Assembly (NCBI GenBank): GCA_039680605.1
Contig: JBDKTA010000063.1
Span: 1-64,000, forward strand
DNA: 64,000 bases
From: Planctomycetaceae bacterium
GTDB taxonomy: Bacteria; Planctomycetota; Phycisphaerae; SM23-33
Reading direction: 5' to 3'
A program made the position numbers and the translations under genes. Positions 1 to 64,000 of the stretch are shown piece after piece (the first letter of the stretch is position 1; each line of letters starts with the position of its first letter). Under the pieces are notes generated by a model. The model did no database searches. It saw nothing but the letters and a program-made list of their open reading frames with translations, and was not told where the DNA came from.

Positions 1-278
1 CAGACCTGCCATCGCGGCCTATCGCCCGGACTTCTCCCGCGGTCTACTCTCAACTTTCTACTCTCTGGCAGTCGTAACAGGTTGCAGATATATAAGCTGC
101 GGTGTGCCAGAAAAGAATGTCGCTCACGAAGCGATCATCTTCTTTCTGCGCTTCTCGTCAGCCTCTTGAAGCCTCCAGCAGGGTCCGATAGAAATATGGG
201 AACGTTTTCAGAAAGTCCAAGACACGGACGCCCGCGAGGCGGATAATACGATAGGTTATCGCCAAAGGAGTTCTCGAC
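1..278. other. Left edge, no gene recognised
   Basis: No convincing coding region is seen in this stretch. It leads into the gene starting at 279 and ends in that gene's ribosome binding site (AAAGGAG at about 264-270). A GATAAT hexamer at 242-247 could be a -10 box, but no -35 lies at the right distance. Confidence 0.4.
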
Positions 279-1427
279 ATGAGACCCGCACACCGCAGCC
301 CTTCGCAGGGGATGACGTTGACGGAGTTGCTTATCGTAGTGGCCGTCATCGCGATACTGGTGACGCTACTGATTCCCGCCGGCGGGGCGTTCCTGGACCG
401 CGTGGCCGATACGCGGTGCAAGTCCAACCTCAACAATATCTCGCAGGCCCTGCACGTTGGCGCCAAGGGCGTTCCGGCCGTGGCCAACTGGACATCGACC
501 GTGGTGGCCAACGCCACGCCGGCAGTTCTGGCCTGCCCCAAGGGCGGCGACCGCTACACGTTCCAGGCCCCGGGCGAGCCGGGAGCCCCGCCGCCGGCGC
601 AGGTTCCGCTGTCGGTTACCGCCACCGGCGGCACCCAGATGATCGCCACGCAGACCTACCTGAGCACGTACAGCGGCACCAAGTCGTTCATCTTTCCCGA
701 GCGCAAGAACGTGACCCTGGCGGCGAACCTGGCCGTGGCGTTCACCGACGTCGATTTCGAATCGCGGATGGACTACATCCAGGCCAACAAGATCGTGCCG
801 GCCGGCACGAAGGTCGACAGCTACTTCATGTACTACTGCGACCCGTGGGCGCCGTGGGGCCCGCACTGGGCCGACCGCCCGGCGACGATCAAGGTCGCCG
901 GCGGCAAGGTCATTGGGATCATCGCCGGCGATTACGTCGCGGCCGCTCTCTATGCCAGCGATCCCATCGTGGGCAACCCGACGACCAATTACAGTTCCTA
1001 TTATTGGGGATCGTGGATCAGCCTCAACGGCGACGACGCCCTGCGCCTCAGCAACAGCGGCACTGAACTGGAGATCGTCTCGACGGGCTGCTGGGGCGGA
1101 TACATCGACAACTGGCGAATTCTGGTGACCGAAGTGCCCGCCAGCGGCGGCGGGGGCGGGCCTGTCATGGTCGATTGGCCCGGCAACTACGGTATGAACA
1201 ACCAGGTGCCCGAAGGTTCGAGCGTACGCCCGGAACAACTGGTCGTGACCGACTACGACTCGGCCGTCATCGATCCCGACGGCAACCATCAGGACATCCT
1301 GAACACGATCGTCGACGAGGAACGCCTGCGTCACAGCGGCAAAATGAACGCCCTGATGGGCTGCGGCGCCGTGCGGGCGGTGACCGTCGAAGAACTTCAA
1401 AGCACGTCAGAATTGTGGAAGCCCTGA
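279..1427 (+). CDS. Prepilin-type N-terminal methylation protein (type II pseudopilin-like)
   Basis: A 382-residue exported protein with a type IV prepilin leader. A short basic leader ends at Gly11, followed by MTLTE with Glu at +5 and a hydrophobic helix of about 20 residues, as cut by a prepilin peptidase. The body contains a Gly-rich linker (around residues 288-294). Near the C-terminus, RHSGKMNALMGCGAV resembles the H-x9-DG motif of planctomycete prepilin-like (DUF1559-type) proteins, with Cys where Asp is usual. The start is set by AAAGGAG about 8 nt upstream. Such proteins are abundant in Planctomycetota and their roles are mostly unknown; a surface or pseudopilus location is inferred. 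It stands alone, followed by a composite repeat. Confidence 0.85.
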   Translation: MRPAHRSPSQGMTLTELLIVVAVIAILVTLLIPAGGAFLDRVADTRCKSNLNNISQALHVGAKGVPAVANWTSTVVANATPAVLACPKGGDRYTFQAPGEPGAPPPAQVPLSVTATGGTQMIATQTYLSTYSGTKSFIFPERKNVTLAANLAVAFTDVDFESRMDYIQANKIVPAGTKVDSYFMYYCDPWAPWGPHWADRPATIKVAGGKVIGIIAGDYVAAALYASDPIVGNPTTNYSSYYWGSWISLNGDDALRLSNSGTELEIVSTGCWGGYIDNWRILVTEVPASGGGGGPVMVDWPGNYGMNNQVPEGSSVRPEQLVVTDYDSAVIDPDGNHQDILNTIVDEERLRHSGKMNALMGCGAVRAVTVEELQSTSELWKP

Positions 1428-1448
1428 TCGGCTTTGACATAGAAAAAA

Positions 1449-1628
1449 CCGACGACGAGGACGAGGACGACGACGAGGACGAGTCGGGTGGCATGGCGAC
1501 ACGCGTTGTTGTTTCTGGCGGGTCGCCATGTTCGCGAATCACGGTCAGGGACATGGCGGGTGAGAAACGCCCGCCATGGCAACCATCCCTCCCTTCATCC
1601 ACCCATCCATCCATCCATGCATGCATCC
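1449..1628. repeat. Composite intergenic repeat: GAC/GAG tract, two CATGGCG palindromes, CATC run
   Basis: Four pieces lie side by side. A 34-bp GAC/GAG tract (1449-1482) is identical to those at 14518 and 54507. An inverted pair CATGGCGA/TCGCCATG lies at 1492-1530, and a second pair CATGGCGGG/CCCGCCATG at 1552-1578. A CATCC/CATG tetranucleotide run occupies 1596-1628. The same parts recur in other combinations near 14.4, 23.6 and 54.5 kb. No ORF here looks real. Confidence 0.8.
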
Positions 1629-1636
1629 AACCTTCG

Positions 1637-2257
1637 CTACTCCGTCACCCGTCCGGGGGAAGATCCGATCGGTGGGGCGGGCGTGCGCTCGCCTTTGATC
1701 CTGCGGATGGACGCTTGTGCGACTTGGCCGGCCCTGCCGCCTTTTTTGGCGGCCTCTTCAAGCGCCGGCAGTGCCCCCGTGGCGCGAGGCCCCAGGAATC
1801 CCAGCAGGAAGGCCGACTGCCCACGGTCGGCCTCGACCGGGCTGGTCAGGGCCTCGGTCAGCGGCGCCAGGTCGGGCACCGCGTCCGGGTCGATCAGCAC
1901 CTGCGCGAAGGCCGCGGCGATCTGCACCTGGCGGTCGGGGTCTTTCTTGGCGGTCTTGACGTCCTCCAAGACCGGTTTGGCCGCCGGTCCCATCTGCGAG
2001 AGCGTGATGGCGATCGCGCGGCGGACCTCCGGCTCGGGGTGCTTCAGAGCCGCGCTCAGTTGAGGCAGCGCCTCGACGGCCAGGCGGTTCTCCGCGATCG
2101 CCCGCGCGCCCTTGATCGCCGTCGGGACGTCGCGCGACTGCGTCTGCTCCACCGCCCGGCGAAGCTTGTTGCGCGATACGCGGTCTTCCTTGTTCTCACA
2201 GCCGCCGGCAGCGATTGCCAGCAGACTGACCGTCAACATGATCCAGTGCCTGAGCAT
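1637..2257 (-). CDS. HEAT-repeat lipoprotein
   Basis: A 206-residue lipoprotein. The signal peptide ends in a lipobox (LAIAAGGC, Cys20), so the mature protein is predicted to be anchored in a membrane. Most of the chain (about 45-190) is HEAT/PBS-lyase-like alpha-helical repeats, for example EPEVRRAIAITLSQMG and DRQVQIAAAFAQVL, which usually form a protein-binding solenoid. Start ATG at 2257 has GGGAG upstream; ATG 2239 is an alternative. It is divergent from the phosphoesterase/SGNH gene, and the 3' end abuts the composite repeat. The partner is unknown. It belongs to the same repeat class as the two large HEAT proteins at 18-23 kb but is not a close copy of them. Confidence 0.8.
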   Translation of the reverse strand: MLRHWIMLTVSLLAIAAGGCENKEDRVSRNKLRRAVEQTQSRDVPTAIKGARAIAENRLAVEALPQLSAALKHPEPEVRRAIAITLSQMGPAAKPVLEDVKTAKKDPDRQVQIAAAFAQVLIDPDAVPDLAPLTEALTSPVEADRGQSAFLLGFLGPRATGALPALEEAAKKGGRAGQVAQASIRRIKGERTPAPPIGSSPGRVTE

Positions 2258-2471
2258 GCGGCGCCACTCCCGCAGATATCATACGCGTCCGATTGGCCAT
2301 AGGCGAGCGAGAAGTGACGCCGCATCGAAAACCCTCCCCGCGTGTGGGCTCTGCCCGTGCTCGACCCAGCCTCCGGCACTACTGGTCAGCCCAAGTCCAT
2401 GCAAGGAATACTCACCCCACCTGGGGAATCCGGGGGTTACACTGGCGAACGCTCATTCCAGGGAGAACCGC

Positions 2472-4574
2472 GTGATCAAGAAAGCAACGTTGGCGTTGGC
2501 GGCTCTTGTGCTGATGTTTTTGTCGGCCTCGCCCGCCAGGGCGGAGAGCTGGACGTTCGTCGTGATGTCCGACAGCCAAGGCTCCGCCGGCGACAGCACC
2601 GGCGGCGTAGCGACACGAACGCTGGGCATCGTCATCAATGACATCGTCAAGAACGTCAAGCCCGAGTTGATCATGGTCACGGGCGATCTGGTGCAAGGCG
2701 CCGGCACGGCCGCGGAACTCGAGGGGCAGTTGATGCTTTTTCGCAAGACGATGGCGCCGGCGTACGACGCGAAGATTCCCGTGTACGCGATCCGCGGCAG
2801 CCACGACACCGGGCCTAACGAGACCCGCCCCTGGGCCGGCGGCGTGTGGAACAAGGTCTTTGCCGGTCCCTATGCCATGCCCGGCAACGGCCCTGCCGAC
2901 GAGAAGGGTCTGACATATTCCTTCACGCACAAGAACGCGTTCTTTCTATGCATCGACGGGTACAAGACGCCCAACACGATGGATCTGACGATCGACCAGA
3001 CGTGGGTCGACGCGCAGCTGGCAGCAAATAAGCAGCCGCACGTGCTGGCCTTTCAGCACACGCAGATCAAGAAGGTCACCGTGACTTCAAAGCTCATCGA
3101 CAAGGAAGGCAAGACGCGCACCGACTATGTGCTGACCTTCACCGCCGGCGCCAAGCCCCAGCCGCAGGCGGCCCCTGCGGCGGCGGCGGCCGATAAGGTT
3201 CGCGTGGCGGTCCTGGGCGACAGTCTCTCGACGGACAAGCGTTGGCCCCCGGCGCTGGCCAAACACCTCGGCGAAGGATACGACGTGAAGTGCTTCGCCT
3301 CCGGCGGAGCGACGCTGCTGCGGAACATGGATCCGCGGAATGTCTGGCGCCGCCGCGAAGCGTCCCACGCACGGGAGTTCCGCGCGGACGTGGTGCTGAT
3401 GATGTTCGGCGCGATCGAGGGCAGGCCCAAGGGATGGCCGGGCGATAAGGCGGGCTTCATCGCCGGGTACAAGGACCTGATCAAGATGTTCCAGGACCCC
3501 GCCGGCAAGCGGAAGATATACCTGCTGCTGCCCCCGGCGGCAAAACGCGACTCGTTCGGCGGCGACACGGCTTTCTTTCGCAGGGAAGTCGTACCGGTGA
3601 TCCAGCAGATCGCCAAAGACATGAACGTTGGGTGCATAGATACGCACACGCCCTTCATCGGCCGCAAAGACGCCAACGAAGATTGGGACGGCCTGCATCC
3701 AACCGCCGTCGGCAACGAGATCATCGCCCGCACCGTCGCCAATGAGCTCACCGGCAGTACGCTGGCCCTTCCCGAAAGGCCCAAGGAGCCCACCGCGGAG
3801 GAACTGGCCGCCGAGCAGGCGCGACTGGCCGTCAAGGCCGCCCACGTGGTGACGCTGAAACCGGGCGATACGGTGGAGTTGACGCCGGCCGCCGTGGCCG
3901 ACCCCAAGGGCGACGGCCCCGACGGCAAGGGCAACACCGAGGACGACACGTGGGGGTTCTGGTTCGGACTGATCTTCGGCGGCCATCACCGACTGACGCT
4001 GCCGACGGCGACGCTGTCTGCCAATCAGCGCGCCAACGGCATCGTCGACCTCAACTCCGCCGCCGGGCACCAGAAGAAAGTCACCGGCCCCGTTGCCGGC
4101 GAGCTGCCCAACCCGAATCAGACCAACGGCTGGATCTTCAACACAGACTGGAACGGAAAGTTCGAAGGCTTCTGGGGCGACCTGAAAGCCCCTCAGATCC
4201 TCGCCCACCCGTACGTCGAGAAGAGCAGCCACTCCTCAGTGTCGGTGACATTCCGCGTTGCGGCAGAGGGCACGTATGACATCGCCGGCAAGATCACGGA
4301 CCTGCAGGTTTTCAAGGCGCCCAAGCATGACGGCGTGAGCTGGATCGTCGAGGTGGCGGCAGAACGCGTGGGCCAGTCGGTTCCAGAGCCGCGAGCGGTG
4401 CTCGGCAAGGGCGGCCCGGTGGGCGACAAGGTCGGCCCCGACAGCGCCGCGTTCGAAGTCAAAGCCGCTCCGTGCAAAAAGGGCGACCTGATCCGCCTGG
4501 TCATCAGCCCCAACGACTGGTGGGGCACGGATCTGACTCGCATCGACTACTTCCGCATCACCCGCGTCAAGTAG
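2472..4574 (+). CDS. Secreted mosaic: calcineurin-like phosphoesterase (truncated) - SGNH hydrolase - C-terminal module
   Basis: A 700-residue exported protein with GTG start (AGGGAG 6-7 nt upstream) and signal peptide ending near ARA-ES. Part 1 (about 24-225) matches the first half of the phosphoesterase at 25164-26231: VMSDSQ, VTGDLVQG, IRGSHDTG, FQHTQIK. It stops before the GHMH metal-binding motif and passes through an Ala/Pro-rich linker (about 228-240). Part 2 (about 241-440) is an SGNH/GDSL esterase-like domain with Gly249-Asp250-Ser251 and a DGLHP block (Asp406, His409). Part 3 (about 457-700) is homologous to the stand-alone protein at 26507-27313 and shares the DPKGDGPDGKGN signature. 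The phosphoesterase part is probably inactive; the SGNH part may deacylate a glycan. The gene lies 47 bp upstream of a glycosidase-like gene, suggesting a joint role in polysaccharide turnover (inference). Confidence 0.85.
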   Translation: MIKKATLALAALVLMFLSASPARAESWTFVVMSDSQGSAGDSTGGVATRTLGIVINDIVKNVKPELIMVTGDLVQGAGTAAELEGQLMLFRKTMAPAYDAKIPVYAIRGSHDTGPNETRPWAGGVWNKVFAGPYAMPGNGPADEKGLTYSFTHKNAFFLCIDGYKTPNTMDLTIDQTWVDAQLAANKQPHVLAFQHTQIKKVTVTSKLIDKEGKTRTDYVLTFTAGAKPQPQAAPAAAAADKVRVAVLGDSLSTDKRWPPALAKHLGEGYDVKCFASGGATLLRNMDPRNVWRRREASHAREFRADVVLMMFGAIEGRPKGWPGDKAGFIAGYKDLIKMFQDPAGKRKIYLLLPPAAKRDSFGGDTAFFRREVVPVIQQIAKDMNVGCIDTHTPFIGRKDANEDWDGLHPTAVGNEIIARTVANELTGSTLALPERPKEPTAEELAAEQARLAVKAAHVVTLKPGDTVELTPAAVADPKGDGPDGKGNTEDDTWGFWFGLIFGGHHRLTLPTATLSANQRANGIVDLNSAAGHQKKVTGPVAGELPNPNQTNGWIFNTDWNGKFEGFWGDLKAPQILAHPYVEKSSHSSVSVTFRVAAEGTYDIAGKITDLQVFKAPKHDGVSWIVEVAAERVGQSVPEPRAVLGKGGPVGDKVGPDSAAFEVKAAPCKKGDLIRLVISPNDWWGTDLTRIDYFRITRVK

Positions 4575-4621
4575 CGTCAAGTGGCGGCCTTGGACAGAGG
4601 CCATATGGGAAAGGCAAATCG

Positions 4622-6709
4622 ATGAAGACGTACCTGAAAGAGCAACGTGGACGCATGCGCTTGGGCAACGGTAAGGTCGAACTGGTGATCGACCGCGCGA
4701 GCGGCTACTTCATAGAAATCCTGAACAGGAAGACCGGCCTGAGCCACAAGCTGCCCGGGACCGGCTCATGGCCTTTCGAGCTGACGCTGGGCCACGACTG
4801 GTGCCCGGACTTTCTGCGAGTCAGTATGCCCGTCGGGGGGAAGGGCATGCAGGCCATGCGTTACACGATCATGGGCGCCCGCGGCGGCAAGACGTTGCGG
4901 ATGACCTACGCGAATCTTGTAACGGTGGCGGGCAACCGCACCGGCGTGCGCCTGGCGGTCCGGATCACGTTGGCCGACGACGCCGAGCATTTCCTCATTC
5001 GTGCATGCCTGACCAATGGCTCGCCCTACCGCGTGACAAAGCTGGCCTGCGGCGGCGGCGAGCTTGTAGCGGCCGCATCGCGCGATGCTGAAACGCTGGC
5101 CGTGCCGACGTGGTCGTATGGGCAGGTCTGGCCAAATCCACATGGGCATTTCACGCAACCTGCGACGTTCGGGTATCCGCTCTTTGGAACGCACTGCGGG
5201 CTGGACTGCGGTTGGATGGACCTCTACGGTCCGGCCGGCGGAATCGGCGTGGGCTACCTGAATCGCCAGGGCATGACCATGCTCTTTAACGTTCAGCAGG
5301 CAGGCGGGGGAATGCACGTCAACTGGCAGATGTTCAACCTTGCCGAGCATCCATTGCGGTTTGGTTCTGTGGGATGCGTGTGCGGGCTGGAGTCGGGCGC
5401 GTCTTTTGAGACCGACGCGTGGATCGTCGCCCCGCACGAGGGAGACTGGCACCGGATGGCGGACATCTATCGCCGCGAGTATGAGCAGGCCTTCCGCGGC
5501 GATTACAGGACCTGGGTGCAGACGTCGCCGGCGGTTCGCAAGATGGATTTCTTCGTGACGTCCGCCCTTGACAAGAAGACCTTCGCCGACGTGCCGCAAG
5601 GCATACGGCGCTACGCCAAAGAGATCGGACTTCTACCGGAGAATATGGGCCTGCTGCTGTGGGGCTCCGGTGCGAACTTCCCCAACTTCATGCCCGACCA
5701 CCTGCCCTGCAAGAAGTCCCTGGGCGGCGACGCCGGGGCCGCCGCCATGTGCAGCGAGCTGCGGGGAATGGGGATGACGGGCATATGCTTCTATGCGCAC
5801 CTGTTCTACAACCATCCCAAAGCCCGCGACTACGTGGCTCAGGCGGACACCGGCTGCGACACGCAAAACGCCAACTGGCTGGAAATCGGCAATGTGGCCT
5901 GCCCCGACTGCAAAGCCTGGCAGAAGCTGTGGGTCGAGAAGTACGCCGCCGGTTATGCAGCCCTTGGCGGCGGCGGGGTGACCCTGGACCAGGGACCGAC
6001 GCAGTACCTGGTCTGCCCACGGGATGATCACCCGCACGGTTCCGACAGCGTCAAGCGCCTCTGCGCTCACGTCAACGGCATCGACCGGATGATCCGCGAG
6101 ATTCGCGAGACCTTCGGCCCTGACGGGGGCATGGTAACCACTGAGGTCGGCAGTGACATACAGACACGCAACGCCGACCTCTGGCAGTCGGCCGGGATGG
6201 GCTTTTATTCGCCGGGAGGGCTGCCTCGACGCGAGATCGTGCGCTACAGCGTTCCCTACCGCCCTGCGATTCTCGGCGAGGACATCGCACGCCTGCTGGC
6301 GCCAGAACTCGTCAACGAGGCCTTGATCAATGGTTTCGTGGCGTATCTGGGCGTCCAGATGCTCACCGAGACGAGTATCGACGGCCGCGGCCGCGGACCG
6401 CTTCAGCGCGCCCTGCGGCAGTTTGCCAAGTTGCGCCGTGCCATGCGCGACGGCAGAGCCCCGGGCTATCCTGAGGGTTTTCGCGACAGGGAGGGGCTGA
6501 AGATTTCAAACGCCGCCATTGCTGCCCGCAGCTACCGCGGCGCCAAAGGCATAACGGTGGTATACTGCGCCGGCAAAGCGGCAAAAGGCACCATAACGGT
6601 CGATCCCTCGGCGCTGGGCTTTCCCCACCTGCCGCGACGGATCATCCGCCTGGATTTGGCCGCCGGCGAGGGCGGCTACGAGGCATTGGGCTGTGATGGC
6701 AAGGGATGA
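4622..6709 (+). CDS. Glycoside hydrolase-like protein (DUF6259-type TIM barrel)
   Basis: A 695-residue protein without a clear signal peptide. Start ATG 4622 follows GGGAAAGGC. The first 260 or so residues look like a beta-sandwich (LGNGKVELVIDRASGYFIEI), as in the N-terminal domains of several carbohydrate-active enzymes. The middle and C-terminal parts look like a TIM barrel with Trp/Gly-rich strand ends (LLLWGSGANFPNFMPDH, GGGVTLDQGP, GGMVTTEVGSD). The Asp of LDQGP and the Glu of TTEVG are candidate catalytic acids by position only. The family assignment is from memory of DUF6259 proteins and is moderate; substrate unknown. It sits 47 bp after the mosaic SGNH gene, probably in one transcript. 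Confidence 0.6.
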   Translation: MKTYLKEQRGRMRLGNGKVELVIDRASGYFIEILNRKTGLSHKLPGTGSWPFELTLGHDWCPDFLRVSMPVGGKGMQAMRYTIMGARGGKTLRMTYANLVTVAGNRTGVRLAVRITLADDAEHFLIRACLTNGSPYRVTKLACGGGELVAAASRDAETLAVPTWSYGQVWPNPHGHFTQPATFGYPLFGTHCGLDCGWMDLYGPAGGIGVGYLNRQGMTMLFNVQQAGGGMHVNWQMFNLAEHPLRFGSVGCVCGLESGASFETDAWIVAPHEGDWHRMADIYRREYEQAFRGDYRTWVQTSPAVRKMDFFVTSALDKKTFADVPQGIRRYAKEIGLLPENMGLLLWGSGANFPNFMPDHLPCKKSLGGDAGAAAMCSELRGMGMTGICFYAHLFYNHPKARDYVAQADTGCDTQNANWLEIGNVACPDCKAWQKLWVEKYAAGYAALGGGGVTLDQGPTQYLVCPRDDHPHGSDSVKRLCAHVNGIDRMIREIRETFGPDGGMVTTEVGSDIQTRNADLWQSAGMGFYSPGGLPRREIVRYSVPYRPAILGEDIARLLAPELVNEALINGFVAYLGVQMLTETSIDGRGRGPLQRALRQFAKLRRAMRDGRAPGYPEGFRDREGLKISNAAIAARSYRGAKGITVVYCAGKAAKGTITVDPSALGFPHLPRRIIRLDLAAGEGGYEALGCDGKG

Positions 6710-6776
6710 GACAAGGGATATTCGCCATGGCGACCGACAAAGTCCGATGGGAAGAGATGCTGCGGGAGGTTGGGTA

Positions 6777-9700
6777 ATGCGGAACTCCGTAGTTGCAGCG
6801 ACTGCACTTTGGGCTATAGGGCTGACAACATCATTCAGCAACGGGATATCCGCTGCGTCGCCCGCGTCACAGCCGAGTTCCGCTGCGGCTGATCTGGTTA
6901 GCTGCAGTTATGACATCTCCGAACTGCTTCAGGAATCGCCGGACTACGCGCTGCAACGGGCGCAGTGGCCGCCACCGAGCACGCAGCCCAAAACTGGGAT
7001 TTACCTCATCAGCGGCGGGGGATGGGGCTATCGCGGCGAGGAGAGGCCAACCTTGGCCTCCATCATGGCAAAGCGAGCCGCTCCTCTGGTCCAAGAGCTG
7101 CGCAGCATCGATGAGTCCTCCTGGATGCCTGGCGGGCGTGGTCAAATCATATACAAAGATTGCACGCTGCAGGTCCTTCAGACAAAGGGAATTCAGGCTT
7201 TAATCGCCGCACGTCTCGAGCAATGGTGGGCACAATCGCCCCGTTCTTGCCAGCTCGCCGTTGAAGCTGTCTGGTTTATGGTCCCCGAAAAGGAGGATCA
7301 AGTCCTGCGCCGGCAGGCTGCAAAAGCGGCGACATCGCAGCCTGCGGATGTGGCGATGGTGCTAGATACCCAGCCGGCGCGTGAAGCACTGCGGGCGCTT
7401 CAGACGGCACAGGAAAGCCGGAAGGTCGGCAGTAGACAAAGGGTCTTCTGGAAGGATCGCTGGGGGAACCTTGACAACACTCTGGGTGTCCGAGCGACTA
7501 CCTCGGCCGACGGCAAGAGCATCTCGGCCACATTGAACATTCAGCTGCCACTAGATAAGGAAAAGGGATTGCTTCAGCCAGGGGACTTTTGCGAGCGGGC
7601 TGAGGCGCCGGACCTGCGAGTGAGCCTTCAATCCGGCCAAAGCATCTACTGGATAGTTCCCGTGACCACATATCGGCTGGAAGCGCCAAAGACGCAGCCG
7701 GCATCCACCGGGGCGGTGGCATATTTGAGACCGCTGCCGCAGATCGCTGCGCCCAAACACTACCTGCATGTTCTTGTGCATCTGGAGGCCCTTCCGGCGG
7801 CGAAGGAGCATGTGGGGATGGGGGGAATTGCGCCGTACACCATGGATCGGGAGGAAAAGGAGTTCCTTGCTCAAGCGCTGAAAGATCCCAAGCCCGACAA
7901 GGGTGATCCCTTGGACAGGTCCAGCCTTCACACCGCCGCCGAACGTGGGTATGTCGGCGTGGTAAAAGCGCTGGCTGACCGCGGCGCGAATATTGACGCA
8001 GCACAGCCTTCGATGACGCTGAACTGGGGCGGCTACACGCCGCTATTCCTGGCGGCCCAGAAAGGGCATCTTGAGGTTGCCAAGTTCCTGGTCCGACGCG
8101 GCGCTGACGTGGAAGGATATCGGTTGACGCCGCTGTCCGGCGCGGCAGAGTGCGGAAACCTTGAACTGGCACGATACCTCATCCGCCATGGCGCACGGGT
8201 GGACAGCGAACATTGTTCCGCCGTTCGCCCTGCCGCGGAACAGGGACACGAGGAAATGGTGAAACTCCTGGTTGAAGCGGGCGCTGCCAGGCTTGACGGC
8301 GCTTTGACGGCCGCCCGAGCCAATCCCATCCTCTTTCAGTACCTGTTGGACCATGGAGCCAATATCCGCCAAAGCGATTGCCTGGCAGTCGAACTGTCGC
8401 AGGAGAAATACGACCAGGACGTAGTGTTCTTCTTACTCAGCGGAGGAGCCAGACTCACCGAGAGTCAAGCCGGTAAAGTGCTCACAGCGCTGGCCGATGC
8501 CGGCAACAGAGATATGATCCAGACGCTTCTGAAGAACGGCGCCAGACTCGATGCCAGGCGCTGGACTGATAGGCCATTGTTAATGTGTGGCACACTCTCG
8601 GCTGCCAGACTCCTGGTGGAACTTGGATCAGACATCCACTGTCCTGATGAGAATGGGTGGACGCCGCTGCATCATGCAGTCATGCGACCGACAACCGAAC
8701 TGGCCGAGTTCTTCATTTCCAAGGGGGCCCGTGTCAACGACATGGATGAAAAAGGGCAGACGCCCCTTTTCTACGTACACCGACGGGAGATGGCCATGCT
8801 GCTCATCTCCAAAGGGGCAAAGGTTAACCATCGGGACCACGAAGGGCAAAGTGCCCTTCACGTGCTGGCTCAGAACGTGGCGCGGAAGGAGGATCTTCCT
8901 CGCGCCGAGCTCGCCGTCGAGTTGATCAAGGCCGGGGCCGAGGTGAACGCTCTGGACAACGACGGCTGGACGCCGTTGTGCTTCGCCGCCTTTTATGGCA
9001 GCTCGCCCATTTCCAAGGCGTTGCTGGCCAAAGGCGCGGATGTACGCTTGGCCCCCAAAGGCGGGGACTACTGCGGCCTGCTTGGACTTGCCGCCCACGG
9101 GGATGCACCAGGCCTGATCGAACTGCTGCTTGAGAAAGGCGCCGATCCGTCACGGATTGACAAGAACGGGAAGACGCTGCTGTTTCATGTGCATACAGCC
9201 GGCGAGGCCAAACTGCTGCTTGATCGCAGAGTGGACATTAATGCCCGCGATAAGACCGGCGCCACCGCATTGCACGAAGCCAGATTGCCGGTCATGGAGG
9301 TGCTGCTGGCGGCAGGGGCCGATCCAAATGCGCGTGACAACCAGAAATGTACACCGATGCATACGGCTGCCGCTTCGCTGTACGATCAACAGCGAGTTTT
9401 GACCTTGCACAAGCACGGCGGGAAGTTCGACGTGCGGGAGGAGTCGGGCAAGACGCCCCTGCACCTCGCAGCGGCCGTCATAGACACAGATATTTTCCGG
9501 GCTGACAGAAAGCCTGGGCCTGTAGCACAATTACTTTCCGTAGGTGCAGACGTAAACGCACGTGATTCCCTGGGCAGAACGCCGCTGCACTATGCCAGCG
9601 CACAAGCAGTGGCCCCGCTGTTGGCCGCCAAGGCTGATATCAACGCTCGCGACAACAACGGCCAGACCCCCCTTCATACTGCTCTTGATCGTTATGATAC

Positions 9701-9872
9701 GATTCAGACGTTGATGGACGCCGGAGCCGACTGGAAACTGAAGGACAATCAGGGCAAGACAGTGCTGGATCTGGCAACCGCCGCCGCCCAGGACGGCAAA
9801 GGGCTGGCCAATCTGCCGGATCTGATTCGACTCTGGTCCACCGGCAAGGTGACTCCCTTGCAGCAACGCTAG
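6777..9872 (+). CDS. Large secreted ankyrin-repeat protein with secretin-like N-terminal region
   Basis: A 1031-residue protein. ATG 6777 is chosen because GGGAGG lies 7 nt upstream and it is followed by a signal peptide (VVAATALWAIGLTTS). An upstream start at 6693 would overlap the previous gene. Residues about 45-250 resemble a region common in planctomycete secretin-like proteins: ESPDYALQRA, IDESSWMPGGRGQ, and QLAVEAVWFMV. From about residue 380 to 1020 there are roughly 18 ankyrin repeats (TPLHHAVM, TPLFLAAQKGHLEVAKFLV, LLEKGADP), several degenerate. Ankyrin solenoids bind proteins; the target is unknown and the place is probably the periplasm. It may be the third gene of the group beginning at 2472. 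Confidence 0.85.
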   Translation: MRNSVVAATALWAIGLTTSFSNGISAASPASQPSSAAADLVSCSYDISELLQESPDYALQRAQWPPPSTQPKTGIYLISGGGWGYRGEERPTLASIMAKRAAPLVQELRSIDESSWMPGGRGQIIYKDCTLQVLQTKGIQALIAARLEQWWAQSPRSCQLAVEAVWFMVPEKEDQVLRRQAAKAATSQPADVAMVLDTQPAREALRALQTAQESRKVGSRQRVFWKDRWGNLDNTLGVRATTSADGKSISATLNIQLPLDKEKGLLQPGDFCERAEAPDLRVSLQSGQSIYWIVPVTTYRLEAPKTQPASTGAVAYLRPLPQIAAPKHYLHVLVHLEALPAAKEHVGMGGIAPYTMDREEKEFLAQALKDPKPDKGDPLDRSSLHTAAERGYVGVVKALADRGANIDAAQPSMTLNWGGYTPLFLAAQKGHLEVAKFLVRRGADVEGYRLTPLSGAAECGNLELARYLIRHGARVDSEHCSAVRPAAEQGHEEMVKLLVEAGAARLDGALTAARANPILFQYLLDHGANIRQSDCLAVELSQEKYDQDVVFFLLSGGARLTESQAGKVLTALADAGNRDMIQTLLKNGARLDARRWTDRPLLMCGTLSAARLLVELGSDIHCPDENGWTPLHHAVMRPTTELAEFFISKGARVNDMDEKGQTPLFYVHRREMAMLLISKGAKVNHRDHEGQSALHVLAQNVARKEDLPRAELAVELIKAGAEVNALDNDGWTPLCFAAFYGSSPISKALLAKGADVRLAPKGGDYCGLLGLAAHGDAPGLIELLLEKGADPSRIDKNGKTLLFHVHTAGEAKLLLDRRVDINARDKTGATALHEARLPVMEVLLAAGADPNARDNQKCTPMHTAAASLYDQQRVLTLHKHGGKFDVREESGKTPLHLAAAVIDTDIFRADRKPGPVAQLLSVGADVNARDSLGRTPLHYASAQAVAPLLAAKADINARDNNGQTPLHTALDRYDTIQTLMDAGADWKLKDNQGKTVLDLATAAAQDGKGLANLPDLIRLWSTGKVTPLQQR

Positions 9873-9977
9873 GAGAGTTGGTTAAGCCCCCACCTTCCGG
9901 CGCCGCGCCGACCGGGGTAGAATATGTGGTCTGCGGTCCAGATTTTCTGCACAAATGGTGAATTGTTGAGATGCGAC

Positions 9978-10001
9978 GCGGCGAGGGGCGAGCCCCGCCG
10001 C
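9978..10001. repeat. GC-rich near-palindrome
   Basis: GCGGCGAGGGGC is followed at once by its near reverse complement AGCCCCGCCGC. The element abuts the 220-bp repeat that begins at 10003. Confidence 0.5.
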
Positions 10002-10002
10002 T

Positions 10003-10226
10003 AACGGATCTGTTGCTGCGTTGGGTTGCGGTGCCTTGGTAGAGTATGTATAACTTATTGTAGAGTAAAGAATTAACACCACGCCAAGCGGAGCTTCGAT
10101 ATAAGCCGTGTTGGCGTAAATGGTTATGTCCGTGGGAGCGACGACTTTATGGCGTGACGGGGGGGGCGGAAGGGTGGCTTCCCCGCAAATCGCTGTGAAA
10201 AGTACAACAAAGTGCAAGGAAGTGGA
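10003..10226 (+). repeat. Dispersed 220-bp repeat, copy 1
   Basis: This block is alignable with 41053-41266 in the same orientation. Shared segments in the same order are ACGGAT...CTGCGTTGGGT, TTGTAGA/ATTATGCATAAC-like text, TTCGATATAAG/GTCGATATAAG, and a nearly identical 3' part reading GCAAA(T/C)CGCTGTGAAAAG, TACAACAAAGTGCAA and AGTGGA. It is not palindromic and shows no convincing ORF conserved between the copies. Both copies lie downstream of a plus-strand gene. Confidence 0.75.
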
Positions 10227-10271
10227 ATTGCGGTATGGAGCGTACCGCTTTCGGGCCTGGCAAAGACCCTT

Positions 10272-10369
10272 GCGACACAGAGACGCAGAGAAAACAGTGA
10301 CGGGAAAGGCTTTTTAGTTCTTCTTCAATACAGTTGCTTTTCTCTGTTTTCTCTGCGCCTCTGTGTCGC
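10272..10369. repeat. CACAGAG-type inverted repeat, copy 1
   Basis: Arms of about 25 bp (10272-10296 and 10345-10369) read GCGACACAGAGACGCAGAG and its reverse complement with very few mismatches, around a 48-bp AT-rich loop. Related inverted repeats lie at 11699-11789, 14336-14682 and 49811-49958. Confidence 0.8.
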
Positions 10370-10492
10370 ATATTCCCGGGCTTCTGTCCGTGCTGCTGGC
10401 GCATGCAAATTTGGAAATTGGAAATCGGATGAGGATTTGTTATCCTTCTGCGCTCGATTGCCCTGACAGCCAGAATCGATGGGAGAGACGCC

Positions 10493-11668
10493 GTGAGCGA
10501 TGAACTGACCTACGCCCTGATCACGCCCTACAGCCTGCTCAAGAGCCGCACCGGCGGGATCATCAGCCGCCTGCTGGCCAACGCCCAGCTCGAGCTGGTC
10601 GCCACCCGCATGTACGTGTTCTCCGACGCCTTTGTCGACGCGTATAAAGAGATCATCTGTCCCGACGACACGCCGGCGGACTTCGCCCAGGCCTGGCGGC
10701 GGTACCTCGACGAAAACCTGCGCCGGCGGAACCAGTGGGGCCACGTGCCCCGCTGCATGCTGCTGCTGTTCCGCGGCGCCAACGCCGTGCGGCACCTCAA
10801 GGATGACGTCATCGGCAGCTTCACCGACCAGCCCGTCGGAAACACCATCCGCGGCACGTATGGCGACCTGATCCGCAACAAGGACGGATCGATCCGCCAC
10901 TTCGAGCCGGCAGTCATCGCCTGCCCTTCGCCGGCGATGGCCGCGGCGCATCTGAAACTGCTGGCCGATTTCGCCGTCAGCGACGGCGGCCTGCTGACCA
11001 ACCTCATCCAGTATGAACAGCCGCCGCAGGTCTCGCTGGTGATGCTCAAGCCCGACAACTTCTACACCCGCTCGCGCCGCCCGGGATACATCATCGACAC
11101 GTTCAGCCTGACGGGTCTGCGCATCGTGGCGGCCAAGCTCTTCAACATGACCGTCGCCCAGGGCGAAGAGTTCTACGGGCCTCTCAAGGAGATCTTCGTC
11201 AGCAAGCTCAAGTTCCTGGTGACGAGGGCGGTGACGCAGCGCCTGTCCGGGGCGTTCGACTTCGAGGTCACCGAGGCCGACGCCGAGGTGCTGGCCAACC
11301 ACCTCGCCCAGCGCAACGCCGAAACCGAGTTCAACAAGATCGTCGAGTACATGACCGGCGTGAACCCCATCACGGTCAGTCCGGACGAAAAGGCGGCCGC
11401 CAGCCGCACCAAGTGCCTGGCGCTGCTGTACGAAGGACCGCGGGCGATCGATTCGATCCGCGAGGTGCTGGGCTCGACCGATCCGAGCAAGGCCCAGCCG
11501 GGAACGGTCCGCAGCGACTTCGGTCGCGACCTGATGCGCAACGGCGCCCACGCCAGCGATTCGCCGGAAAGCGCCCTGCGCGAGCGAAAGATCGTCGGCC
11601 TGGCGCAGCGCGACCAGAAAGCCTGCGACGTCAGCGATATCATTAATGCGTATCTTTCGACGAAATAG
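10493..11668 (+). CDS. Tandem nucleoside diphosphate kinase-domain protein
   Basis: A 391-residue protein (GTG start, GGGAGAG upstream) that reads as two NDK-like domains; a usual NDK is about 140-150 residues. Domain 1 (about 5-170) starts YALITPYSLLKSRTGGIISR. Domain 2 (about 184-380) has VMLKPDNF (the nucleotide-binding Lys), GLRIVAAKLF, then a long insertion, and ends STDPSKAQPGTVRSDFG and GAHASDSPESA. The His in that last motif matches the phospho-accepting His of the family (HGSDSxESA). In domain 1 the same place reads VIACPSPAMA, with Ala instead of His, so it is probably inactive and may serve in assembly or regulation. The role of balancing NTP pools is inferred from the family. Confidence 0.8.
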   Translation: MSDELTYALITPYSLLKSRTGGIISRLLANAQLELVATRMYVFSDAFVDAYKEIICPDDTPADFAQAWRRYLDENLRRRNQWGHVPRCMLLLFRGANAVRHLKDDVIGSFTDQPVGNTIRGTYGDLIRNKDGSIRHFEPAVIACPSPAMAAAHLKLLADFAVSDGGLLTNLIQYEQPPQVSLVMLKPDNFYTRSRRPGYIIDTFSLTGLRIVAAKLFNMTVAQGEEFYGPLKEIFVSKLKFLVTRAVTQRLSGAFDFEVTEADAEVLANHLAQRNAETEFNKIVEYMTGVNPITVSPDEKAAASRTKCLALLYEGPRAIDSIREVLGSTDPSKAQPGTVRSDFGRDLMRNGAHASDSPESALRERKIVGLAQRDQKACDVSDIINAYLSTK

Positions 11669-11698
11669 GCTATAAGTTACAGAGGCCCGTACAACCTG

Positions 11699-11789
11699 CC
11701 ACAGAGGCACAGAGGCCACTGAGGTAGAAGCAAGAAGCAACAGGCGTGGAGTTTTGTTTCTTATCTCTGAGCCCTCTGTGCCTCTGTGG
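11699..11789. repeat. CACAGAG-type inverted repeat, copy 2
   Basis: Left arm 11699-11723 (CCACAGAGGCACAGAGG...) and right arm 11765-11789 are near-perfect reverse complements of about 25 bp. The element fills the gap between the NDK-like gene and the MBL-fold gene. Confidence 0.8.
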
Positions 11790-11812
11790 TGAGTTTTACT
11801 TGGAGCAACGTT

Positions 11813-12463
11813 GTGAGCCTGCAGATTGAATGCGTCATCCTGGGTCCTCTCAAGACCAACACGTACCTGCTGGAATCGCAGGGGCAGTGGGCGGTGGTGG
11901 ACCCGGCCATGGGCGCCGGCGGGCTGCCCGCGCTGCTTCAGAAGCGCGGCGCCGACGTGTCGATGATCCTGCTGACGCACGGGCACGGCGACCACATCGG
12001 CGGCGTCGGCGAGCTCAAGCAGGTCTGGCCGCGGGCACTGTGCTATTGCCCCGCGGCCGATGCGGACATGCTCGACGACCCGGATCGCAATCTCTCGGGC
12101 GTCTTCGGTCTGGCCATTACCTCTCCGCCGGCCGACGAACTTCTGAATGCCCCGGCCGTATTGACTTTGGGCGACACAACCTGGCATGTGCTAGACACTT
12201 CGGGGCATTCGCCGGGCGGCGTGTCGTTTTATAATCCCCAGGAGGGGTTGGTGCTGGCGGGCGATTCGTTGTTTTATGACGGGATCGGCCGCACCGGGTT
12301 CCGCGGCGGTGACCAGCAGCGGTTGCTGCGGAACGTGCGGGCGCAGTTGATGACGCTGCCGGACGAGACGCGCGTGTTGGCCGGGCATGGTCCGGAGACG
12401 ACGATCGGGCGCGAGAGGAGCAAGAATCGGTTCCTGTCCGAGGCGGCGGCGGACCGATTGTAG
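11813..12463 (+). CDS. MBL-fold metallo-hydrolase (glyoxalase II-like)
   Basis: A 216-residue cytoplasmic metallo-beta-lactamase-fold hydrolase, typical length for the YcbL/glyoxalase II-like group. Metal ligands are visible: THGHGDHIGG (HxHxDH, about residues 58-65), TSGHSPGG, the bridging Asp in LAGDSLFYDGIGRTG, and LAGHGPET. These thiolester- or phosphodiester-hydrolysing enzymes bind two metals. The exact substrate cannot be read from sequence. GTG 11813 is chosen because TTGGAGC lies upstream and the chain starts at the usual place of the family (VSLQIECVILGPLKTNTYL). The gene follows a CACAGAG inverted repeat, which separates it from the NDK-like gene. Confidence 0.85.
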   Translation: MSLQIECVILGPLKTNTYLLESQGQWAVVDPAMGAGGLPALLQKRGADVSMILLTHGHGDHIGGVGELKQVWPRALCYCPAADADMLDDPDRNLSGVFGLAITSPPADELLNAPAVLTLGDTTWHVLDTSGHSPGGVSFYNPQEGLVLAGDSLFYDGIGRTGFRGGDQQRLLRNVRAQLMTLPDETRVLAGHGPETTIGRERSKNRFLSEAAADRL

Positions 12464-12492
12464 GGATGTGTGGTTGGCCCGCGAGATTCACA

Positions 12493-12521
12493 TTGACAGT
12501 GGCAGGCGGCGTCGGTAAAAG
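12493..12521 (+). promoter_or_regulatory. Putative sigma70 promoter of the FHA kinase gene
   Basis: TTGACA (12493-12498) and TAAAAG (12516-12521) are separated by exactly 17 bp. The predicted transcript would carry a leader of about 165 nt before GTG 12693. Confidence 0.4.
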
Positions 12522-12692
12522 AACAGATGAAAGCTAGATGAGATTCGGTCGACCAGCCTTTTCATATATATCATCCAGCGGTCATCTCGGGCAGGTCGGG
12601 CGGAGAATCCGTGGTTGCGGCCCCCGCGCAAGGGGGTCCGATCTGGATATCCACCCGGTCCTACGTCTCTCCGGAATGGAGAGGGGCTATTA

Positions 12693-14333
12693 GTGGCATC
12701 CATACAAATTATCCAGGGTCCTGACCGCGGCAAGACACTCGACCTGCGAGAGGGCGAGAACATCCTCGGCCGCCAGAGCGGTTCGCTCGAACTGACCGAC
12801 AGCACGGTATCGCGCCGGCACTTCATGCTCAGCCGCCAGGCGGGGCGATGGGTGCTGACGGACCTGGGCAGCGCCAACGGAACGTACCTCAACGGCGTCA
12901 AGCTCTCCAAGCCTGCGCCGCTCAACCGCGGCGACCAGATCCGCTGCGGCGGGTCGCTGCTGGTGTTCGTCGACGTCGATAGCCGCGTGGCGCGAAGCGG
13001 GTCGGTCGTCGACGTGGACGAGAACGGAAATCTCGTCGAGGCCAACATCGTCGCCACGCTGCCCTCGAATGAAGACTCGGTCATCATCCCGACGCCCGAG
13101 GCCGGCGCCACCGCCATCGACAACCTGCGGTTCCTCTACGAACTCATTCGCGAGCAGGGGACGGTCTTCGACGTCGACCAGTTGCTCGACCATATCCTCG
13201 GCCGAATCTTCGACATCCTGCCCGCCGACCGCGGCTTCACCATGCTGATCTCCGATGAGGGCAAGCTGAACCTCAAGAGTTCCCGCTTCGCCAAAGGCGT
13301 GGCCGACGAGACGCCGCCGATCTCGCGCACGATCATCAACGAGGTGCTCAACAATCAACTGGGCGTGCTGAGCACCAACGCGATGTCGGACAAGCGGTTC
13401 GCCGCCGGAAAGAGCGTACACAATTATGGCATCCGCTCGGCGGTCTGCGTGCCCATCAAGGGGCGCGACAAGATCCTGGGCATCATCCACCTCGACTGCA
13501 GCCTCTCCGAGCACACGTACTCGACCGAGCAGCTCCGCCTGCTGACGGCCATCGGGTACCAGACCGGTCTGGCGGTGGACAACATCCGCCTGCACCTGGC
13601 CAACGTGCAGCAGGAGCGGTTGGCCGCCGCCGGCGAGACGGTGGCGGTTTTGAGCCACCACATCAAAAACATCCTGCAGGCGCTGGGGGCCGGCACGGAC
13701 GTGGTGGAGATGGCGCTGAACGCCAACAACATCGCCAAGGCCAAGAGCGCCTGGCCGATCGTGCAGCGCAATCTAGGGCGTATCAACGGGTTCATCCTGA
13801 ACATGTTGGCCTTCAGCAAAGACCGCGAGCCGCTGATGGTCAAGACCGACGTCAACGAAGTGCTCGAGGATTGCGTGTCGCTGGTCTCGGCGGCCGCGGA
13901 CGAGCGCGGCGTGGCGGTGGTGACGGAACTGGGCGAGAACCTGCCGATGATTCCGGCCGACGCCGACGGGCTGCGCCAGGCTCTGCTGAATCTGGTCAAC
14001 AACGCCATGGACGCCGTCCGCGACAACGCGGGGATCATCACCCTCAAGAGCCGCTACGAAAAGACCGAGGGCAGCGTGATGCTGACGGTGATCGACAACG
14101 GCGCGGGCATTTCGCCCGAGCAGATGGACAAGATCTTCAACCCCTTCTACAGCGGCAAAGGGCAGCGCGGCACGGGCCTGGGCCTGGCCGTGGCACGTAA
14201 GATCGTCAACGAGCACCACGGAAAGATCGACGTCGATAGCACCCCCGGCGAGGGTACCAGCTTCGCCATCACCTTGCCCGTCAGCCGCCCGGCCATGGAA
14301 ACCACCTCCGCCCCCGCCATCCCGGGGCGGTAA
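12693..14333 (+). CDS. FHA-GAF sensor histidine kinase
   Basis: A 546-residue soluble protein. FHA domain (about 1-95): NILGRQSG, DSTVSRRHFML and SANGTYLNG give the Gly-Arg, Ser-Arg-Arg-His and Asn-Gly phosphothreonine-binding signature. GAF domain (about 145-300): DQLLDHILGRIFDILPADRG to GYQTGLAVDN. Histidine kinase (about 310-535): H-box VLSHHIKNI with His322 the likely phospho-site, N-box LLNLVNNAMDAV, G1 DNGAGISPE, F-box FNPFYSGK, G2 RGTGLGLAVARK. No receiver or transmembrane segment is present and no response regulator gene is adjacent. An FHA input suggests cross-talk with Ser/Thr kinases (inference). GTG start after GGAGAGGGGC. Confidence 0.9.
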   Translation: MASIQIIQGPDRGKTLDLREGENILGRQSGSLELTDSTVSRRHFMLSRQAGRWVLTDLGSANGTYLNGVKLSKPAPLNRGDQIRCGGSLLVFVDVDSRVARSGSVVDVDENGNLVEANIVATLPSNEDSVIIPTPEAGATAIDNLRFLYELIREQGTVFDVDQLLDHILGRIFDILPADRGFTMLISDEGKLNLKSSRFAKGVADETPPISRTIINEVLNNQLGVLSTNAMSDKRFAAGKSVHNYGIRSAVCVPIKGRDKILGIIHLDCSLSEHTYSTEQLRLLTAIGYQTGLAVDNIRLHLANVQQERLAAAGETVAVLSHHIKNILQALGAGTDVVEMALNANNIAKAKSAWPIVQRNLGRINGFILNMLAFSKDREPLMVKTDVNEVLEDCVSLVSAAADERGVAVVTELGENLPMIPADADGLRQALLNLVNNAMDAVRDNAGIITLKSRYEKTEGSVMLTVIDNGAGISPEQMDKIFNPFYSGKGQRGTGLGLAVARKIVNEHHGKIDVDSTPGEGTSFAITLPVSRPAMETTSAPAIPGR

Positions 14334-14335
14334 AA

Positions 14336-14682
14336 CTTACCACAGAGACACAGAGGGCTCTGAGGTAAAACAAGACCGGGGAAAGGACACAAAGGACGGC
14401 AAGGACTGCAAAGACAAAAGCTCTTGTCCTGGTTTTTCTTTCTTCTTCCCAATCCTCTTAATCATTTCCCAATCCGGTAATCCCGCACTCCCCGTCCCTG
14501 AGCCGGAAAAGAAACAACCGACGACGAGGACGAGGACGACGACGAGGACGAAGAACCCATAGTCCCATGCGTCTCTCTTTCCCAATCCTCTTAATCATTT
14601 CCCAATCCGCGTAATCCCGCACTCCCCGTCCCCGTTCGGTTTTTGGTTTTTTCCTCTGCGCCCTCTGTGTCTCTGTGGTAAG
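14336..14682. repeat. Composite repeat: CACAGAG inverted repeat copy 3 with internal direct repeats and GAC/GAG tract
   Basis: The outer arms (14336-14365 and 14653-14682) read CTTACCACAGAGACACAGAG and its reverse complement. Inside are two direct copies of a 53-bp unit (14446-14498 and 14579-14632) reading CCCAATCCTCTTAATCATTT, then CCCAATCC, then CCCGCACTCCCCGTCCC. Between them lies the 34-bp GAC/GAG tract (14518-14551). The element fills most of the 380 bp between the kinase and the aldo/keto reductase, and no gene is seen in it. Confidence 0.85.
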
Positions 14683-14715
14683 TTTTTATCTGTATTCCAT
14701 CCCGAAAGGACTCCC

Positions 14716-15906
14716 ATGCAGTACCGTCGCTTTGGCCGGACCGAGTTGCAGATGCCGCTGATCACTTGCGGCGGAATGCGGTTTCAATTCCAGTGGCAGG
14801 ACCTGCCGCTGTCCGACGTCCCCGCCGACAACCAGAACAACATGGCCGCCTGCGTCCAGCGGGCGTTCGAACTGGGTATCAACCACTTCGAGACCGCCCG
14901 CGGTTACGGCTCCAGCGAGCGACAGCTCGGGCTGATCCTGCCCAAGCTGCCGCGCGACGCCATTATCGTCCAGACCAAGATCGCCCCCGAGGACGACCCC
15001 GCCGTCTTTGTCGCCAACTTCGAGGAATCGCTGCGACGGCTGAACCTCGATTGCGTCGACCTGCTGGCGTTGCACGGGATCAACGACGAACAGGTGCTGC
15101 ACCAGGCCGTGCGACCCGGCGGGTGCCTGGCGGCCGCCCGGAAGATTCAGGCCGCCGGCAAGGCCAAACACATCGGCTTCTCGACGCACGGGCCTGCCGA
15201 CGTGATCGTTGCGGCCATCGAGCACGAGGGCGACGGCGGGTTCGACTACGTCAACCTGCACTGGTTCTATATCCAGCAGTGGAACTGGCCGGCGATCGAG
15301 GCCGCCACCCGGCGCGACATGGGCGTGTTCGTCATCAGCCCCGTCGACAAGGGCGGCAAGCTCTACGAGCCCCCGCAGCGCCTGGTCGACCTGTGCCAGC
15401 CGCTTCACCCGATCGTCTTCAACGACCTGTTCTGCCTGTCGCACCGGCAGGTACACACCCTGAGCATCGGCGTGTCGCGCCCGAGCGACTTCGACCACCA
15501 CGCCCAGGCCGTCGACCAGCTCGAGCGGGCGCCGGCGCTGCTGGCGCCCATCGTCGCGCGGCTGGAGCAGGCGTACGAAGCGGCGGTCCAGCCGGCGCTG
15601 CGAAACCCTATGGCCATGGGCCTGCCCACCTGGAAGGACACCCCCGGCGAGATCAACATTCCCTCGATCGTCTGGCTGCGAAACCTCGCGGCGGCATACG
15701 ACATGATCGAGTACGGCAAGATGCGCTACAACCTGCTCGGCAGCGGCGGGCACTGGTTCCCCGGAAACCGCGCCGACAAGATGGACGACCTGGACCTGCG
15801 CGGCGCCTTGGGGAAACATCCCGCGGCCGAGGCGGTGCTGGCCGCTGTGCGCGAGGCCCACGCCTTGCTCAAAGGCGAAGAAGTCAAGCGGTTGCAGACG
15901 GAGTAA
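14716..15906 (+). CDS. Aldo/keto reductase
   Basis: A 396-residue (beta/alpha)8 oxidoreductase of the NAD(P)H-dependent aldo/keto reductase superfamily. The N-terminus YRRFGRTELQMPLITCGGMR is typical. The active-site block is FETARGYGSSE, with Tyr conserved and Glu where many members have Asp; ETARGYG also occurs in related members. Lys (VQTKIAP) and His (LALHGIN) complete the tetrad. The C-terminal part is about 70 residues longer than in the 301-residue paralogue at 42937-43842 and lacks a CxxCxxC cluster motif. Substrate unknown. Start ATG with AAAGGA 6 nt upstream. It stands alone between the composite repeat and a convergent thioredoxin-like gene. Confidence 0.85.
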   Translation: MQYRRFGRTELQMPLITCGGMRFQFQWQDLPLSDVPADNQNNMAACVQRAFELGINHFETARGYGSSERQLGLILPKLPRDAIIVQTKIAPEDDPAVFVANFEESLRRLNLDCVDLLALHGINDEQVLHQAVRPGGCLAAARKIQAAGKAKHIGFSTHGPADVIVAAIEHEGDGGFDYVNLHWFYIQQWNWPAIEAATRRDMGVFVISPVDKGGKLYEPPQRLVDLCQPLHPIVFNDLFCLSHRQVHTLSIGVSRPSDFDHHAQAVDQLERAPALLAPIVARLEQAYEAAVQPALRNPMAMGLPTWKDTPGEINIPSIVWLRNLAAAYDMIEYGKMRYNLLGSGGHWFPGNRADKMDDLDLRGALGKHPAAEAVLAAVREAHALLKGEEVKRLQTE

Positions 15907-15978
15907 TGCGGAGCGCGGCAGCAACGGCCGCTTGCTCTGTGAGCTTTGGAAATCCGCAGTGCCGGCTCGCGCCGGGAT

Positions 15979-16881
15979 CTATTCTTCCTTGGCGGGGAAC
16001 GCTCGCTCGAGCACCGTCTTGATCATCTGGACCTTGTTGCCCTCGGGGGCGATCTTGAGAGCCTCCTGGAGGGTCTTCTTGCTCTCATCGAGTTGCTTGG
16101 CGCCGTAGAGCGCCTGGGCCTTGAGGAACAGCAGGTCCTGGGCCAGTTGACCGGTGGCCTTGAGTTTCGTCATCGCCGCGTCGATCTTGGCCAGAGCTTC
16201 CTTTATCTTGCCCGCGGACATCTCCTTTTGCACATCCGCCATGACGACGGCAAGTTCGTATTTGCCGCTCAGGCCGGCCTTGTTGCCTTCGTCGAGCTTG
16301 ACGATCTCGTCGACGGTTGGGCGATAGAAATTGACCGCTACCGCCGGGTCGATTTCCGACAGGGCTTTATCCAGCAGCTTGGCCTTGTCGAGCCCGGAGG
16401 CCTTGGCCGCCGCGGCCAGCGCCTCGTCGCGCCGCACGCGGATCTGCCGTTTGGCGTTGAGCGTCTCCATGTACTTCTTGGCGCCGCCTTCCTGGTATCC
16501 CAATTCGGCGTAAGGCCTCCCCTGCGCGTCGAGCAGGTAGATCGTGGGGAAACCCTGCACGCCGAGTTTCTGCTGCCACTGGCGGTTCTGGGCCGTCAGC
16601 TCGGCCGAAAGCTTCTTGCGGGGGAAATCCAGCGTCACCAGCACGAACAGCTTGGGCGCTTCGGTGACGAAGGGCTCCTGGCTGAAAACTTCCTCGTGCA
16701 GCTTGATGCACCAGCCGCACCAGTCCGAGCCGGTGAAATCAAAGAGCAGGTCTTTGCCCTCTTTCTGGGCCTGGGCCATTGCGGCCTTTACGTCAGAACC
16801 CCACTTGGCCTCGCCGCGCGCCAGATCGCCAAAAGCCAACGCCACGCAGATCATCGCCGCCGCCGCTATTCGATTCGTCAT
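15979..16881 (-). CDS. Periplasmic thioredoxin-like protein
   Basis: A 300-residue exported protein with a signal peptide (AAAMICVALAFGDLARG). The thioredoxin fold covers about residues 25-150: LLFDFTGSDWCGWCIKL holds the redox-active WCGWC motif, and VQGFPTIYLLDAQGR carries the cis-Pro loop. The C-terminal half (about 160-300) is Lys/Ala-rich and helical, with a TPR-like piece (LFLKAQALYGAKQLDES). It probably reduces or exchanges disulfides of exported proteins; the partner is unknown. Start ATG with AAAGGG 7 nt upstream. Confidence 0.85.
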   Translation of the reverse strand: MTNRIAAAAMICVALAFGDLARGEAKWGSDVKAAMAQAQKEGKDLLFDFTGSDWCGWCIKLHEEVFSQEPFVTEAPKLFVLVTLDFPRKKLSAELTAQNRQWQQKLGVQGFPTIYLLDAQGRPYAELGYQEGGAKKYMETLNAKRQIRVRRDEALAAAAKASGLDKAKLLDKALSEIDPAVAVNFYRPTVDEIVKLDEGNKAGLSGKYELAVVMADVQKEMSAGKIKEALAKIDAAMTKLKATGQLAQDLLFLKAQALYGAKQLDESKKTLQEALKIAPEGNKVQMIKTVLERAFPAKEE

Positions 16882-16944
16882 GTCGCGCCCTTTCTATAAG
16901 GTCGGTGCTGCAAGTAACTATAACACGTCGGCAGGCAATACCCA

Positions 16945-16973
16945 TTGCCAAATGATCCGTCCAAGCGTACAAT
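16945..16973 (+). promoter_or_regulatory. Putative sigma70 promoter of the 47-residue gene
   Basis: TTGCCA (16945-16950) and TACAAT (16968-16973) are spaced exactly 17 bp. Transcription should begin near 16980, about 23 nt before ATG 17003. Confidence 0.6.
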
Positions 16974-17002
16974 CCCCAGCCCAACCGTTGAAAGGATGTG
17001 CC

Positions 17003-17146
17003 ATGGGAGAGCGCAGAGAACGTAAAGATAAGCGTCTGGCCAACCAGAAGGCCACGCGCCTGAAGAACGCCCCTCGCAAAGTCAAAGCCCGCGTACGCAA
17101 AGCCGCCCGCGAAGAAGCCAAGACAACGCGCCGAACCGAGAAGTAA
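17003..17146 (+). CDS. Small, highly basic 47-residue protein
   Basis: The family is not recognised. The 47 residues are almost entirely Lys, Arg, Ala, Glu and Thr (MGERRERKDKRLANQKATRL...), with no Trp, Tyr, Phe or Cys, so a nucleic-acid- or ribosome-associated helix or a disordered tail is possible. Three things argue that it is real: a ribosome binding site AAAGGA 6 nt upstream, a near-consensus promoter at 16945-16973, and a reading frame that stops just before the inverted repeat starting at 17151. It is divergent from the thioredoxin-like gene. Confidence 0.6.
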   Translation: MGERRERKDKRLANQKATRLKNAPRKVKARVRKAAREEAKTTRRTEK

Positions 17147-17150
17147 TCTG

Positions 17151-17333
17151 TGGAGTGCGGCAGCCAAAGCTGCCGCTTTGGAAGTTTTCCGGCGGGGTGC
17201 CATGACGGCCGCTGTGCAGCCGCCATGTCCCTGACCGTTCCCCCACCCATGGCGGCTGAGAGATGGCGCCATGCTCGTCCATCTGTCGTATTCGAAAAAC
17301 TACCAAAGCGGCAGCTAAGGCTGCCGCAATCCA
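17151..17333. repeat. GGAGTGCGGCAGC-type inverted repeat, copy A
   Basis: Arms of about 38 bp (17151-17187 and 17295-17333) read TGGAGTGCGGCAGCC..., AGCTGCCGCTTTGG and the reverse complement with few mismatches. The 107-bp interior holds smaller CATGGCGGC-type palindromes. The right arm overlaps the 3' end of the sugar isomerase gene and contains its stop codon. A second copy with a much shorter loop is at 34853-34941. Confidence 0.85.
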
Positions 17334-18166
17334 TACGCTGCGCGGAGGTTTTTCAGTCCCGCCGCCAGGCCCTTCAGGCAGTCGTCCGAGCCTTCGTATT
17401 CGATGGAGATGAATCCGTTGTATCCGGCGGCCTCTATCGCCGCCACGCAGCCGCGAACGTCCACGCTGCCTTCGCCCACGGCAGTGCCTTCCAGCAGCGC
17501 CCCGCCGCGAGAGCGCAGGCCGCCCTTGCCGGCCGACGCCGCCGCTGACGTGACGCGGAAGTCTTTGGCGTGGACATGCACGGCGAAAGGCGCCATCCGC
17601 CGCGTGGCGGCCACCGGATCGTCGTCGGCGCAAAGGAAGTTGCCGATGTCGATCAACCAGCCGAAGTTCGGGTCGGCCACCGCGCGGGCGAGTTTCTCGC
17701 AGCGGATCGAATCCTGCACGAAGTACCCGTGATTCTCGACGCACGTTCGGATGTTCAATTCCGCCGCAAACTGCGTGATCTGCCGGCAGGCGTCGGCCAG
17801 CGCGGGCAACACGGCGTCGAACTCGGCCTCGGATTTGCTCTGATCGGGCCCGCGCCACGCGGCGTCGTGCCGAAGCACGGGAGCCCCCAGGATCGCGGCG
17901 ATCTGCAGCTCGCGCTTCACGCCCTCGACAGCGGCGGGGGTGTTGTCCAGCAGATTCGCCCCGACCGTGTACGACACGATGGGCAGACCGAACGCCGCGC
18001 AAGCGTCTTTGACCCCGGCCGCCAGGTCTTCCGGCGCCTCACCGCCCAGGCCGGTGAATTCCATGCCTTCGAACCCCAGTTCGGCCGCGGTTTCGACCGC
18101 CCAGAGCAAGTCCTTGCCCCTGCCCAGATATTGCGAAAAGCTGTAACTGCTGACGGCGGTTTTCAT
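17315..18166 (-). CDS. Sugar phosphate isomerase/epimerase family protein (xylose isomerase-like TIM barrel)
   Basis: A 283-residue AP-endonuclease-2/xylose isomerase-like TIM barrel. The N-terminus is KTAVSSYSFSQYL. Metal-binding blocks typical of the family are ELGFEGMEFTGLG, CVENHGYF (Glu-Asn-His), WLIDIGNF (Asp), HVHAKDFR (His-Lys) and ISIEYEGSDD (Glu). Members isomerise or epimerise sugars and polyols, but the substrate is not predictable here. Start ATG with AGGAG 7 nt upstream. The last residues and the stop lie in an arm of the inverted repeat 17151-17333, so the C-terminal tail has probably been rewritten by that repeat. Confidence 0.8.
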   Translation of the reverse strand: MKTAVSSYSFSQYLGRGKDLLWAVETAAELGFEGMEFTGLGGEAPEDLAAGVKDACAAFGLPIVSYTVGANLLDNTPAAVEGVKRELQIAAILGAPVLRHDAAWRGPDQSKSEAEFDAVLPALADACRQITQFAAELNIRTCVENHGYFVQDSIRCEKLARAVADPNFGWLIDIGNFLCADDDPVAATRRMAPFAVHVHAKDFRVTSAAASAGKGGLRSRGGALLEGTAVGEGSVDVRGCVAAIEAAGYNGFISIEYEGSDDCLKGLAAGLKNLRAAYGLRQP

Positions 18167-18354
18167 ACGGCACTCCTGTTCAGAGCAGAACTGTAGCGGC
18201 AGACGGCATGCCCGTCAAGCCACGGCGCATTCGCCCCGCCACCGCCCGCGGTCGCCAGCCCGGCGCCGTGGGCTTCACGGAAAATACCCTACACCCGGTG
18301 TTGGCGCATGGGTACAATTTCAGGAGTCGCGGCCACGGTATCTCAAGGTGGAGT

Positions 18355-20667
18355 ATGTGGTTCACCAACAATCGCGCCACGGTCATGGCGGCCGGTCTCG
18401 TCCTGTCCACAATGACATCTGCGGCAGTAGCGGCTGAACCGCTCTCACGCCGGCAACTGCTGCTGGCCGGTTCGCGCGATCCCAACGCGAGAATCCGCAA
18501 GGCATCCGTCACGGCCTTGGCGGAATTCAAGGATCCCACGATCTCCGATGCCTTGATCGATCTGGCAAACGACCCCGATCCGTCTGTGCGCGAAGCCACG
18601 GTCCGGACGCTGGCCGCCGCACCGACCCCCAAGTGCTTTGACATTTTCGTGAAGGTCCTGGCCGATAGAAATCTGCGATGGAAGGCAGCCGCGGTTGAGG
18701 GCCTGGCCAAGCTCAAAGACCCCCGCTGTGTTGAGCCGCTGGTGGGGCTGCTCCGTGCGCCCAGCGACTACGACGCCCAACTCGCTCGCCGTGTGATCAT
18801 CAGCCTCGGCGAGGGCGCGGTTCCCGCAGTGGCCCAGGCGATCAAGAGCCGCGAGTCCCTGCGCAGGGATCTGGTCCAGATCCTGCTGGCCATAGGAACA
18901 GCCCAGGCCCGAACCGCGCTGGCCAAGGCCGTCGCCGATGACGATGCGACCGTAAGGCTGGCTGTCGTCCAGGCGTTGGCTGTTCCGGACAAGGCGCCCC
19001 TAGCCGAGCCTCTCCTTAAGACGGCAGTGGAAGATTCCGACCCGTCGGTCCGGCTGGCCGCAATGCAGAGCATGGCCGCGCTCTGTGCTACAGGGCACGT
19101 GCCTGAGGCACTGGCAAGCAGTGTGCTCAAGGGCCTCTCTCACCCGGACCCGAAGCTGCGAGCGGGAGCCGTGGCACTCTCAACATACGCGCCCAAGGAC
19201 CAGGTACTCCAGCCCCTGATCAAGCTGCTGCAGGATCCCGAGGTCGCCATTCGGCGCAAGGTTGCCCAAAAACTCTCGTACACGACCGATCCGGTCGTGC
19301 TGAGCCCGCTGATCAAGGCGATGGAAGATACGGATCCCGCAGTCAGTCGCGACGCCGCGATAGGGGTAGCGCGTTTCAACCGACCCGAGGCGATCCCATT
19401 CCTGAAAAAGCTGGCGATCAAGAGCACCCACAGCGACCGTGAGATATGCCGGATGCTGGCCGGCCTTGGCCCAAAGGGCATCGACGCGCTGCTTGAGATT
19501 GTGGCCGCCAACGTCCCCTCCAGCAAAGGGGCCGAGAGAATGCTGATCGACAAGCGAGACGGGCAGGTCTTTGCCGGCGCCAGGGACTTCATCAACAGGG
19601 CTGCGACCCCCGAGGGACGACGCCTCTTTGTCAACATCATCGCCTCATTCAAGGACTCCGCGGCCGCCGCGGCCCTGGGCGAGACGCTCAAACACCCGGA
19701 TCAGACCACGCGCCAAAGCGCAGGCCAAGGCCTCATTCGGATGGAAACGGATCACTCCGCCTCGGTTCTGGCCAAAGCATTCAAGGACCTGGACCCCAAG
19801 ATCCGTCTGGAACTGGTGAAGTCCATGGGAGATTACTCCGAGGTGAAGCTGGCGCCGGTCATTGATGCGGCGACCCAGGACAGCGAACCTATGGTCCTTG
19901 CCGCCACGGCCTATATTCTGACCAAGAAGCGAAACCCACAGACGCTTGCGGTAATGTGTCGCCTGGTGGACCGGGGAGTGCTTAAGGAGTCTTCGCCCCT
20001 GCCGGATATGCAGAAGAACATGTTCCTCGATGTCCTGGGCCGCTTTGAAGACACGCGCGCCACCCCCACGTTGTTACGCGCTCTCAAGGACCGCACCATG
20101 CCCGTTCAGACCCGCCGCAGCATCGCGTATGCCCTGGGCGCTACGGGCGGACCGGGCGCCGGCGAGGCGCTGTTGGCCTGTGCCGCCGAGAAGGACGAAA
20201 ACCTGCAGGAGGGCTGCGCCTGGGCGCTGGGCCAACTGCACGTCAAAGCTGCGTCAAAGATCCTTCAGGAACTATCCGCTGACGAAAAGACTTTGCCCTT
20301 CAACCGGGCGGCGGTGGCCCTGGCGGCGGTGGATTCCAGGGCTGCCCACAAGCCCTTCCTGGCGCTGCTGCGGCGGAGCCCTGAAGACGCCGAACTGCTC
20401 AAGATGATGCAACACGCAAAGGATGGCGACGTCGTGGACGTGCTGGTCGCCGCTCTGGAATCCCGGAAACAGATCTTTCGCGCGGCGCATTGGCTGGGGC
20501 AGATCGGCGACGAACGGGCTGTGGCGCCGATGGAAAGACTTGTCTCAACATTGGACAACAAAGACTTGCGCGACACCGTAAGCAACCAGCTCCACTGGGT
20601 CAGAATCCGGCTCAAGCGTGCTGCTCGATCCGGCGCGGCTACCCCCCCCGCACAACCCCCGGAATAG
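18355..20667 (+). CDS. Secreted HEAT-repeat protein, paralogue 1
   Basis: A 770-residue exported protein. ATG 18355 is chosen because AAGGTGGAG lies just upstream and a signal peptide follows (AAGLVLSTMTSAAVAAEP). The rest is a run of roughly 20 HEAT/PBS-lyase-like repeats of about 31 residues, such as DPNARIRKASVTALAEFKD and PEVAIRRKVAQKLSYTTDP. It aligns from end to end with the next gene (shared LLAGSRDPN, TPKCFD, NRPEAIP), so the two arose by tandem duplication. No catalytic motif is seen; a periplasmic protein-binding scaffold is the best guess. The gap to the next gene is 113 bp. Confidence 0.85.
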   Translation: MWFTNNRATVMAAGLVLSTMTSAAVAAEPLSRRQLLLAGSRDPNARIRKASVTALAEFKDPTISDALIDLANDPDPSVREATVRTLAAAPTPKCFDIFVKVLADRNLRWKAAAVEGLAKLKDPRCVEPLVGLLRAPSDYDAQLARRVIISLGEGAVPAVAQAIKSRESLRRDLVQILLAIGTAQARTALAKAVADDDATVRLAVVQALAVPDKAPLAEPLLKTAVEDSDPSVRLAAMQSMAALCATGHVPEALASSVLKGLSHPDPKLRAGAVALSTYAPKDQVLQPLIKLLQDPEVAIRRKVAQKLSYTTDPVVLSPLIKAMEDTDPAVSRDAAIGVARFNRPEAIPFLKKLAIKSTHSDREICRMLAGLGPKGIDALLEIVAANVPSSKGAERMLIDKRDGQVFAGARDFINRAATPEGRRLFVNIIASFKDSAAAAALGETLKHPDQTTRQSAGQGLIRMETDHSASVLAKAFKDLDPKIRLELVKSMGDYSEVKLAPVIDAATQDSEPMVLAATAYILTKKRNPQTLAVMCRLVDRGVLKESSPLPDMQKNMFLDVLGRFEDTRATPTLLRALKDRTMPVQTRRSIAYALGATGGPGAGEALLACAAEKDENLQEGCAWALGQLHVKAASKILQELSADEKTLPFNRAAVALAAVDSRAAHKPFLALLRRSPEDAELLKMMQHAKDGDVVDVLVAALESRKQIFRAAHWLGQIGDERAVAPMERLVSTLDNKDLRDTVSNQLHWVRIRLKRAARSGAATPPAQPPE

Positions 20668-20780
20668 CCGGTCCGTTCGACGGATATTTGCGTTGATGGC
20701 GGACGGGCCACGGTTGCATAATAACCATCGGCTGCGGCGACCGGCTCGCCGCCGGGGACAACTATAATCGAGGTGGGCGT

Positions 20781-23141
20781 ATGCGAAACTTTCTGACGGG
20801 GTTCGGTGCGGCGTTGTGTGCCGCCTTGTGCGCTTTCAGCGGAGCAGCCGCTGACAATCCCCCCTCGCGGCTGGAGGTGCTGCTAGCCGGGTCCAGGGAC
20901 CCCAACGAATCGCTGCGCAGGTCATCCATCAAGGCGCTGGCGGAAATCAAAGACCCGCGGGTGACCGATGCGCTGATCGAACTCAGCGCCGATACCAACG
21001 CCGAGATCCGCGAATTGGCGCTGGAGTCGATGGCCGCCGTGGTCACCCCCAAATGCTTCGACGCCCTGGTTTCGGCGCTGGCCGACAGCAACGACCGCAC
21101 GCGAATGCACGCCGCTCGCGGCCTGGCGGCGTTGAAAGATCCGCGATCCATCGAACCGCTGATGGAACTGCTGGGCCCGCACCGGTATGACACCTACAGT
21201 CGCGGGACCGATGTCGCCGCCATCATCATCGATTTTGGCGACAAAGCCGTCGCCCCCGTCGCAAAGGCTCTCCAAACCCGCAGCGCCCTGCGGGCGTCAT
21301 TGATCCAGATTCTCGCGGCCATCAACACCAAGGCCGCGAACGCGGAATTGGCCAAGGCCGCCGCCGCCCAGGATTGGCGCATGCGGTTGGCGGTGATCGA
21401 GGTCGCGGCCCGCCCCGAGACGCGGGGCAACATGGAAAAGATCGTCGCCCAAGGCCTGAAGGACCCAATCGCATCGGTGCGGTTTGCAGCCATTGCGGCG
21501 CTGGACCGCCTGTCCCAGCAGCCCTCGCCGCCGTCGGAGGCGCTGCAGAATGCCATCGTCTCGGCCCTCAACGACAGCAACCCGTCCACGCGCGAGCGGG
21601 CCGTGCAACTGGTCAATCGCCTGGATGACGCCCACGCCCTGGCGCCGCTGGCCAGGCTTCTGGCCGAGGGCAACGTCAATGTGCGGCGGCAGGCGGTCGC
21701 GAGGCTTTCGAACATGACCGACGAGGCGGCCGCAGCCCCGCTGATCAAGGCGCTGGACGACTCCGACGCCTCCGTCAGCCGCGCCGCCGCGCTGGCCCTG
21801 GCCAGGCTCAACCGCCCCGAAGCGATCCCCGCGCTCAAGCGGGCCGCAATGGGCGAAGGCGAAAGCAGCGACTACCAGGCCCTCGACGCCTTGCGCCAGA
21901 TGGGTCCCAAGGCCGTCGCGGCGCTGCTGGAGATCGCCCGGGCGAAGATTCCCGCCAGCCGCCGCGCCGCCAGAATGCTCATGGACATCAACGACCCTGC
22001 CGCCGTCGCCGGCGTCTCCGAGGCCATCAAGAGCGGCGACCCTCAGACTCGCAGGGAACTCATCGCCGCCATGGGCTCCTCGCGACAGCCTTCGGCGATC
22101 TCCGTCCTGACCGACGCGATCAAGGACTCCGACGAGGGCGTCAGAATCGCCGCCGTCGCGGCGCTGGGCAACCTTCGCACGCGAGCGGCCGTGGGTGTGC
22201 TGGGCACGGCCATGAAGGACCCCAACTCACGCGTGCGTCAGCAGGTGGTTCAGACGCTGGCGAACAACCAGACCAGCGCTTTGGCCGACGACATCGCCAT
22301 CGCCCTGGCGGACGTGGCCGACGAACCCGACAAACAGATTCAAATGTCCGCCGCGTCGGTTCTGGCTCGCACCGATAGCGCAAAAGTCGTCCCGCTGCTG
22401 TGTCGCCTGATTGAAAAAGGAATTCTTGCCGGCTTCGCCAGCCGCGACAGTTTCCGAGTCTCCATCGTGGAGGCCCTGGGTCGCCCGGGCGATACGCGCG
22501 CCACGGGCACGCTGGTGGGGCTCTTGAAGGACTCGCCCGACGCGCAGGTGCAATACTCGGCCGCGTATGCCCTGGGGCGCACGGGCGGCCAGGGCGCGGG
22601 TGAAGCCCTGATCGCCGCCATGGGCAAAGGCGATGCGCGCGTGCAGGAGATGTGCGTCGTGTCGCTGGGAAAGCTGCGTGAAAAACGGGCGGCCAAGCCT
22701 CTACAGGAAATGGCCGCCCAGGAAGGCGGTCCGATGATCCGCTCCATCGCCATTGCCCTGGCCAGGATCGATTCCAAGGCCGCCTGGAAACCCTTCCTGA
22801 CAATGCTGAACCAGCAAGGCGGCGATGCTGCCGTCCTGGCCAAGGCATTGGAAGAATCCGGCGGCAGTGACGTCGTCGAGGCCTTGATTGCCATGTTGGG
22901 CCAGCCGTCTTTGCCAGCCCACATGCAGGTGATCTATTGGCTGGGGCAGGTGGGCGATGCGCGGGCCATCGAGCCGCTGCAGAAACTGACGGCCCTGGGC
23001 AGAGGCAGTCTCGCGGGCAACGCCGCATATTCCGCCCTTGAGATGATCGCCCGAGAGGCGCGCACAAAGCCTCCTCGCCCGTCACACGCAAGGCCGAGGT
23101 ATTCCGCCAGCAGACCCGCATCGAGACCGCGTCCGAAGTGA
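20781..23141 (+). CDS. Secreted HEAT-repeat protein, paralogue 2
   Basis: A 786-residue paralogue of the preceding gene, with signal peptide (GAALCAALCAFSGAAA) and about 20 HEAT repeats (DPNESLRRSSIKALAEIKD, DEGVRIAAVAALGNLRT). The C-terminal tail is Arg/Pro/Ser-rich and low in complexity. The two copies have diverged by point changes but keep the repeat register. Ribosome binding site GAGGTGG. TATAAT at 20763-20768 lacks a -35 at the right place; CATAAT at 20717-20722 has TTGATG 18 bp upstream and could be the promoter. Function unknown. Confidence 0.85.
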   Translation: MRNFLTGFGAALCAALCAFSGAAADNPPSRLEVLLAGSRDPNESLRRSSIKALAEIKDPRVTDALIELSADTNAEIRELALESMAAVVTPKCFDALVSALADSNDRTRMHAARGLAALKDPRSIEPLMELLGPHRYDTYSRGTDVAAIIIDFGDKAVAPVAKALQTRSALRASLIQILAAINTKAANAELAKAAAAQDWRMRLAVIEVAARPETRGNMEKIVAQGLKDPIASVRFAAIAALDRLSQQPSPPSEALQNAIVSALNDSNPSTRERAVQLVNRLDDAHALAPLARLLAEGNVNVRRQAVARLSNMTDEAAAAPLIKALDDSDASVSRAAALALARLNRPEAIPALKRAAMGEGESSDYQALDALRQMGPKAVAALLEIARAKIPASRRAARMLMDINDPAAVAGVSEAIKSGDPQTRRELIAAMGSSRQPSAISVLTDAIKDSDEGVRIAAVAALGNLRTRAAVGVLGTAMKDPNSRVRQQVVQTLANNQTSALADDIAIALADVADEPDKQIQMSAASVLARTDSAKVVPLLCRLIEKGILAGFASRDSFRVSIVEALGRPGDTRATGTLVGLLKDSPDAQVQYSAAYALGRTGGQGAGEALIAAMGKGDARVQEMCVVSLGKLREKRAAKPLQEMAAQEGGPMIRSIAIALARIDSKAAWKPFLTMLNQQGGDAAVLAKALEESGGSDVVEALIAMLGQPSLPAHMQVIYWLGQVGDARAIEPLQKLTALGRGSLAGNAAYSALEMIAREARTKPPRPSHARPRYSASRPASRPRPK

Positions 23142-23196
23142 TCGGGCCTTCGGAGCTCCGCGGTGCCTATGATTGCATAGCAATCAGGAGCAGGCT

Positions 23197-23544
23197 ATGG
23201 ACCAGAATCAAAACGCAATGTGCTCGCTGGCCGATCGTGAATGCGTCCCTTGCAAGGGCGGCACGCCGCCGCTGCAGGGAGAAGAGATCGAGCAGTTTCA
23301 GGAGCAGCTCGGCGGCGGCTGGGAGGTCGTCGACAGTCGCTGTCTGTCGAAGGCCTGGAAGTTCAAGAACTTTCGACAGGCCCTGGATTTCACCAACCGC
23401 GTCGGCGAACTGGCCGAGCAGACCGGGCATCATCCTGACATCCGCCTGGGCTGGGGCAAGGTGGCGGTGGAGTTGACCACGCACAAGATCGGCGGGCTAT
23501 CGGTGGCCGACTTCGTCATGGCCGCCAAGATCGACGCCCTGTAA
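23197..23544 (+). CDS. phhB: 4a-hydroxytetrahydrobiopterin dehydratase (pterin carbinolamine dehydratase)
   Basis: A 115-residue PCD/DCoH-family protein (usual length about 95-115). The active-site motif is clear: TGHHPDIRLGWGKVAVELTT with the two His and Asp, followed by GGLSVADFVMAAKID. The preceding helix contains WKFKNFRQALDFTNRVGELA. It dehydrates 4a-hydroxytetrahydropterin to recycle the cofactor of aromatic amino acid hydroxylases, or serves in molybdopterin-related metabolism when no hydroxylase exists; no hydroxylase gene is in the window. ATG 23197 is preferred over 23173 because AGGAG lies 7 nt upstream. An N-terminal Cys pair (CVPC) is an extra feature. Confidence 0.9.
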   Translation: MDQNQNAMCSLADRECVPCKGGTPPLQGEEIEQFQEQLGGGWEVVDSRCLSKAWKFKNFRQALDFTNRVGELAEQTGHHPDIRLGWGKVAVELTTHKIGGLSVADFVMAAKIDAL

Positions 23545-23568
23545 TAACCTTCCTTCGAGGCGAAAGAA

Positions 23569-23687
23569 CCGACGACGAGGACGAGAGAACGCATCTCAAC
23601 GTCTTTGCTTCTTTCTTAATCCTCTTAATCTTTTCCCAATCCCGTCAACCTGCCTGCCGGCAGGCAGGTCCCGCACTCCCCGTCCCC
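23569..23687. repeat. Composite repeat with a 22-bp perfect palindrome inserted
   Basis: It starts with a short GAC/GAG tract (23569-23585), then the CTTAATCCTCTTAATC / CCCAATCC / CCGCACTCCCCGTCCC unit also seen twice near 14.45-14.63 kb. Here the unit is interrupted at 23648-23669 by a perfect palindrome, ACCTGCCTGCC plus its reverse complement. The same palindrome is at 26470-26491 and, for 20 bp, at 54621-54640. Confidence 0.85.
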
Positions 23688-23704
23688 TTGCTCATGCAAC
23701 AGGT

Positions 23705-23733
23705 TTGAAATGCGCGGCTGCATGGGTTATAAT
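23705..23733 (+). promoter_or_regulatory. Sigma70-type promoter of the Re-citrate synthase-like gene
   Basis: TTGAAA (23705-23710), a 17-bp spacer and a perfect TATAAT (23728-23733). Transcription should begin near 23740, 47 nt before the TTG start codon. Confidence 0.7.
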
Positions 23734-23786
23734 GCCCAGACTCGAATGGGTTGCGCCGATATGGCGCCTGAAGCAGGAATAGCGAC

Positions 23787-25112
23787 TTGGCTGAAAACAG
23801 CAAGAAATACGCGTTGCAGGACATCGACGAGCCTCAGCTCTACCGGGAGCAGTTTCCCTTCGCGAAGCTGCCTCGGGTGATCTTTGACGGCAAAGATGTG
23901 CCGATGGCTGCCGCCTCGGAAATCTGGGTGACCGATACCACGTTCCGGGACGGGCAGCAGTCGCGACCTCCTTATACCGTCGAGCAGATCGTCGATCTGT
24001 ATAAGCTCATGAGCAAACTCGACAATGGCACGGGGACCATCCGCGCCTCCGAGTTTTTCCTGTATTCGCGCAAAGATCGCGAAGCCGTCGACAAGTGCCG
24101 CGAGCTGGGCCTGACGTTTCCGGAAGTGACCGGGTGGATCCTCGCCCGCAAGCAGGACTTCAAGATCGTCAAGGAAATGGGCCTGCCCGAGACGGGCATT
24201 TTGACCAGTTGCAGCGACTATCATATTTTTCTCAAGCTCAAGAAGTCTCGCAAGCAGGCGATGGACCTGTACCTGGAGATCGCCCGCACGGCGCTGGAAG
24301 AAGGCATCCGCATCCGCTGCCACTTCGAGGACATCACGCGCGCGGATATCTACGGATTCGTCATCCCGCTGGCCCAGCAGCTCATGCTCCTGCGCCAGCA
24401 GTACAAGCTCGACGTCAAGATCCGCCTTTGCGACACGCTGGGCTTCGGCGTGCCCTGGGCGCAGGCGGCCCTGCCGCGGTCGGTGCCCAAGATCGTCCAC
24501 GCGATGATCCACGACGCCGGCGTGCCCGGCGAACTGCTGGAATGGCACGGGCACAACGACTTCCACAAGGTCGTGATCAATCCGGTGACGGCGTGGCTCT
24601 ACGGCTGCGCCGCGTGCAACGCCAGCCTGCTGGGCATCGGCGAGCGCACGGGCAACAGCCCGCTGGAGGCGATGGTGGTCGAGGCCGCCCAGCTTCGCGG
24701 GCATGATGATAACGTGAATTACGCCGCCATCACGGAGATCGCCGACTACTACAAGAACCAGATCGGCGACGCGGTGCCGCACGATTATCCGCTGGTCGGG
24801 CGCGACTTCAATACCACCCGTGCGGGCATCCACACCGACGGGCTGCTCAAGAGCGAAGAGATCTACAGTTGCTTCGACACCGCCGCCATCCTCAACCGCC
24901 CCGCTGGGGTCGTCATCACCGACAAGTGCGGCGCCGCGGGCATCAAGCACTGGATCTCGACGCACTACAAGGTCGACGTCCCCAAGGACGACTCGCGACT
25001 GCGGGCGATCTTCGACATCGTCCAGGCCCAGTACGACGACGGCCGCACGACGTCCATCAGCGACGACGAGATGCACGCCTGGTACGCGGAGTTCTTCCAA
25101 GGCAAGCGGTAG
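23787..25112 (+). CDS. Re-citrate synthase / homocitrate synthase-type DRE-TIM metallolyase
   Basis: A 441-residue member of the isopropylmalate/homocitrate synthase superfamily. DTTFRDGQQSRPPYT is the DRE-TIM signature, LLEWHGHNDFHKV holds the HxH metal ligands, and GIGERTGNSPLEAM the substrate loop. The overall pattern (FDGKDVPM, TGILTSCSDYHIFLKLK, NTTRAGIHTDGLLK) matches, from memory, the Re-citrate synthases of strict anaerobes better than LeuA, and there is no C-terminal leucine-binding domain. The reaction would be acetyl-CoA plus oxaloacetate to citrate with Re-face stereochemistry. The start is TTG 23787: the frame has no nearer ATG or GTG, AGGA lies upstream, and a consensus promoter precedes it. 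The start of its neighbourhood is a repeat, and it stands alone. Confidence 0.75.
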   Translation: MAENSKKYALQDIDEPQLYREQFPFAKLPRVIFDGKDVPMAAASEIWVTDTTFRDGQQSRPPYTVEQIVDLYKLMSKLDNGTGTIRASEFFLYSRKDREAVDKCRELGLTFPEVTGWILARKQDFKIVKEMGLPETGILTSCSDYHIFLKLKKSRKQAMDLYLEIARTALEEGIRIRCHFEDITRADIYGFVIPLAQQLMLLRQQYKLDVKIRLCDTLGFGVPWAQAALPRSVPKIVHAMIHDAGVPGELLEWHGHNDFHKVVINPVTAWLYGCAACNASLLGIGERTGNSPLEAMVVEAAQLRGHDDNVNYAAITEIADYYKNQIGDAVPHDYPLVGRDFNTTRAGIHTDGLLKSEEIYSCFDTAAILNRPAGVVITDKCGAAGIKHWISTHYKVDVPKDDSRLRAIFDIVQAQYDDGRTTSISDDEMHAWYAEFFQGKR

Positions 25113-25163
25113 TTGGACCGAACCCCCAATAGCGCCCCTTCACGAACAGGAGTTGGATAATCC

Positions 25164-26231
25164 CTATCGGCTTGGCTGCGCTTGTGCATCGGCAGGGGAC
25201 GCCGGTTGGGCGGCGGCAGGTTGAGTTGTGGGTTTGACTGAGTACTTCACTGCCGGAAGGGGTTCGAATTTGTCGCCGGACTGGAGCATGAACTTGATGT
25301 CAACCGCCGGTCCGTCGACGGTCACCACGGTGTAGCCCGGTCGCTTGTGGCGGTTGATGATCAGGTGCGGCTTGAGACCGGGGATGGGGTTGCCGACGTA
25401 CTTGGCCGGCCAGATATAGAACTTGCGACCGGCCGGCGGGCAGATCACCTGGAAGAAATCGTCATCGAGACTCTTGTTCTGCGGGTCGGCCTGGGTGTCG
25501 TTCAGGGCCGTCACGTTGGCCAGGTGCATGTGCCCGCAGAAATACGTCCGGCCCCCAGCCGCGCGGAGCATGGCCACCAGCGGGTTGCGGATCGCCGGCA
25601 AGTTGTCCAGCGATTCGGTGTGCTCGACCCGCTTGATCTGCGTGTGCGAGAAGGAGAACACGTGCGGCTGGGTGTTGGTGTCGAGCTGCTTTTTCACCCA
25701 CGGCAGATTGAGCGTCATCGTGTCCAGCGCCGAGTAGCAGTCCATCCCGATGAACATTGCGTTCTTGTGCTTTACCGAATAGGTGCAGCCCTTCTCGCCG
25801 TCGGGCCCGTTGGTGGGCATGGCGTAGCGGCCGGAAAACACCTTGTTCCAGACCGCCAGGCCCCAGGGCCTGTACTCGTTGGGGCCGGTATCGTGGCTGC
25901 CTCGGATGGCGTAGACGGGGATGTTGGCGTCATACACCGGCGCCATGGTCTTGCGGAACGTCATCAACTGCGACTCGAGCCCCGCCTCGTCGCCGGCCCC
26001 TTGCACCAGGTCGCCGGCGAAGAGGACCAGATCCGGTTTGACGTTGGTCGCCACGTCTTTGGCCACCGCCCCGAGCGTGCGCGTGCCGACGCCGTTGTCG
26101 TTATCGTCGCCGCCGGACTGGCTGTCGGCCATCACCACGAACTTCCACGGTTCGGCCCAGGCGTCGCCGGATGCCGCCACCACGGCCGTCAGCATCAACA
26201 GACACAGCGGAAGGAGCACCCTTCGGTTCAT
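25164..26231 (-). CDS. Secreted calcineurin-like metallophosphoesterase
   Basis: A 355-residue exported protein (signal peptide LPLCLLMLTAVVAASGDAWA). Metal-binding blocks run in family order: VVMADSQ, FAGDLVQG (GD), IRGSHDTG (GNHD variant), FSFSHTQIK and CGHMHLANV (GHxH). It is therefore a complete phosphoesterase domain (about 25-290), followed by a short beta-rich tail and a low-complexity Gln/Ala/Pro end. The N-terminal 200 residues are closely similar to the start of the mosaic protein at 2472-4574. Substrate unknown. Start ATG with GGAG 8 nt upstream. It lies downstream of the module gene 26507-27313 on the same strand, separated by a 275-bp palindromic array. Confidence 0.85.
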   Translation of the reverse strand: MNRRVLLPLCLLMLTAVVAASGDAWAEPWKFVVMADSQSGGDDNDNGVGTRTLGAVAKDVATNVKPDLVLFAGDLVQGAGDEAGLESQLMTFRKTMAPVYDANIPVYAIRGSHDTGPNEYRPWGLAVWNKVFSGRYAMPTNGPDGEKGCTYSVKHKNAMFIGMDCYSALDTMTLNLPWVKKQLDTNTQPHVFSFSHTQIKRVEHTESLDNLPAIRNPLVAMLRAAGGRTYFCGHMHLANVTALNDTQADPQNKSLDDDFFQVICPPAGRKFYIWPAKYVGNPIPGLKPHLIINRHKRPGYTVVTVDGPAVDIKFMLQSGDKFEPLPAVKYSVKPTTQPAAAQPASPADAQAQPSR

Positions 26232-26279
26232 GATCTATCTCCATACAAGGTATGGCCGTAGCACGGCGTCTCGCCCGTC

Positions 26280-26491
26280 AGTAGCATGGCCGTCCCGGCC
26301 ATGAGTGGCATGGGCGTCTCGCCCATGCTCTTTCTGTGTGGCATGGGCGTCTCGCCCATGCTCCCCGACCGTAAGGTCAGGGACACGCACAACGGAGTTG
26401 TGCGTGGCACCTGTCCGGCCCATGCTCCCGGCATACATGGGCGAGACGCCCTTGCTACTCATGGGCAAGACCTGCCTGCCGGCAGGCAGGT
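26280..26491. repeat. Array of CATGGGCG-type palindromes with embedded 22-bp palindrome
   Basis: At least five palindromes stand in a row: AGCATGGCCGTCCCGGCCAT (26283-26303), GGCATGGGCGTCTCGCCCAT twice (26309-26329 and 26341-26361), CGCACAACGGAGTTGTGCG (26385-26403), and an ACATGGGCGAGACGCCC half. A CATGGGCA/TGCCCATG pair encloses the 22-bp ACCTGCCTGCC palindrome at 26470-26491. The array fills the gap between the phosphoesterase and the module gene. Short ORFs across it are only translations of the repeat. Confidence 0.85.
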
Positions 26492-26506
26492 GCCCATGCT
26501 ACGGCG

Positions 26507-27313
26507 TCATTTCACGCGGGTGAGGGTGAGGTTCTCGATCTTGGTCATGTCGGCGCCCCAGTGGGCGACGGGGTCGAGCACCAGGCGGATGAGCTGCCCT
26601 TCGGCCACGGTGATGCCCTTGGCCTCGAACTCGATGGAGGCGTCGCCCTTGTCGCCGAAGGCTTTTTCGGCGACGGGGGCGGCAGCTTTTTCGCCGCCTT
26701 TGGCCACTTCGACGCGCAGCTTCACGCCGTCGCCGGCGGTGACGGTCATGTCGGTAGCCTTGGCCTTGAGGGTGTACTTGCCGGCGGGGACCTTAAACGT
26801 CATCGCCACTGAACCGGCGGCGGCCTTCTCCGTGTAGGGGTGCATGATGATGCAGTTGGCCTTGGTGTCGCCCCAGACGCCTTCGCCACGACCATCCCAG
26901 TCGGTGGTGAAGATCCAGCCTTCGGTGTCTTTGGGGTTGGGCAGCCACGCGCCGATGGGGCCGCGCACCTTGCCCTGGTGGCCGCGCTTGGCGCGAGGGT
27001 CGCGAATCCCGTTGGCCCGCTGATCGGCGCTCATCGTCGCGGTGTTGAGGCTCAGTCTCATATACGTGCCGGCCGCGTGACCGAGTTCAAACCAGGCGCC
27101 CAGCGTGTCGTCGTCGCCGTTGCCCTTGCCGTCGGGGCCATCGCCCTTGGCGTCGGCCACTTCCGCCGGCGTGGGCGAATATGTGTCGCCGGCCTTGGCC
27201 AGCTTGGGCGTCTGAGTCTTCTGCTCCTGCGCGTGGGTGACCACGCCCGCGGCCAGAACCACGACCGTCAGGGCGAGTGTGCAGAATACCGACCATCTGA
27301 TCCGCGTGCTCAT
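26507..27313 (-). CDS. Secreted protein made of the uncharacterised GDGPDGKGN module
   Basis: A 268-residue exported protein with signal peptide (VFCTLALTVVVLAAGVVTHA). The mature part (about 35-268) is homologous over its whole length to the C-terminal third of the mosaic protein 2472-4574: DAKGDGPDGKGN against DPKGDGPDGKGN, TMSADQRANGI against TLSANQRANGI, GWIFTTDWDGRGEGVWGD, and the closing IENLTLTRVK. The pattern of beta strands and the ending suggest a jelly-roll carbohydrate-binding or lectin-like domain, but no known family is assigned. Start ATG 27313 has AAGGAAG upstream; a longer reading frame on the 5' side is not credible because the signal peptide begins here. The phosphoesterase gene follows on the same strand. 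Confidence 0.75.
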   Translation of the reverse strand: MSTRIRWSVFCTLALTVVVLAAGVVTHAQEQKTQTPKLAKAGDTYSPTPAEVADAKGDGPDGKGNGDDDTLGAWFELGHAAGTYMRLSLNTATMSADQRANGIRDPRAKRGHQGKVRGPIGAWLPNPKDTEGWIFTTDWDGRGEGVWGDTKANCIIMHPYTEKAAAGSVAMTFKVPAGKYTLKAKATDMTVTAGDGVKLRVEVAKGGEKAAAPVAEKAFGDKGDASIEFEAKGITVAEGQLIRLVLDPVAHWGADMTKIENLTLTRVK

Positions 27314-27432
27314 AGTGTCTTCCTTTCCGTTTGGTTTTACGTTACCTGCGGCCCAATTGGTACATGTGCCGTTAGTTATACGTGTAACACGCCTTGAGTG
27401 GGTGACGTTCCGTTCATTTGTGCAATTAACTC

Positions 27433-27461
27433 TTGCCGGGGGCTCCGGGCGGCATGACAAT
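27433..27461 (+). promoter_or_regulatory. Putative promoter of the PAS-GGDEF gene
   Basis: TTGCCG (27433-27438), 17 bp, then GACAAT (27456-27461), a moderate match. A 14-bp imperfect palindrome (GTTATACGTGTAAC, 27375-27388) lies farther upstream in this divergent region and could be an operator. Confidence 0.3.
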
Positions 27462-27493
27462 AGAAAATCCTGAAAACACAGCGCGGAGAAGGT

Positions 27494-28792
27494 ATGGCAC
27501 AAACAATGCAACCAGAAACAAGTTATGAGTCCGCCATGCGTCTGAGCATGGAGATTGTGGACCGCATGAACGAAGGCGTCGGGCTTACCCGCTGCCGCGA
27601 CGGCGTTGTGGTCTATGGCAATCCGGCGATCATCCGCATGTTCGGCTTCGATCCCGAGGAAGTCGTCGGCAACCATTTCACGTGGCTGCTGACGGAGGAA
27701 GACAAGGCCCCGGGCGGGCGAGCCGAGCAGGTCGTCGAACATCTCATGAAGTACAAGGCCTGGAAGGGCGAGGTGCGCGGCTTCCGCAAGGACGGCAGCG
27801 TGATCTGGGTGAACCTCACCGTCACGACCCTGAACCATCCCGAGCATGGCGAAGTGTGGATGGGAATCTACCAGGACATCACCGAAAAGAAGCAAGCCCA
27901 GGATCAACTCCACCAGGAACACAATACCATCCAGGCTATCCTCGACGCCTCCCCCGAGTCGGCCGGCCTGCTCGCCTGCGACGGCACGGTTCTGGCCGCC
28001 AATGCCACGATGGCCTCGCGCCTGGGGTCTGGGGTCGATGATCTGGTGGGCAAGTGGATCGGAGGATTCATGCCACCCGAGGTGGCCGCCCGACGCCAGC
28101 AGCGCCTGGAGGAGGCTGTCGGGACAGGCAAACCGGTCCGGTTCCGGGACACCCGAGACCAGCGCGTCTTTGACACCACCTTCTGTCCGGTGCTCGATGA
28201 TGCGGGAAAGGTCCTGCACGTCGCTCTCTTTTCACACGACGTGACCGAGCTGGCGGGGACCATGGCCGACCTGGAACTGGCCAACGAACTGTACCGCAAA
28301 GCCGCCCACACTGACCATCTGACGGGCCTGCCTAACCGGCGGTGCTTTATGGACGCCCTCAATCGCGAACTGTACCGCGTCGGGCGCTATGGCGGGCAGG
28401 GGATCGTCGGCATTATTGACGTCGACGGATTCAAGGCCCTCAACGACGCCCACGGCCACGCCTTCGGCGACCGGGTGCTGGTCGAGTTGTCGACGGTTCT
28501 GCGCGACCAGCTTCGCAACAGCGACGTGGTTGGGCGCTACGCCGGCGACGAGTTCACGCTGCTGATGCCCAACGCTTGCCCCCAAGGCGCGGCGGCGGTT
28601 ATCGACCGCATTCGGGCGGCCATGATCGCCCTGGCGCCCGCGCCGCACATCGCGCCGATTCCTGTGACCTTCAGCGCCGGTCTGGCGATGACGCTTGCCG
28701 GGCAGTCGCCGGAGGACCTGCTGCACAAGGCCGACGGCGCCCTCTACGCCGCCAAAGCCGCCGGACGAAACTGCACGCGCCTGGCGCAATAG
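27494..28792 (+). CDS. PAS-PAS-GGDEF diguanylate cyclase
   Basis: A 432-residue soluble protein. PAS 1 (about 15-135; GVVVYGNPAIIRMFGFDPEEV, ending in the PAC piece GIYQDITEKKQA), PAS 2 (about 145-255; ending FSHDVTELAG) and GGDEF (about 275-430). The GGDEF block is RYAGDEF, an AGDEF variant that is active in many enzymes. The product-inhibition I-site RNSD stands exactly five residues before it. DVDGFKALNDAHGHAFGD carries the metal-binding Asp. It should make cyclic di-GMP from two GTP in response to a PAS signal; no ligand residue can be named. RBS GGAGAAGG. It is divergent from the module gene and convergent with the beta-helix gene. Confidence 0.9.
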   Translation: MAQTMQPETSYESAMRLSMEIVDRMNEGVGLTRCRDGVVVYGNPAIIRMFGFDPEEVVGNHFTWLLTEEDKAPGGRAEQVVEHLMKYKAWKGEVRGFRKDGSVIWVNLTVTTLNHPEHGEVWMGIYQDITEKKQAQDQLHQEHNTIQAILDASPESAGLLACDGTVLAANATMASRLGSGVDDLVGKWIGGFMPPEVAARRQQRLEEAVGTGKPVRFRDTRDQRVFDTTFCPVLDDAGKVLHVALFSHDVTELAGTMADLELANELYRKAAHTDHLTGLPNRRCFMDALNRELYRVGRYGGQGIVGIIDVDGFKALNDAHGHAFGDRVLVELSTVLRDQLRNSDVVGRYAGDEFTLLMPNACPQGAAAVIDRIRAAMIALAPAPHIAPIPVTFSAGLAMTLAGQSPEDLLHKADGALYAAKAAGRNCTRLAQ

Positions 28793-28799
28793 CTTCCGC

Positions 28800-30899
28800 T
28801 CATTTTTCGCGGAGGCGCGCGGGGAAGTCTGCCAGCAATCCGATCGCGCTGGTGTCGATCGACTTGATGCCTAACGTCAGTGCCGGCGAGTTGGGCTTGA
28901 GGCGGTAATCGTGCGCGGCGGCGTTTTCGAACAGCGGATCGGCCACGATGCTGTGTTTGTCAAAGCCCTTGCCGCCCAGCGCCCTCCAGGCGTCGAGGGT
29001 TTTCGCGGGCGTGTCGCCGCCCATGGCGATGCCCTTGCCGGCGTTCCAGAAGACGTTGTGGTCCGAGGCCGCCACGCGGTTGTCGCTCCAGGTCCAGAAG
29101 TGGTAGGGGACCGCCTTGGGGTTCTGCAGCACGATGATGTTGTGCGTGTAGGCGTGGTGGTCGCAGCGCTCGTCGGCCATGAACATCGAGCGGATTCCGC
29201 AGTCGTTGTTGGCCGCGACGATCAGGACGTTGTTGTCGATCACGTTGCCGATGCCCTTGACGAAGATCGGCTGGCACAGCGTCTTGCCGCCGATGTTGTA
29301 GATGATGTTGTTGGTGAGCGTGAAATAATCCGTCGCGTCGTCGAGGTACATCCCGCTCTGCAGGTCGTGGCTGAAGCCGCCGACGCCCACGTCGTGGATC
29401 AGGTTGTGGTCGTAGACGTTGTCGCGCCCCGGGCCCCACGACTCCATCGCGCCGGTGTCCTGGCTGTCCTGGTTGACGTGGTGGATGTGGTTGTACGCGA
29501 TCAGGTTGTTCCGCGAGTGCAGGAACGTGTGGCGGTTCTTGAACGTCACGCCGGCCACCTGCGTCTTGAGCACCTGGTAGCGCGTGCCCTTGATCGTCGT
29601 GGCGTAGCGGGGCATGTCGTGAATGTGATTGTGCAGCACCCGGTTGTGCCCGCTCTGGCTGATCGACACGCCGTACCCGTGCCCGATCAGGCGGCCGCAG
29701 TGGTGAATGTGATTGTTGACGATCTCATGGTGGTGGTTCACGTCCGCCTGGCCCGCGCGCAGGCCCGAGAGGTTCACGCCGTGTTGGCCGTGGCGGCGGA
29801 TCTCGTTGCCCCGCACGACGACGCGCTGGGCATAGCCGTGGATGCTGATCCCGCACAGGCCCGCATTCTCAACCCGGCACCGCTGCACCGAGCAGTCCTC
29901 GACGCCATCGAACATCATCGCGTGCTCGTTGGCCACGCCGATGTCCAGGTCCGCAAAATGAACGTTGCGAACCGGGGCGCCCTCGCGGCCGCGAACCTCG
30001 ATCACATGCTTCGCCGTCGGCAGCACCATCGTCTGCTTGTCGATGGGCCCGTCAGCGGGCCAGGCGTAAACGACGCCGGCGGCATGGTCGATCACGCACT
30101 CGCCCGGGGCCGTCAGCAGGTCCAGAACGTTGCGGACGAAGAAGCGGTTGTTGCCCGAGATGGTGATCGCCTTGCCCGTCAGCGTGATCTTGTGTTTGGC
30201 CGGGTCAATCGACTTGATCGGTTCCTCGCGGCTGAACCAGTCATTCACCGGCCAGAGGAAGACGCGGCCCGGTTTGACGTTCCAGCCGGTCGGGTCGAAA
30301 TCGCGGGCGTGGTAGATCAGCGACGAGGCCTTGTCGCCGGAGTCGGTATGGAAGTATCCCTTCTTCGGAATCCGCGCCAGCGTCAGTCGTTTGCCGTTCT
30401 CAAAAAGCTGCAATGGCACAGGCTGTGCGGTGGGCACAGGCTTTCCAGCCTGTGCATTCACAGCATGGAAAGGCTGTGCCACCGGCAGATCCGCCACGTA
30501 GATCTCGCCCTTGTGCTTTCGCCACCCGGTCAGCGGCGCGCCGCCGACGAGGACGGCCGTCTGCCCCTCGACGCTGCGATACGTGATGGAATGCTCCGCC
30601 GTGCCGGAATCTTCCGCCCCCAGCGCCAGCCCCTCGCTCAGATAATACGTGCCGCCCGCCAGGTACACTGTGACCGGCGCCCTGAGCCCCGCCGCGACGA
30701 GCTTTCGCACCGCATCGCGCGCCCGCGCCGCCGTGGCGAAGGGCTTTTCGCTGGTGCCGGGATTGCTATCGACGCCGGAGGGAGAAACATAGAAATCGGT
30801 CGTTGCGGCCATGGAATGTTCTCCGGACATCATGCAGACCATTGCCAGAACTATGGCGGCGATCATGAACACGCTCGCTGGTGGATGCATGATGAGCAT
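28800..30899 (-). CDS. Secreted right-handed parallel beta-helix protein
   Basis: A 699-residue exported protein. The N-terminus has a signal peptide (SVFMIAAIVLAMVCMMSG) followed by TDFYVSPSGVDSNPGTSEKP, a start common to DUF1565/pectate lyase-like proteins. From about 330 to 640 there is a parallel beta-helix rich in Asn and His with turns such as VVRGNEIRRHGQHGVN, VLHNHIHDMP and NVYDHNLIHDVG. Such helices bind or cleave polysaccharides. At about residues 140-160 the chain AVNAQAGKPVPTAQPVP is encoded by a palindromic repeat (30415-30483) inserted in frame. Start ATG 30899 (or 30890) follows the stop of the PQQ gene by 31 bp, so both are probably one operon. Confidence 0.8.
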   Translation of the reverse strand: MLIMHPPASVFMIAAIVLAMVCMMSGEHSMAATTDFYVSPSGVDSNPGTSEKPFATAARARDAVRKLVAAGLRAPVTVYLAGGTYYLSEGLALGAEDSGTAEHSITYRSVEGQTAVLVGGAPLTGWRKHKGEIYVADLPVAQPFHAVNAQAGKPVPTAQPVPLQLFENGKRLTLARIPKKGYFHTDSGDKASSLIYHARDFDPTGWNVKPGRVFLWPVNDWFSREEPIKSIDPAKHKITLTGKAITISGNNRFFVRNVLDLLTAPGECVIDHAAGVVYAWPADGPIDKQTMVLPTAKHVIEVRGREGAPVRNVHFADLDIGVANEHAMMFDGVEDCSVQRCRVENAGLCGISIHGYAQRVVVRGNEIRRHGQHGVNLSGLRAGQADVNHHHEIVNNHIHHCGRLIGHGYGVSISQSGHNRVLHNHIHDMPRYATTIKGTRYQVLKTQVAGVTFKNRHTFLHSRNNLIAYNHIHHVNQDSQDTGAMESWGPGRDNVYDHNLIHDVGVGGFSHDLQSGMYLDDATDYFTLTNNIIYNIGGKTLCQPIFVKGIGNVIDNNVLIVAANNDCGIRSMFMADERCDHHAYTHNIIVLQNPKAVPYHFWTWSDNRVAASDHNVFWNAGKGIAMGGDTPAKTLDAWRALGGKGFDKHSIVADPLFENAAAHDYRLKPNSPALTLGIKSIDTSAIGLLADFPARLREK
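30415..30483. repeat. GGCACAGGCTTTCC-type palindromic repeat inside a coding region
   Basis: TGGCACAGGCTGTGC, GGCACAGGCTTTCC/AGCCTGTGC and CATGGAAAGGCTGTGCC form nested inverted copies within 69 bp, in frame in the beta-helix gene. The encoded residues are low in complexity and sit between two structured parts. Confidence 0.75.
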
Positions 30900-30930
30900 G
30901 GTACAAGGCCGCACCGCGGCGCGACAAGAT

Positions 30931-33303
30931 TCATCTTTCGCGCGTTGTGGGGGGCTTGTCCTGCGCGGGCGGGCGGCTATTGAGAATGGCGGCGGTGTCG
31001 AAGCCGTAAACATAACCGTCGATGGCGGCTACCAGCATCCGCCCGTCGCGCACCACGGGACTGCTGAAATAGCGCCAACGGTTGCGGAGCCGTCGCTGCG
31101 TGTACCTCAGAGGAGGCCCGAATTGCCAGACCCCGCCGTCGGGTCGTCCGCTGACCCACGTCAGTTGACGGTCGCTGAAGAGATAACCTTCCCCCAGCAC
31201 CACGAATTGATCGTCGTGGGGCGGGTGCGAGGGCCCGCGGCCCAGGTACACCTCGCGACGCAGTTTCATGTCGCTCGCGCCGTACACCTGGAGGTAAAGC
31301 CCATCGCTTCTCTGCGTCAGCACGCCCAGGGAGTCGCCCAGGCTGCGCATGCTCAGGATGGTAAAGCCGGCAGGGTCCTGCTCCATCAGCGCCACTTTGG
31401 GGCACAGGTGCTCGTCGAGCTCATAGATGCCCCCGGTTCCGTAGCCCAGCGGGCCTGATGGCGACATGTGGAGGTGCCACGTGGTGATACCCTTCAGCGG
31501 CGAGGACAGATCCGTTCCATGCCCATCCTTGGCAATTCGCACCTTACCCTCTGGCAGGGCGGCGTAGTACTTGCCGCGATAGAACAGGTTGTGGCGGTCA
31601 GAGCCGCTACGGACAGCGGCGACCGTCGCATAATCCGCTGGCCCGATGGACGGGCAGATAGAAAAGCTCGAGCTGACTACCAAGGCGTCGATTTCTTTCT
31701 CACTGTTCATCACCAGGCGCTTGTCGAGGGTCTCGGGCCAGATCTCCCACAGGTCTCCGTTGACCGTGCCCACGTACAATTCGGGCCCCCCGGCGTGAGC
31801 GATCTGCAGCGCCGGCCGGCTGCCCAGAAAAGTCATCCCCAGCAGCCCCCAGGCCCGAAGTTCCGGGCACTTCAACAAGTTCGAAAGCTGGGCATAGCGG
31901 CACAGGGAGAAGGACTCTTCGAGCGAGTCCTTTCTCGCGTGGCAGACAGCCGCCCGCGCCTGCCACGCGGCAGCGCAGAGTTCACCTCGCGCCAGCACGT
32001 AGTCCAGCGTTGCCATCGCTTCGTCCAGCCGCCCAAGCCCCGTCAGACATCTTGCTTTGCGCACCAGGACTTCGCGCTCGTCCAGACGCTGGCCAGGACG
32101 GTTCGTCAGCGTCGCCTTCGGTACGGCCCGCACGCAGCTATGCCCGCAGAAGACCATCAGGTCGCCCACTTCCGCGGGAGTGCAGAGGTGGTTCTCTATC
32201 GGCCGGGCGGTCGAAGTGATGGCCCCGCTGGCCGGGTCGAGACAATGCAACGTTCCCCTGCCGTCAATGGCCAGCAGGCGCCGGCCATCGCTGAGGGGCA
32301 TCAACGGGTTCATGTTGCCCTGGGGGTTGCCGGGCTTGTAGGCCCCATTGGGCACCAGCGTGTTCCAAAGAACCTTTCCCGTACTCCCGCTGAGCCGGAC
32401 TGCCTGCGCCTTCTGACCGGTGACGCCGGACATCCAGATGACGTCGCCGTCGAAGAACTTCGGCATGGCGCCACCGCGAAACCCCTGCGCCTGATAACTC
32501 CATAACTGCGAACCATCGGCGATCCGGCAACAGACAATCTTGTTATCGAAGCCATCGCGGCTACTTGTTTGCATCACGAGGCGGGTCTTTTCATCCGGGC
32601 TGAGGACTGCCTGCTGGCCTAAGTCGACACTCACGACAGATCGTAGAGCGGCCGAGAAAAGAAAGCTCCGCTGGCTATTCCACTCGCTTGCCAAACCGGC
32701 AGCGGCCGCAAGAACGATCCCCGACTTGCTCAGCAGCCCGATAACTCTGGTGCCTTTCTCCAGCGGATAGACCTGCGGCCCGCCGGCGTCGCTGGGCAGG
32801 GCGATTACCGAGACTTGGCCTATCAGGTAGAGCGTGTCGGTCGCCGGATCGACTGCCATTCGGCTCAGGCCTTCCACCGGCCGTGACCAGAGGATCCGCC
32901 CCGTCCGCATCTCGACGCACACGACAACGTGAGAGGACGCCGCCGAGCCGCTGGGCTCCACTGAGGCAAGGTTTGTCTTGAGGCCCGGAGCCCCGGCGCG
33001 TGAGTTGGGTTTGCAATAGCAGAAGTACAGATGTTCCTTGCCGAAGGCGGCATGATCGACCTCGGAGTTCATGAAGTCGATCTCCCACGCCACCATCCGC
33101 AGATCAGATCCGGCGATAACCTCTTTCTGCCACCGCGCGATCAGGGCCAGGCATTGCTCGTATCGTGCACCTTCTATGAGGCCATCCATCTGCGCCGTTA
33201 CGTCTGCAGCGTCCGAGGCCGCCAGCGCACCGCCCGCCAGGGCCGGCAGTGGGAACAAGACGATCGCTGCAAGAAGCAACCCGATTATGCACGATGCGCG
33301 CAT
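30931..33303 (-). CDS. Secreted PQQ-like beta-propeller protein
   Basis: A 790-residue exported protein. The signal peptide is SCIIGLLLAAIVLFPLPALA. Propeller blades of the PQQ/quinoprotein type can be read through the chain: VVVCVEMRTGRILWSRPVEG, IVCCRIADGSQLWSYQAQG, AVRLSGSTGKVLWNTLVP, LLAIDGRGTLHCLDPASG, and the final VAAIDGYVYGFDTAAIL. A helical, TPR-like stretch lies around 440-510 (CLTGLGRLDEAMATLDYVLA). No enzyme residues are identified; it may be a periplasmic binding or sensing protein. ATG 33303 is chosen for the AAAGGGA 8 nt upstream; ATG 33309 is equally possible. It lies between the transglutaminase-like and beta-helix genes on the same strand. Confidence 0.8.
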   Translation of the reverse strand: MRASCIIGLLLAAIVLFPLPALAGGALAASDAADVTAQMDGLIEGARYEQCLALIARWQKEVIAGSDLRMVAWEIDFMNSEVDHAAFGKEHLYFCYCKPNSRAGAPGLKTNLASVEPSGSAASSHVVVCVEMRTGRILWSRPVEGLSRMAVDPATDTLYLIGQVSVIALPSDAGGPQVYPLEKGTRVIGLLSKSGIVLAAAAGLASEWNSQRSFLFSAALRSVVSVDLGQQAVLSPDEKTRLVMQTSSRDGFDNKIVCCRIADGSQLWSYQAQGFRGGAMPKFFDGDVIWMSGVTGQKAQAVRLSGSTGKVLWNTLVPNGAYKPGNPQGNMNPLMPLSDGRRLLAIDGRGTLHCLDPASGAITSTARPIENHLCTPAEVGDLMVFCGHSCVRAVPKATLTNRPGQRLDEREVLVRKARCLTGLGRLDEAMATLDYVLARGELCAAAWQARAAVCHARKDSLEESFSLCRYAQLSNLLKCPELRAWGLLGMTFLGSRPALQIAHAGGPELYVGTVNGDLWEIWPETLDKRLVMNSEKEIDALVVSSSFSICPSIGPADYATVAAVRSGSDRHNLFYRGKYYAALPEGKVRIAKDGHGTDLSSPLKGITTWHLHMSPSGPLGYGTGGIYELDEHLCPKVALMEQDPAGFTILSMRSLGDSLGVLTQRSDGLYLQVYGASDMKLRREVYLGRGPSHPPHDDQFVVLGEGYLFSDRQLTWVSGRPDGGVWQFGPPLRYTQRRLRNRWRYFSSPVVRDGRMLVAAIDGYVYGFDTAAILNSRPPAQDKPPTTRER

Positions 33304-33372
33304 GGCCATTATCCCTTTCCCCGCCGCTGAATGTGGGACGCTTGACCTCGGCGATAGTTCCCGCAATGTCGA

Positions 33373-34812
33373 TCAGTTCGGGCTCACCAGCGCCGCGGCG
33401 GGGACTGGAGTTTCGGCCGTGGCGTTGGGCGTCTTCCAGGTCACCGAGAGGCTCTCGTCGGCGACGTAGTCGAAGTAGCCCAGCTTCAGCGGGTGCAGAC
33501 CGGCTTTGAGGGCGATACGGCCCGAGCGGGTCTGCGGGCCGTGGCGGCCGCCGTTGTCGACCACGCAGTCCGAGCCGATCCAGAGCTTCGAGCCGTCGTC
33601 GGCGGTGACACTGAAGGTGTACACGCCGTCGGCGCTGATGCGGATGTATCCGCTGAACAACATCGCGAAGTGGTCTTTGCCCTTGCCGGGGCTGATGTCG
33701 AACGTGTCGCATCGCCCGGTCTTTTCGGCCTTGAGCGTCTCGAAGTCCGGAACGTCCTTGGCATCCTTGGCGTCGTAGTAGCCGTACTTGAGGCCCGGGG
33801 TCACGCCGGTGATCTTGACGGGGTTGAGCCACTCCAGCACGCCTAGGTTCTTGCTGACGACTTTGCCGGGCTCGTCCTTGGCGTTATACGCGACGGCCTT
33901 GACGGTCGCGGCCTTGTTCAGCGCGACCGGCTGCGTGTAGCGCAGGGAGTTCTTCGTCGGCTCGGAGCCATCGAGGGTGTAGAAGATCTGCTGGCGCATG
34001 CCGGGGGCGACGATCTTGAGCATGCTGGCGCCGACGGTGGTGGGCTCTGCCGGTGCGATGTACGTCGAGCGGGGCGGCAGCATGCCATCGGCGTACATGG
34101 GCTTGCGGCCCATGTTGAGATAGCGCGCGACGTGGGGGTGCTTGAGCCCGTAGAAGTGCTTGGAGTTGAGCACATCGAAGAGGAAGACCGTGCCGTCGTC
34201 GAGGTGCAGTTCGTTCCAGGCGTGGGCGCCGCCATAGTAGCCGCGCACGATGGCCACGTTCAGCCCCGCCTCGTCGCCGAGCACCTTGAACATCAGCGAC
34301 TGGTGGCGGCAGACGCCGTCATTGCACAGGTCGCCGACGTCGCCGATCAGCACGCCCTGGCCGCCGTACTTGCCGTCGAGGGCGTCGACGTTGCGCAGCG
34401 GGGTCTTGCGGTCCTTGCGTTTGCCCATGATGTAGTGGATGTGCTTCTGCAGGCGCGACGCCCGCTCCTGGGGCTTGAGGGCCTTGAGCTCCGGGCTGCG
34501 AGCGAACTTCAGCGACTCCTGCAAACGCTTGTCCTTGACACGGTCGACGACGAGAATCTCGCGGCTGCTGGTGACGCGGCCGCTGGAATGGATGCCCATT
34601 CCGCGCCCGCCGTCGACGTAGCCGTCTGGGATCGTCACGCCCGGCGAAATAGCGTGCTCGTACCGGAACAGCGAGACGACCTCGCGAGCCTCAGGCCTCA
34701 GAACCGGCGAGCGGTCGATCAGGAACTGTGGCTCCTCCGCAAGGCAGAGCATCGGCAGGGCCAGCATCGCGGCCGTCATCGCCACAAGCATCCAGTTCAA
34801 TCGTTTCATCAC
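33373..34812 (-). CDS. Secreted transglutaminase-like protein with chitobiase-C-like and PA14 domains
   Basis: A 479-residue exported protein (signal peptide MLVAMTAAMLALPMLCLA). Domain 1 (about 30-255) is transglutaminase/protease-like: GVCRHQSLMFKVL (Cys), GGAHAWNELHLDDG (His) and VFLFDVLN (Asp) give the Cys-His-Asp order. Domain 2 (about 270-330) resembles the chitobiase C-terminal Ig-like domain (IFYTLDGSEPTKNSLRYTQP). Domain 3 (about 335-465) resembles PA14: SGYIRISADGVYTFSVTADD then GSKLWIGSDCVVDNGG. A carbohydrate-attached peptidase or cross-linking enzyme is plausible. Start GTG 34812 or ATG 34809 (GAGG upstream). It is first in a run of three same-strand secreted proteins; the gap to the PQQ gene is 69 bp. 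Confidence 0.75.
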   Translation of the reverse strand: MMKRLNWMLVAMTAAMLALPMLCLAEEPQFLIDRSPVLRPEAREVVSLFRYEHAISPGVTIPDGYVDGGRGMGIHSSGRVTSSREILVVDRVKDKRLQESLKFARSPELKALKPQERASRLQKHIHYIMGKRKDRKTPLRNVDALDGKYGGQGVLIGDVGDLCNDGVCRHQSLMFKVLGDEAGLNVAIVRGYYGGAHAWNELHLDDGTVFLFDVLNSKHFYGLKHPHVARYLNMGRKPMYADGMLPPRSTYIAPAEPTTVGASMLKIVAPGMRQQIFYTLDGSEPTKNSLRYTQPVALNKAATVKAVAYNAKDEPGKVVSKNLGVLEWLNPVKITGVTPGLKYGYYDAKDAKDVPDFETLKAEKTGRCDTFDISPGKGKDHFAMLFSGYIRISADGVYTFSVTADDGSKLWIGSDCVVDNGGRHGPQTRSGRIALKAGLHPLKLGYFDYVADESLSVTWKTPNATAETPVPAAALVSPN

Positions 34813-34852
34813 GCGGTAACCTCGTTGAGGAGTAAACGCTCCAAGGGCGAAC

Positions 34853-34941
34853 TATGGAGTGCGGCAGCGCAGCTGCCGCTTTGGCAGTTGTTCGGCGCGC
34901 AAAACTTCCAAAGCGGCAGCTGCGCTGCCGCACTCCATATA
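34853..34941. repeat. GGAGTGCGGCAGC-type inverted repeat, copy B
   Basis: Arms of 38-39 bp (34853-34890 and 34903-34941) read TATGGAGTGCGGCAGCGCAG, CTGCCGCTTTGG and the reverse complement almost perfectly, with a loop of only 12 bp. The RNA would form a very stable hairpin. It is the same family as 17151-17333. Confidence 0.9.
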
Positions 34942-35023
34942 ACCCGCAGGTCGCAAGAAAAGACCGCCGCGATCTGCGAGAACGCGGCGGTCTGATTAAA
35001 GCGGCTGCACTCGTTTTGAAACG

Positions 35024-36445
35024 CTATCTCCTGCGGCGGATCAGGGCAGCCACGCCGCCCAGAACGAGCAAGGTCATCGTTGCCGGCTCGGGGATGACCG
35101 TCAGCAGAATGTCCTGGCCGGAACCGTCCAGGCTCAGTGTGGCGTCGAGGCCGCCGATCTTGCCGCTGAGATTCGTCCCCAGCGTGCCGCTGATGGCCGC
35201 GCTGGTATTGAACAGCGTGTAGACGGCCGGTCCGGTCGGCGCTCCGGAGAAGACGAAGTCGTCCCACTCGAGCAGGCCGCTGCCGATGGTCAGCACGGAT
35301 GCCCCGCTCAGGGTCACCGTGTCGCCCAGATCAAAGAGCATGGACCCGGCCGCGCCGCCCAGGGCGGCGGAGATATTCAGGCTGTTATTGATGGTCAGCA
35401 TCCCCGCTGAGGCCCCTGGCGAGAGCTTGCCGCCGGCGGCCACCGTCACCGGGCCGCCGATAAAGCCGCTGCCGCCGAGGGTGCCGCCGTTGTTGACGGC
35501 CACAGCCCCGGTCCCCGTGCCCGATGCGGTGATGTTATTGACCAGCAGCGAGCCACCGTTGACCTGCGTGCCGCCTGTATAGGTGTTGGCGCCGGTGAGA
35601 ATTTGCGTGCCGGCGCCTGTCTTCCTCAGAATCCCACCCTGAATCCTCCCGGAGAAATCACCGTCGGCGCCATCATTGCCCACGATCAGAGCGTTGCTGC
35701 CGCCAGGAGCGTTGACTATGCCGCTGCCATAGAGGCCGTTGATATTTGCGTCGCGAAACGGAGTGAAGGTTCCATTCACAATTACATCGCCCTTGCCTGC
35801 GCCATAGGGCATGTAGCAGTAAGTCAGAGACAACGTTGCGCCCGGATCGATGACGGTGTCGCCGGAATAGGCATGCACATGATGATATCCGTTGAGGGGC
35901 GTGTACGAATAGCTGACATTGCCCTTGATCGTGACGCCGCCGGCGCCGACGAACTGAGCGGCCACCTCCAACTTGCCTCCCGCGCTGGAGTCCAAGATCA
36001 CGTCGCCGTCCAGGTACATCTTCTGCAACTCGCGTTTTGCGAGGGAGTCCGACGTGTAGCCCGAGTAGGCGCGAATCTGGGAGGTGCCGGTTGTTGCGCC
36101 ATTGAGGATCGTGGCGCCGTTGAGATACAGTTTGGGAAGAATAGTCCCGCTATCGTTTGCCCCAAAGGGCACGTTGAAGACGATCAATGTCCCGCCGGGG
36201 CCGACGGTCAGAGTGTCGCCCGCGAAGGTCTGCGAGGCCGTTGTCGAGGCGCGCAGCGTGTACGCGCCGGTCAAGTAGTTGTTCCCCGCGCTCGGGGCGG
36301 CATCGCCGGTCCAGTTTGCCCCTGTGTTGAAGCTGGAGGCGCCCGCGGCGTCACTGCCGTCCAAGTAGATGTCCGCGGCGTTTGCGGAGGCTGCAAAGAC
36401 CGCCATCACCGCTGCGGCCAAACCTGCCATCATTGTGTGTTTCAT
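35024..36445 (-). CDS. PEP-CTERM secreted protein with autotransporter-type beta-strand repeat
   Basis: A 473-residue exported protein. Signal peptide MAGLAAAVMAVFAASANA. The body is beta-rich and Gly/Asn/Thr-rich, with an autotransporter-associated beta-strand repeat (GGTQVNGGSLLVNN, GTLGGSGFIGGPVTVAAGG, KLSPGASAGMLTI). It ends in a PEP-CTERM sorting tail: IPEPATMTLLVLGGVAALI then RRRR, recognised by exosortase (no exosortase gene is in the window). It is probably anchored or released at the cell surface. Start ATG 36445 with AAAGGA 8 nt upstream; a farther start at 36499 is not used because it precedes the signal peptide. It is divergent from the AraC/XylR-like regulator. Confidence 0.85.
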   Translation of the reverse strand: MKHTMMAGLAAAVMAVFAASANAADIYLDGSDAAGASSFNTGANWTGDAAPSAGNNYLTGAYTLRASTTASQTFAGDTLTVGPGGTLIVFNVPFGANDSGTILPKLYLNGATILNGATTGTSQIRAYSGYTSDSLAKRELQKMYLDGDVILDSSAGGKLEVAAQFVGAGGVTIKGNVSYSYTPLNGYHHVHAYSGDTVIDPGATLSLTYCYMPYGAGKGDVIVNGTFTPFRDANINGLYGSGIVNAPGGSNALIVGNDGADGDFSGRIQGGILRKTGAGTQILTGANTYTGGTQVNGGSLLVNNITASGTGTGAVAVNNGGTLGGSGFIGGPVTVAAGGKLSPGASAGMLTINNSLNISAALGGAAGSMLFDLGDTVTLSGASVLTIGSGLLEWDDFVFSGAPTGPAVYTLFNTSAAISGTLGTNLSGKIGGLDATLSLDGSGQDILLTVIPEPATMTLLVLGGVAALIRRRR

Positions 36446-36546
36446 CGTATGATCCTTTCCTACTACCCTTGTTGCCGGGAGCCGACGCCCGTGCCTCACT
36501 TTTATCCTCAGAATCCGCTATCTGCCGAGATGTTTAGCCCATGTAT

Positions 36547-36568
36547 CGCGCGTTAACTATACCGCGCG
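36547..36568. promoter_or_regulatory. Imperfect palindrome in the regulator/PEP-CTERM divergent region
   Basis: CGCGCG TTAACTATAC CGCGCG, a 22-bp imperfect palindrome in the 191 bp between two divergent genes. A second GTAC-ATTTTTC-GTAC arrangement lies at 36608-36622. Either could bind the AraC-family regulator; this is inferred only from position and symmetry. Confidence 0.35.
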
Positions 36569-36636
36569 TAGGATAATCAGCACACTCCCATTTTCGTTAT
36601 AAAAACCGTACATTTTTCGTACCGCAGGGCGGAAGG

Positions 36637-37854
36637 ATGGTATATTCTTTTATAATGGCCCCTCGTAGAAAGCTTTCCCGTGCGTCAAGGGCGGAATCCT
36701 CGCCCAGACGCCGTCGCATCCTGGCTCTGCTTAATTGGTCCACTCCTGAGCTGCGCCGCGGCATTCTGGAATATTCGCGGCAGGCGGTATGGCGGCTTGA
36801 GGAGGCGTTTGTCGTTTGGTGGGGCACGCCGCCCGAAGCGGTCGCTCCTTCGCCGGACAACCCTTTCGACGGCGTCATTGCGATGCTGGTCAACATGCCC
36901 TTGGCGCTGGCTGCGGCCATGCGCAGGTATCCCGTGCCGACAGTGAGCCTCTCCCTGCTATCGCCGCCGGGAGCGCGAACGGTCCTGGTGGACAACAAGG
37001 CCGCCGGCAGGATGGCCGCCGAGTCTCTGCTGGGCCGCGGGTTCCGCCACCTGGCGTTTGTCGGGGGTTCAGGACATCCCGAATGCAAGCAGCGGCTGGA
37101 GGGATTCCTTCAAGCCGCCCGCAAAGGCGGAGCAGCGGTGATAGAAGATGCCTTCTTATCCTCGCAGCGCCACGATGCCCTGGCCCTGGGGCGGCGAATC
37201 GCCGCGCTGCCCCGGCCGCTGGGCATCATGGGATTCAGCGATGGGACAGCTCGCATGGTGGTTGATGCGTGCGGTCTTGCCGGGCTGGCCGTCCCGGAAG
37301 AGATCGCCGTGATCGGAATGGGAAACGATCCGGTCATCTGCGAATCGTCGTCTGTCCCACTTTCCAGCGTTTGCGTGGATTACCATCAGTACGGCTACCA
37401 GGCCGCCAGGCTGCTCGACGACCTGATGTGCCGCCGGCGCGTGGTGAAAAGACCGGTGCTGATCGAACCTTCCGGCGTGGCCGAGCGTCAGAGCACCGAC
37501 ATCCTGGCCGTGCCGGACGTGCGAGTCGCGCGGGCTTTGAGGCACATCTGGCAAGACTACACCAATCCGCGGCTGGGAGTGGGTGATATCGCCGCGGCGG
37601 CGGGGATGTCCGTTTCGGCGTTGAATAACGCTTTCAAGCTGCACCTGGGCACGCCGGTGGGCTGGCAGATCCGCCACAAGCGCTTCTCCCATGCGATGGA
37701 CCTTCTGGCCGGCAGCCAATACAAGGTCCACGAGATCGCCGCCGCGTGCGGCTACCGTGATGAGCATCACCTGCGATCGACCCTGCAGGCGCAGACGGGC
37801 CTGTCGCCGCGGGCCTGGCGGAAGAAGAATCGCGATGACGCCGGCGGTGATTGA
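36637..37854 (+). CDS. XylR-like AraC-family transcription regulator
   Basis: A 405-residue regulator. Residues about 25-285 are a periplasmic-binding-protein/LacI-like sensor (VDNKAAGRMAAESLLGRGFRH, FVGGSGHPECKQRLEGF, EEIAVIGMGNDPVICESS, DYHQYGYQAARLLDDLM). Residues about 300-400 are an AraC double helix-turn-helix (VGDIAAAAGMSVSALNNAFK, VHEIAAACGYRDEHHLRSTL, GLSPRAWRKKN). This arrangement is that of E. coli XylR, which binds a sugar. The ligand here is unknown, but the adjacent secreted beta-helix, beta-propeller and sialidase genes suggest a glycan-derived sugar. It may control the divergent PEP-CTERM gene. ATG 36637 is used; 36655 is the alternative. Confidence 0.85.
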   Translation: MVYSFIMAPRRKLSRASRAESSPRRRRILALLNWSTPELRRGILEYSRQAVWRLEEAFVVWWGTPPEAVAPSPDNPFDGVIAMLVNMPLALAAAMRRYPVPTVSLSLLSPPGARTVLVDNKAAGRMAAESLLGRGFRHLAFVGGSGHPECKQRLEGFLQAARKGGAAVIEDAFLSSQRHDALALGRRIAALPRPLGIMGFSDGTARMVVDACGLAGLAVPEEIAVIGMGNDPVICESSSVPLSSVCVDYHQYGYQAARLLDDLMCRRRVVKRPVLIEPSGVAERQSTDILAVPDVRVARALRHIWQDYTNPRLGVGDIAAAAGMSVSALNNAFKLHLGTPVGWQIRHKRFSHAMDLLAGSQYKVHEIAAACGYRDEHHLRSTLQAQTGLSPRAWRKKNRDDAGGD

Positions 37855-37865
37855 GGACCGTTTGG

Positions 37866-39374
37866 CTACTTCAGGCCGAAGACTTCGGCCTTCTTCACAG
37901 TTGCCGCGCCGCCTTCGACGAAGAACGTCACGCTCTCGACAGAGTCCACTTTGAGGGCCTTGGCCAGGTGGTGGCGTTTGTTGGCGTAGAAGTCGATCTT
38001 CGATCCGTCGATCAGCACGTTCCACAGCAGGGTCTTGTTGTCGTAGTCTTCCCAGCCAAACGGCACGGGCACGCCCGCTATTTCAATTTGCGTGCCGGTC
38101 CAGACGATCTCGATCGGCTTGGGACTGGCGGCGATCTTGATGCCGACTTTGCTCGCGGCGCCGGGCGTCAACTCCATCGCGATGCGCACGCCCTTGGCGC
38201 CGGGCGTGGACAGTGGGGCGGCCGCGCCGGAGAGCGTCTTGGCCGCCAGAGTTTGCGGGGCAACTTCGCGGGCCTTGGACGTGCCCAGCACGGCAGGCAT
38301 CTTCGCCAGCGAGCAGCGCTTGATGTGGTGGTCGGGGCCCTTGTAGCCCAGGCAGAACTCGCCCAGCGTGAAGTCGTTCTCCTGCACGACGATCAGGTTG
38401 CCCCCGGCCATGAAGTTGATCGCCGTCACGGCCGGGATCCCGGCGAAATTGTAAAAGCGGTGCTCGTGGTTGTGCCAGCCGAACACGTGATTCACCTTGT
38501 ACTTGGCGATCAGGTCGTAGTACTTCTGGCAGCCGGTGGGAAAATGCACGAACGCGAAGATGCGCGTGCCCGGCTTGACGGCCGAGAGGTCCTTCTCCAG
38601 CCAGTCCGCGGCCACTTGCGGCACCGAGCCGTTGACGTCCTCGGGAATCGAGGGGTCCATCCAGTCCAGGCCGACGAAGTGTACGCCGGCGTAATCGAAC
38701 GACCAGCGGATGGCGCCGAGATTCTTGGTGTAGCACCCGTTGCCGGCCAGCGGCGTCTGCTCAAGCCGGTGCGCCCCGTGGCCGCCGACGATGTCGTGGT
38801 TGCCCGGAACGGACATCACAGGCACAACGAATTTGGCCGCGTTGGCGGCCAGGGTTGCCGCCGAGTCGTCCCCGCCGGCGCTGTCGCCGGTGTTGATGCA
38901 GAATCGCAGCAGGGGCTTAAGCCTCCCCGCGGCCGGGCCGATCAGGTTGTACGTGGCGCCGGCGGCGTGGTCGTCGCTGACGTGCAGAAAGGCAAAGGGC
39001 AGCGACTGCTTTTCCTGCCGCAGACCGAAGTGTACCTTCGTCGCGTCGGCGATCTGGTCGATCCGCGCCCACCAACGCCCGCTCGGCCACATCTCGCTGG
39101 GCCAGTTGATCGCCACCACGCGCGAGCCCGCCTGCGGCGTAGTGGGGTCCGGGGCGATCTTGATCGAGTAGGTTCCGTCTGCCGCCGACGTGACGATGTT
39201 TACCCCGTCAGTCACGCGAACGCCGGCCAGGGGCTTCTCGCCCGCGTCGAACTTGCCGTTACCGTTGGCGTCGAGATAGACCGTCCCCGAAACGCTCTGG
39301 GGCACGTCCGCAGCGGCGGCGAATTGCACCGCCACAGCCAGGACACACAGCAGGAGCATAAGTCGCCTGATCAC
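37866..39374 (-). CDS. Secreted calcineurin-like phosphoesterase with N-terminal SdrD-B-like domain
   Basis: A 502-residue exported protein with GTG start 39374 (AAGGAG 6 nt upstream) and signal peptide (MLLLCVLAVAVQFAAA). An SdrD-B/Cna-B-like beta-sandwich comes first (about 20-95: SGTVYLDANGNGKFDAGEKP). The phosphoesterase core (about 105-400) has VSDDHA, NTGDSAGG, VPGNHDIVGG, VHFPTG and VFGWHNHEHRF. A beta-rich C-terminal domain resembles the calcineurin-like phosphoesterase C-terminal family (CalcineurinP_C-like). The role is likely hydrolysis of a phosphoester outside the cytoplasm. The 3' end is convergent with the regulator, 11 bp apart. Confidence 0.8.
   Translation of the reverse strand: MIRRLMLLLCVLAVAVQFAAAADVPQSVSGTVYLDANGNGKFDAGEKPLAGVRVTDGVNIVTSAADGTYSIKIAPDPTTPQAGSRVVAINWPSEMWPSGRWWARIDQIADATKVHFGLRQEKQSLPFAFLHVSDDHAAGATYNLIGPAAGRLKPLLRFCINTGDSAGGDDSAATLAANAAKFVVPVMSVPGNHDIVGGHGAHRLEQTPLAGNGCYTKNLGAIRWSFDYAGVHFVGLDWMDPSIPEDVNGSVPQVAADWLEKDLSAVKPGTRIFAFVHFPTGCQKYYDLIAKYKVNHVFGWHNHEHRFYNFAGIPAVTAINFMAGGNLIVVQENDFTLGEFCLGYKGPDHHIKRCSLAKMPAVLGTSKAREVAPQTLAAKTLSGAAAPLSTPGAKGVRIAMELTPGAASKVGIKIAASPKPIEIVWTGTQIEIAGVPVPFGWEDYDNKTLLWNVLIDGSKIDFYANKRHHLAKALKVDSVESVTFFVEGGAATVKKAEVFGLK
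37874..37890 (+). terminator. Possible terminator hairpin after the regulator
   Basis: GGCCGAAG A CTTCGGCC, a perfect 8-bp stem one base apart, is followed by TTCTTC. It lies 20 bp after the regulator stop but inside the 3' end of the convergent phosphoesterase gene. The T-tract is weak. Confidence 0.3.
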
Positions 39375-39638
39375 GTCCGTCTCCTTCAAAGGCAAGGACG
39401 CCGCCCAAAGCGCGGCGGCAAGTCTCAAGTCAGGGCAAGGCTGAACTCTGGAGAGTTTAACACGCAACAGAAGGGGTATTCCCCCGCATTTGCAAGAGAA
39501 TCCGGCAGTGGCGGAATATTGGAATGACGGAATGATGGGCTAACGGGGGGTATGGCGGATATTCTGATAGGTTCCTGGCGCAGCGGGCTGTTCTTGCCTG
39601 AGCTTTCTGTAGAAACGCCGTGGCCGGTTGACTCGCTC

Positions 39639-39667
39639 TTGCGGGCTTTGTTCAGGCGAAGCATAAT
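39639..39667 (+). promoter_or_regulatory. Putative promoter of the sialidase gene
   Basis: TTGCGG (39639-39644), 17 bp, CATAAT (39662-39667). The leader would be about 60 nt to GTG 39733. The same TTGnnn-17-CATAAT layout precedes guaB and the gene at 47330. Confidence 0.5.
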
Positions 39668-39732
39668 CTTCCTGCTGCGACCCGCTGGGGTAGTGCATCG
39701 ATCTGTCCAGCAGCGGATGAGGAGTGGTTGCT

Positions 39733-41007
39733 GTGTCACGAACATCGAAGCGATATCATGAGACGCTCAAGTGCAAGGCAGATCCCCGCAATTTCAGGAT
39801 CAGTTCGCTTCTGCTTTGCGTTCTGGCGGCGGCTCTGGGCTTGGTCAGCCTGACGGCCGTGGCCTCCGATCCATCGCCGGCAGCCAGCGCTCGCCCGCAG
39901 AGGCTCAAGAAGGAGACGAGCATGAACAAAGGCAATGACGCCGCACCGCAAACTGACCGCGTGAAGCAGGATGTTCTCTGGACAAGCGGCGAGAACGGCT
40001 ACCACACGTACCGCATACCGGCCCTTGCCGTAACGCCAAAAGGCACGGTGCTGGCGTTCTGTGAAGGGCGCAAGAGCAGCCGCAGCGACTCGGGCGATAT
40101 CGATCTGCTCGTGCGGCGTTCGACCGATAACGGCAAGACGTGGTCGGACCAGAAGATCGTCTGGGATGACAAGGGCAACACGTGCGGCAATCCTTGCGCG
40201 GTTGTGGACACGGCAACGGGAATCGTATGGCTCATGGCGACCTGGAACCGCGGCGACGATCGCGAAAGCGACATTATTGCCCAGCGCAGCAAGGATACGC
40301 GTCGCGTGTTCGTGATGTCATCCGCTGACGAGGGACTATCGTGGTCCAAACCCATGCAGATCACTGCCGACATCAAGCGCCCCGACTGGACATGGTATGC
40401 CACCGGACCCGGAAGCGGCATTGAGATCAAGCACGGACCTCATGCCGGCCGCCTGGTGATTCCGTGCGACCACATCGAGGCCAAGACGAAACATTACTAC
40501 TCGCACATCGCATACAGCGACGATCACGGCAAGACGTGGAGGCTCGGAGGCTCTACGCCGAGCCATCAGGTCAACGAATGTGAGGTCGTCGAACTGTCCG
40601 ACGGACACCTGATGCTGACCATGCGGAACTACGATCCGGCCAGGAAGAGACGCCAGAGAGCATTCAGCAAGGACGGGGGACTGACCTGGCAAGACCAGGG
40701 CTTCGACGAGGCGCTGATCGATCCCATCTGCCAGGCCAGCATCCTGCGGTACTCGTGGCCGGGGGCGGACAAGGAAAACGTCATTCTCTTCGCCAATCCG
40801 GCCAGCAACAAACGGGAGAACATGACGGTGCATGTCTCCGTGGACGACGGCAAGACCTGGAAGATAAAATGCCGGTTGTACGCAGGCCCCAGCGCCTATT
40901 CAGATCTTGCCGTCATGCCCGACGGCGCGGCGGCGTGTCTGTATGAGCGCGGCAAAGAACACCCTTACGAACAAATCGTATTTGCCCGGTTGGGGGCAGA
41001 GAACTGA
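39733..41007 (+). CDS. Exo-alpha-sialidase (BNR/Asp-box neuraminidase)
   Basis: A 424-residue secreted sialidase-like enzyme with a six-bladed propeller. YRIPALAV holds the catalytic Arg of the RIP motif. Five Asp-boxes are visible: STDNGKTW, SADEGLSW, SDDHGKTW, SKDGGLTW and SVDDGKTW. CEGRKSSRSDSGDIDL carries the typical Arg/Asp. The Glu-Tyr pair (NECEVVELSDG and YSDLAVMP) fits the family. It would cleave terminal sialic acid or a related sugar from glycans outside the cytoplasm (hydrophobic stretch about 27-45). GTG 39733 is chosen (GAGGAG 8 nt upstream) over GTG 39724. It lies downstream of the secreted phosphoesterase region. Confidence 0.85.
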   Translation: MSRTSKRYHETLKCKADPRNFRISSLLLCVLAAALGLVSLTAVASDPSPAASARPQRLKKETSMNKGNDAAPQTDRVKQDVLWTSGENGYHTYRIPALAVTPKGTVLAFCEGRKSSRSDSGDIDLLVRRSTDNGKTWSDQKIVWDDKGNTCGNPCAVVDTATGIVWLMATWNRGDDRESDIIAQRSKDTRRVFVMSSADEGLSWSKPMQITADIKRPDWTWYATGPGSGIEIKHGPHAGRLVIPCDHIEAKTKHYYSHIAYSDDHGKTWRLGGSTPSHQVNECEVVELSDGHLMLTMRNYDPARKRRQRAFSKDGGLTWQDQGFDEALIDPICQASILRYSWPGADKENVILFANPASNKRENMTVHVSVDDGKTWKIKCRLYAGPSAYSDLAVMPDGAAACLYERGKEHPYEQIVFARLGAEN

Positions 41008-41052
41008 TCTCGCCGCAGAGGTCGCAGAGCTTGTTGCTATGGAGAGACGATG

Positions 41053-41266
41053 ACGGATTAGCTGCGTTGGGTGGCGGCGCCCTGGATCTTGTAGATTATG
41101 CATAACTCATGTTAAGCTAATTGCTTATGGCTGCAATAGTGCGGGGTGTCGATATAAGGCATTGCATCATAAAAGTTTATGTTAATTGAGGGCCATGTTT
41201 TGTGGCGCGGCGGGGGGCTTCCCTGCAAACCGCTGTGAAAAGTACAACAAAGTGCAAGAAAGTGGA
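41053..41266 (+). repeat. Dispersed 220-bp repeat, copy 2
   Basis: Same orientation and order as 10003-10226: CTGCGTTGGGTGGCGG, GTAGATTATGCATAACTCAT, GTCGATATAAGGCATTG and AGTACAACAAAGTGCAAG. The 3' 65 bp are almost identical and the middle is more diverged, with small insertions. No gene is evident in it. Confidence 0.75.
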
Positions 41267-41392
41267 AGCGCTTGGGGGCGCTGCCAAAGACGCCAAGCCG
41301 CAAGCCTGTGTCGGGGTCTGGGTGCAAGCACATGGCGAACGTCGTTGAAAGACCGCCCGCCACGGGTAAGTTGCCCGGAAAGTTTTCTCATC

Positions 41393-41421
41393 TTGACGCC
41401 GGCGCGGCGGGGGGGCATAAT
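41393..41421 (+). promoter_or_regulatory. Sigma70-type promoter of guaB
   Basis: TTGACG (41393-41398), 17 bp, CATAAT (41416-41421), giving a leader of about 35 nt. Confidence 0.6.
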
Positions 41422-41462
41422 CTGTCAATGGGACTCCATACTTCGCAATTCAGGGCCAAACC

Positions 41463-42929
41463 ATGAAGACCAAGCTCATTGGCGATGCCATTACCTTTGA
41501 CGACGTGCTGCTGGTGCCGCGGCGAAGCAGCGTGGTGCTCGACCAGCTCGATACCTCCACGCGCCTGACGCGGAACATCCGTCTGAACATTCCGCTGGTG
41601 TCGGCCCCGATGGACACCGTCACCGAGGCGGCGCTGGCGATCGCGTTGGCGCAGGAGGGGGGCATCGGCATCATCCATCGCAACCTCTCGATACACGACC
41701 AGGCCCGCGAGGTCGAGAAGGTCAAGCGCAGCGAGCACGGGATCATCGTCGACCCGGTTACGCTGGGGCCCGACGCCTCGACCGCCACGGCGCGAAAGCT
41801 GATGGCCGAGCACAACATCGGCAGTTTTCCGATCGTCGACGCGTCCGGCAAGGTGGTGGGCATCCTCACGCGGCGCGACCTGACGTTCCAGAACGAAGAC
41901 TGCCTCATTGGACAGGTCATGACGCCCCACCCCGTCACCGCGCCGCCGGAGACCACGCTCGACGAGGCCGAGAAAATCCTCAACCGCCACAAGGTCGAGA
42001 AGCTCCCGCTGGTCACGCCCGACGGCAAACTCGCCGGCATGATCACCATGCGGGACATCGAGAAGCTGCGGCTGTTCCCCAAGAGCTGCAAGGACTCGCG
42101 CGGGCGATTCCGCGTGGGGGCGGCTGTGGGCGTGCTGGACTTCGACCGCGCCGAGCAGCTCATCAAGCGCGACGTGGACGTGATCGTGGTCGACACCTCG
42201 CACGGGCACAAGGACGTCGTGCTCGAGACGGTGCGGCAGATCAAGGCCGCTCACAAGATCGACGTGATCGCCGGCAACATCGCCACGGCGGATGCGGCTG
42301 AGGACATGATCGCCGCCGGCGCCGACGGGCTTCGGATCGGGATCGGACCCGGCGCCATCTGCACGACGCGGGTGATTACGGGCGTGGGCGTGCCGCAGAT
42401 CACGGCCGTCAGCGACTGTGCCCGCGTGGGCGACTCCAGCGGCGTGCCGGTGATCGCCGACGGCGGCATTCGCCACAGCGGCGACATCACCAAGGCGATC
42501 GCGGCAGGGGCGTCGAGCGTGATGATGGGCAGCATGTTCGCGGGGATGGACGAGAGCCCCGGGCAGACGATCATCTTCAAGGGGCGGCGGTGCAAGGTAT
42601 ATCGCGGGATGGGCTCGATGGACGCGATGCTGGCCGGCAGCGCCGACCGCTACGGGCAAGACGCGCGCACGGCCCCCAACCGCCTGGTGCCCGAGGGCGT
42701 GGTGGGGCGCGTGCCGTATCGCGGTCGCCTGGCGGACTTCGTGTTCCAGATGATCGGCGGGCTCAAGAGCGGGATGGACCACTGCGGCACGCCCAGCATC
42801 GAGCAGCTTCGGACGGAGGCGCGCTTCATCCGCATCTCGGGCGCGAGCCTCACCGAGAACCACCCCCACGACATCACCATTACGCAGGAATCGCCGAACT
42901 ATTCCAACTGGAACACCGAGGAGGAATAG
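41463..42929 (+). CDS. guaB: Inosine-5'-monophosphate dehydrogenase
   Basis: A 488-residue IMP dehydrogenase of usual length. The N-terminus is [13 protein letters not shown]. Two CBS domains interrupt the barrel (about 95-205: [20 protein letters not shown] and [20 protein letters not shown]). The catalytic loop is [18 protein letters not shown] with Cys300, followed by [29 protein letters not shown] and the flap SADRYGQ. It oxidises IMP to XMP with NAD+, the first step to GMP. The gene has its own promoter and AGGG upstream. A purine gene, purD, lies 5.6 kb away on the same strand but not in the same operon. Confidence 0.97.
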
Positions 42930-42936
42930 CGCGGCG

Positions 42937-43842
42937 TCATCCGGCCGCATAGGCTGCGATGCGGTTGAGGACCTCCTGGTACAGGTCGTCGTCGAGCGGG
43001 CCGCGGTCGGCGGCGGCGACGTTGTCCTTGAGGTGCTCGACGTTGAGCGTTCCGACGATGCACGTGTGGCAGTGCGGGTGCGTCAGCGTGAATCGCAGGA
43101 GCAACTCGGCGGGTTTCATTCCATGAGGCAGCAGTTCATTGAGGCCGGCCTGCGCCCATGCGGACAGTCCGGCCTGTTGGGCGCGCTCGGGCAGTTCGCT
43201 GTCGGGCCCGCCGACGGCGATTCCCTCGCGGATGATGATCCCCGCGCCGACCTCCGCAGCCATCGAGATCGCGTCGTGGTGCATCGGCGCCAGGGCCGAA
43301 TAGGGGATCTGGTAGGTCTCGAAGGCGCCCATCTCCAGGAACTGCAGCATGTGCGGCAGGGTCGTCGAGATTCCAATGTGCCGCGTGAGCCCCTGGCTGC
43401 GGATGTCTTCCAGCACGCTGACCAGATCGCCCGAGAGCACGTCGTCGGGGCTGGGGTTATGCAACTGCAACACGTCGACGTGGTCGGTGTGCATCCGGTC
43501 GAGGCTGGCGTGGATGTTGCGCATCAGCGTGTCGCGCGTCCACGTGTGGTCGCTCTGCATCGTGCCGCCGGCGTCCTTGGGATCGCAACCGCACTTGGTG
43601 GCCAGGTAATACTCGTTCCGGCGCGAAGCGATGTACCGCCCGATATACATCTCGCTGCGCCCGTAGTCCACGGCCGTGTCGATGAAGTTGATGCCCGTGT
43701 CGAGAACGGCGTTGAGGATCGCGTCGGCTGCGGCGTCGTCGACAGGGCGGCCGGACCATATCTCCGGTCCGCGCAGTTCCATGGCGCCGAACCCCAGTTG
43801 CGTGACCCTCAGTCCCGTCTGCCCCAGAAGTCTTGTAATCAT
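42937..43842 (-). CDS. Aldo/keto reductase
   Basis: A 301-residue aldo/keto reductase. MITRLLGQTGLRVTQLGFGAM, then FIDTAVDYGRSEMYIG with the catalytic Asp and Tyr, YLATKCG (Lys) and VLQLHNPS (His) complete the tetrad; IVGTLNVEHL binds NADPH. The family suggests an NADPH-linked sugar or aldehyde reductase; substrate unknown. Start ATG 43842 with GGGAGGTGG upstream. It is convergent with guaB (7 bp) and lies 33 bp after the stop of the hybrid kinase on the same strand, so it may be cotranscribed with it. It is more compact than the aldo/keto reductase at 14716. Confidence 0.85.
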   Translation of the reverse strand: MITRLLGQTGLRVTQLGFGAMELRGPEIWSGRPVDDAAADAILNAVLDTGINFIDTAVDYGRSEMYIGRYIASRRNEYYLATKCGCDPKDAGGTMQSDHTWTRDTLMRNIHASLDRMHTDHVDVLQLHNPSPDDVLSGDLVSVLEDIRSQGLTRHIGISTTLPHMLQFLEMGAFETYQIPYSALAPMHHDAISMAAEVGAGIIIREGIAVGGPDSELPERAQQAGLSAWAQAGLNELLPHGMKPAELLLRFTLTHPHCHTCIVGTLNVEHLKDNVAAADRGPLDDDLYQEVLNRIAAYAAG

Positions 43843-43875
43843 TGCCCACCTCCCGTTTGAACTCACACCTCACAA

Positions 43876-46062
43876 CTATGTTTTCAAGCTGGCGACGCTG
43901 TCGCGGATGGCGCTGATGAGGTCTTCACTGGGACCGCCCTTGGTCAGATAGGCTGCCGCGCCGGCCTCGCGCATCTCGGCGGCGATGGTGGCGTCTTCGT
44001 GCATGGACAGCCCGATGACGGCAGAGGCGGGGGCCTGGCGATGGATGAGTCGTGTGGCCTCGATGCCGTTGAGCACGGGCATGCTGACGTCCATGATGAC
44101 GACGTCGGGGCGCGTATCGCGCGCGAGGTCCACGGCCATCTGTCCGTCGCTGGCCTCGGCGACGACCTGGATGTCGTCTTCGCCTTCGAGGAGGGTAGCC
44201 AGTCCCTGTCGCATGATGGCGTGGTCGTCGGCCAGCAGCACGCGGATCTTTCCGGGCTTGGGCGGGGTGGCGGACAGGACTCGCCGCAGCGAACTGACGC
44301 GCTGGTCAGGCGAGCCGAGCATGCCGTCGACGCCGGCCAGGCGGCGGTGAGGGTAGACCGCCCCGCGCAGCGGCGCGGTCACCACCACGCGCGTTCCGTG
44401 ACCGGGGCGGCTGATCACGTCCATGGCGCCGCCGAGGGCTTCGATGCGTTCTCGGATGCTGAAGAGGCCAAAACCGGTTTCTTCCTGCTCACCGGTTTGG
44501 AGCAGCGTGGCGTCGAAGCCCGCCCCGCGGTCTTCCACGGCCAGTTCTACGCGGGCGTCGCGATTAATCGTCAGGCTGACAGTGGCTTGGGAGACCTGGG
44601 CGTGCTTGACGACGTTGAAGAGCAGCTCGCGGGCCGATTGGAAGAGGAAGCCCCGGAGGTCTTCGTCCTCGGGCTGGGCTTGCGGGTCGGCCTCGACATG
44701 CACGTCCAGGCCGTAACGTTCCTGCATCTGCTGGGTGAGCCATTCCAGCGCCGCCGGCAGGCCCAGTTCGTGGAGGATGGGCGGGTAGAGCTCGACGGCC
44801 AGCGTGCGGGAGGTCTCGATCGACTCGCGCAGGATGTCGTGTACGCGCCCCAGCAGATTCTGCTGGTGGGGGCTGGGCCCGCTGCGCAGCAGGTCCTCGA
44901 CCCGCATGCGTCCCGCCACCAGCAACTGCTGAAGCTGTTCGTGCAGCACGTGGGCCACGCGCCGCCTCTCGTAGTCCTCGGCGCGGGTGATCTCGCTGGC
45001 CAGGGCACGAAGCTGCCGGGCCCGCCAGTTCGCCACGGCGGTGCGCTCGCTGACGCGGCGTTCGAGGTTTTCGTTGGCCGCTTCGAGCGTTTCCTGCAGG
45101 CGCTTGCGTTCGGTGATGTCGCGAGAGATGCCTCGATATCCCAGGTACTGCCCCTGGGCGTCAGAAAAGGCGGCGCCGCTGGTTTCCAGCACCACACGCT
45201 GCCCCTGGCGGTGGAGAAGTTCGCTCTGGGCGTTTTCGATTTTGAGGCGCGAGGCGTTCTGGTGAGCGAAGTGCCGGCGAACGCGAGACGCCTCCTGCGG
45301 CGTCATCAGATCGAAAGGCGTCTTGCCGATGAGCTCGGAAGGCTCGTACCCCAGCAGCGTCTTGACCGCCGGACTGGCGTAGGTAAACCGCCCGGCGGTG
45401 TCGATTTCCCAGATCCAGTCGGGGCTGCTCTGGGCGAGTGATTCAAATCTCTCCTGGCTGCTGCGCAGCGCCTCCATCACGTCCTGACGCTGGTCCGACA
45501 TGAGGGCGTTCTTCAGCGCGACGGCCGCCAGCATCGCCAGGACTTTCAGCGCCCGCTGGTCGGTGCGGGTCAGGGGGCGGCAGTTGCGGGTATTGTGCAT
45601 TTCGAAGCATCCCAGCAAATCGCCCGAAGATGTCAGCACCGGCACCGTGATCAGATTGTAGACGCCAAACTCGGCGCACAGATCCTGGTCCGCGTACGGG
45701 TCTTGCTCAATGTTGTTGGAGATATACGTCTTGCCGGTCTGCATGACGTGCCCCGGGACGCCGTGTCCGGGCTCGAACTCCAGATTGATCGCCTCGACCT
45801 CGGCGCCGCGGCGATAGTAGTCGCGGAACACGAGCTTGCCCTCGACGAGGCGCCCGCACGTTCCTGCCGTGGCGTCAATCAGCCGCATCGCAGCGTTCAT
45901 CAACTCCCGCAGAACCTGCCGCGGGTCCAGGTCTTTATTGAGGCTGCGCGCGGCCCGAAGCAGCGTTCGCGTCTGCAACATCTGTCGGCGGAAACGCCGG
46001 TCTCTGAGCTCACTCTCAGTGCCGGGACTGTCTCGCCCGTGGAATTCCGCCCCGTCAGCCAT
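43876..46062 (-). CDS. Hybrid histidine kinase: GAF-PAS-HisKA_3-HATPase-receiver
   Basis: A 728-residue soluble hybrid. GAF (about 40-195; VLRELMNAAMRLIDATAGTCG to AVALKNALM), PAS (about 205-325; FTYASPAVKTLLGYEPSEL, closing YRGISRDITERKR), then a NarX-type HisKA_3 dimerisation helix (EDYERRRVAHVLHEQLQQLL, His of VLHEQ), HATPase (VVKHAQVSQATVSL, EDRGAGFD, TGFGLFSIRERIEALGG) and a NarL-type receiver (about 600-728: IRVLLADDHAIMRQGLATLL, VVIMDVSMPVLNG with the phospho-Asp, and LTKGGPSEDL). The receiver has no LuxR helix-turn-helix, so the output must act through another protein. Start ATG 46062 with GGAG upstream. A TATAAT (minus strand 46101-46096) lacks a good -35. Confidence 0.9.
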   Translation of the reverse strand: MADGAEFHGRDSPGTESELRDRRFRRQMLQTRTLLRAARSLNKDLDPRQVLRELMNAAMRLIDATAGTCGRLVEGKLVFRDYYRRGAEVEAINLEFEPGHGVPGHVMQTGKTYISNNIEQDPYADQDLCAEFGVYNLITVPVLTSSGDLLGCFEMHNTRNCRPLTRTDQRALKVLAMLAAVALKNALMSDQRQDVMEALRSSQERFESLAQSSPDWIWEIDTAGRFTYASPAVKTLLGYEPSELIGKTPFDLMTPQEASRVRRHFAHQNASRLKIENAQSELLHRQGQRVVLETSGAAFSDAQGQYLGYRGISRDITERKRLQETLEAANENLERRVSERTAVANWRARQLRALASEITRAEDYERRRVAHVLHEQLQQLLVAGRMRVEDLLRSGPSPHQQNLLGRVHDILRESIETSRTLAVELYPPILHELGLPAALEWLTQQMQERYGLDVHVEADPQAQPEDEDLRGFLFQSARELLFNVVKHAQVSQATVSLTINRDARVELAVEDRGAGFDATLLQTGEQEETGFGLFSIRERIEALGGAMDVISRPGHGTRVVVTAPLRGAVYPHRRLAGVDGMLGSPDQRVSSLRRVLSATPPKPGKIRVLLADDHAIMRQGLATLLEGEDDIQVVAEASDGQMAVDLARDTRPDVVIMDVSMPVLNGIEATRLIHRQAPASAVIGLSMHEDATIAAEMREAGAAAYLTKGGPSEDLISAIRDSVASLKT

Positions 46063-46453
46063 GTCTCCCACTCCGATGTAATTGTGGACCGAGTAATTAT
46101 AGGTAGACCGCATCGGCGGCCTCCGAATTTGTGCCGGGTCAATTGCGGCGCTGCCGCTTGGGTGGAATTGGCGCAGGGACCCATAAAAAAAGGCGGGCTT
46201 GTCGCGGGGGGGGACGACAAGCACCGCCACTGCTTCGGACCGGCCGGGGGGGGACCGATCCGAAAACGGGGTCATTTTCAGCGAACCGCAGTGCATGATC
46301 TCAAGCACTCTGCGACTCTAAAAGCGGATTATAAGCGGTAAGAAATAGACCGCAAGAGAATTGTACGGGAATAACCTGATGGCTAGTGGGGGAGATGATA
46401 CAAGCACATACTTTCCAATGGGTTAAACGGCGGCAAAAATTTCAAAATTGTCC
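46063..46453. other. 390-bp intergenic region, structured leader or terminator
   Basis: No gene is seen. Read on the minus strand it contains a stem-loop TTCGGATCGG/CCGGTCCGAA around a C-run (about 46236-46262), then the GCTTGTCG terminator-like hairpin (46185-46228), and further down a -10 like TATAAT before the kinase start. Confidence 0.5.
46185..46228 (-). terminator. Rho-independent terminator, minus strand
   Basis: On the minus strand GGCGGTGCTTGTCG pairs with CGACAAGCCCGCC around a C-rich loop, followed by seven T. It lies 226 bp after the end of the prepilin-like gene and 120 bp before the kinase start, and probably ends the prepilin-like transcript. Confidence 0.6.
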
Positions 46454-47206
46454 CTATGGTATAAGAAATGAGTCGTCAGCGCTGCCGCGTTTGCCCTGGC
46501 CTTCGGTGCCATCATCGTTGGCGGCATAGATGTCGTCATCGTTTGTAGGCTCGTTAACCGTGCCGTCTAACCAGACGGCCGAGCCATCATAGCGGCCAAC
46601 GTTCTGCCCCTTGCCATTGTGGTTGGGCGAGCAGGCGGAGTTGTTGTCGCCGATGGCGGTGGTTCCGGGCGTGCAGCGGGGATTGGCGTCGCCGACGATG
46701 ACCAGCGTGGATTTGTCGGTTGTGACTTTCGCCGGGAACGCTACCTGCGAGAGATAGCTGTAGGAGACGGTCGCCAGGGTGAACGCCGAGTCGCCGGCAG
46801 CGGGTTCATTCTTGCCACGGATGCTTCCGGCTTCAGGGCATAGAAAGATGCCGCGAGGCGAGAAGCCCTTGTCGATGAGCACCCACAGTCCGGCGACATT
46901 GCCGTCGGTGAGACTGCCCCAGTTGGCGGAGGTCAACGTCGCGGAAATGGGAAGGGCGTTGGGTTGACCGGTGCGGCCGCGATGCATCTTGGGATCGCGG
47001 GCGTATTCCAGGCACGCTGCTCCGATCTGGCGGATATTGCTGGCGCACTTGGCCTGATAGCTCTTGCGGATCAGGATGCCGACCGTGGGGACCAGGATGA
47101 CGATCAGGACAGCCAGAATCGCCAGTACCACCAGCAGTTCGATCAGGGTGAACGCCTTTTGCCGTCGGGGGGCGGCGGCCCGCTTGAGGGTGGGTGGGAT
47201 GCTCAT
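46454..47206 (-). CDS. Prepilin-type N-terminal methylation protein (pseudopilin-like), probably leaderless
   Basis: A 250-residue protein with a prepilin leader. Basic leader RAAAPRRQKA is followed by FTLIELLVVLAILAVLIVIL, with Glu at +5 after the cleavage point; position -1 is Ala, less usual than Gly. The C-terminal half contains CSPNHNGKGQ, NVGRYDG and VWLDG, like the H-x(9-10)-DG ends of planctomycete prepilin-like proteins. The role is probably pseudopilus or surface attachment. Start: -35 TTGACT and -10 TACAAT (47241-47213 on the minus strand, 17-bp spacing) put the transcription start at about 47206, exactly at ATG 47206, so the mRNA appears leaderless. ATG 47212 would lie upstream of the transcript start. 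Confidence 0.75.
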   Translation of the reverse strand: MSIPPTLKRAAAPRRQKAFTLIELLVVLAILAVLIVILVPTVGILIRKSYQAKCASNIRQIGAACLEYARDPKMHRGRTGQPNALPISATLTSANWGSLTDGNVAGLWVLIDKGFSPRGIFLCPEAGSIRGKNEPAAGDSAFTLATVSYSYLSQVAFPAKVTTDKSTLVIVGDANPRCTPGTTAIGDNNSACSPNHNGKGQNVGRYDGSAVWLDGTVNEPTNDDDIYAANDDGTEGQGKRGSADDSFLIP

Positions 47207-47212
47207 GTACAT

Positions 47213-47241
47213 ATTGTAGAACCGCACCGCGGGCGAGTCAA
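47213..47241 (-). promoter_or_regulatory. Sigma70-type promoter of the leaderless prepilin-like gene
   Basis: On the minus strand TTGACT (47241-47236), a 17-bp spacer and TACAAT (47218-47213). The +1 predicted 7 nt downstream falls on ATG 47206. Confidence 0.6.
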
Positions 47242-47277
47242 CGTGGAGCATCGCGCGCAGAAGGCTCTGTCACGCCC

Positions 47278-47306
47278 TTGCGTTTCATAGGGCGGCGGCG
47301 CATAAT
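47278..47306 (+). promoter_or_regulatory. Putative promoter of the TPR-membrane protein/purD operon
   Basis: TTGCGT (47278-47283), 17 bp, CATAAT (47301-47306), with transcription starting near 47313. It is divergent from the promoter at 47213-47241; the two -35 boxes are 36 bp apart. Confidence 0.55.
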
Positions 47307-47329
47307 GGCGGCCTTCAATGGGATAACAC

Positions 47330-48520
47330 ATGGCTCAGAACGGAAAATCCAACTCCTTGCCTCCGGCGCCGACGGTCCTGGTGGTGTTCCTGACCGTCCT
47401 GGCGATGCTGTCGGTGCTGGCGGGTGGAATTATCTCCTGCGTGTCGCTGTACGATTCCGGCCGCCACGACGGATTGAGCAACGGCGAGATCGTCTCGGCC
47501 CTGGTGATCCTGGCCGGGGGCACGGTCGTGGGGTGCCTGCTCTGGGCGCTGGCGTACGTGGTGCGCATTCAATATGAAACCGCCGTGGCGCTGCGGCGAC
47601 TGGCGTCGCAACGCGCCCCTGTCGCCGCGCCGGCCGACACTCAGCGAGGCCCCGCCGACGCCCAACTGCACCTCCTGCACGAGATGGTGCGGCAGATGGC
47701 CCAGCTCAACGCCGCCCAGCAGTCGCGTGCCAGTGCGGCCGCCCGCTCGGTCAAACGCCAAATCCAGCAGGCGCCCCTGGCGCCGCCGCTCGACGAGGCG
47801 CAAGACATGCCTACCGCCGAGGCGGTCGACGCCCGCCCGGCGCCGGTAGCGATGAGCGAGCCGCCTCAAAGCCTGGCCGTCACGGAGGAACTGCCCTCCG
47901 CTCTCGACGACGACGGGCCTGTCCAGAGTCCCGAGGGCGCCGGCGGCGACGGCGAGCTCGCACAGGATGCCCCCGAGCCCAAGCCCTCGCCCGTCATGGA
48001 AGCGGCCAGCCATGAACTCCAAACCTGCCGCACCCGGGCCGAAGACCTGATGGCCCTGGGGCATTTCGATCAGGCCGAAGCGGCCGTGCGCCAACTGCTC
48101 CAGGTCCACACCGGCTTTGAACCCGCCGAACGCCTGCTCGAACGCATTAAGCGGGAATCCGACATCTACCACCGCGAGATGCGCCTGCGCATGAAGCGGG
48201 AGGTGGAGAAGCAGAGCGAGGCGCGCCAGTGGCGACAGGCGGTTGTGGCTGGGCGAAAGCTCATCGACGCCTATCCCGATTCGCACGAGGCCAGGCAACT
48301 GGCCCTGCGGATGGACACGCTGGAAGACAACGCCCGCATCGAAGAGGTGCGCGAGCTGCGAGACCAGATCCGAGACATGCTCGACCGCCGGCGGTACGTC
48401 GAGGCCGTCAAGGTCGCCGAGGACGTGATGGAACGCTTCCCCGAAACGCAGGCGGCAGCAGAGCTGCGCGGTCAGATCGGCCGCCTGAGAGGCCTTGCCC
48501 GAGGCGAGAACCTGCCATGA
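47330..48520 (+). CDS. Membrane protein with two TM helices and C-terminal TPR-like domain
   Basis: The family is not recognised. The 396 residues begin with two transmembrane helices (about 15-37 VLVVFLTVLAMLSVLAGGII; about 55-77 IVSALVILAGGTVVGCLLWA). A long Pro/Ala/Glu-rich cytoplasmic or periplasmic linker follows (about 95-235). The C-terminal part (about 240-396) is helical with TPR-like units (AEDLMALGHFDQAEAAVRQL, QAVVAGRKLIDAYPDSHEA, YVEAVKVAEDVMERFPET). It probably organises a protein complex at the membrane. Its stop overlaps the purD start (ATGA), so the two are translationally coupled although no functional link is obvious. Confidence 0.7.
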   Translation: MAQNGKSNSLPPAPTVLVVFLTVLAMLSVLAGGIISCVSLYDSGRHDGLSNGEIVSALVILAGGTVVGCLLWALAYVVRIQYETAVALRRLASQRAPVAAPADTQRGPADAQLHLLHEMVRQMAQLNAAQQSRASAAARSVKRQIQQAPLAPPLDEAQDMPTAEAVDARPAPVAMSEPPQSLAVTEELPSALDDDGPVQSPEGAGGDGELAQDAPEPKPSPVMEAASHELQTCRTRAEDLMALGHFDQAEAAVRQLLQVHTGFEPAERLLERIKRESDIYHREMRLRMKREVEKQSEARQWRQAVVAGRKLIDAYPDSHEARQLALRMDTLEDNARIEEVRELRDQIRDMLDRRRYVEAVKVAEDVMERFPETQAAAELRGQIGRLRGLARGENLP

Positions 48521-49791
48521 ATATTCTGCTGGTCGGAACCGGCGGGCGCGAACACGCGCTGGCCTGGAAAATCGTTCAGTCCCCCCTGTGCGAGAAGCTG
48601 TATGTCGCCGGGGGCAACCCCGGGATCGCCCAGCACGGCGAGTGCTTCGACGTGCCCGCCTCAGACCACGCTGCCATCGTCTCCCTCGCCCAGCAATACA
48701 AGTGCGAGTTGGTCGTCGTCGGACCGGAAGACCCGCTGGCCGAAGGGCTGGGCGACGCCATCCGCGCCGCCGGATTGCTGTGCTTTGGTCCCACCGCCGC
48801 CGGCGCCCGGATCGAGGCCGACAAGGCCTACGCCAAGAGCCTCATGCGCAGCGCCGCCATCCCCACCGCCGAGGCGCGAATCTTCACTGATCTGCAGACC
48901 GCCAAGGACTACGTCCTCTCGCGAGAGCACGGGGTGGCGGTCAAAGCCGCCGGACTGGCCAAGGGCAAGGGCGTGGTGGTCTGCCCCGAACCGTACATGG
49001 CCGTCAAGCCCCTCGAACAGATGATGGAGCAGCGTCTCTTCGGTGACGCGGGCAAGACCGTGCTCATCGAGGAAATGCTCACCGGCCAGGAGGCCACCGT
49101 TTTGGCGATGGTCGACGGGCGCACCATCTACACGATGGAAGCGCTGCAGGACCACAAGCCCATCGGCGACGGCGACACGGGCCCCAACACCGGCGGCATG
49201 GGCGCGTACAGCCCCGTGCCGTTTATCGACGACAAGACCAGCGCCCGCATCGAGAGGGAAATCCTCGTGCCCATCGTCGATGCCATGCGCCGCGATTTCG
49301 GCCGATACGAAGGCGTGCTCTACGCCGGGCTGATGTTCACGGCCGCCGGGCCCAAGGTCATCGAGTTCAACTGCCGCTTCGGCGACCCGGAATGCCAGCC
49401 GTTGATGATGCGGCTCAAGAGCGACCTGGTCGAGGCGATGGTCGCGGTGGCTCGGCACCGCCTGGACGAGGTGACGATGGAATGGGACGCCCGCCCCGCG
49501 GTCTGCGTCGTCATGTCCAGCGGCGGATACCCCGGCGACTACGCCAAGGGCTTTGAGATCACCGGCGTCGCCGACGCCGACGCGATGGCCGACGTCAAAG
49601 TCTTCCACGCCGGAACGGCGATGAAAGACGGCAAGCTCGTCAACACCGGCGGGCGGGTCCTGGGCGTCACCGCCCTGGGCGATACCATCGCCGACGCGCA
49701 GCAGCGCGCCTACGCCGCCGCCGAAAAGATCCACTGGCAAGGCTGCTACTACCGCAAAGACATTGCCGCCAAGGCGATCAAGCCCCAGTAA
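48517..49791 (+). CDS. purD: Phosphoribosylamine-glycine ligase
   Basis: A 424-residue GAR synthetase of standard length. The N-terminal Rossmann-like domain starts MNILLVGTGGREHALAWKIV and contains VVGPEDPLAEGLGDAI. The ATP-grasp domain has AVKAAGLAKGKGVVVCP, IEEMLTGQEATVLAMVDG, DHKPIGDGDTGPNTGGMGAY and VIEFNCRFGDPECQPLM, all key family blocks. It joins phosphoribosylamine and glycine using ATP in purine synthesis. ATG 48517 overlaps the stop of the upstream membrane protein gene by 4 bp. Confidence 0.97.
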   Translation: MNILLVGTGGREHALAWKIVQSPLCEKLYVAGGNPGIAQHGECFDVPASDHAAIVSLAQQYKCELVVVGPEDPLAEGLGDAIRAAGLLCFGPTAAGARIEADKAYAKSLMRSAAIPTAEARIFTDLQTAKDYVLSREHGVAVKAAGLAKGKGVVVCPEPYMAVKPLEQMMEQRLFGDAGKTVLIEEMLTGQEATVLAMVDGRTIYTMEALQDHKPIGDGDTGPNTGGMGAYSPVPFIDDKTSARIEREILVPIVDAMRRDFGRYEGVLYAGLMFTAAGPKVIEFNCRFGDPECQPLMMRLKSDLVEAMVAVARHRLDEVTMEWDARPAVCVVMSSGGYPGDYAKGFEITGVADADAMADVKVFHAGTAMKDGKLVNTGGRVLGVTALGDTIADAQQRAYAAAEKIHWQGCYYRKDIAAKAIKPQ

Positions 49792-49810
49792 CGATTCAGC
49801 TCGGATATCT

Positions 49811-49958
49811 CACCGCGGAGATCGCGGAGATCGCAGAGAAGCAAGGGGCTCAAAGCATAGCTAATCTAACCTCGCGGCACATGAATGTTTGAAGACGCTT
49901 CCGCACGGCGCTGTAAATCTCTTTTTATACCTCTGCGGTCTCCGCGATCTCCGCGGTG
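49811..49958. repeat. CACCGCGGAGATC-type inverted repeat (CACAGAG family copy 4)
   Basis: Arms of 28 bp (49811-49838 and 49931-49958) read CACCGCGGAGATCGCGGAGA, TCGCAGAG and the reverse complement with one mismatch, around a 92-bp loop. It lies between convergent purD and the GNAT gene, and resembles the copies at 10272, 11699 and 14336 in layout. Confidence 0.8.
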
Positions 49959-49982
49959 AAAACTCCCAGCCCGTCGCGGGCG

Positions 49983-51209
49983 TCAGAAGTGGTCTCGCTG
50001 GCTGAGCATCGGGTGCTGGTCGGGAAAGAGCACCGGCAGCAGGCGATTGGCCTCGCCGGTCAGTTTGATGCCAGCCGCGTCGATCGTCTCAAACGGGTCC
50101 TGCGTTCCGACGACAAGCTGCACTACGTGCATGCCCCCGCGGATGGCGTTTCGGCACGCCGCCGGTTTGGCCAGGCCCACGCGGCCGCGATCGATCTTCA
50201 GCAGCACCTTGCCCGTCTGGTCTTCGATGAGCAGCTCGCCGCGCCACGCGGCTAACTCCGAGTGCTTCAGGCGTCGCGACAACTCGCCGGTCAGCTTGGA
50301 CATGGTGCTTTCGAGATTCACCATCGCGACCATCTCGCCGCCGTTGCGGGTGTACGTGGTCGAGCAGTTGCACGACACGCGGCGGATGCGGCGGCACAGG
50401 TCGCTGTCGTGATGAAGGCACATGAAGTTGATCTTCTTGCAGCCGTTCTGATCGGCCAGCAGCCGCAGGGCGCGCAGCACCTGCTCGGTGTCGCCGGCGA
50501 ACTCCGCCACGTTGACGTCCTGGCCGCCGAAGGAACAGATGATGTAGCCATCAAGGGTTGGGGCGCCGCGGCCGCGGACCGGCCAGGCAAAGTGCTTGTG
50601 GCCCCACTGCAGCATCGGCCCGCGAAACGTCGGGCGCACGGCCGTGCCCGTAAGGCCGGCGTGATAGCGGTTGTAGAGACGGTCGAACGCGTCGCGCGGC
50701 GGGTCTTCCAGCAGCACCGGTGCGGCGTGGGGCTTTTCGGCGGGCAGTTCCGAAACGCCGATCGACCAGTGCCGGCCCGGCCACGAGCGCACGTAGCCGT
50801 AGCGGTGGTAGAAGTCATGCTTTCCGAAGAGCACGGAGAGGTCGTATCCGCAGCGGCGCATCTGGGCCATGTTCTCGTTGCCGGTGAAGGTCATGAGTCC
50901 GCGGCTGCGGTATCGCCCGTCGGTGGCCACGGCCCCGATGCCGCCGCACTTGACTCTCGCGGTGCCGATGCGCATGGCGTAGTTCCACACGCCCCAGTGG
51001 GTGACGATGTGCCCGTCCATCAGGCCGATCGTCGAGGCCGACCAGTCGAAGTGGCTGTTGCCGAAGTAATACTCGCGGCAGTACTTCTGCCAGCCGTAGT
51101 ACTCGTTGCCGCCGGAGAAAACCTTCCCGGTCAGGTCGTAGATTTCATCGGCGTGGATCGTCGGGTCCGGGCAGATCAGCGTCAGCGGGGGGCTTTGCAC
51201 TTTGCTCAT
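49983..51209 (-). CDS. GNAT-family N-acetyltransferase (Eis-like)
   Basis: A 408-residue protein with the size and layout of Eis-type acetyltransferases. The N-terminal GNAT fold (about 15-150) has LMDGHIVTHWGVWNYAMRIG and CGGIGAVATDGRYRSRGLM (acetyl-CoA pyrophosphate-binding loop). The next Tyr/Trp-rich block is FYHRYGYVRSWPGRHW. The C-terminal part (about 295-408) resembles an SCP2-like sterol carrier domain (GELLIEDQTGKVLLKIDRG). The acceptor is unknown. Start ATG 51209 has AAAGAAG upstream and lies 10 bp after the SGNH gene stop, so it is the last gene of an apgM-SGNH-GNAT operon. Confidence 0.75.
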   Translation of the reverse strand: MSKVQSPPLTLICPDPTIHADEIYDLTGKVFSGGNEYYGWQKYCREYYFGNSHFDWSASTIGLMDGHIVTHWGVWNYAMRIGTARVKCGGIGAVATDGRYRSRGLMTFTGNENMAQMRRCGYDLSVLFGKHDFYHRYGYVRSWPGRHWSIGVSELPAEKPHAAPVLLEDPPRDAFDRLYNRYHAGLTGTAVRPTFRGPMLQWGHKHFAWPVRGRGAPTLDGYIICSFGGQDVNVAEFAGDTEQVLRALRLLADQNGCKKINFMCLHHDSDLCRRIRRVSCNCSTTYTRNGGEMVAMVNLESTMSKLTGELSRRLKHSELAAWRGELLIEDQTGKVLLKIDRGRVGLAKPAACRNAIRGGMHVVQLVVGTQDPFETIDAAGIKLTGEANRLLPVLFPDQHPMLSQRDHF

Positions 51210-51219
51210 TGATCTTCTT

Positions 51220-52032
51220 TCATTTATCGGCGGAACTCTTGGGGGCGGGTGCTTCCTGCGTCGTCGGCGACGGCGCCTCGCCTGCAATCTCCCACGCCAG
51301 CGCCTGCAGGGCCTGGGCCTGGGGCTCGGCCAGGTTCGCCAGGGTCTTGCCCGCGGCACTGAGTTTTGCGGGAAGGCCTCTGGGATCTGCATTGTACAGC
51401 ACGCGGTAGAAAATGCATGCCGCCAGGTACGTGCCCGCGACGCTGGGGTGACTGCCGTCGCTGTGGTAAAGGCCGATACCAGGATGTTGCCGTCGGCACG
51501 CGGCGAAGGCCTCGCCCACCGGCGCCATCGCTCCGCCGGATGAACGAGCCGCCGCGGCGTACTCGCGCGTCAGGGCTTCCTGCGTCTGTGGGGCGTCTTT
51601 GCGCGCCCAGGTCTGGTAGAAGAGGGGCTTGGCGCCGGCTGCGGCGGCTTCCTTGGCCAGCAGCGCCGCGAACTTCTGGAAGACCTCGGCCCGCACGAAG
51701 GGCATCTGGCTTTGTTCCTGGAGCACGACGACGTCCCACGTGCCCGCGGCGATCTGCTTGCGAACGCCGGTGCTCTCCCAGTGCCGCTGCAGCGTGCATC
51801 CGCCCGGAGCGTTGAGGGTATATTCCAACCGCCGCGACTGACCGGCGGCCGCGGCCATCGCCTGGATCATCGCCGGCAGGTCGTTGACGAAGATGTAGCT
51901 GTTGCCCACGAACAGCACGCGCAACGGCGTGGTTTTTCCGGCGGCCATCACAGTGCCTCCCGGCGCGCCGCAGAGCAGGGCGGCGCCCGTCAGAGCGGCA
52001 AGAGCCGCCGCTATGGATATTGCTCGCAGCAT
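51220..52032 (-). CDS. Secreted SGNH/GDSL-type hydrolase
   Basis: A 270-residue exported protein (signal peptide ISIAAALAALTGAALLCGAP). SGNH blocks: VLFVGNSYIFVNDLP (Ser in GNSY instead of GDS), APGGCTLQRHW (Gly), VVLQEQSQMP (Gln/Glu in place of the usual Asn block) and HSDGSHPSVAGTYLAA with the DxxH catalytic Asp and His. It probably removes acyl groups from a carbohydrate or lipid. It starts 20 bp after the apgM stop without a clear Shine-Dalgarno sequence, so it probably depends on the upstream gene for translation. It is not related in sequence to the SGNH part of the protein at 2472 beyond the fold. Confidence 0.75.
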   Translation of the reverse strand: MLRAISIAAALAALTGAALLCGAPGGTVMAAGKTTPLRVLFVGNSYIFVNDLPAMIQAMAAAAGQSRRLEYTLNAPGGCTLQRHWESTGVRKQIAAGTWDVVVLQEQSQMPFVRAEVFQKFAALLAKEAAAAGAKPLFYQTWARKDAPQTQEALTREYAAAARSSGGAMAPVGEAFAACRRQHPGIGLYHSDGSHPSVAGTYLAACIFYRVLYNADPRGLPAKLSAAGKTLANLAEPQAQALQALAWEIAGEAPSPTTQEAPAPKSSADK

Positions 52033-52052
52033 GTCGGTCGCGTCGCGCGGCG

Positions 52053-53273
52053 TCAGGCGCCGAACTTCTCGAGCTTTCCGGCGTGGGCCAGCGCCAGCGG
52101 GAGCAGCTCGCGGGCGGGGATGGTGCCGATCTGGCCGTGGCGGCAGGCAACCTCGTTAAAGCTGTTGCCGTCGCCGCCGCGCAGGTGCGGGGCCTTCATC
52201 AACGCCGGAACGCCGTGCCAGCTATGGGCCTTGAGCGAGGGCGGCGTCGAGTGGTCGCCGGTGACGATCAGGACGTCGGGGTTAGCCGCCAGCAGCGCCG
52301 GCAGGGCCGCGTCCATCTCTTCGATGCGGGCGATCTTGCCGGCCAGGTCGCCGTCTTCGCCGGTCTTGTCGGTGTACTTGAAGTGGGCGAAGATGAACGT
52401 GTAGTCGCTGCCCTTGATGAGCCTGGCCACTTCGGCGCAGATGTCGGCAGCGGTGGTCGGCGTGGCGACGACGTCCATCCCGACCAGGCGCGCCACGCCG
52501 CGATACATTGGGTATCCGGCGACGGCGGCGGCCTTGAGCTTCCATCGCTGGGCGAAGTTGGGCCAGTCCGGAAACTTGGCGAACCCGCGGGCGAGGATCA
52601 TGTTGGCCTTGGGCTCGTCGGCCAGGATCTTCTGCACCTGCGTGAGGATGTCGTCGACGATCTTTGCGGTGCGCGACGTGTGGTGGGGGGCTCTGACCGG
52701 CGAAAGCGGAGCCGCGCCGACGACCTGGGGGTCGGTCTCGCCGACATTCTCGTCCAGATTGTCGCCGCGGAGCACCATCAACGCGCGGTGCTCGGCTTCG
52801 GTCTCGAAGAACACTTCCACGCCGGCGGGGACTTTGAGCTTGGCCTTGATCTTCGCCAGGCAGGCGCGGTTGACGTCGTCGCCGATGCGCCCGGCGCGGC
52901 GGTCGATCACCTTGCCATCCTTGTCCAGCGTGCAGAAGTTCAGCCGCGCCGCCACGTCGCGCTTCTCCAGCGGGAACTCCAGCCCCAGCGCGCCCAGCAC
53001 GCCGCGCCCGACCTGGTAGACCAGCGGGTCGTACCCGAATAGGCCCAGGTGCCCCGGACCGCTGCCGGGCGTGACCGCCGTGGCCACCGGCAGCGAAAGC
53101 CCCAGCGCGCTGACAGCCGCGAGGGCGTCGAGGTTGGGCGTGCGGGCCTGCTGCAGGGCAGTGCCCTTACCGCCATTGTCGATGTCGCCCAGCCCGTCCA
53201 TGACGAGCATGACGATGCGCTTGTCGTTCTTGATCGCCAGCGAACTGATCAGGTTTCCGTAAACGTCTTCCAT
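52053..53273 (-). CDS. apgM: Cofactor-independent phosphoglycerate mutase, archaeal type
   Basis: A 406-residue member of the alkaline phosphatase-like iPGM family in its archaeal (ApgM, about 400 residues) form. MLVMDGLGDID holds the metal-binding Asp. TPNLDALAAV and GSGPGHLGLFGYDPL contain the Ser loop; in the family GSGPGH carries the phospho-accepting Ser. FIFAHFKYTDKTGEDGD and LIVTGDHSTPPSLKAHSWHG give the remaining His and Asp ligands. It interconverts 3- and 2-phosphoglycerate in glycolysis. Start ATG 53273 with GGAAGGAAG upstream. Heads an operon with the SGNH and GNAT genes (gaps 20 and 10 bp). Confidence 0.9.
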   Translation of the reverse strand: MEDVYGNLISSLAIKNDKRIVMLVMDGLGDIDNGGKGTALQQARTPNLDALAAVSALGLSLPVATAVTPGSGPGHLGLFGYDPLVYQVGRGVLGALGLEFPLEKRDVAARLNFCTLDKDGKVIDRRAGRIGDDVNRACLAKIKAKLKVPAGVEVFFETEAEHRALMVLRGDNLDENVGETDPQVVGAAPLSPVRAPHHTSRTAKIVDDILTQVQKILADEPKANMILARGFAKFPDWPNFAQRWKLKAAAVAGYPMYRGVARLVGMDVVATPTTAADICAEVARLIKGSDYTFIFAHFKYTDKTGEDGDLAGKIARIEEMDAALPALLAANPDVLIVTGDHSTPPSLKAHSWHGVPALMKAPHLRGGDGNSFNEVACRHGQIGTIPARELLPLALAHAGKLEKFGA

Positions 53274-53298
53274 GGTTCTTCCTTCCCAATAAGGCGGG

Positions 53299-53307
53299 TG
53301 ATTGTAA
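53299..53307 (-). promoter_or_regulatory. Extended -10 promoter of apgM
   Basis: On the minus strand TGTTACAAT, an extended -10 (TGn plus TACAAT). The +1 falls near 53292, 19 nt before ATG. The -35 (TTTTCT) is poor. Confidence 0.4.
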
Positions 53308-53345
53308 CAGGGCGGCGGCGGGAAGAAAAGAGAACACGACTCCGT

Positions 53346-53568
53346 GTCCCGAAGGGACACTTCGGGCATAGCCGGGGGCAAGCGAAGCGCAGCCCCCGGA
53401 AGCATGATATAGAAAATAGCTGCCCCGAAGGGGCGACCAGAGTCTTTGGCGGGCTACTGCCCGCCCCTTCGGGGCGGCAGGTCAAACCCTGTGCCGGGGG
53501 CTGCGCCTTCGCTCGCGTTGCTCGCTTCGGCTTGCCCCCGGCTTATGTCCTGTGCGTCCCTTCGGGAC
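53346..53568. repeat. CCCGAAGGGAC-type long inverted repeat
   Basis: Outer arms GTCCCGAAGGGAC..., AGCCGGGGGCAAGC (53346-53383) and the reverse complement (53530-53568) match over about 38 bp with few mismatches. The interior holds further palindromes (CTGCCCCGAAGGGGC, CGCCCCTTCGGGGC). It fills the gap between apgM and the response regulator, both on the minus strand. Confidence 0.8.
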
Positions 53569-53578
53569 GCCACCCGGA

Positions 53579-53959
53579 CTACGCGGTGTGCAGCTTCTTT
53601 TTCAGCAGCGTGAGGATCTGCGCCTCATTGATGGGCTTCTGCAGCACGCCGTCAAGCCCCATGGCGCTGTAGTCGGCCAGGCGGTTGAAGTCGTCGCCGA
53701 CGGAGCTGAGCAGCAGGATGGGCGCCGTGTTGTGCAGGGCGCGCAGTTCCTTGACGAAGCTGGTCCCGGCGTCGACTTCTTCCATCATCAAGTCGACGAT
53801 CACCAGGTCGGGCTTGATGTCTTTGTAGACGCGCAGGCCCTCTTCGGCCGACGCGGCCTCGGCCATGATGTACCCGTTCTTCTCCAGGATCATCCGCATG
53901 ACATCCAGGAAGTCTTTGTCGTCGTCGATGTACAGGATCACGTGCTTGTTGTCTTGCAT
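53579..53959 (-). CDS. Single-domain (CheY-like) response regulator
   Basis: A 126-residue receiver without an output domain. ILYIDDDKDFLDV supplies the acidic pocket, LVIVDLMMEE the phospho-acceptor Asp56, and LLLSSVGDD and LQKPINEA the conserved Ser and Lys. It begins 3 bp after the hoxW stop, with its ribosome binding site (AGGA) inside the hoxW end, so the two are translated together. The link with hydrogenase maturation or regulation is inferred from position; its cognate kinase is not in the operon (the nearest hybrid kinase is at 43876, the FHA kinase at 12693). Confidence 0.85.
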   Translation of the reverse strand: MQDNKHVILYIDDDKDFLDVMRMILEKNGYIMAEAASAEEGLRVYKDIKPDLVIVDLMMEEVDAGTSFVKELRALHNTAPILLLSSVGDDFNRLADYSAMGLDGVLQKPINEAQILTLLKKKLHTA

Positions 53960-53962
53960 GCT

Positions 53963-54481
53963 CTAAATCCTATTTACAGCAGTGGCAGAGGAAGCCGGTT
54001 CTTCGCAGCGCCACGGGCGCACCTGCGCCCAGTCGCCGCCGCTCAGCAATGTCCGGGCAAACGCCGTCGCCGCGGCCAGGTTGTCCATGGCGGCCGCACT
54101 GAGACGCTCGCCGAACTCGTTGAAATCATACCCTCGAACGGCCAGGATGTAACCTTCGGCCTTGGCGGCAAAGAGTTCCCCGGCCAGGCTCATCGCCGCC
54201 GCCGGGGAGAGACTGTGGCTGGAAAAGCTCAGATGCTCGGCGGGCTCGATCCGCGTGAAGGAGAACGGCTCGGGGCAGTCGGTGGAGGCATCGGCGAAAA
54301 CCACGCGGTCGCAGCCGGCGATCGCCTGGGCGTGCTCCACGCTGACCTGGTAGTCGATGTCGACGGTGACGTTGGGCAGGGCCATCTCTTCGATCGCCTG
54401 CGCCAACGCCGGACCCAGGCCGTCGTCAAGACGGCCGGGGTTGCCGAAACCGATTAGCAGGATCTTTTGCGGATCAGACAT
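53963..54481 (-). CDS. hoxW: [NiFe] hydrogenase maturation protease
   Basis: A 172-residue HyaD/HycI-family endopeptidase. The N-terminal LLIGFGNPGRLDDGLGPALA is the nickel-sensing motif (GNPxxxDDGxG). Later blocks VFADASTDCPEPF and SSHSLSPAAAMSLAGELF carry the second Asp and the His of the family. It would cut the HoxH C-terminal peptide after His454. It is separated from hoxH by a 174-bp repeat-filled gap, while it is coupled to the response regulator (3-bp gap). The symbol hoxW is inferred from the hox context. The C-terminal tail is somewhat longer than usual and low in complexity. Confidence 0.85.
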   Translation of the reverse strand: MSDPQKILLIGFGNPGRLDDGLGPALAQAIEEMALPNVTVDIDYQVSVEHAQAIAGCDRVVFADASTDCPEPFSFTRIEPAEHLSFSSHSLSPAAAMSLAGELFAAKAEGYILAVRGYDFNEFGERLSAAAMDNLAAATAFARTLLSGGDWAQVRPWRCEEPASSATAVNRI

Positions 54482-54506
54482 CTTTTCTATCCCAACAACT
54501 TAAAAA

Positions 54507-54648
54507 CCGACGACGAGGACGAGGACGACGACGAGGACGAAAAACATTCATCCATCCACTCATCCACTCATCCATCCATCCATCCATCCATCCGCTTCCC
54601 ATGGCGACCCGCTTCGCGTGCCTGCCTGCCGGCAGGCAGGTCGCCATG
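54507..54648. repeat. Composite repeat between hoxH and hoxW
   Basis: The parts are a 34-bp GAC/GAG tract (54507-54540, identical to 1449 and 14518), a CATC/CATT run (54545-54594), and an inverted pair CATGGCGA/TCGCCATG (54600-54648) with the palindrome CCTGCCTGCC plus its reverse complement (54621-54640) in its loop. It resembles 1449-1628 with the order changed. It splits the hox operon between the large subunit and its protease. Confidence 0.85.
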
Positions 54649-54655
54649 CCACCCT

Positions 54656-56092
54656 TTACTTTGTTCTCGTGTCGAGTAGCGTGCCGTTGCTGTCGTAGAG
54701 TTCGACGAGCAGGGGCATCTTGCCCATGGCGTGCGTTGCGCAGGACAGGCAGGGATCGTACGCCCGGATCGCCACTTCGATGTGGTTGAGCAGGCCTTCA
54801 GTGATCTCCTTGCCGCTGAGATAATCGCGGGCGACGCCCTGGACGGCGCGGTTCATCGGCTCGTTGTTGCTGGTGGTCGAGACGATCAGGTTGCACATGG
54901 TGACCTGGTCGTCGTCGTTGACCTTGTAGTGATGGAACAGCGTCCCGCGCGGGGCCTCGATGATGCCCACGGCCTCATTGCGCCGCTGGCCGCGGACGAT
55001 CAGGTCCGTGCCCTGCAGGTCCTTGTCGTGCAGCAACTCGGCGATCTTCTCGATCGAGTGCAGGTTCTCAATCATCCGCGCCCAGTGGTACGCCATCGTG
55101 ATGTTGTTGGGCTTGCCGTTGGTGACGGCCATGAACTCTTTGCGGGCCGCCTCGGCCTCGGGGGTGGCGATCGAGTCGCAGGCGTTGATGCGTGCCAGCG
55201 GGCCGACGCGGTACCAGCCTTTTTCCGGACCGAGGCTCTTGATGAAGGGAAACTTCATGTAGGACCAGTTCTTCACTTCCTCAGCGATGTACTTGGCGTA
55301 GTCCTGGTTGTCGACCTGGTCGAAGATCTTCTTTCCCTGGGCGTCGATGGCCCGCAGGTTGCCGTCATACAAATCCATGCACCCGTTCTTCTTGACGATG
55401 GACAGGTGGTTGGACTCGAAGGAGCCGAAGTCTTTGACCTTGTCGAGATTCTCGACGGTGTAATCCTTGGCGACCTTCAGCGCCCCGCGGCCCCACGCGA
55501 GCATCTGGTCGAGGTCCTTGAGAAAGAAATCCCGCTCGGCGATCGACAGGTTCTTGTTGATGCCGCCCGGGATCGCGCCGGTGCCGTGGATCTTCTTGCC
55601 GGCGGTGGCCTTGATGATCTCCTGCCCGTACTTGCGCATCATCACGCCCTGGACGGCCAAGTCGGGGAATTTGGCCGCCACGGCGATCACGTTGCGCAGC
55701 GCCACATCGGCCCCGAACCCGAACAGCAGATCCGGGCTGGCCAGGTGGAAGAAGTGCAGGCTGTGCGACTGGAACATCTGTCCGTAGTGCATGAGCCGGC
55801 GCATCTTCTCGGCGGTGGGGGTGAGCTTCTCGCCGCCGACGATGCGGTCCATGGCCTTGGCGGCCGCCAGATGATGGCTCACCGGGCAGATGCCGCAGAG
55901 GCGCTGGATCATGACGGGGATTTCCCAGAAGGGCCTGCCCTGGACGAATCGCTCGAAGCCGCGGAACTCGACGATGTGGAGCCGGGCCTGCGAGACCTTG
56001 TTCTGGTCGTCCAGGATCAGGGTGACCTTGCCGTGCCCCTCGACGCGGGTGACCGGCTCGATGACTATCCGATTTTTGTTGGCAGAGACCAC
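54656..56092 (-). CDS. hoxH: NAD-reducing [NiFe] hydrogenase large subunit
   Basis: A 478-residue catalytic subunit. Both nickel-binding motifs are complete: [11 protein letters not shown] (Cys66, Cys69) and DPCLSCATH (446-454). A 24-residue C-terminal peptide follows His454 and should be removed by HoxW after nickel insertion. [10 protein letters not shown] and the [14 protein letters not shown] pattern fit group 3 (cytoplasmic, cofactor-linked) enzymes; with hoxF and hoxU the complex is group 3d. It oxidises or makes H2 with NAD(H) as the partner. GTG start 56092 with GGAG 8 nt upstream, 18 bp after hoxY. The gene ends in the repeat at 54507-54648. Confidence 0.95.
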
Positions 56093-56110
56093 GCGTTATT
56101 CTCCAGTGAC

Positions 56111-56656
56111 TTAGTCGTACTTGACCAGTTCGTAGGGCAGATCCAGGGGCTTGTTGGTCAGCAGGGCCACCAGGGCCTGCCAGATGGTGTCGGCCTTGGG
56201 AGGGCACCCGGGCAGGAAGTAGTCCATCTTGACCACCTCGTGGCAGGGATAGACCTTGTTGAGCAGCAGGGGGATCTCCGGATCGTTGGGGATCTGGCCT
56301 GAGGGGTTGTGGACGGTGGGGCCGTTGAGGTAGGCCTCGTCGAGGCACTCCTTGAGCGGGATCCAGTTGCGCAGGGCGGGGATGTCGCCCATCAGCGCGC
56401 ACTCGCCGACGGTGACGAGGATCTTGCAGTGCTTGCGGAACTCTTCCAGCGTGTGGACGTTTTCCTCGTTGCAGCATCCGCCCTCGATCAAGCCGATGTC
56501 CACCGGTCCGGTGATGTGCTTGATGTCGTCGATGGGCGAGCGGTCGAAGTCGACCAGCTCCGCCAGTTGCAGGATCCGCTCGTCGATGTCCAGGATCGAC
56601 ATGTGGCAGCCGAAGCATCCGGCCAGAGAGCATGTTGCGATTTTGGGTTTTGCCAT
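56111..56656 (-). CDS. hoxY: NAD-reducing [NiFe] hydrogenase small subunit
   Basis: A 181-residue small subunit, the short form with only the proximal [4Fe-4S] cluster, as in group 3d. Its Cys ligands can be read at CFGC (14 and 17), GECALMG and LPGCPP. It passes electrons between the NiFe site of HoxH and the FeS chain of HoxU. There is no signal peptide, so the complex is cytoplasmic. Start ATG 56656; the gap to hoxU is 19 bp and to hoxH 18 bp. Confidence 0.93.
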
Positions 56657-56675
56657 GGTTTATTTGCCTCGGGGC

Positions 56676-57386
56676 TTACTGGGGCTTGGTGGCCTCGATT
56701 TCCGATCCGATGGGTTGAGCGTCGTACTTGCGCTGACCGTAAGGCACGCGGAAGGCGGTGTCTTTCTTGAGGATGGTGCCGACGGGGCAGGCCTCGGCGG
56801 CCTTGTCGTCGACAGAGGCTTCCGTGCCGGCCAGACCCTCGGCGGAGTTGAAGGCGATCTTCTTGCTCGGTCCGCGCCCGACGAACCCGTAGGCGTTCTT
56901 GCCGTCGAGTTCTTTGCTCGAGCGGATGCAGCGGGCGCAGAGCACGCAGCGGCTGCGGTCGATGAACAGGTCCGGGTGCGAGGCGTCAATCTCGCGGTCG
57001 GGATACTGGAAGGGGTACTTGGGCACCATCATCTTGAAGCGGTAGCCCAGGGCCTGCAGTTCGCACTTTCCGCTGACTTCGCAGAACATGCAGAAGTGGT
57101 TGCCCTCGACGTAGAGCATCTCGACGATGCTGCGGCGGACTTCCAGCAGCGCAGCGGTGTCGTTCTCGACGACCATGTCATTAGCGATGGGCTGCGTGCA
57201 GGCCGTCTGCGGGCGCCCGTTGACCATCACCGTGCAGACGCGGCAGGCGCCGTAGGGGCTCAGCCCCTTGAGGAAGCACAGGCGGGGGATGTAGATCCCG
57301 GCCGCGTCGGCGGCCTGCATGATCGTCTGGCCCGTCTGGCCGGTCACCTCGACGCCGTCAATCGTGAACTGGATCATCTGGCTCAT
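56676..57386 (-). CDS. hoxU: Hydrogenase diaphorase subunit, FeS protein
   Basis: A 236-residue NuoG-N-terminal-like FeS subunit. Cluster motifs run in order: plant-type [2Fe-2S] CFLKGLSPYGACRVC and TAC (about 36-63), the His-Cys3 cluster HFCMFCEVSGKC (about 96-107) and a CVLCARC plus ACPVG cluster (about 145-197). It wires HoxF to HoxY. ATG 57386 (AGGAA 9 nt upstream) is 13 bp after the hoxF stop; a longer frame to 57440 would overlap hoxF and is not preferred. Confidence 0.92.
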   Translation of the reverse strand: MSQMIQFTIDGVEVTGQTGQTIMQAADAAGIYIPRLCFLKGLSPYGACRVCTVMVNGRPQTACTQPIANDMVVENDTAALLEVRRSIVEMLYVEGNHFCMFCEVSGKCELQALGYRFKMMVPKYPFQYPDREIDASHPDLFIDRSRCVLCARCIRSSKELDGKNAYGFVGRGPSKKIAFNSAEGLAGTEASVDDKAAEACPVGTILKKDTAFRVPYGQRKYDAQPIGSEIEATKPQ

Positions 57387-57399
57387 AAGTGGGTTCCTG

Positions 57400-59211
57400 T
57401 TAATACAGCGTGGACTGGCGGCCGGTGATGGCCTTGGCATCGCTGAGGGCTTCGTGAATATTGAAGCGGCGGATCATCTCGCCTTCGGGTTTTTTCAGCC
57501 GCTTTTCGTATTCGCCGCGGAAGTTCTTGATGGTCGTCAGGATCGGGTTGGGCGAGGTCTGGCCCAGGCCGCAGCGGCTGGCGAGTTTGACGGTCTTGCC
57601 GAGGTCTTCGAGGTACTCGATGTCGCCGGGTTCGCCTTTTCCGTCGAGGATGGCGTTGAGGCGCTGCTCGAGCAGCACGTTGCCGACGCGGCAGGGGGTG
57701 CAGTATCCGCAGCTTTCGTCGCAGAAGAACTCCATGAACTCGTTGGCGATCTCCAGGACGTTGCGCTTGGGGCCGAAGATCATGATCGAGCCGCCGGTGG
57801 CCAGATCGTCGTAGCAGATAGTTCTGCCGAACTCGGCCTTGCCGACCATCTGTCCGCTGGGCCCGCCGACCTGGACGGCCTGCGTGTCTTCAGCGCCGGC
57901 CATCTCGAGCACCTCCGAGAGCTTGACGCCGAAGGGGACTTCATAGACGCCGGGCATCATGCAGTCGCCGCTGATCGACAGGAGCTTGGTTCCGGGCGAG
58001 CCCTTGGAGCCCATCTGGGCGAACCAGCCCGGACCCTTTTCCATGATGCGGGCGGCACAGCAGAAGGTCTCGACGTTGTTGACGGTCGAGGGGCAGCCCA
58101 TGTAGCCCTTCTGGGCCGGGAACGGCGGGCGGGTCTTGGGGTCGCCGCGCAGGCCTTCGCACGAGCTGATCAGCGACGTCTCCTCGCCGCAGATGTACGC
58201 CCCGGCGCCCATCTGGATTCGGATGTCGAAGTCGAAGCCCTGCTTGCCGGCGATGTTCTTGCCCAGCAGCCCCTTGGCCCGGCGCTCGCTGAGGGTGCGC
58301 TCCAGCAACCGCCGCAGGTAGGCGTACTCGGCCCGCAGATACACGATGCCTTCGCGGGCGCCGATGGCGTAACCGGCGATGGTCATGCCCTCGAACATCA
58401 GGTCGCTCTGCTCGGTGAGGATCACGCGGTCCTTGAAAGTGCCCGGTTCGCCTTCGTCGGCGTTGCACAGGACGTACTTGGTCGCCCCTTGGGCCCCTCG
58501 CGTGAAATCCCACTTCATCCCGGTGGGGAAGCCCGCGCCGCCTCGCCCGCGCAGTCGCGAGGTCTTCATGTCGCGAATGACTTCCTGGGGCGTCATGGCC
58601 ACGGCGTTGCGAATGGCCGCTCCGGGCTCCATGCAACCGCAGATGATCGGTCCGGCCTTGCGGATATTGTTGATGACCATCGAGTGGACGAGTTCGTCGG
58701 CGTTGTTTCCGTCGCCCAGTTCGTGCTTGAGTTTGAAGTACTCGGCGCCGCCTTTGAGCTTGGCGGCGATCTCGCGGGCCATGTCGGTGTTCATTCTCGT
58801 GAACACCTCGTCGTTGACCAGGCAGGCGGGGGCCTGGTCGCTCATGCCGATGCAGGCGGTCCATTCCAGGGTGATGCGCCCGTCGGGGGTGGTCTGGCCC
58901 ATCTCGATGCCCAGTTCCTGGCAGAATGCCTGGGCGATGCGGTCGACGCCTTTGATCTTGTCGATGACGTCGTTGCACAGGCGGATGACGACCTGGCCTT
59001 TGGGGCGGCTGGACAGGAACGAGTAAAAAGACACGACGCTCTCGACCTCGATGCGCTGCGTCGACAGCTCGCCGGCGATGAGGTCCATGGCCTCGCTGGT
59101 GACGCCGCCGGTCTGTTCCTGTACGCCGCGGACCACGTCCATCATCCGCGCGCGGTCATTGCCGCAAGAACGGCAGACGCTTTTGACGATGCTTTCCAGA
59201 CTCTCGCTCAT
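57400..59211 (-). CDS. hoxF: Hydrogenase diaphorase subunit with fused E-like domain
   Basis: A 603-residue fusion of a NuoE-like N-terminal domain (about 1-130) and a NuoF-like core (about 180-600), the same architecture and length as, from memory, the HoxF of Ralstonia. NuoF blocks: RGRGGAGFPTGMKW (NADH), CNADEGEPGTFKDR (FMN) and ESCGYCTPCRVGN plus CGLG ([4Fe-4S]). In the E-like domain the [2Fe-2S] Cys set is incomplete: RLCNDVID lacks the second Cys and TACIGMSDQAP has Ser/Met where Cys is usual, so that cluster is probably absent. It reacts with NAD(H). ATG 59211 with TGAGGA upstream. First gene of the operon; no sigma70 promoter recognised. Confidence 0.95.
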   Translation of the reverse strand: MSESLESIVKSVCRSCGNDRARMMDVVRGVQEQTGGVTSEAMDLIAGELSTQRIEVESVVSFYSFLSSRPKGQVVIRLCNDVIDKIKGVDRIAQAFCQELGIEMGQTTPDGRITLEWTACIGMSDQAPACLVNDEVFTRMNTDMAREIAAKLKGGAEYFKLKHELGDGNNADELVHSMVINNIRKAGPIICGCMEPGAAIRNAVAMTPQEVIRDMKTSRLRGRGGAGFPTGMKWDFTRGAQGATKYVLCNADEGEPGTFKDRVILTEQSDLMFEGMTIAGYAIGAREGIVYLRAEYAYLRRLLERTLSERRAKGLLGKNIAGKQGFDFDIRIQMGAGAYICGEETSLISSCEGLRGDPKTRPPFPAQKGYMGCPSTVNNVETFCCAARIMEKGPGWFAQMGSKGSPGTKLLSISGDCMMPGVYEVPFGVKLSEVLEMAGAEDTQAVQVGGPSGQMVGKAEFGRTICYDDLATGGSIMIFGPKRNVLEIANEFMEFFCDESCGYCTPCRVGNVLLEQRLNAILDGKGEPGDIEYLEDLGKTVKLASRCGLGQTSPNPILTTIKNFRGEYEKRLKKPEGEMIRRFNIHEALSDAKAITGRQSTLY

Positions 59212-59513
59212 CGCAGTCCTCAGATTAATTGGTTGAGGTATCGTTTCGCACGTGACAGTCTGATAATAAAACAGGAAATCTATTCTAGCCACTAAAATCA
59301 AAGGTTCGCTGTGAAAAATTAAGGGCAACCACCTGTCGGGCATCAGGGCAACATTAACAGCGGGCGATTCGTCCGCATTTTCAAAGGGACCGCTGCGTCC
59401 TACGCTGGATCCGCTGAATGCAAATCTTTTGCATGTTTTTTCTTGTCGGATGAGACAAGGTGCCGTAAACTACGGCCCAGAGGTCCCTTTCGCGGCAATG
59501 CAGGAGAAGGAGC
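59212..59513. other. 302-bp divergent region between hoxF and the metalloprotease
   Basis: AT-richer than its surroundings. No ORF is credible. A promoter toward the protease is suggested at 59443-59471. Toward hoxF I see TAGAAT and TATTAT hexamers (minus strand) but no -35 at the right distance, so an alternative sigma factor or activator is possible. Two small hairpins (CTTGTC/GACAAG and GCCGTA/TACGGC) lie at 59442-59475. Confidence 0.4.
59443..59471 (+). promoter_or_regulatory. Putative promoter of the metalloprotease gene
   Basis: TTGTCG (59443-59448), 17 bp, TAAACT (59466-59471). The leader would be about 36 nt. Confidence 0.4.
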
Positions 59514-60638
59514 ATGGACAAGAGCAGCATCCGTGTGCGCATGTCGGCAGTTCTATGTCTGATTGCAGCATTTCTAGCGATGGTTGCCGCCCCCGTCCGT
59601 GCCGACGAGCCTGTCATCGTAAGGATGGTCACCTCTGCCGTTGAAGACCTTGGGCTGCAGGAGGCAGGCGATCGAGGCCTGGTGCAGAACGCCGGGGCTA
59701 CGTTCGCCTTGACCTATGGTTCTTTGCTCAATGCCAATCCCCAAGCCAAAGCCGCTTTCAATCTCGCGGCTGCCCGTTGGGCTGCGGTGCTGGGCGACGA
59801 TGTCACTATCCACCTGACGCTGGATCTCGATTCCACGCTGGGGGCCAACGTGCTGGGCTCCACCAGTTCCGCGAAGTATTACTGGGGCTACACGGAAATT
59901 CGCGACATGATGGTGGCTAATGCCGGCGAGGTCAATAACGCTCGCGAGGCGGTATTGCTGCCGAATCTTCCCACGGCCGCGCAGTTTTCGGCCAAGGTGC
60001 CGACGGGCTGGGGACTCGACGGTTACATGTCGTTTACGTTGGCCAATTATCACGCTCTGGGGGGTACGGAGTTGCTGACGGCCTCGGATGGCACCATCAA
60101 GTTCTCGAGCAACTTCGCCTGGGATTACGACCCCAGCGACGGGATCGACGCCGACAAATACGATTTCGTGGGCGTGGCCATGCACGAGATGGGGCACGCG
60201 CTGGGCTTCATCAGCCATGTCGATTGGGTCGATTATATGTTCACCACGACCAATCCCGATTACAGGTTCATCGAACCGACGCCGCTGGACTTTTTCCGCT
60301 TTGCGGCCGCCGATGTTGCCGCGTCCGGGTTCGACTTCACCACCACCGCGCGATATCTGGCCCCTGGGGGGGAGCAGGTCTTTTACTTCGGCGATGGCAT
60401 CGCTGAGCTTTCGACCGGTTCGGACTATGGCGATGGATGGCAGGCGTCGCACTGGAAGATGGGGAGTATGACCAACCTGATGGAGCCAGCTGTGGCTGCT
60501 GGACACCTGATGACCATCAGCCCGCAGGACCTGATCGCGATGGACCTGATCGGCTGGCAGATAATCCCCGAGCCGGCAACGCTGTCGCTGCTGGTCGCTG
60601 CCGCGATGGTCCTGCTGCGGCGGCGTCGGCGGGTCTGA
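59514..60638 (+). CDS. PEP-CTERM secreted metalloprotease (NF038122-like)
   Basis: A 374-residue exported protein (signal peptide LCLIAAFLAMVAAPVRA). The zinc-binding motif is MHEMGHALGFISH, an HExxHxxGF form with His224, Glu225 and His228 (metzincin-like). ATFALTYGSLLNANPQAKAA opens the catalytic domain. It ends in a PEP-CTERM tail (IPEPATLSLLVAAAMVLL then RRRRR) for exosortase sorting. The family resembles the PEP-CTERM-associated metalloproteases described as NF038122; substrate unknown. Start ATG with AAGGAG upstream. It is followed by a related gene that lacks the catalytic motif. Confidence 0.85.
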   Translation: MDKSSIRVRMSAVLCLIAAFLAMVAAPVRADEPVIVRMVTSAVEDLGLQEAGDRGLVQNAGATFALTYGSLLNANPQAKAAFNLAAARWAAVLGDDVTIHLTLDLDSTLGANVLGSTSSAKYYWGYTEIRDMMVANAGEVNNAREAVLLPNLPTAAQFSAKVPTGWGLDGYMSFTLANYHALGGTELLTASDGTIKFSSNFAWDYDPSDGIDADKYDFVGVAMHEMGHALGFISHVDWVDYMFTTTNPDYRFIEPTPLDFFRFAAADVAASGFDFTTTARYLAPGGEQVFYFGDGIAELSTGSDYGDGWQASHWKMGSMTNLMEPAVAAGHLMTISPQDLIAMDLIGWQIIPEPATLSLLVAAAMVLLRRRRRV

Positions 60639-60665
60639 GGGGATGCAAATCATCGCTTTTTTCTC

Positions 60666-60694
60666 TTGGCGCAGGGGCTATGGACGGATATATT
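60666..60694 (+). promoter_or_regulatory. Sigma70-type promoter of the paralogous gene
   Basis: TTGGCG (60666-60671), 17 bp, TATATT (60689-60694). It gives the second gene its own transcription start, about 52 nt upstream of ATG 60753. Confidence 0.6.
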
Positions 60695-60752
60695 CCCGCG
60701 CCAGAGGATAAGAGGATTCCCAGGAGCCGCGTTCTTCCAAGGAGATTTCGTC

Positions 60753-61766
60753 ATGACACCCGTGAACGGATTCGCGCGCAACGTTTCATTATCGCTGTTG
60801 GTCGTTTTCGCCGCCTGCCTGCCGTGCGGGCACGCCCACGCCAACACCACCTTTGCCCTGACGTATGGCTCCGGGCTGGATTCCAATCCCGCAGCCAGGG
60901 CGGCGTTTGACCAGGCCGCGGCCAACTGGTCGGCGTTGCTCAAAGACCCCATCACTGTCAACATTCACGTGAACCTGACGTCGCTGGGCGGTACCCTGGC
61001 GGTTACCAATTCGATCTGGCATCTTGATGATTATTCGTCCATTCGCGACTTGGTTTCGGCCAACGCCGGAGAGGTCAACAACGCCCGCGAGGCGGCGTTG
61101 CTGCCTGCCTTGCCGACCAGCGCCGAATTTTCAGCTATCTTGCCCGTCGGCTGGAGCGTGGGCGGCATGTCCGTAACGCTAGCCAACTATCATGCCCTGG
61201 GCGGGACGTTGGACCAGGGCAAATTGGCCGGCGCGGTCGCGTTGTCGTCGGACATCGCCTGGGACTACAACCCCGCCGATGGCATCGGCGCCGCCCAGTT
61301 CGATTTCGTCGGTCTGGCCATGAGGCAGATCGGGCACGTGCTTGGGTTCATGAGCGACCTGGACTACATCGACGCCTACCTGGCGTATACCCCCGACTAC
61401 ACCATGCCGACGCCGCTGGACCTGTTCCGGTTTGCGGCCGCCGATGCGGGGTCGCCCACCTTTGACTTTACCAGCGCGGCGCGATACCTGACGCCCGGGG
61501 GCAGCCAGGTGTTCTATTATGGCGACGGCGTCGCGGCGCTATCCACGGGCTACTACAACGGCGATGGGGCGCCGGCGTCATTGTGGGAAGCGGGCGATAT
61601 GTCCAATCTGATGGAACCGGCCGTGGCCGCCGGTCAACGGATGACTATCAGCCAGCAGGACCTGATCGCGATGGACCTGATCGGCTGGGACGTCGTGCCG
61701 GAACCGGCGACGCTGTCCGTGCTGGCGGCAGGTGCATTGCTGTTGATGCGTCGCCGTCGCAGTTGA
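60753..61766 (+). CDS. PEP-CTERM protein, catalytic-site-less paralogue of the metalloprotease
   Basis: A 337-residue exported protein (signal peptide LSLLVVFAACLPCGHAHA), homologous from end to end to the preceding protease: TTFALTYGSGLDSNPAARAA, IRDLVSANAGEVNNAREAAL, FDFTSAARYLTPGGSQVFYY, and a PEP-CTERM tail (VPEPATLSVLAAGALLL then MRRRRS). At the position of HEMGH it reads MRQIGHVLGFMSD: Arg191-Gln192 replace His-Glu, and only the second His (195) remains. The enzyme is thus predicted inactive; it could bind the same substrate or regulate the protease. ATG 60753 with AAGGAG 8 nt upstream. Confidence 0.85.
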   Translation: MTPVNGFARNVSLSLLVVFAACLPCGHAHANTTFALTYGSGLDSNPAARAAFDQAAANWSALLKDPITVNIHVNLTSLGGTLAVTNSIWHLDDYSSIRDLVSANAGEVNNAREAALLPALPTSAEFSAILPVGWSVGGMSVTLANYHALGGTLDQGKLAGAVALSSDIAWDYNPADGIGAAQFDFVGLAMRQIGHVLGFMSDLDYIDAYLAYTPDYTMPTPLDLFRFAAADAGSPTFDFTSAARYLTPGGSQVFYYGDGVAALSTGYYNGDGAPASLWEAGDMSNLMEPAVAAGQRMTISQQDLIAMDLIGWDVVPEPATLSVLAAGALLLMRRRRS

Positions 61767-61975
61767 ATGCAGACCCTGGTAACTGAGCCCCTCCCCAGCT
61801 CCCCCGTCCGGAACGTCCGATAATACAGGTTATGTGTGGTTGTGGGGGGGGCAAGGTGCATGGATACGTCGGAATGGCCCGCGGGACTCGCCGCCCTGCG
61901 TCGCCAGAAGCGACCCTTGGTTGCGGCCGTGAAATGCATGGCACTTCCCCTCGTCAACGACGCCACAAGCAGCAG
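61767..61975. other. Convergent intergenic region, nothing recognised
   Basis: 209 bp between the protease paralogue and bioB. A run of G (about 61843-61850) is present. No hairpin with a T-tract or gene is seen. Confidence 0.4.
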
Positions 61976-62989
61976 CTACGGCCGGCGTGATATGCGGGGC
62001 GGGAATTCGTCGACCACCTCCAGGCCGAGGTCGGCGATCATCTTGAGGTCTTCCTCGGCGCCGCGGCCCTTTGTCGTCAGGTAGTCGCCCACCAGGCAGC
62101 TCGTGCCGCCGGCGTAGAACATCCAGCTCTGGAGGTCTCTCAGGTTCAGCTCGCGTCCGCCGGCAATTTTGAGGTCGACATCGGGCATGGCCAGGCGGAA
62201 GATGGCGATGGTCGCCAGAATCTCCGACGGGCTCATGGGCGTGCGGCCGCCCATCGGCGTGCCGGGGATGGGGTGCAGAAAATTCAGCGGCGTGGCGTGC
62301 GGGCGAACCTCATCACGAAGGGTCATCGCCAGGTCGATGCGGTCGTCCCAGGTTTCGCCCAGGCCGAAGATGCCGCCGCAGCAGAGTTCCATTCCGGCGG
62401 CGCGGGCGGCGGCCAGGGTCGCCAGGCGGTCGTCAAACGTGTGGGTCGTGACGACCTGGGCGAACATCCGCCGCGATGTTTCCAGATTGTGGTTGTACCG
62501 AACGATCCCGGCGGCCGCCAAGTCCCGCGCTTGTTGGGGGGTCAACTCGCCCAGCGCGGCGCAGCACCGGATACCCGCCCCCTCGGGCGAGCCGATCGCC
62601 GCGGCGGCCTCGACGACCGTCTGCAGGTCGTCGGCGGACGGGTGGCGTCCCGAGTTCACCACGCCGATATGGCAGGCCCCCCGCCGGTGGGCGGTTTTCG
62701 CCGCCTCGACGATTTCGCCGCCGGCGGCGCGATGCGACGGGCACTGAGTCTTGTAGCGCGACGCTTGCGCGCACCACTTGCAGTCTTCACTGCAGCGTCC
62801 GGTCTTGCCCGCCACAATCGAGCAGAGTCGCACGGCGCGACCGAAGCGGCTGGTGCGGACCTGATTGGCCCAGTACAGCAGATCGTGCAGATGGTCCTGC
62901 CACAGGCCCGCCAGCGTCGTCAGGTCCGCGCGGTCGAGCGGTTGGCCGGACAGCGACCTGCGGCCGATGGATGAAATCTGTTCGTTCAA
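61976..62989 (-). CDS. bioB: Biotin synthase
   Basis: A 337-residue radical-SAM enzyme. GKTGRCSEDCKWCAQASRYK contains the CxxxCxxC cluster motif typical of BioB; CCGGIFGLGETWDDRI and HPIPGTPMGG are later family blocks. The conserved Cys for the second cluster (RCCAALGEL) is present. It inserts sulfur into dethiobiotin, using S-adenosylmethionine. No other biotin gene is in the window. The start is TTG 62989 with no strong Shine-Dalgarno sequence, 11 bp after the stop of the upstream small membrane protein gene, which suggests translational coupling. Confidence 0.93.
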   Translation of the reverse strand: MNEQISSIGRRSLSGQPLDRADLTTLAGLWQDHLHDLLYWANQVRTSRFGRAVRLCSIVAGKTGRCSEDCKWCAQASRYKTQCPSHRAAGGEIVEAAKTAHRRGACHIGVVNSGRHPSADDLQTVVEAAAAIGSPEGAGIRCCAALGELTPQQARDLAAAGIVRYNHNLETSRRMFAQVVTTHTFDDRLATLAAARAAGMELCCGGIFGLGETWDDRIDLAMTLRDEVRPHATPLNFLHPIPGTPMGGRTPMSPSEILATIAIFRLAMPDVDLKIAGGRELNLRDLQSWMFYAGGTSCLVGDYLTTKGRGAEEDLKMIADLGLEVVDEFPPRISRRP

Positions 62990-63000
62990 GGGCGTCGCTG

Positions 63001-63288
63001 TCAGCGGAAGGCCTGCGCGAGGTCCACCGAGTCAAGCAGTTCGATGGTCCCTTTGGCGGGGTCCAGGGCGTAGGCGTTGAGGCGTCTGGCGTCGACGTCG
63101 ATGAGATACAGCGCGTCGGCGCTCTGAGCCACCTGCCCCACCGTCCCGGCCATGCCGTAATAGCGAGCGAAGACATTTCCGGCCTGGGCGGGCTGGCTGG
63201 TCTGGACGAACGTGGACAGGACGATGGCGCTGAGGACGACGGCCGAGAGCACCAGCGAGGCAATCAGGATATTCTGTGGGTTCTTCAT
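63001..63288 (-). CDS. Small membrane-anchored protein (paralogue a)
   Basis: 95 residues, family not recognised. The N-terminal anchor (LIASLVLSAVVLSAIVLSTF) is followed by a short exposed domain that looks like one propeller-type blade: ALYLIDVDARRLNAYALD. It resembles the next upstream gene product over the same region (LIVVDLAKRSMRAWSLA), so the two are likely paralogues. AGGGAG 8 nt upstream of ATG. It is directly before bioB on the same strand (11 bp). Confidence 0.7.
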   Translation of the reverse strand: MKNPQNILIASLVLSAVVLSAIVLSTFVQTSQPAQAGNVFARYYGMAGTVGQVAQSADALYLIDVDARRLNAYALDPAKGTIELLDSVDLAQAFR

Positions 63289-63307
63289 GGTTGTCTCCCT
63301 GGGGGTG

Positions 63308-63601
63308 TTATTGGGCGGCGCCGCGGCGGTAGTCGACGTTCAGGTCGCGAGTTCCTCGCAGCATGATCATCTGATAGCGTCCGCCGCGCGGGGCGGCCAG
63401 GCTCCAGGCGCGCATGGACCGCTTTGCCAGGTCCACGACGATCAGCCCTTCGGAGGCGATCCCGATGCGGGTCGTGTACATCTGGTAGTCCGTCGTGCGG
63501 AAGCTTTCCTGGGCCTGGGACGGTTGGGTCGGTCCCCAGATCACCGCCGCCAGCAATATCACATTGAGGCAGACCAGCAGGATTATCAACTTGCTCTTCA
63601 T
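63308..63601 (-). CDS. Small membrane-anchored protein (paralogue b)
   Basis: 97 residues, family not recognised. N-terminal signal anchor (LIILLVCLNVILLAAVIWGP), then an exposed domain with EGLIVVDLAKRSMRAWSLA and YQMIMLRGTRDLNVDYRRG. ATG 63601 is preferred because GGAG lies 7-8 nt upstream. It lies 20 bp before the next small gene on the same strand. Confidence 0.7.
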   Translation of the reverse strand: MKSKLIILLVCLNVILLAAVIWGPTQPSQAQESFRTTDYQMYTTRIGIASEGLIVVDLAKRSMRAWSLAAPRGGRYQMIMLRGTRDLNVDYRRGAAQ

Positions 63602-63667
63602 GTCGTTTCTCCAAAAGGCCCAGCCGCTTGGCGGTAGACGATCCATCGCCCGCTGAGGCGGCTGCGG

Positions 63668-63856
63668 TTAGTCCAGGTACGTCCGGCGCGCATCGCGGAA
63701 GACGACCGCGCACGTGGCTGCCAGAAGCACGACCGTGTAAAACGTCGCCAGCACCGGCCAGAATGTGCTGTAGAGCGGGGCGGTGATTCCGTCGGTGAAG
63801 ACCCCCACCGCCGTCGTTGCCGCCGACATCGCCATCATAATCAGCGCACTTGCCAT
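63668..63856 (-). CDS. Small two-TM membrane protein
   Basis: 62 residues, family not recognised. Two hydrophobic stretches (ALIMMAMSAATTAVGVF and FWPVLATFYTVVLLAATCAVVF) and a short basic end (RDARRTYLD). ATG 63856 has AAGGGAG 6 nt upstream; a farther start at 63937 adds only a low-complexity Ser/Gly piece. It is the first gene of the small-protein/bioB cluster and has its own promoter. Confidence 0.6.
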   Translation of the reverse strand: MASALIMMAMSAATTAVGVFTDGITAPLYSTFWPVLATFYTVVLLAATCAVVFRDARRTYLD

Positions 63857-63913
63857 GGCTGCTCCCTTGCGGCCCCCCCCACTGCCGCTGCTGCACGAAA
63901 CGCTACTGCCTGA

Positions 63914-63941
63914 ATTATACAATCCCGCGCCGGTCATGCAA
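63914..63941 (-). promoter_or_regulatory. Sigma70-type promoter of the small-protein/bioB cluster
   Basis: On the minus strand TTGCAT (63941-63936), 16 bp, and a perfect TATAAT (63919-63914). The leader would be about 50 nt to ATG 63856. Confidence 0.6.
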
Positions 63942-64000
63942 TCGCATGCCCTGCGATTGCGCAGCGGCGGGCTAATTCTTCGCGATCACGCTGCGCACGT

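Follow-up and report, generated by a model that had tools for sequence, protein, structure and literature searches.

The window analysed here is a 64,000-nucleotide stretch of a Planctomycetaceae bacterium genome, corresponding to positions 1 to 64,000 of contig JBDKTA010000063.1. At positions 2472..4574 of its forward strand, an open reading frame encodes a 700-residue protein in which a signal peptide is followed by a truncated metallophosphoesterase, an SGNH domain and a jelly-roll domain (open frame and Pfam). The frame runs from a GTG at 2472, with the ribosome-binding-site-like sequence AGGGAG just 5' of it, to a stop at 4574, and it has no internal stops. Residues 1-24 (2472..2543) read as a Sec-type signal peptide with an AxA motif before Glu25, and the two intact phosphoesterase paralogs in the genome have an N-terminus of the same kind. 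A gene for a DUF6259 protein (4622..6709, forward strand; PF19773 exactly at the cut-off) begins 47 bp 3' of the fusion gene, and the two are probably carried on the same transcript.

The original prediction described a three-part protein whose outer parts also occur as two separate genes that are neighbours on one strand, and this description holds. Residues 22-208 are 63% identical (BLASTP, E 2e-76) to a 355-residue intact metallophosphoesterase encoded at 25164..26231 on the reverse strand, in which GHMH is present (BLASTP and Pfam). Residues 463-700 are 51% identical (BLASTP, E 1e-66) to a separate secreted protein of 268 residues (26507..27313), encoded 5' of the phosphoesterase gene on the same reverse strand, and an SGNH domain (PF13472) lies between the two matching parts of the fusion. 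Judged by these E-values, the similarity of the outer parts to the two separate genes is far beyond chance. The host assembly, a draft of 5.23 Mb in 72 contigs, contains a single full-length copy of the fusion. No ortholog was found in the 100 relatives searched or by a pattern scan of the genome-contig collection, leaving this genome as the only one known to encode the fusion.

The phosphoesterase part (residues 29-201; 2556..3074, forward strand) matches the calcineurin-like profile PF00149 from profile position 3 to 159 of 191, where the match ends. The Asp of motif I (D34), the Gly-Asp of motif II (GD72) and the His of motif IV (H196) are kept, and motif III reads GSHD (H111), with Ser for Asn of the canonical Gly-Asn-His-Asp/Glu. 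GSHD instead of GNHD, which replaces the Asn metal ligand by Ser, is also seen in both intact paralogs (window 25164-26231; L015:4039-5157). The Gly-His-x-His of motif V, which serves both metals, is missing from the fusion; GHMH stands at residue 233 in both intact paralogs.

How the motif was lost became clear from the intact paralog on contig C67, which is closer to the fusion (81% DNA identity) than the window paralog is. Its match to the fusion comes as two segments, residues 3-225 and 198-236. By blastn, nucleotides 55-606 of the fusion correspond without gaps to nucleotides 55-606 of the C67 paralog (81%), and nucleotides 601-684 correspond to 931-1014 (81%). Exactly 330 bp are missing in frame relative to the C67 paralog, with AAGGT at both break places and the microhomology junction at 3072..3076. 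The lack of GHMH in the original prediction is confirmed, as the motif lies within the 110 deleted codons. The prediction also held that the phosphoesterase part stops after FQHTQIK, which needs correction: the deletion is internal, and the roughly 28 residues past FQHTQIK are the genuine phosphoesterase C-terminal tail, with no new linker in them. This tail (VTVTSKLIDKEGKTRTDYVLTFTAG and the two next residues; 3075..3155, forward strand) was delimited by blastn against the C67 paralog. A frameshift near 3090-3180 that might hide a full phosphoesterase was looked for and rejected, as the fusion DNA does not contain those 110 codons. When the deleted block was used as a query, the two intact paralogs were its sole matches in this genome. 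From the motifs present, the remnant is predicted to be unable to form the canonical two-metal site.

Compared to calcineurin-like phosphoesterases in general (PF00149; the nearest solved structures are tartrate-resistant/purple acid phosphatases, 1qhw), the fusion shares the first half of the fold and motifs I, II and IV but lacks 110 residues that include motif V, and the Ser for Asn in motif III (GSHD for GNHD) is found throughout the local subfamily. As a putative pseudoenzyme, the fusion keeps an enzyme-fold domain without its catalytic residues in an open frame, as pseudoenzymes do; it differs from them in that a single clean deletion of 110 codons, within a protein of three modules, took the site away. 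A literature search found no paper that joins the terms 'pseudoenzyme' and 'metallophosphoesterase'.

Over the 176 codons shared by the fusion and the C67 paralog, dS was 0.64 and dN/dS was 0.19, and over the 27-codon tail dN/dS was 0.27. Taking the window paralog as outgroup, we counted 10 residue changes specific to the fusion lineage and 9 specific to the intact C67 paralog. By these measures the remnant has no sign of relaxed constraint and evolves like the intact paralog. These rates give no date for the deletion, which may be recent, since D34, D72, H111 and H196 are all intact. A structure model of the remnant with the SGNH domain, built from two sequences only, reached a pLDDT of 58.6 and was too poor to use.

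The phosphoesterase tail is followed by an Ala/Pro-rich linker (3156..3191, forward strand) which, in alignments with stand-alone SGNH paralogs, takes the place of the SGNH protein's own signal peptide. The SGNH/GDSL domain itself (3213..3719, forward strand) matches PF13472 at residues 248-416 (E 6.6e-14). It shares blocks I, II and V (Ser, Gly, Asp-x-x-His) with the SGNH/GDSL carbohydrate esterases of that family; S251, G279, D406 and H409 are kept, and with them the catalytic Ser of block I and the Asp and His of block V. Block III differs from these esterases in that the oxyanion-hole Asn is replaced by Ile (GAIE for GTND, I315). Loss of activity does not necessarily follow, because AlgX-like SGNH enzymes are also without the block III Asn (PMC5697884) and SASA enzymes have Gln in its place (PMC9487903). 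The best NCBIfam model for the domain was the AxeA1 acetylxylan esterase, far under its cut-off. The five SGNH paralogs that were compared are partly degenerate, and by its motifs the subfamily in this genome is partly dead. The motifs look complete in a protein on contig C8 that joins SGNH and C-terminal domains as the fusion does. The SGNH protein at 95720 on contig C43 (L016:5667-7118) has lost the His, the other C43 SGNH protein (L017:4482-5954) the Asn and His, and a stand-alone protein on contig C42 (L011:1360-2145) the Ser, Asn and His.

The C-terminal domain (3855..4571, forward strand) was delimited by alignment, an AlphaFold2 model, and Foldseek and VIA comparisons. It had no match in Pfam or NCBIfam and no convincing sequence match in the PDB. 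AlphaFold2 modeled it as a beta-sandwich (pLDDT 81, pTM 0.85) whose nearest solved folds are gingipain adhesin domains, CBM27, CBM61 and CBM4, with Z scores of about 10 that are modestly above background (Foldseek, VIA). The domain shares the predicted jelly-roll fold with CBM27, CBM61 and CBM4 (VIA Z 9-10), but identity in the structure alignments was only 7-14%. We assigned it to no carbohydrate-binding family, because none stands clear of the unrelated adhesin, MAM and ephrin-receptor sandwiches in the VIA list. From the modeled fold we infer that the domain may bind glycans. The domain is rare: it was found in one further genome among the 100 relatives and in none of 392 genomes of the phylum outside its own genome. 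The genome-contig collection contained ten loci (L032-L041), in Planctomycetota and Verrucomicrobiota MAGs, where the domain is a stand-alone secreted protein; at L034, from a Verrucomicrobia MAG, the gene immediately after it encodes a complete SGNH protein as a separate product.

The host genome encodes three other two-domain proteins that combine SGNH and C-terminal domains (two on contig C43 and one on contig C8), as well as four separate C-terminal-domain proteins. A raffinose-synthase-type glycosidase gene lies near the C43 protein at 52541, and Gfo/Idh oxidoreductase genes lie near two other SGNH plus C-terminal genes. From their annotations, the neighbours fit carbohydrate metabolism and seem to point to no one substrate.

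Directly 3' of the C43 SGNH protein at 95720 is a 545-residue open frame (L016:7184-8818) with no Pfam match. Its product belongs to another secreted phosphoesterase family with 14 members in this genome, three of which keep the GD, GD, GNHE, HYP and GHDH motifs. The remaining 11 have lost nearly all of these motif positions, yet they are open frames (L016:7184-8818; L059-L066, L069, L070). On the tree, the eleven metal-less paralogs form one clade (100/99), consistent with a single change. The metal ligands were kept in all nine relatives sampled within the organism's own family and in about 30 homologs from the 392 phylum genomes, two of which have a changed first residue in GHxH. If the metal-less fold had no role at all, it would be difficult to see why a family that lost its metal site should then have expanded elevenfold. 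The original prediction had taken the fusion's dead phosphoesterase to be a binding domain. The fusion itself is real, and as for the binding domain, a non-catalytic role of the remnant is plausible because the lineage has kept and multiplied 11 metal-less paralogs. We would put it at slightly below even that the lineage uses dead metallophosphoesterase folds as exported binding modules, a suggestion that draws on the 11 paralogs after one loss and on the member of a second subfamily that was inactivated by deletion and became fused to an SGNH plus jelly-roll protein, of the type that has one of the 11 as its neighbour.

Where the three modules came from was examined with trees of the shared domains. 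In these trees the C43 protein at 95720 provides the sister of both the SGNH domain (94/95) and the C-terminal domain (97/96) of the fusion. As both domains have this sister, the SGNH plus C-terminal unit is most likely older than the phosphoesterase fusion. A single origin of all SGNH plus C-terminal proteins, as judged from the C-terminal domain, was rejected by the AU test (one clade, p 0.003), which implies repeated gain or loss of this architecture. The original prediction, besides gene fusion, proposed a different route, in which an SGNH gene was captured between an ancestral adjacent phosphoesterase and C-terminal gene and the three activities act on one substrate. The pair in the window does place a phosphoesterase of the same subfamily beside a C-terminal-domain gene on the same strand, an adjacency expected by chance about 0.006 times (assuming an estimated 4,500 or so genes, 7 other C-terminal loci and 2 unfused subfamily members), and a sister relation of the fusion and local C-terminal domains was not rejected (AU p 0.185). 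The genome as a whole, of 5.2 Mb, has 43 PF00149 matches, several of them on the window's contig, and because it is so rich in phosphoesterases, adjacency to such a gene is weak evidence by itself. The local order, C-terminal gene and then phosphoesterase, is moreover the reverse of that in the fusion, and about 275 bp of repeat-bearing DNA separates the genes, which makes the pair a poor direct ancestor; it is probably not the source of the fusion. Several copies of a palindromic element, GGCGTCTCGCCCATG, lie between the two genes at window positions 26265-26450, and the window as a whole has 8 copies with up to 2 mismatches, compared to 0.56 expected. Capture is also opposed by the three SGNH plus C-terminal proteins that already exist and by the nearest relative of each fusion part, which in every case is on another contig. 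The proposal of one common substrate is weakened further, with one site lost, an SGNH domain without its Asn and a third part that is a CBM-like sandwich. We regard this route as very improbable. The reading in which a phosphoesterase was joined to a pre-existing SGNH plus jelly-roll protein and underwent one internal deletion is well supported by the alignments and trees.

Our preferred account, in which we have moderate confidence, is that this joining and the 330-bp deletion produced a glycan-binding protein that carries a non-catalytic remnant. In this account, a relative of the C67 phosphoesterase gene would have become attached in frame 5' of an SGNH plus jelly-roll gene related to that of the C43 protein, and the short Ala/Pro linker would have taken the place of the SGNH signal peptide. 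When the genes were joined, or later, a deletion between two AAGGT repeats would have removed the GHMH strand and its surroundings and, from the alignment, spared the four other motifs and the C-terminal tail. The signal peptide suggests that the product is exported by Sec. What it does there we infer from its parts: it would most likely be a cell-surface or periplasmic glycan-binding protein in which the jelly roll binds polysaccharide, the SGNH domain with its Ser-Asp-His triad may still be a weak hydrolase of esters on acetylated glycan, and the remnant, if folded, would be a non-catalytic accessory binding or spacer module. Against this account, the fusion is found in one genome only (0 of 100 relatives and none in the genome-contig collection), jelly-roll likeness is no proof of sugar binding, and the remnant still has all its other motif residues, which would suit a young deletion.

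The last point is also what a decay in progress would predict, with a recent deletion and a remnant that would contribute nothing to an otherwise functional SGNH plus jelly-roll protein. D34, D72, H111 and H196 would be useless without GHMH but are kept, the substitution rate of the remnant equals that of the intact paralog, as if most of the divergence predates the deletion, and the poor model of the remnant is in line with decay. The frame was nevertheless kept across the deletion, the linker and two downstream domains, and the 11 other metal-less phosphoesterases have been kept without stops, so that we consider decay a possible but rather doubtful explanation. It is more doubtful still that the assembler made the deletion or the fusion. 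An error of this kind might be suspected in a draft assembly with paralogous phosphoesterases when the fusion occurs in a single genome and the junction lies at a 5-base repeat. The flanks, however, differ from every paralog by at least about 19% of bases, which makes collapse of near-identical copies impossible; it is the same paralog that both flanks indicate, the reading frame survives the deletion, and no stray copy of the missing block turns up at another place in the assembly. We therefore judge an artefact improbable.

The fusion is a clear and, in principle, datable case in which the catalytic core of an enzyme domain was lost in one step while the frame of three modules stayed open, and the same genome contains another phosphoesterase family in which a single loss of the metal site was followed by elevenfold expansion. 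The C-terminal domain, which is small, secreted and easy to assay, is a candidate for a new family of carbohydrate-binding domains in Planctomycetota and Verrucomicrobiota. The retention of the damaged domain in the fusion, in a genome where metal-less look-alikes have multiplied, suggests that inactive phosphatases may persist for what they bind and not for what they catalyse. If ligand binding by the remnants is real, the phosphoesterase fold would be added to the enzyme scaffolds known to serve again as binding modules.
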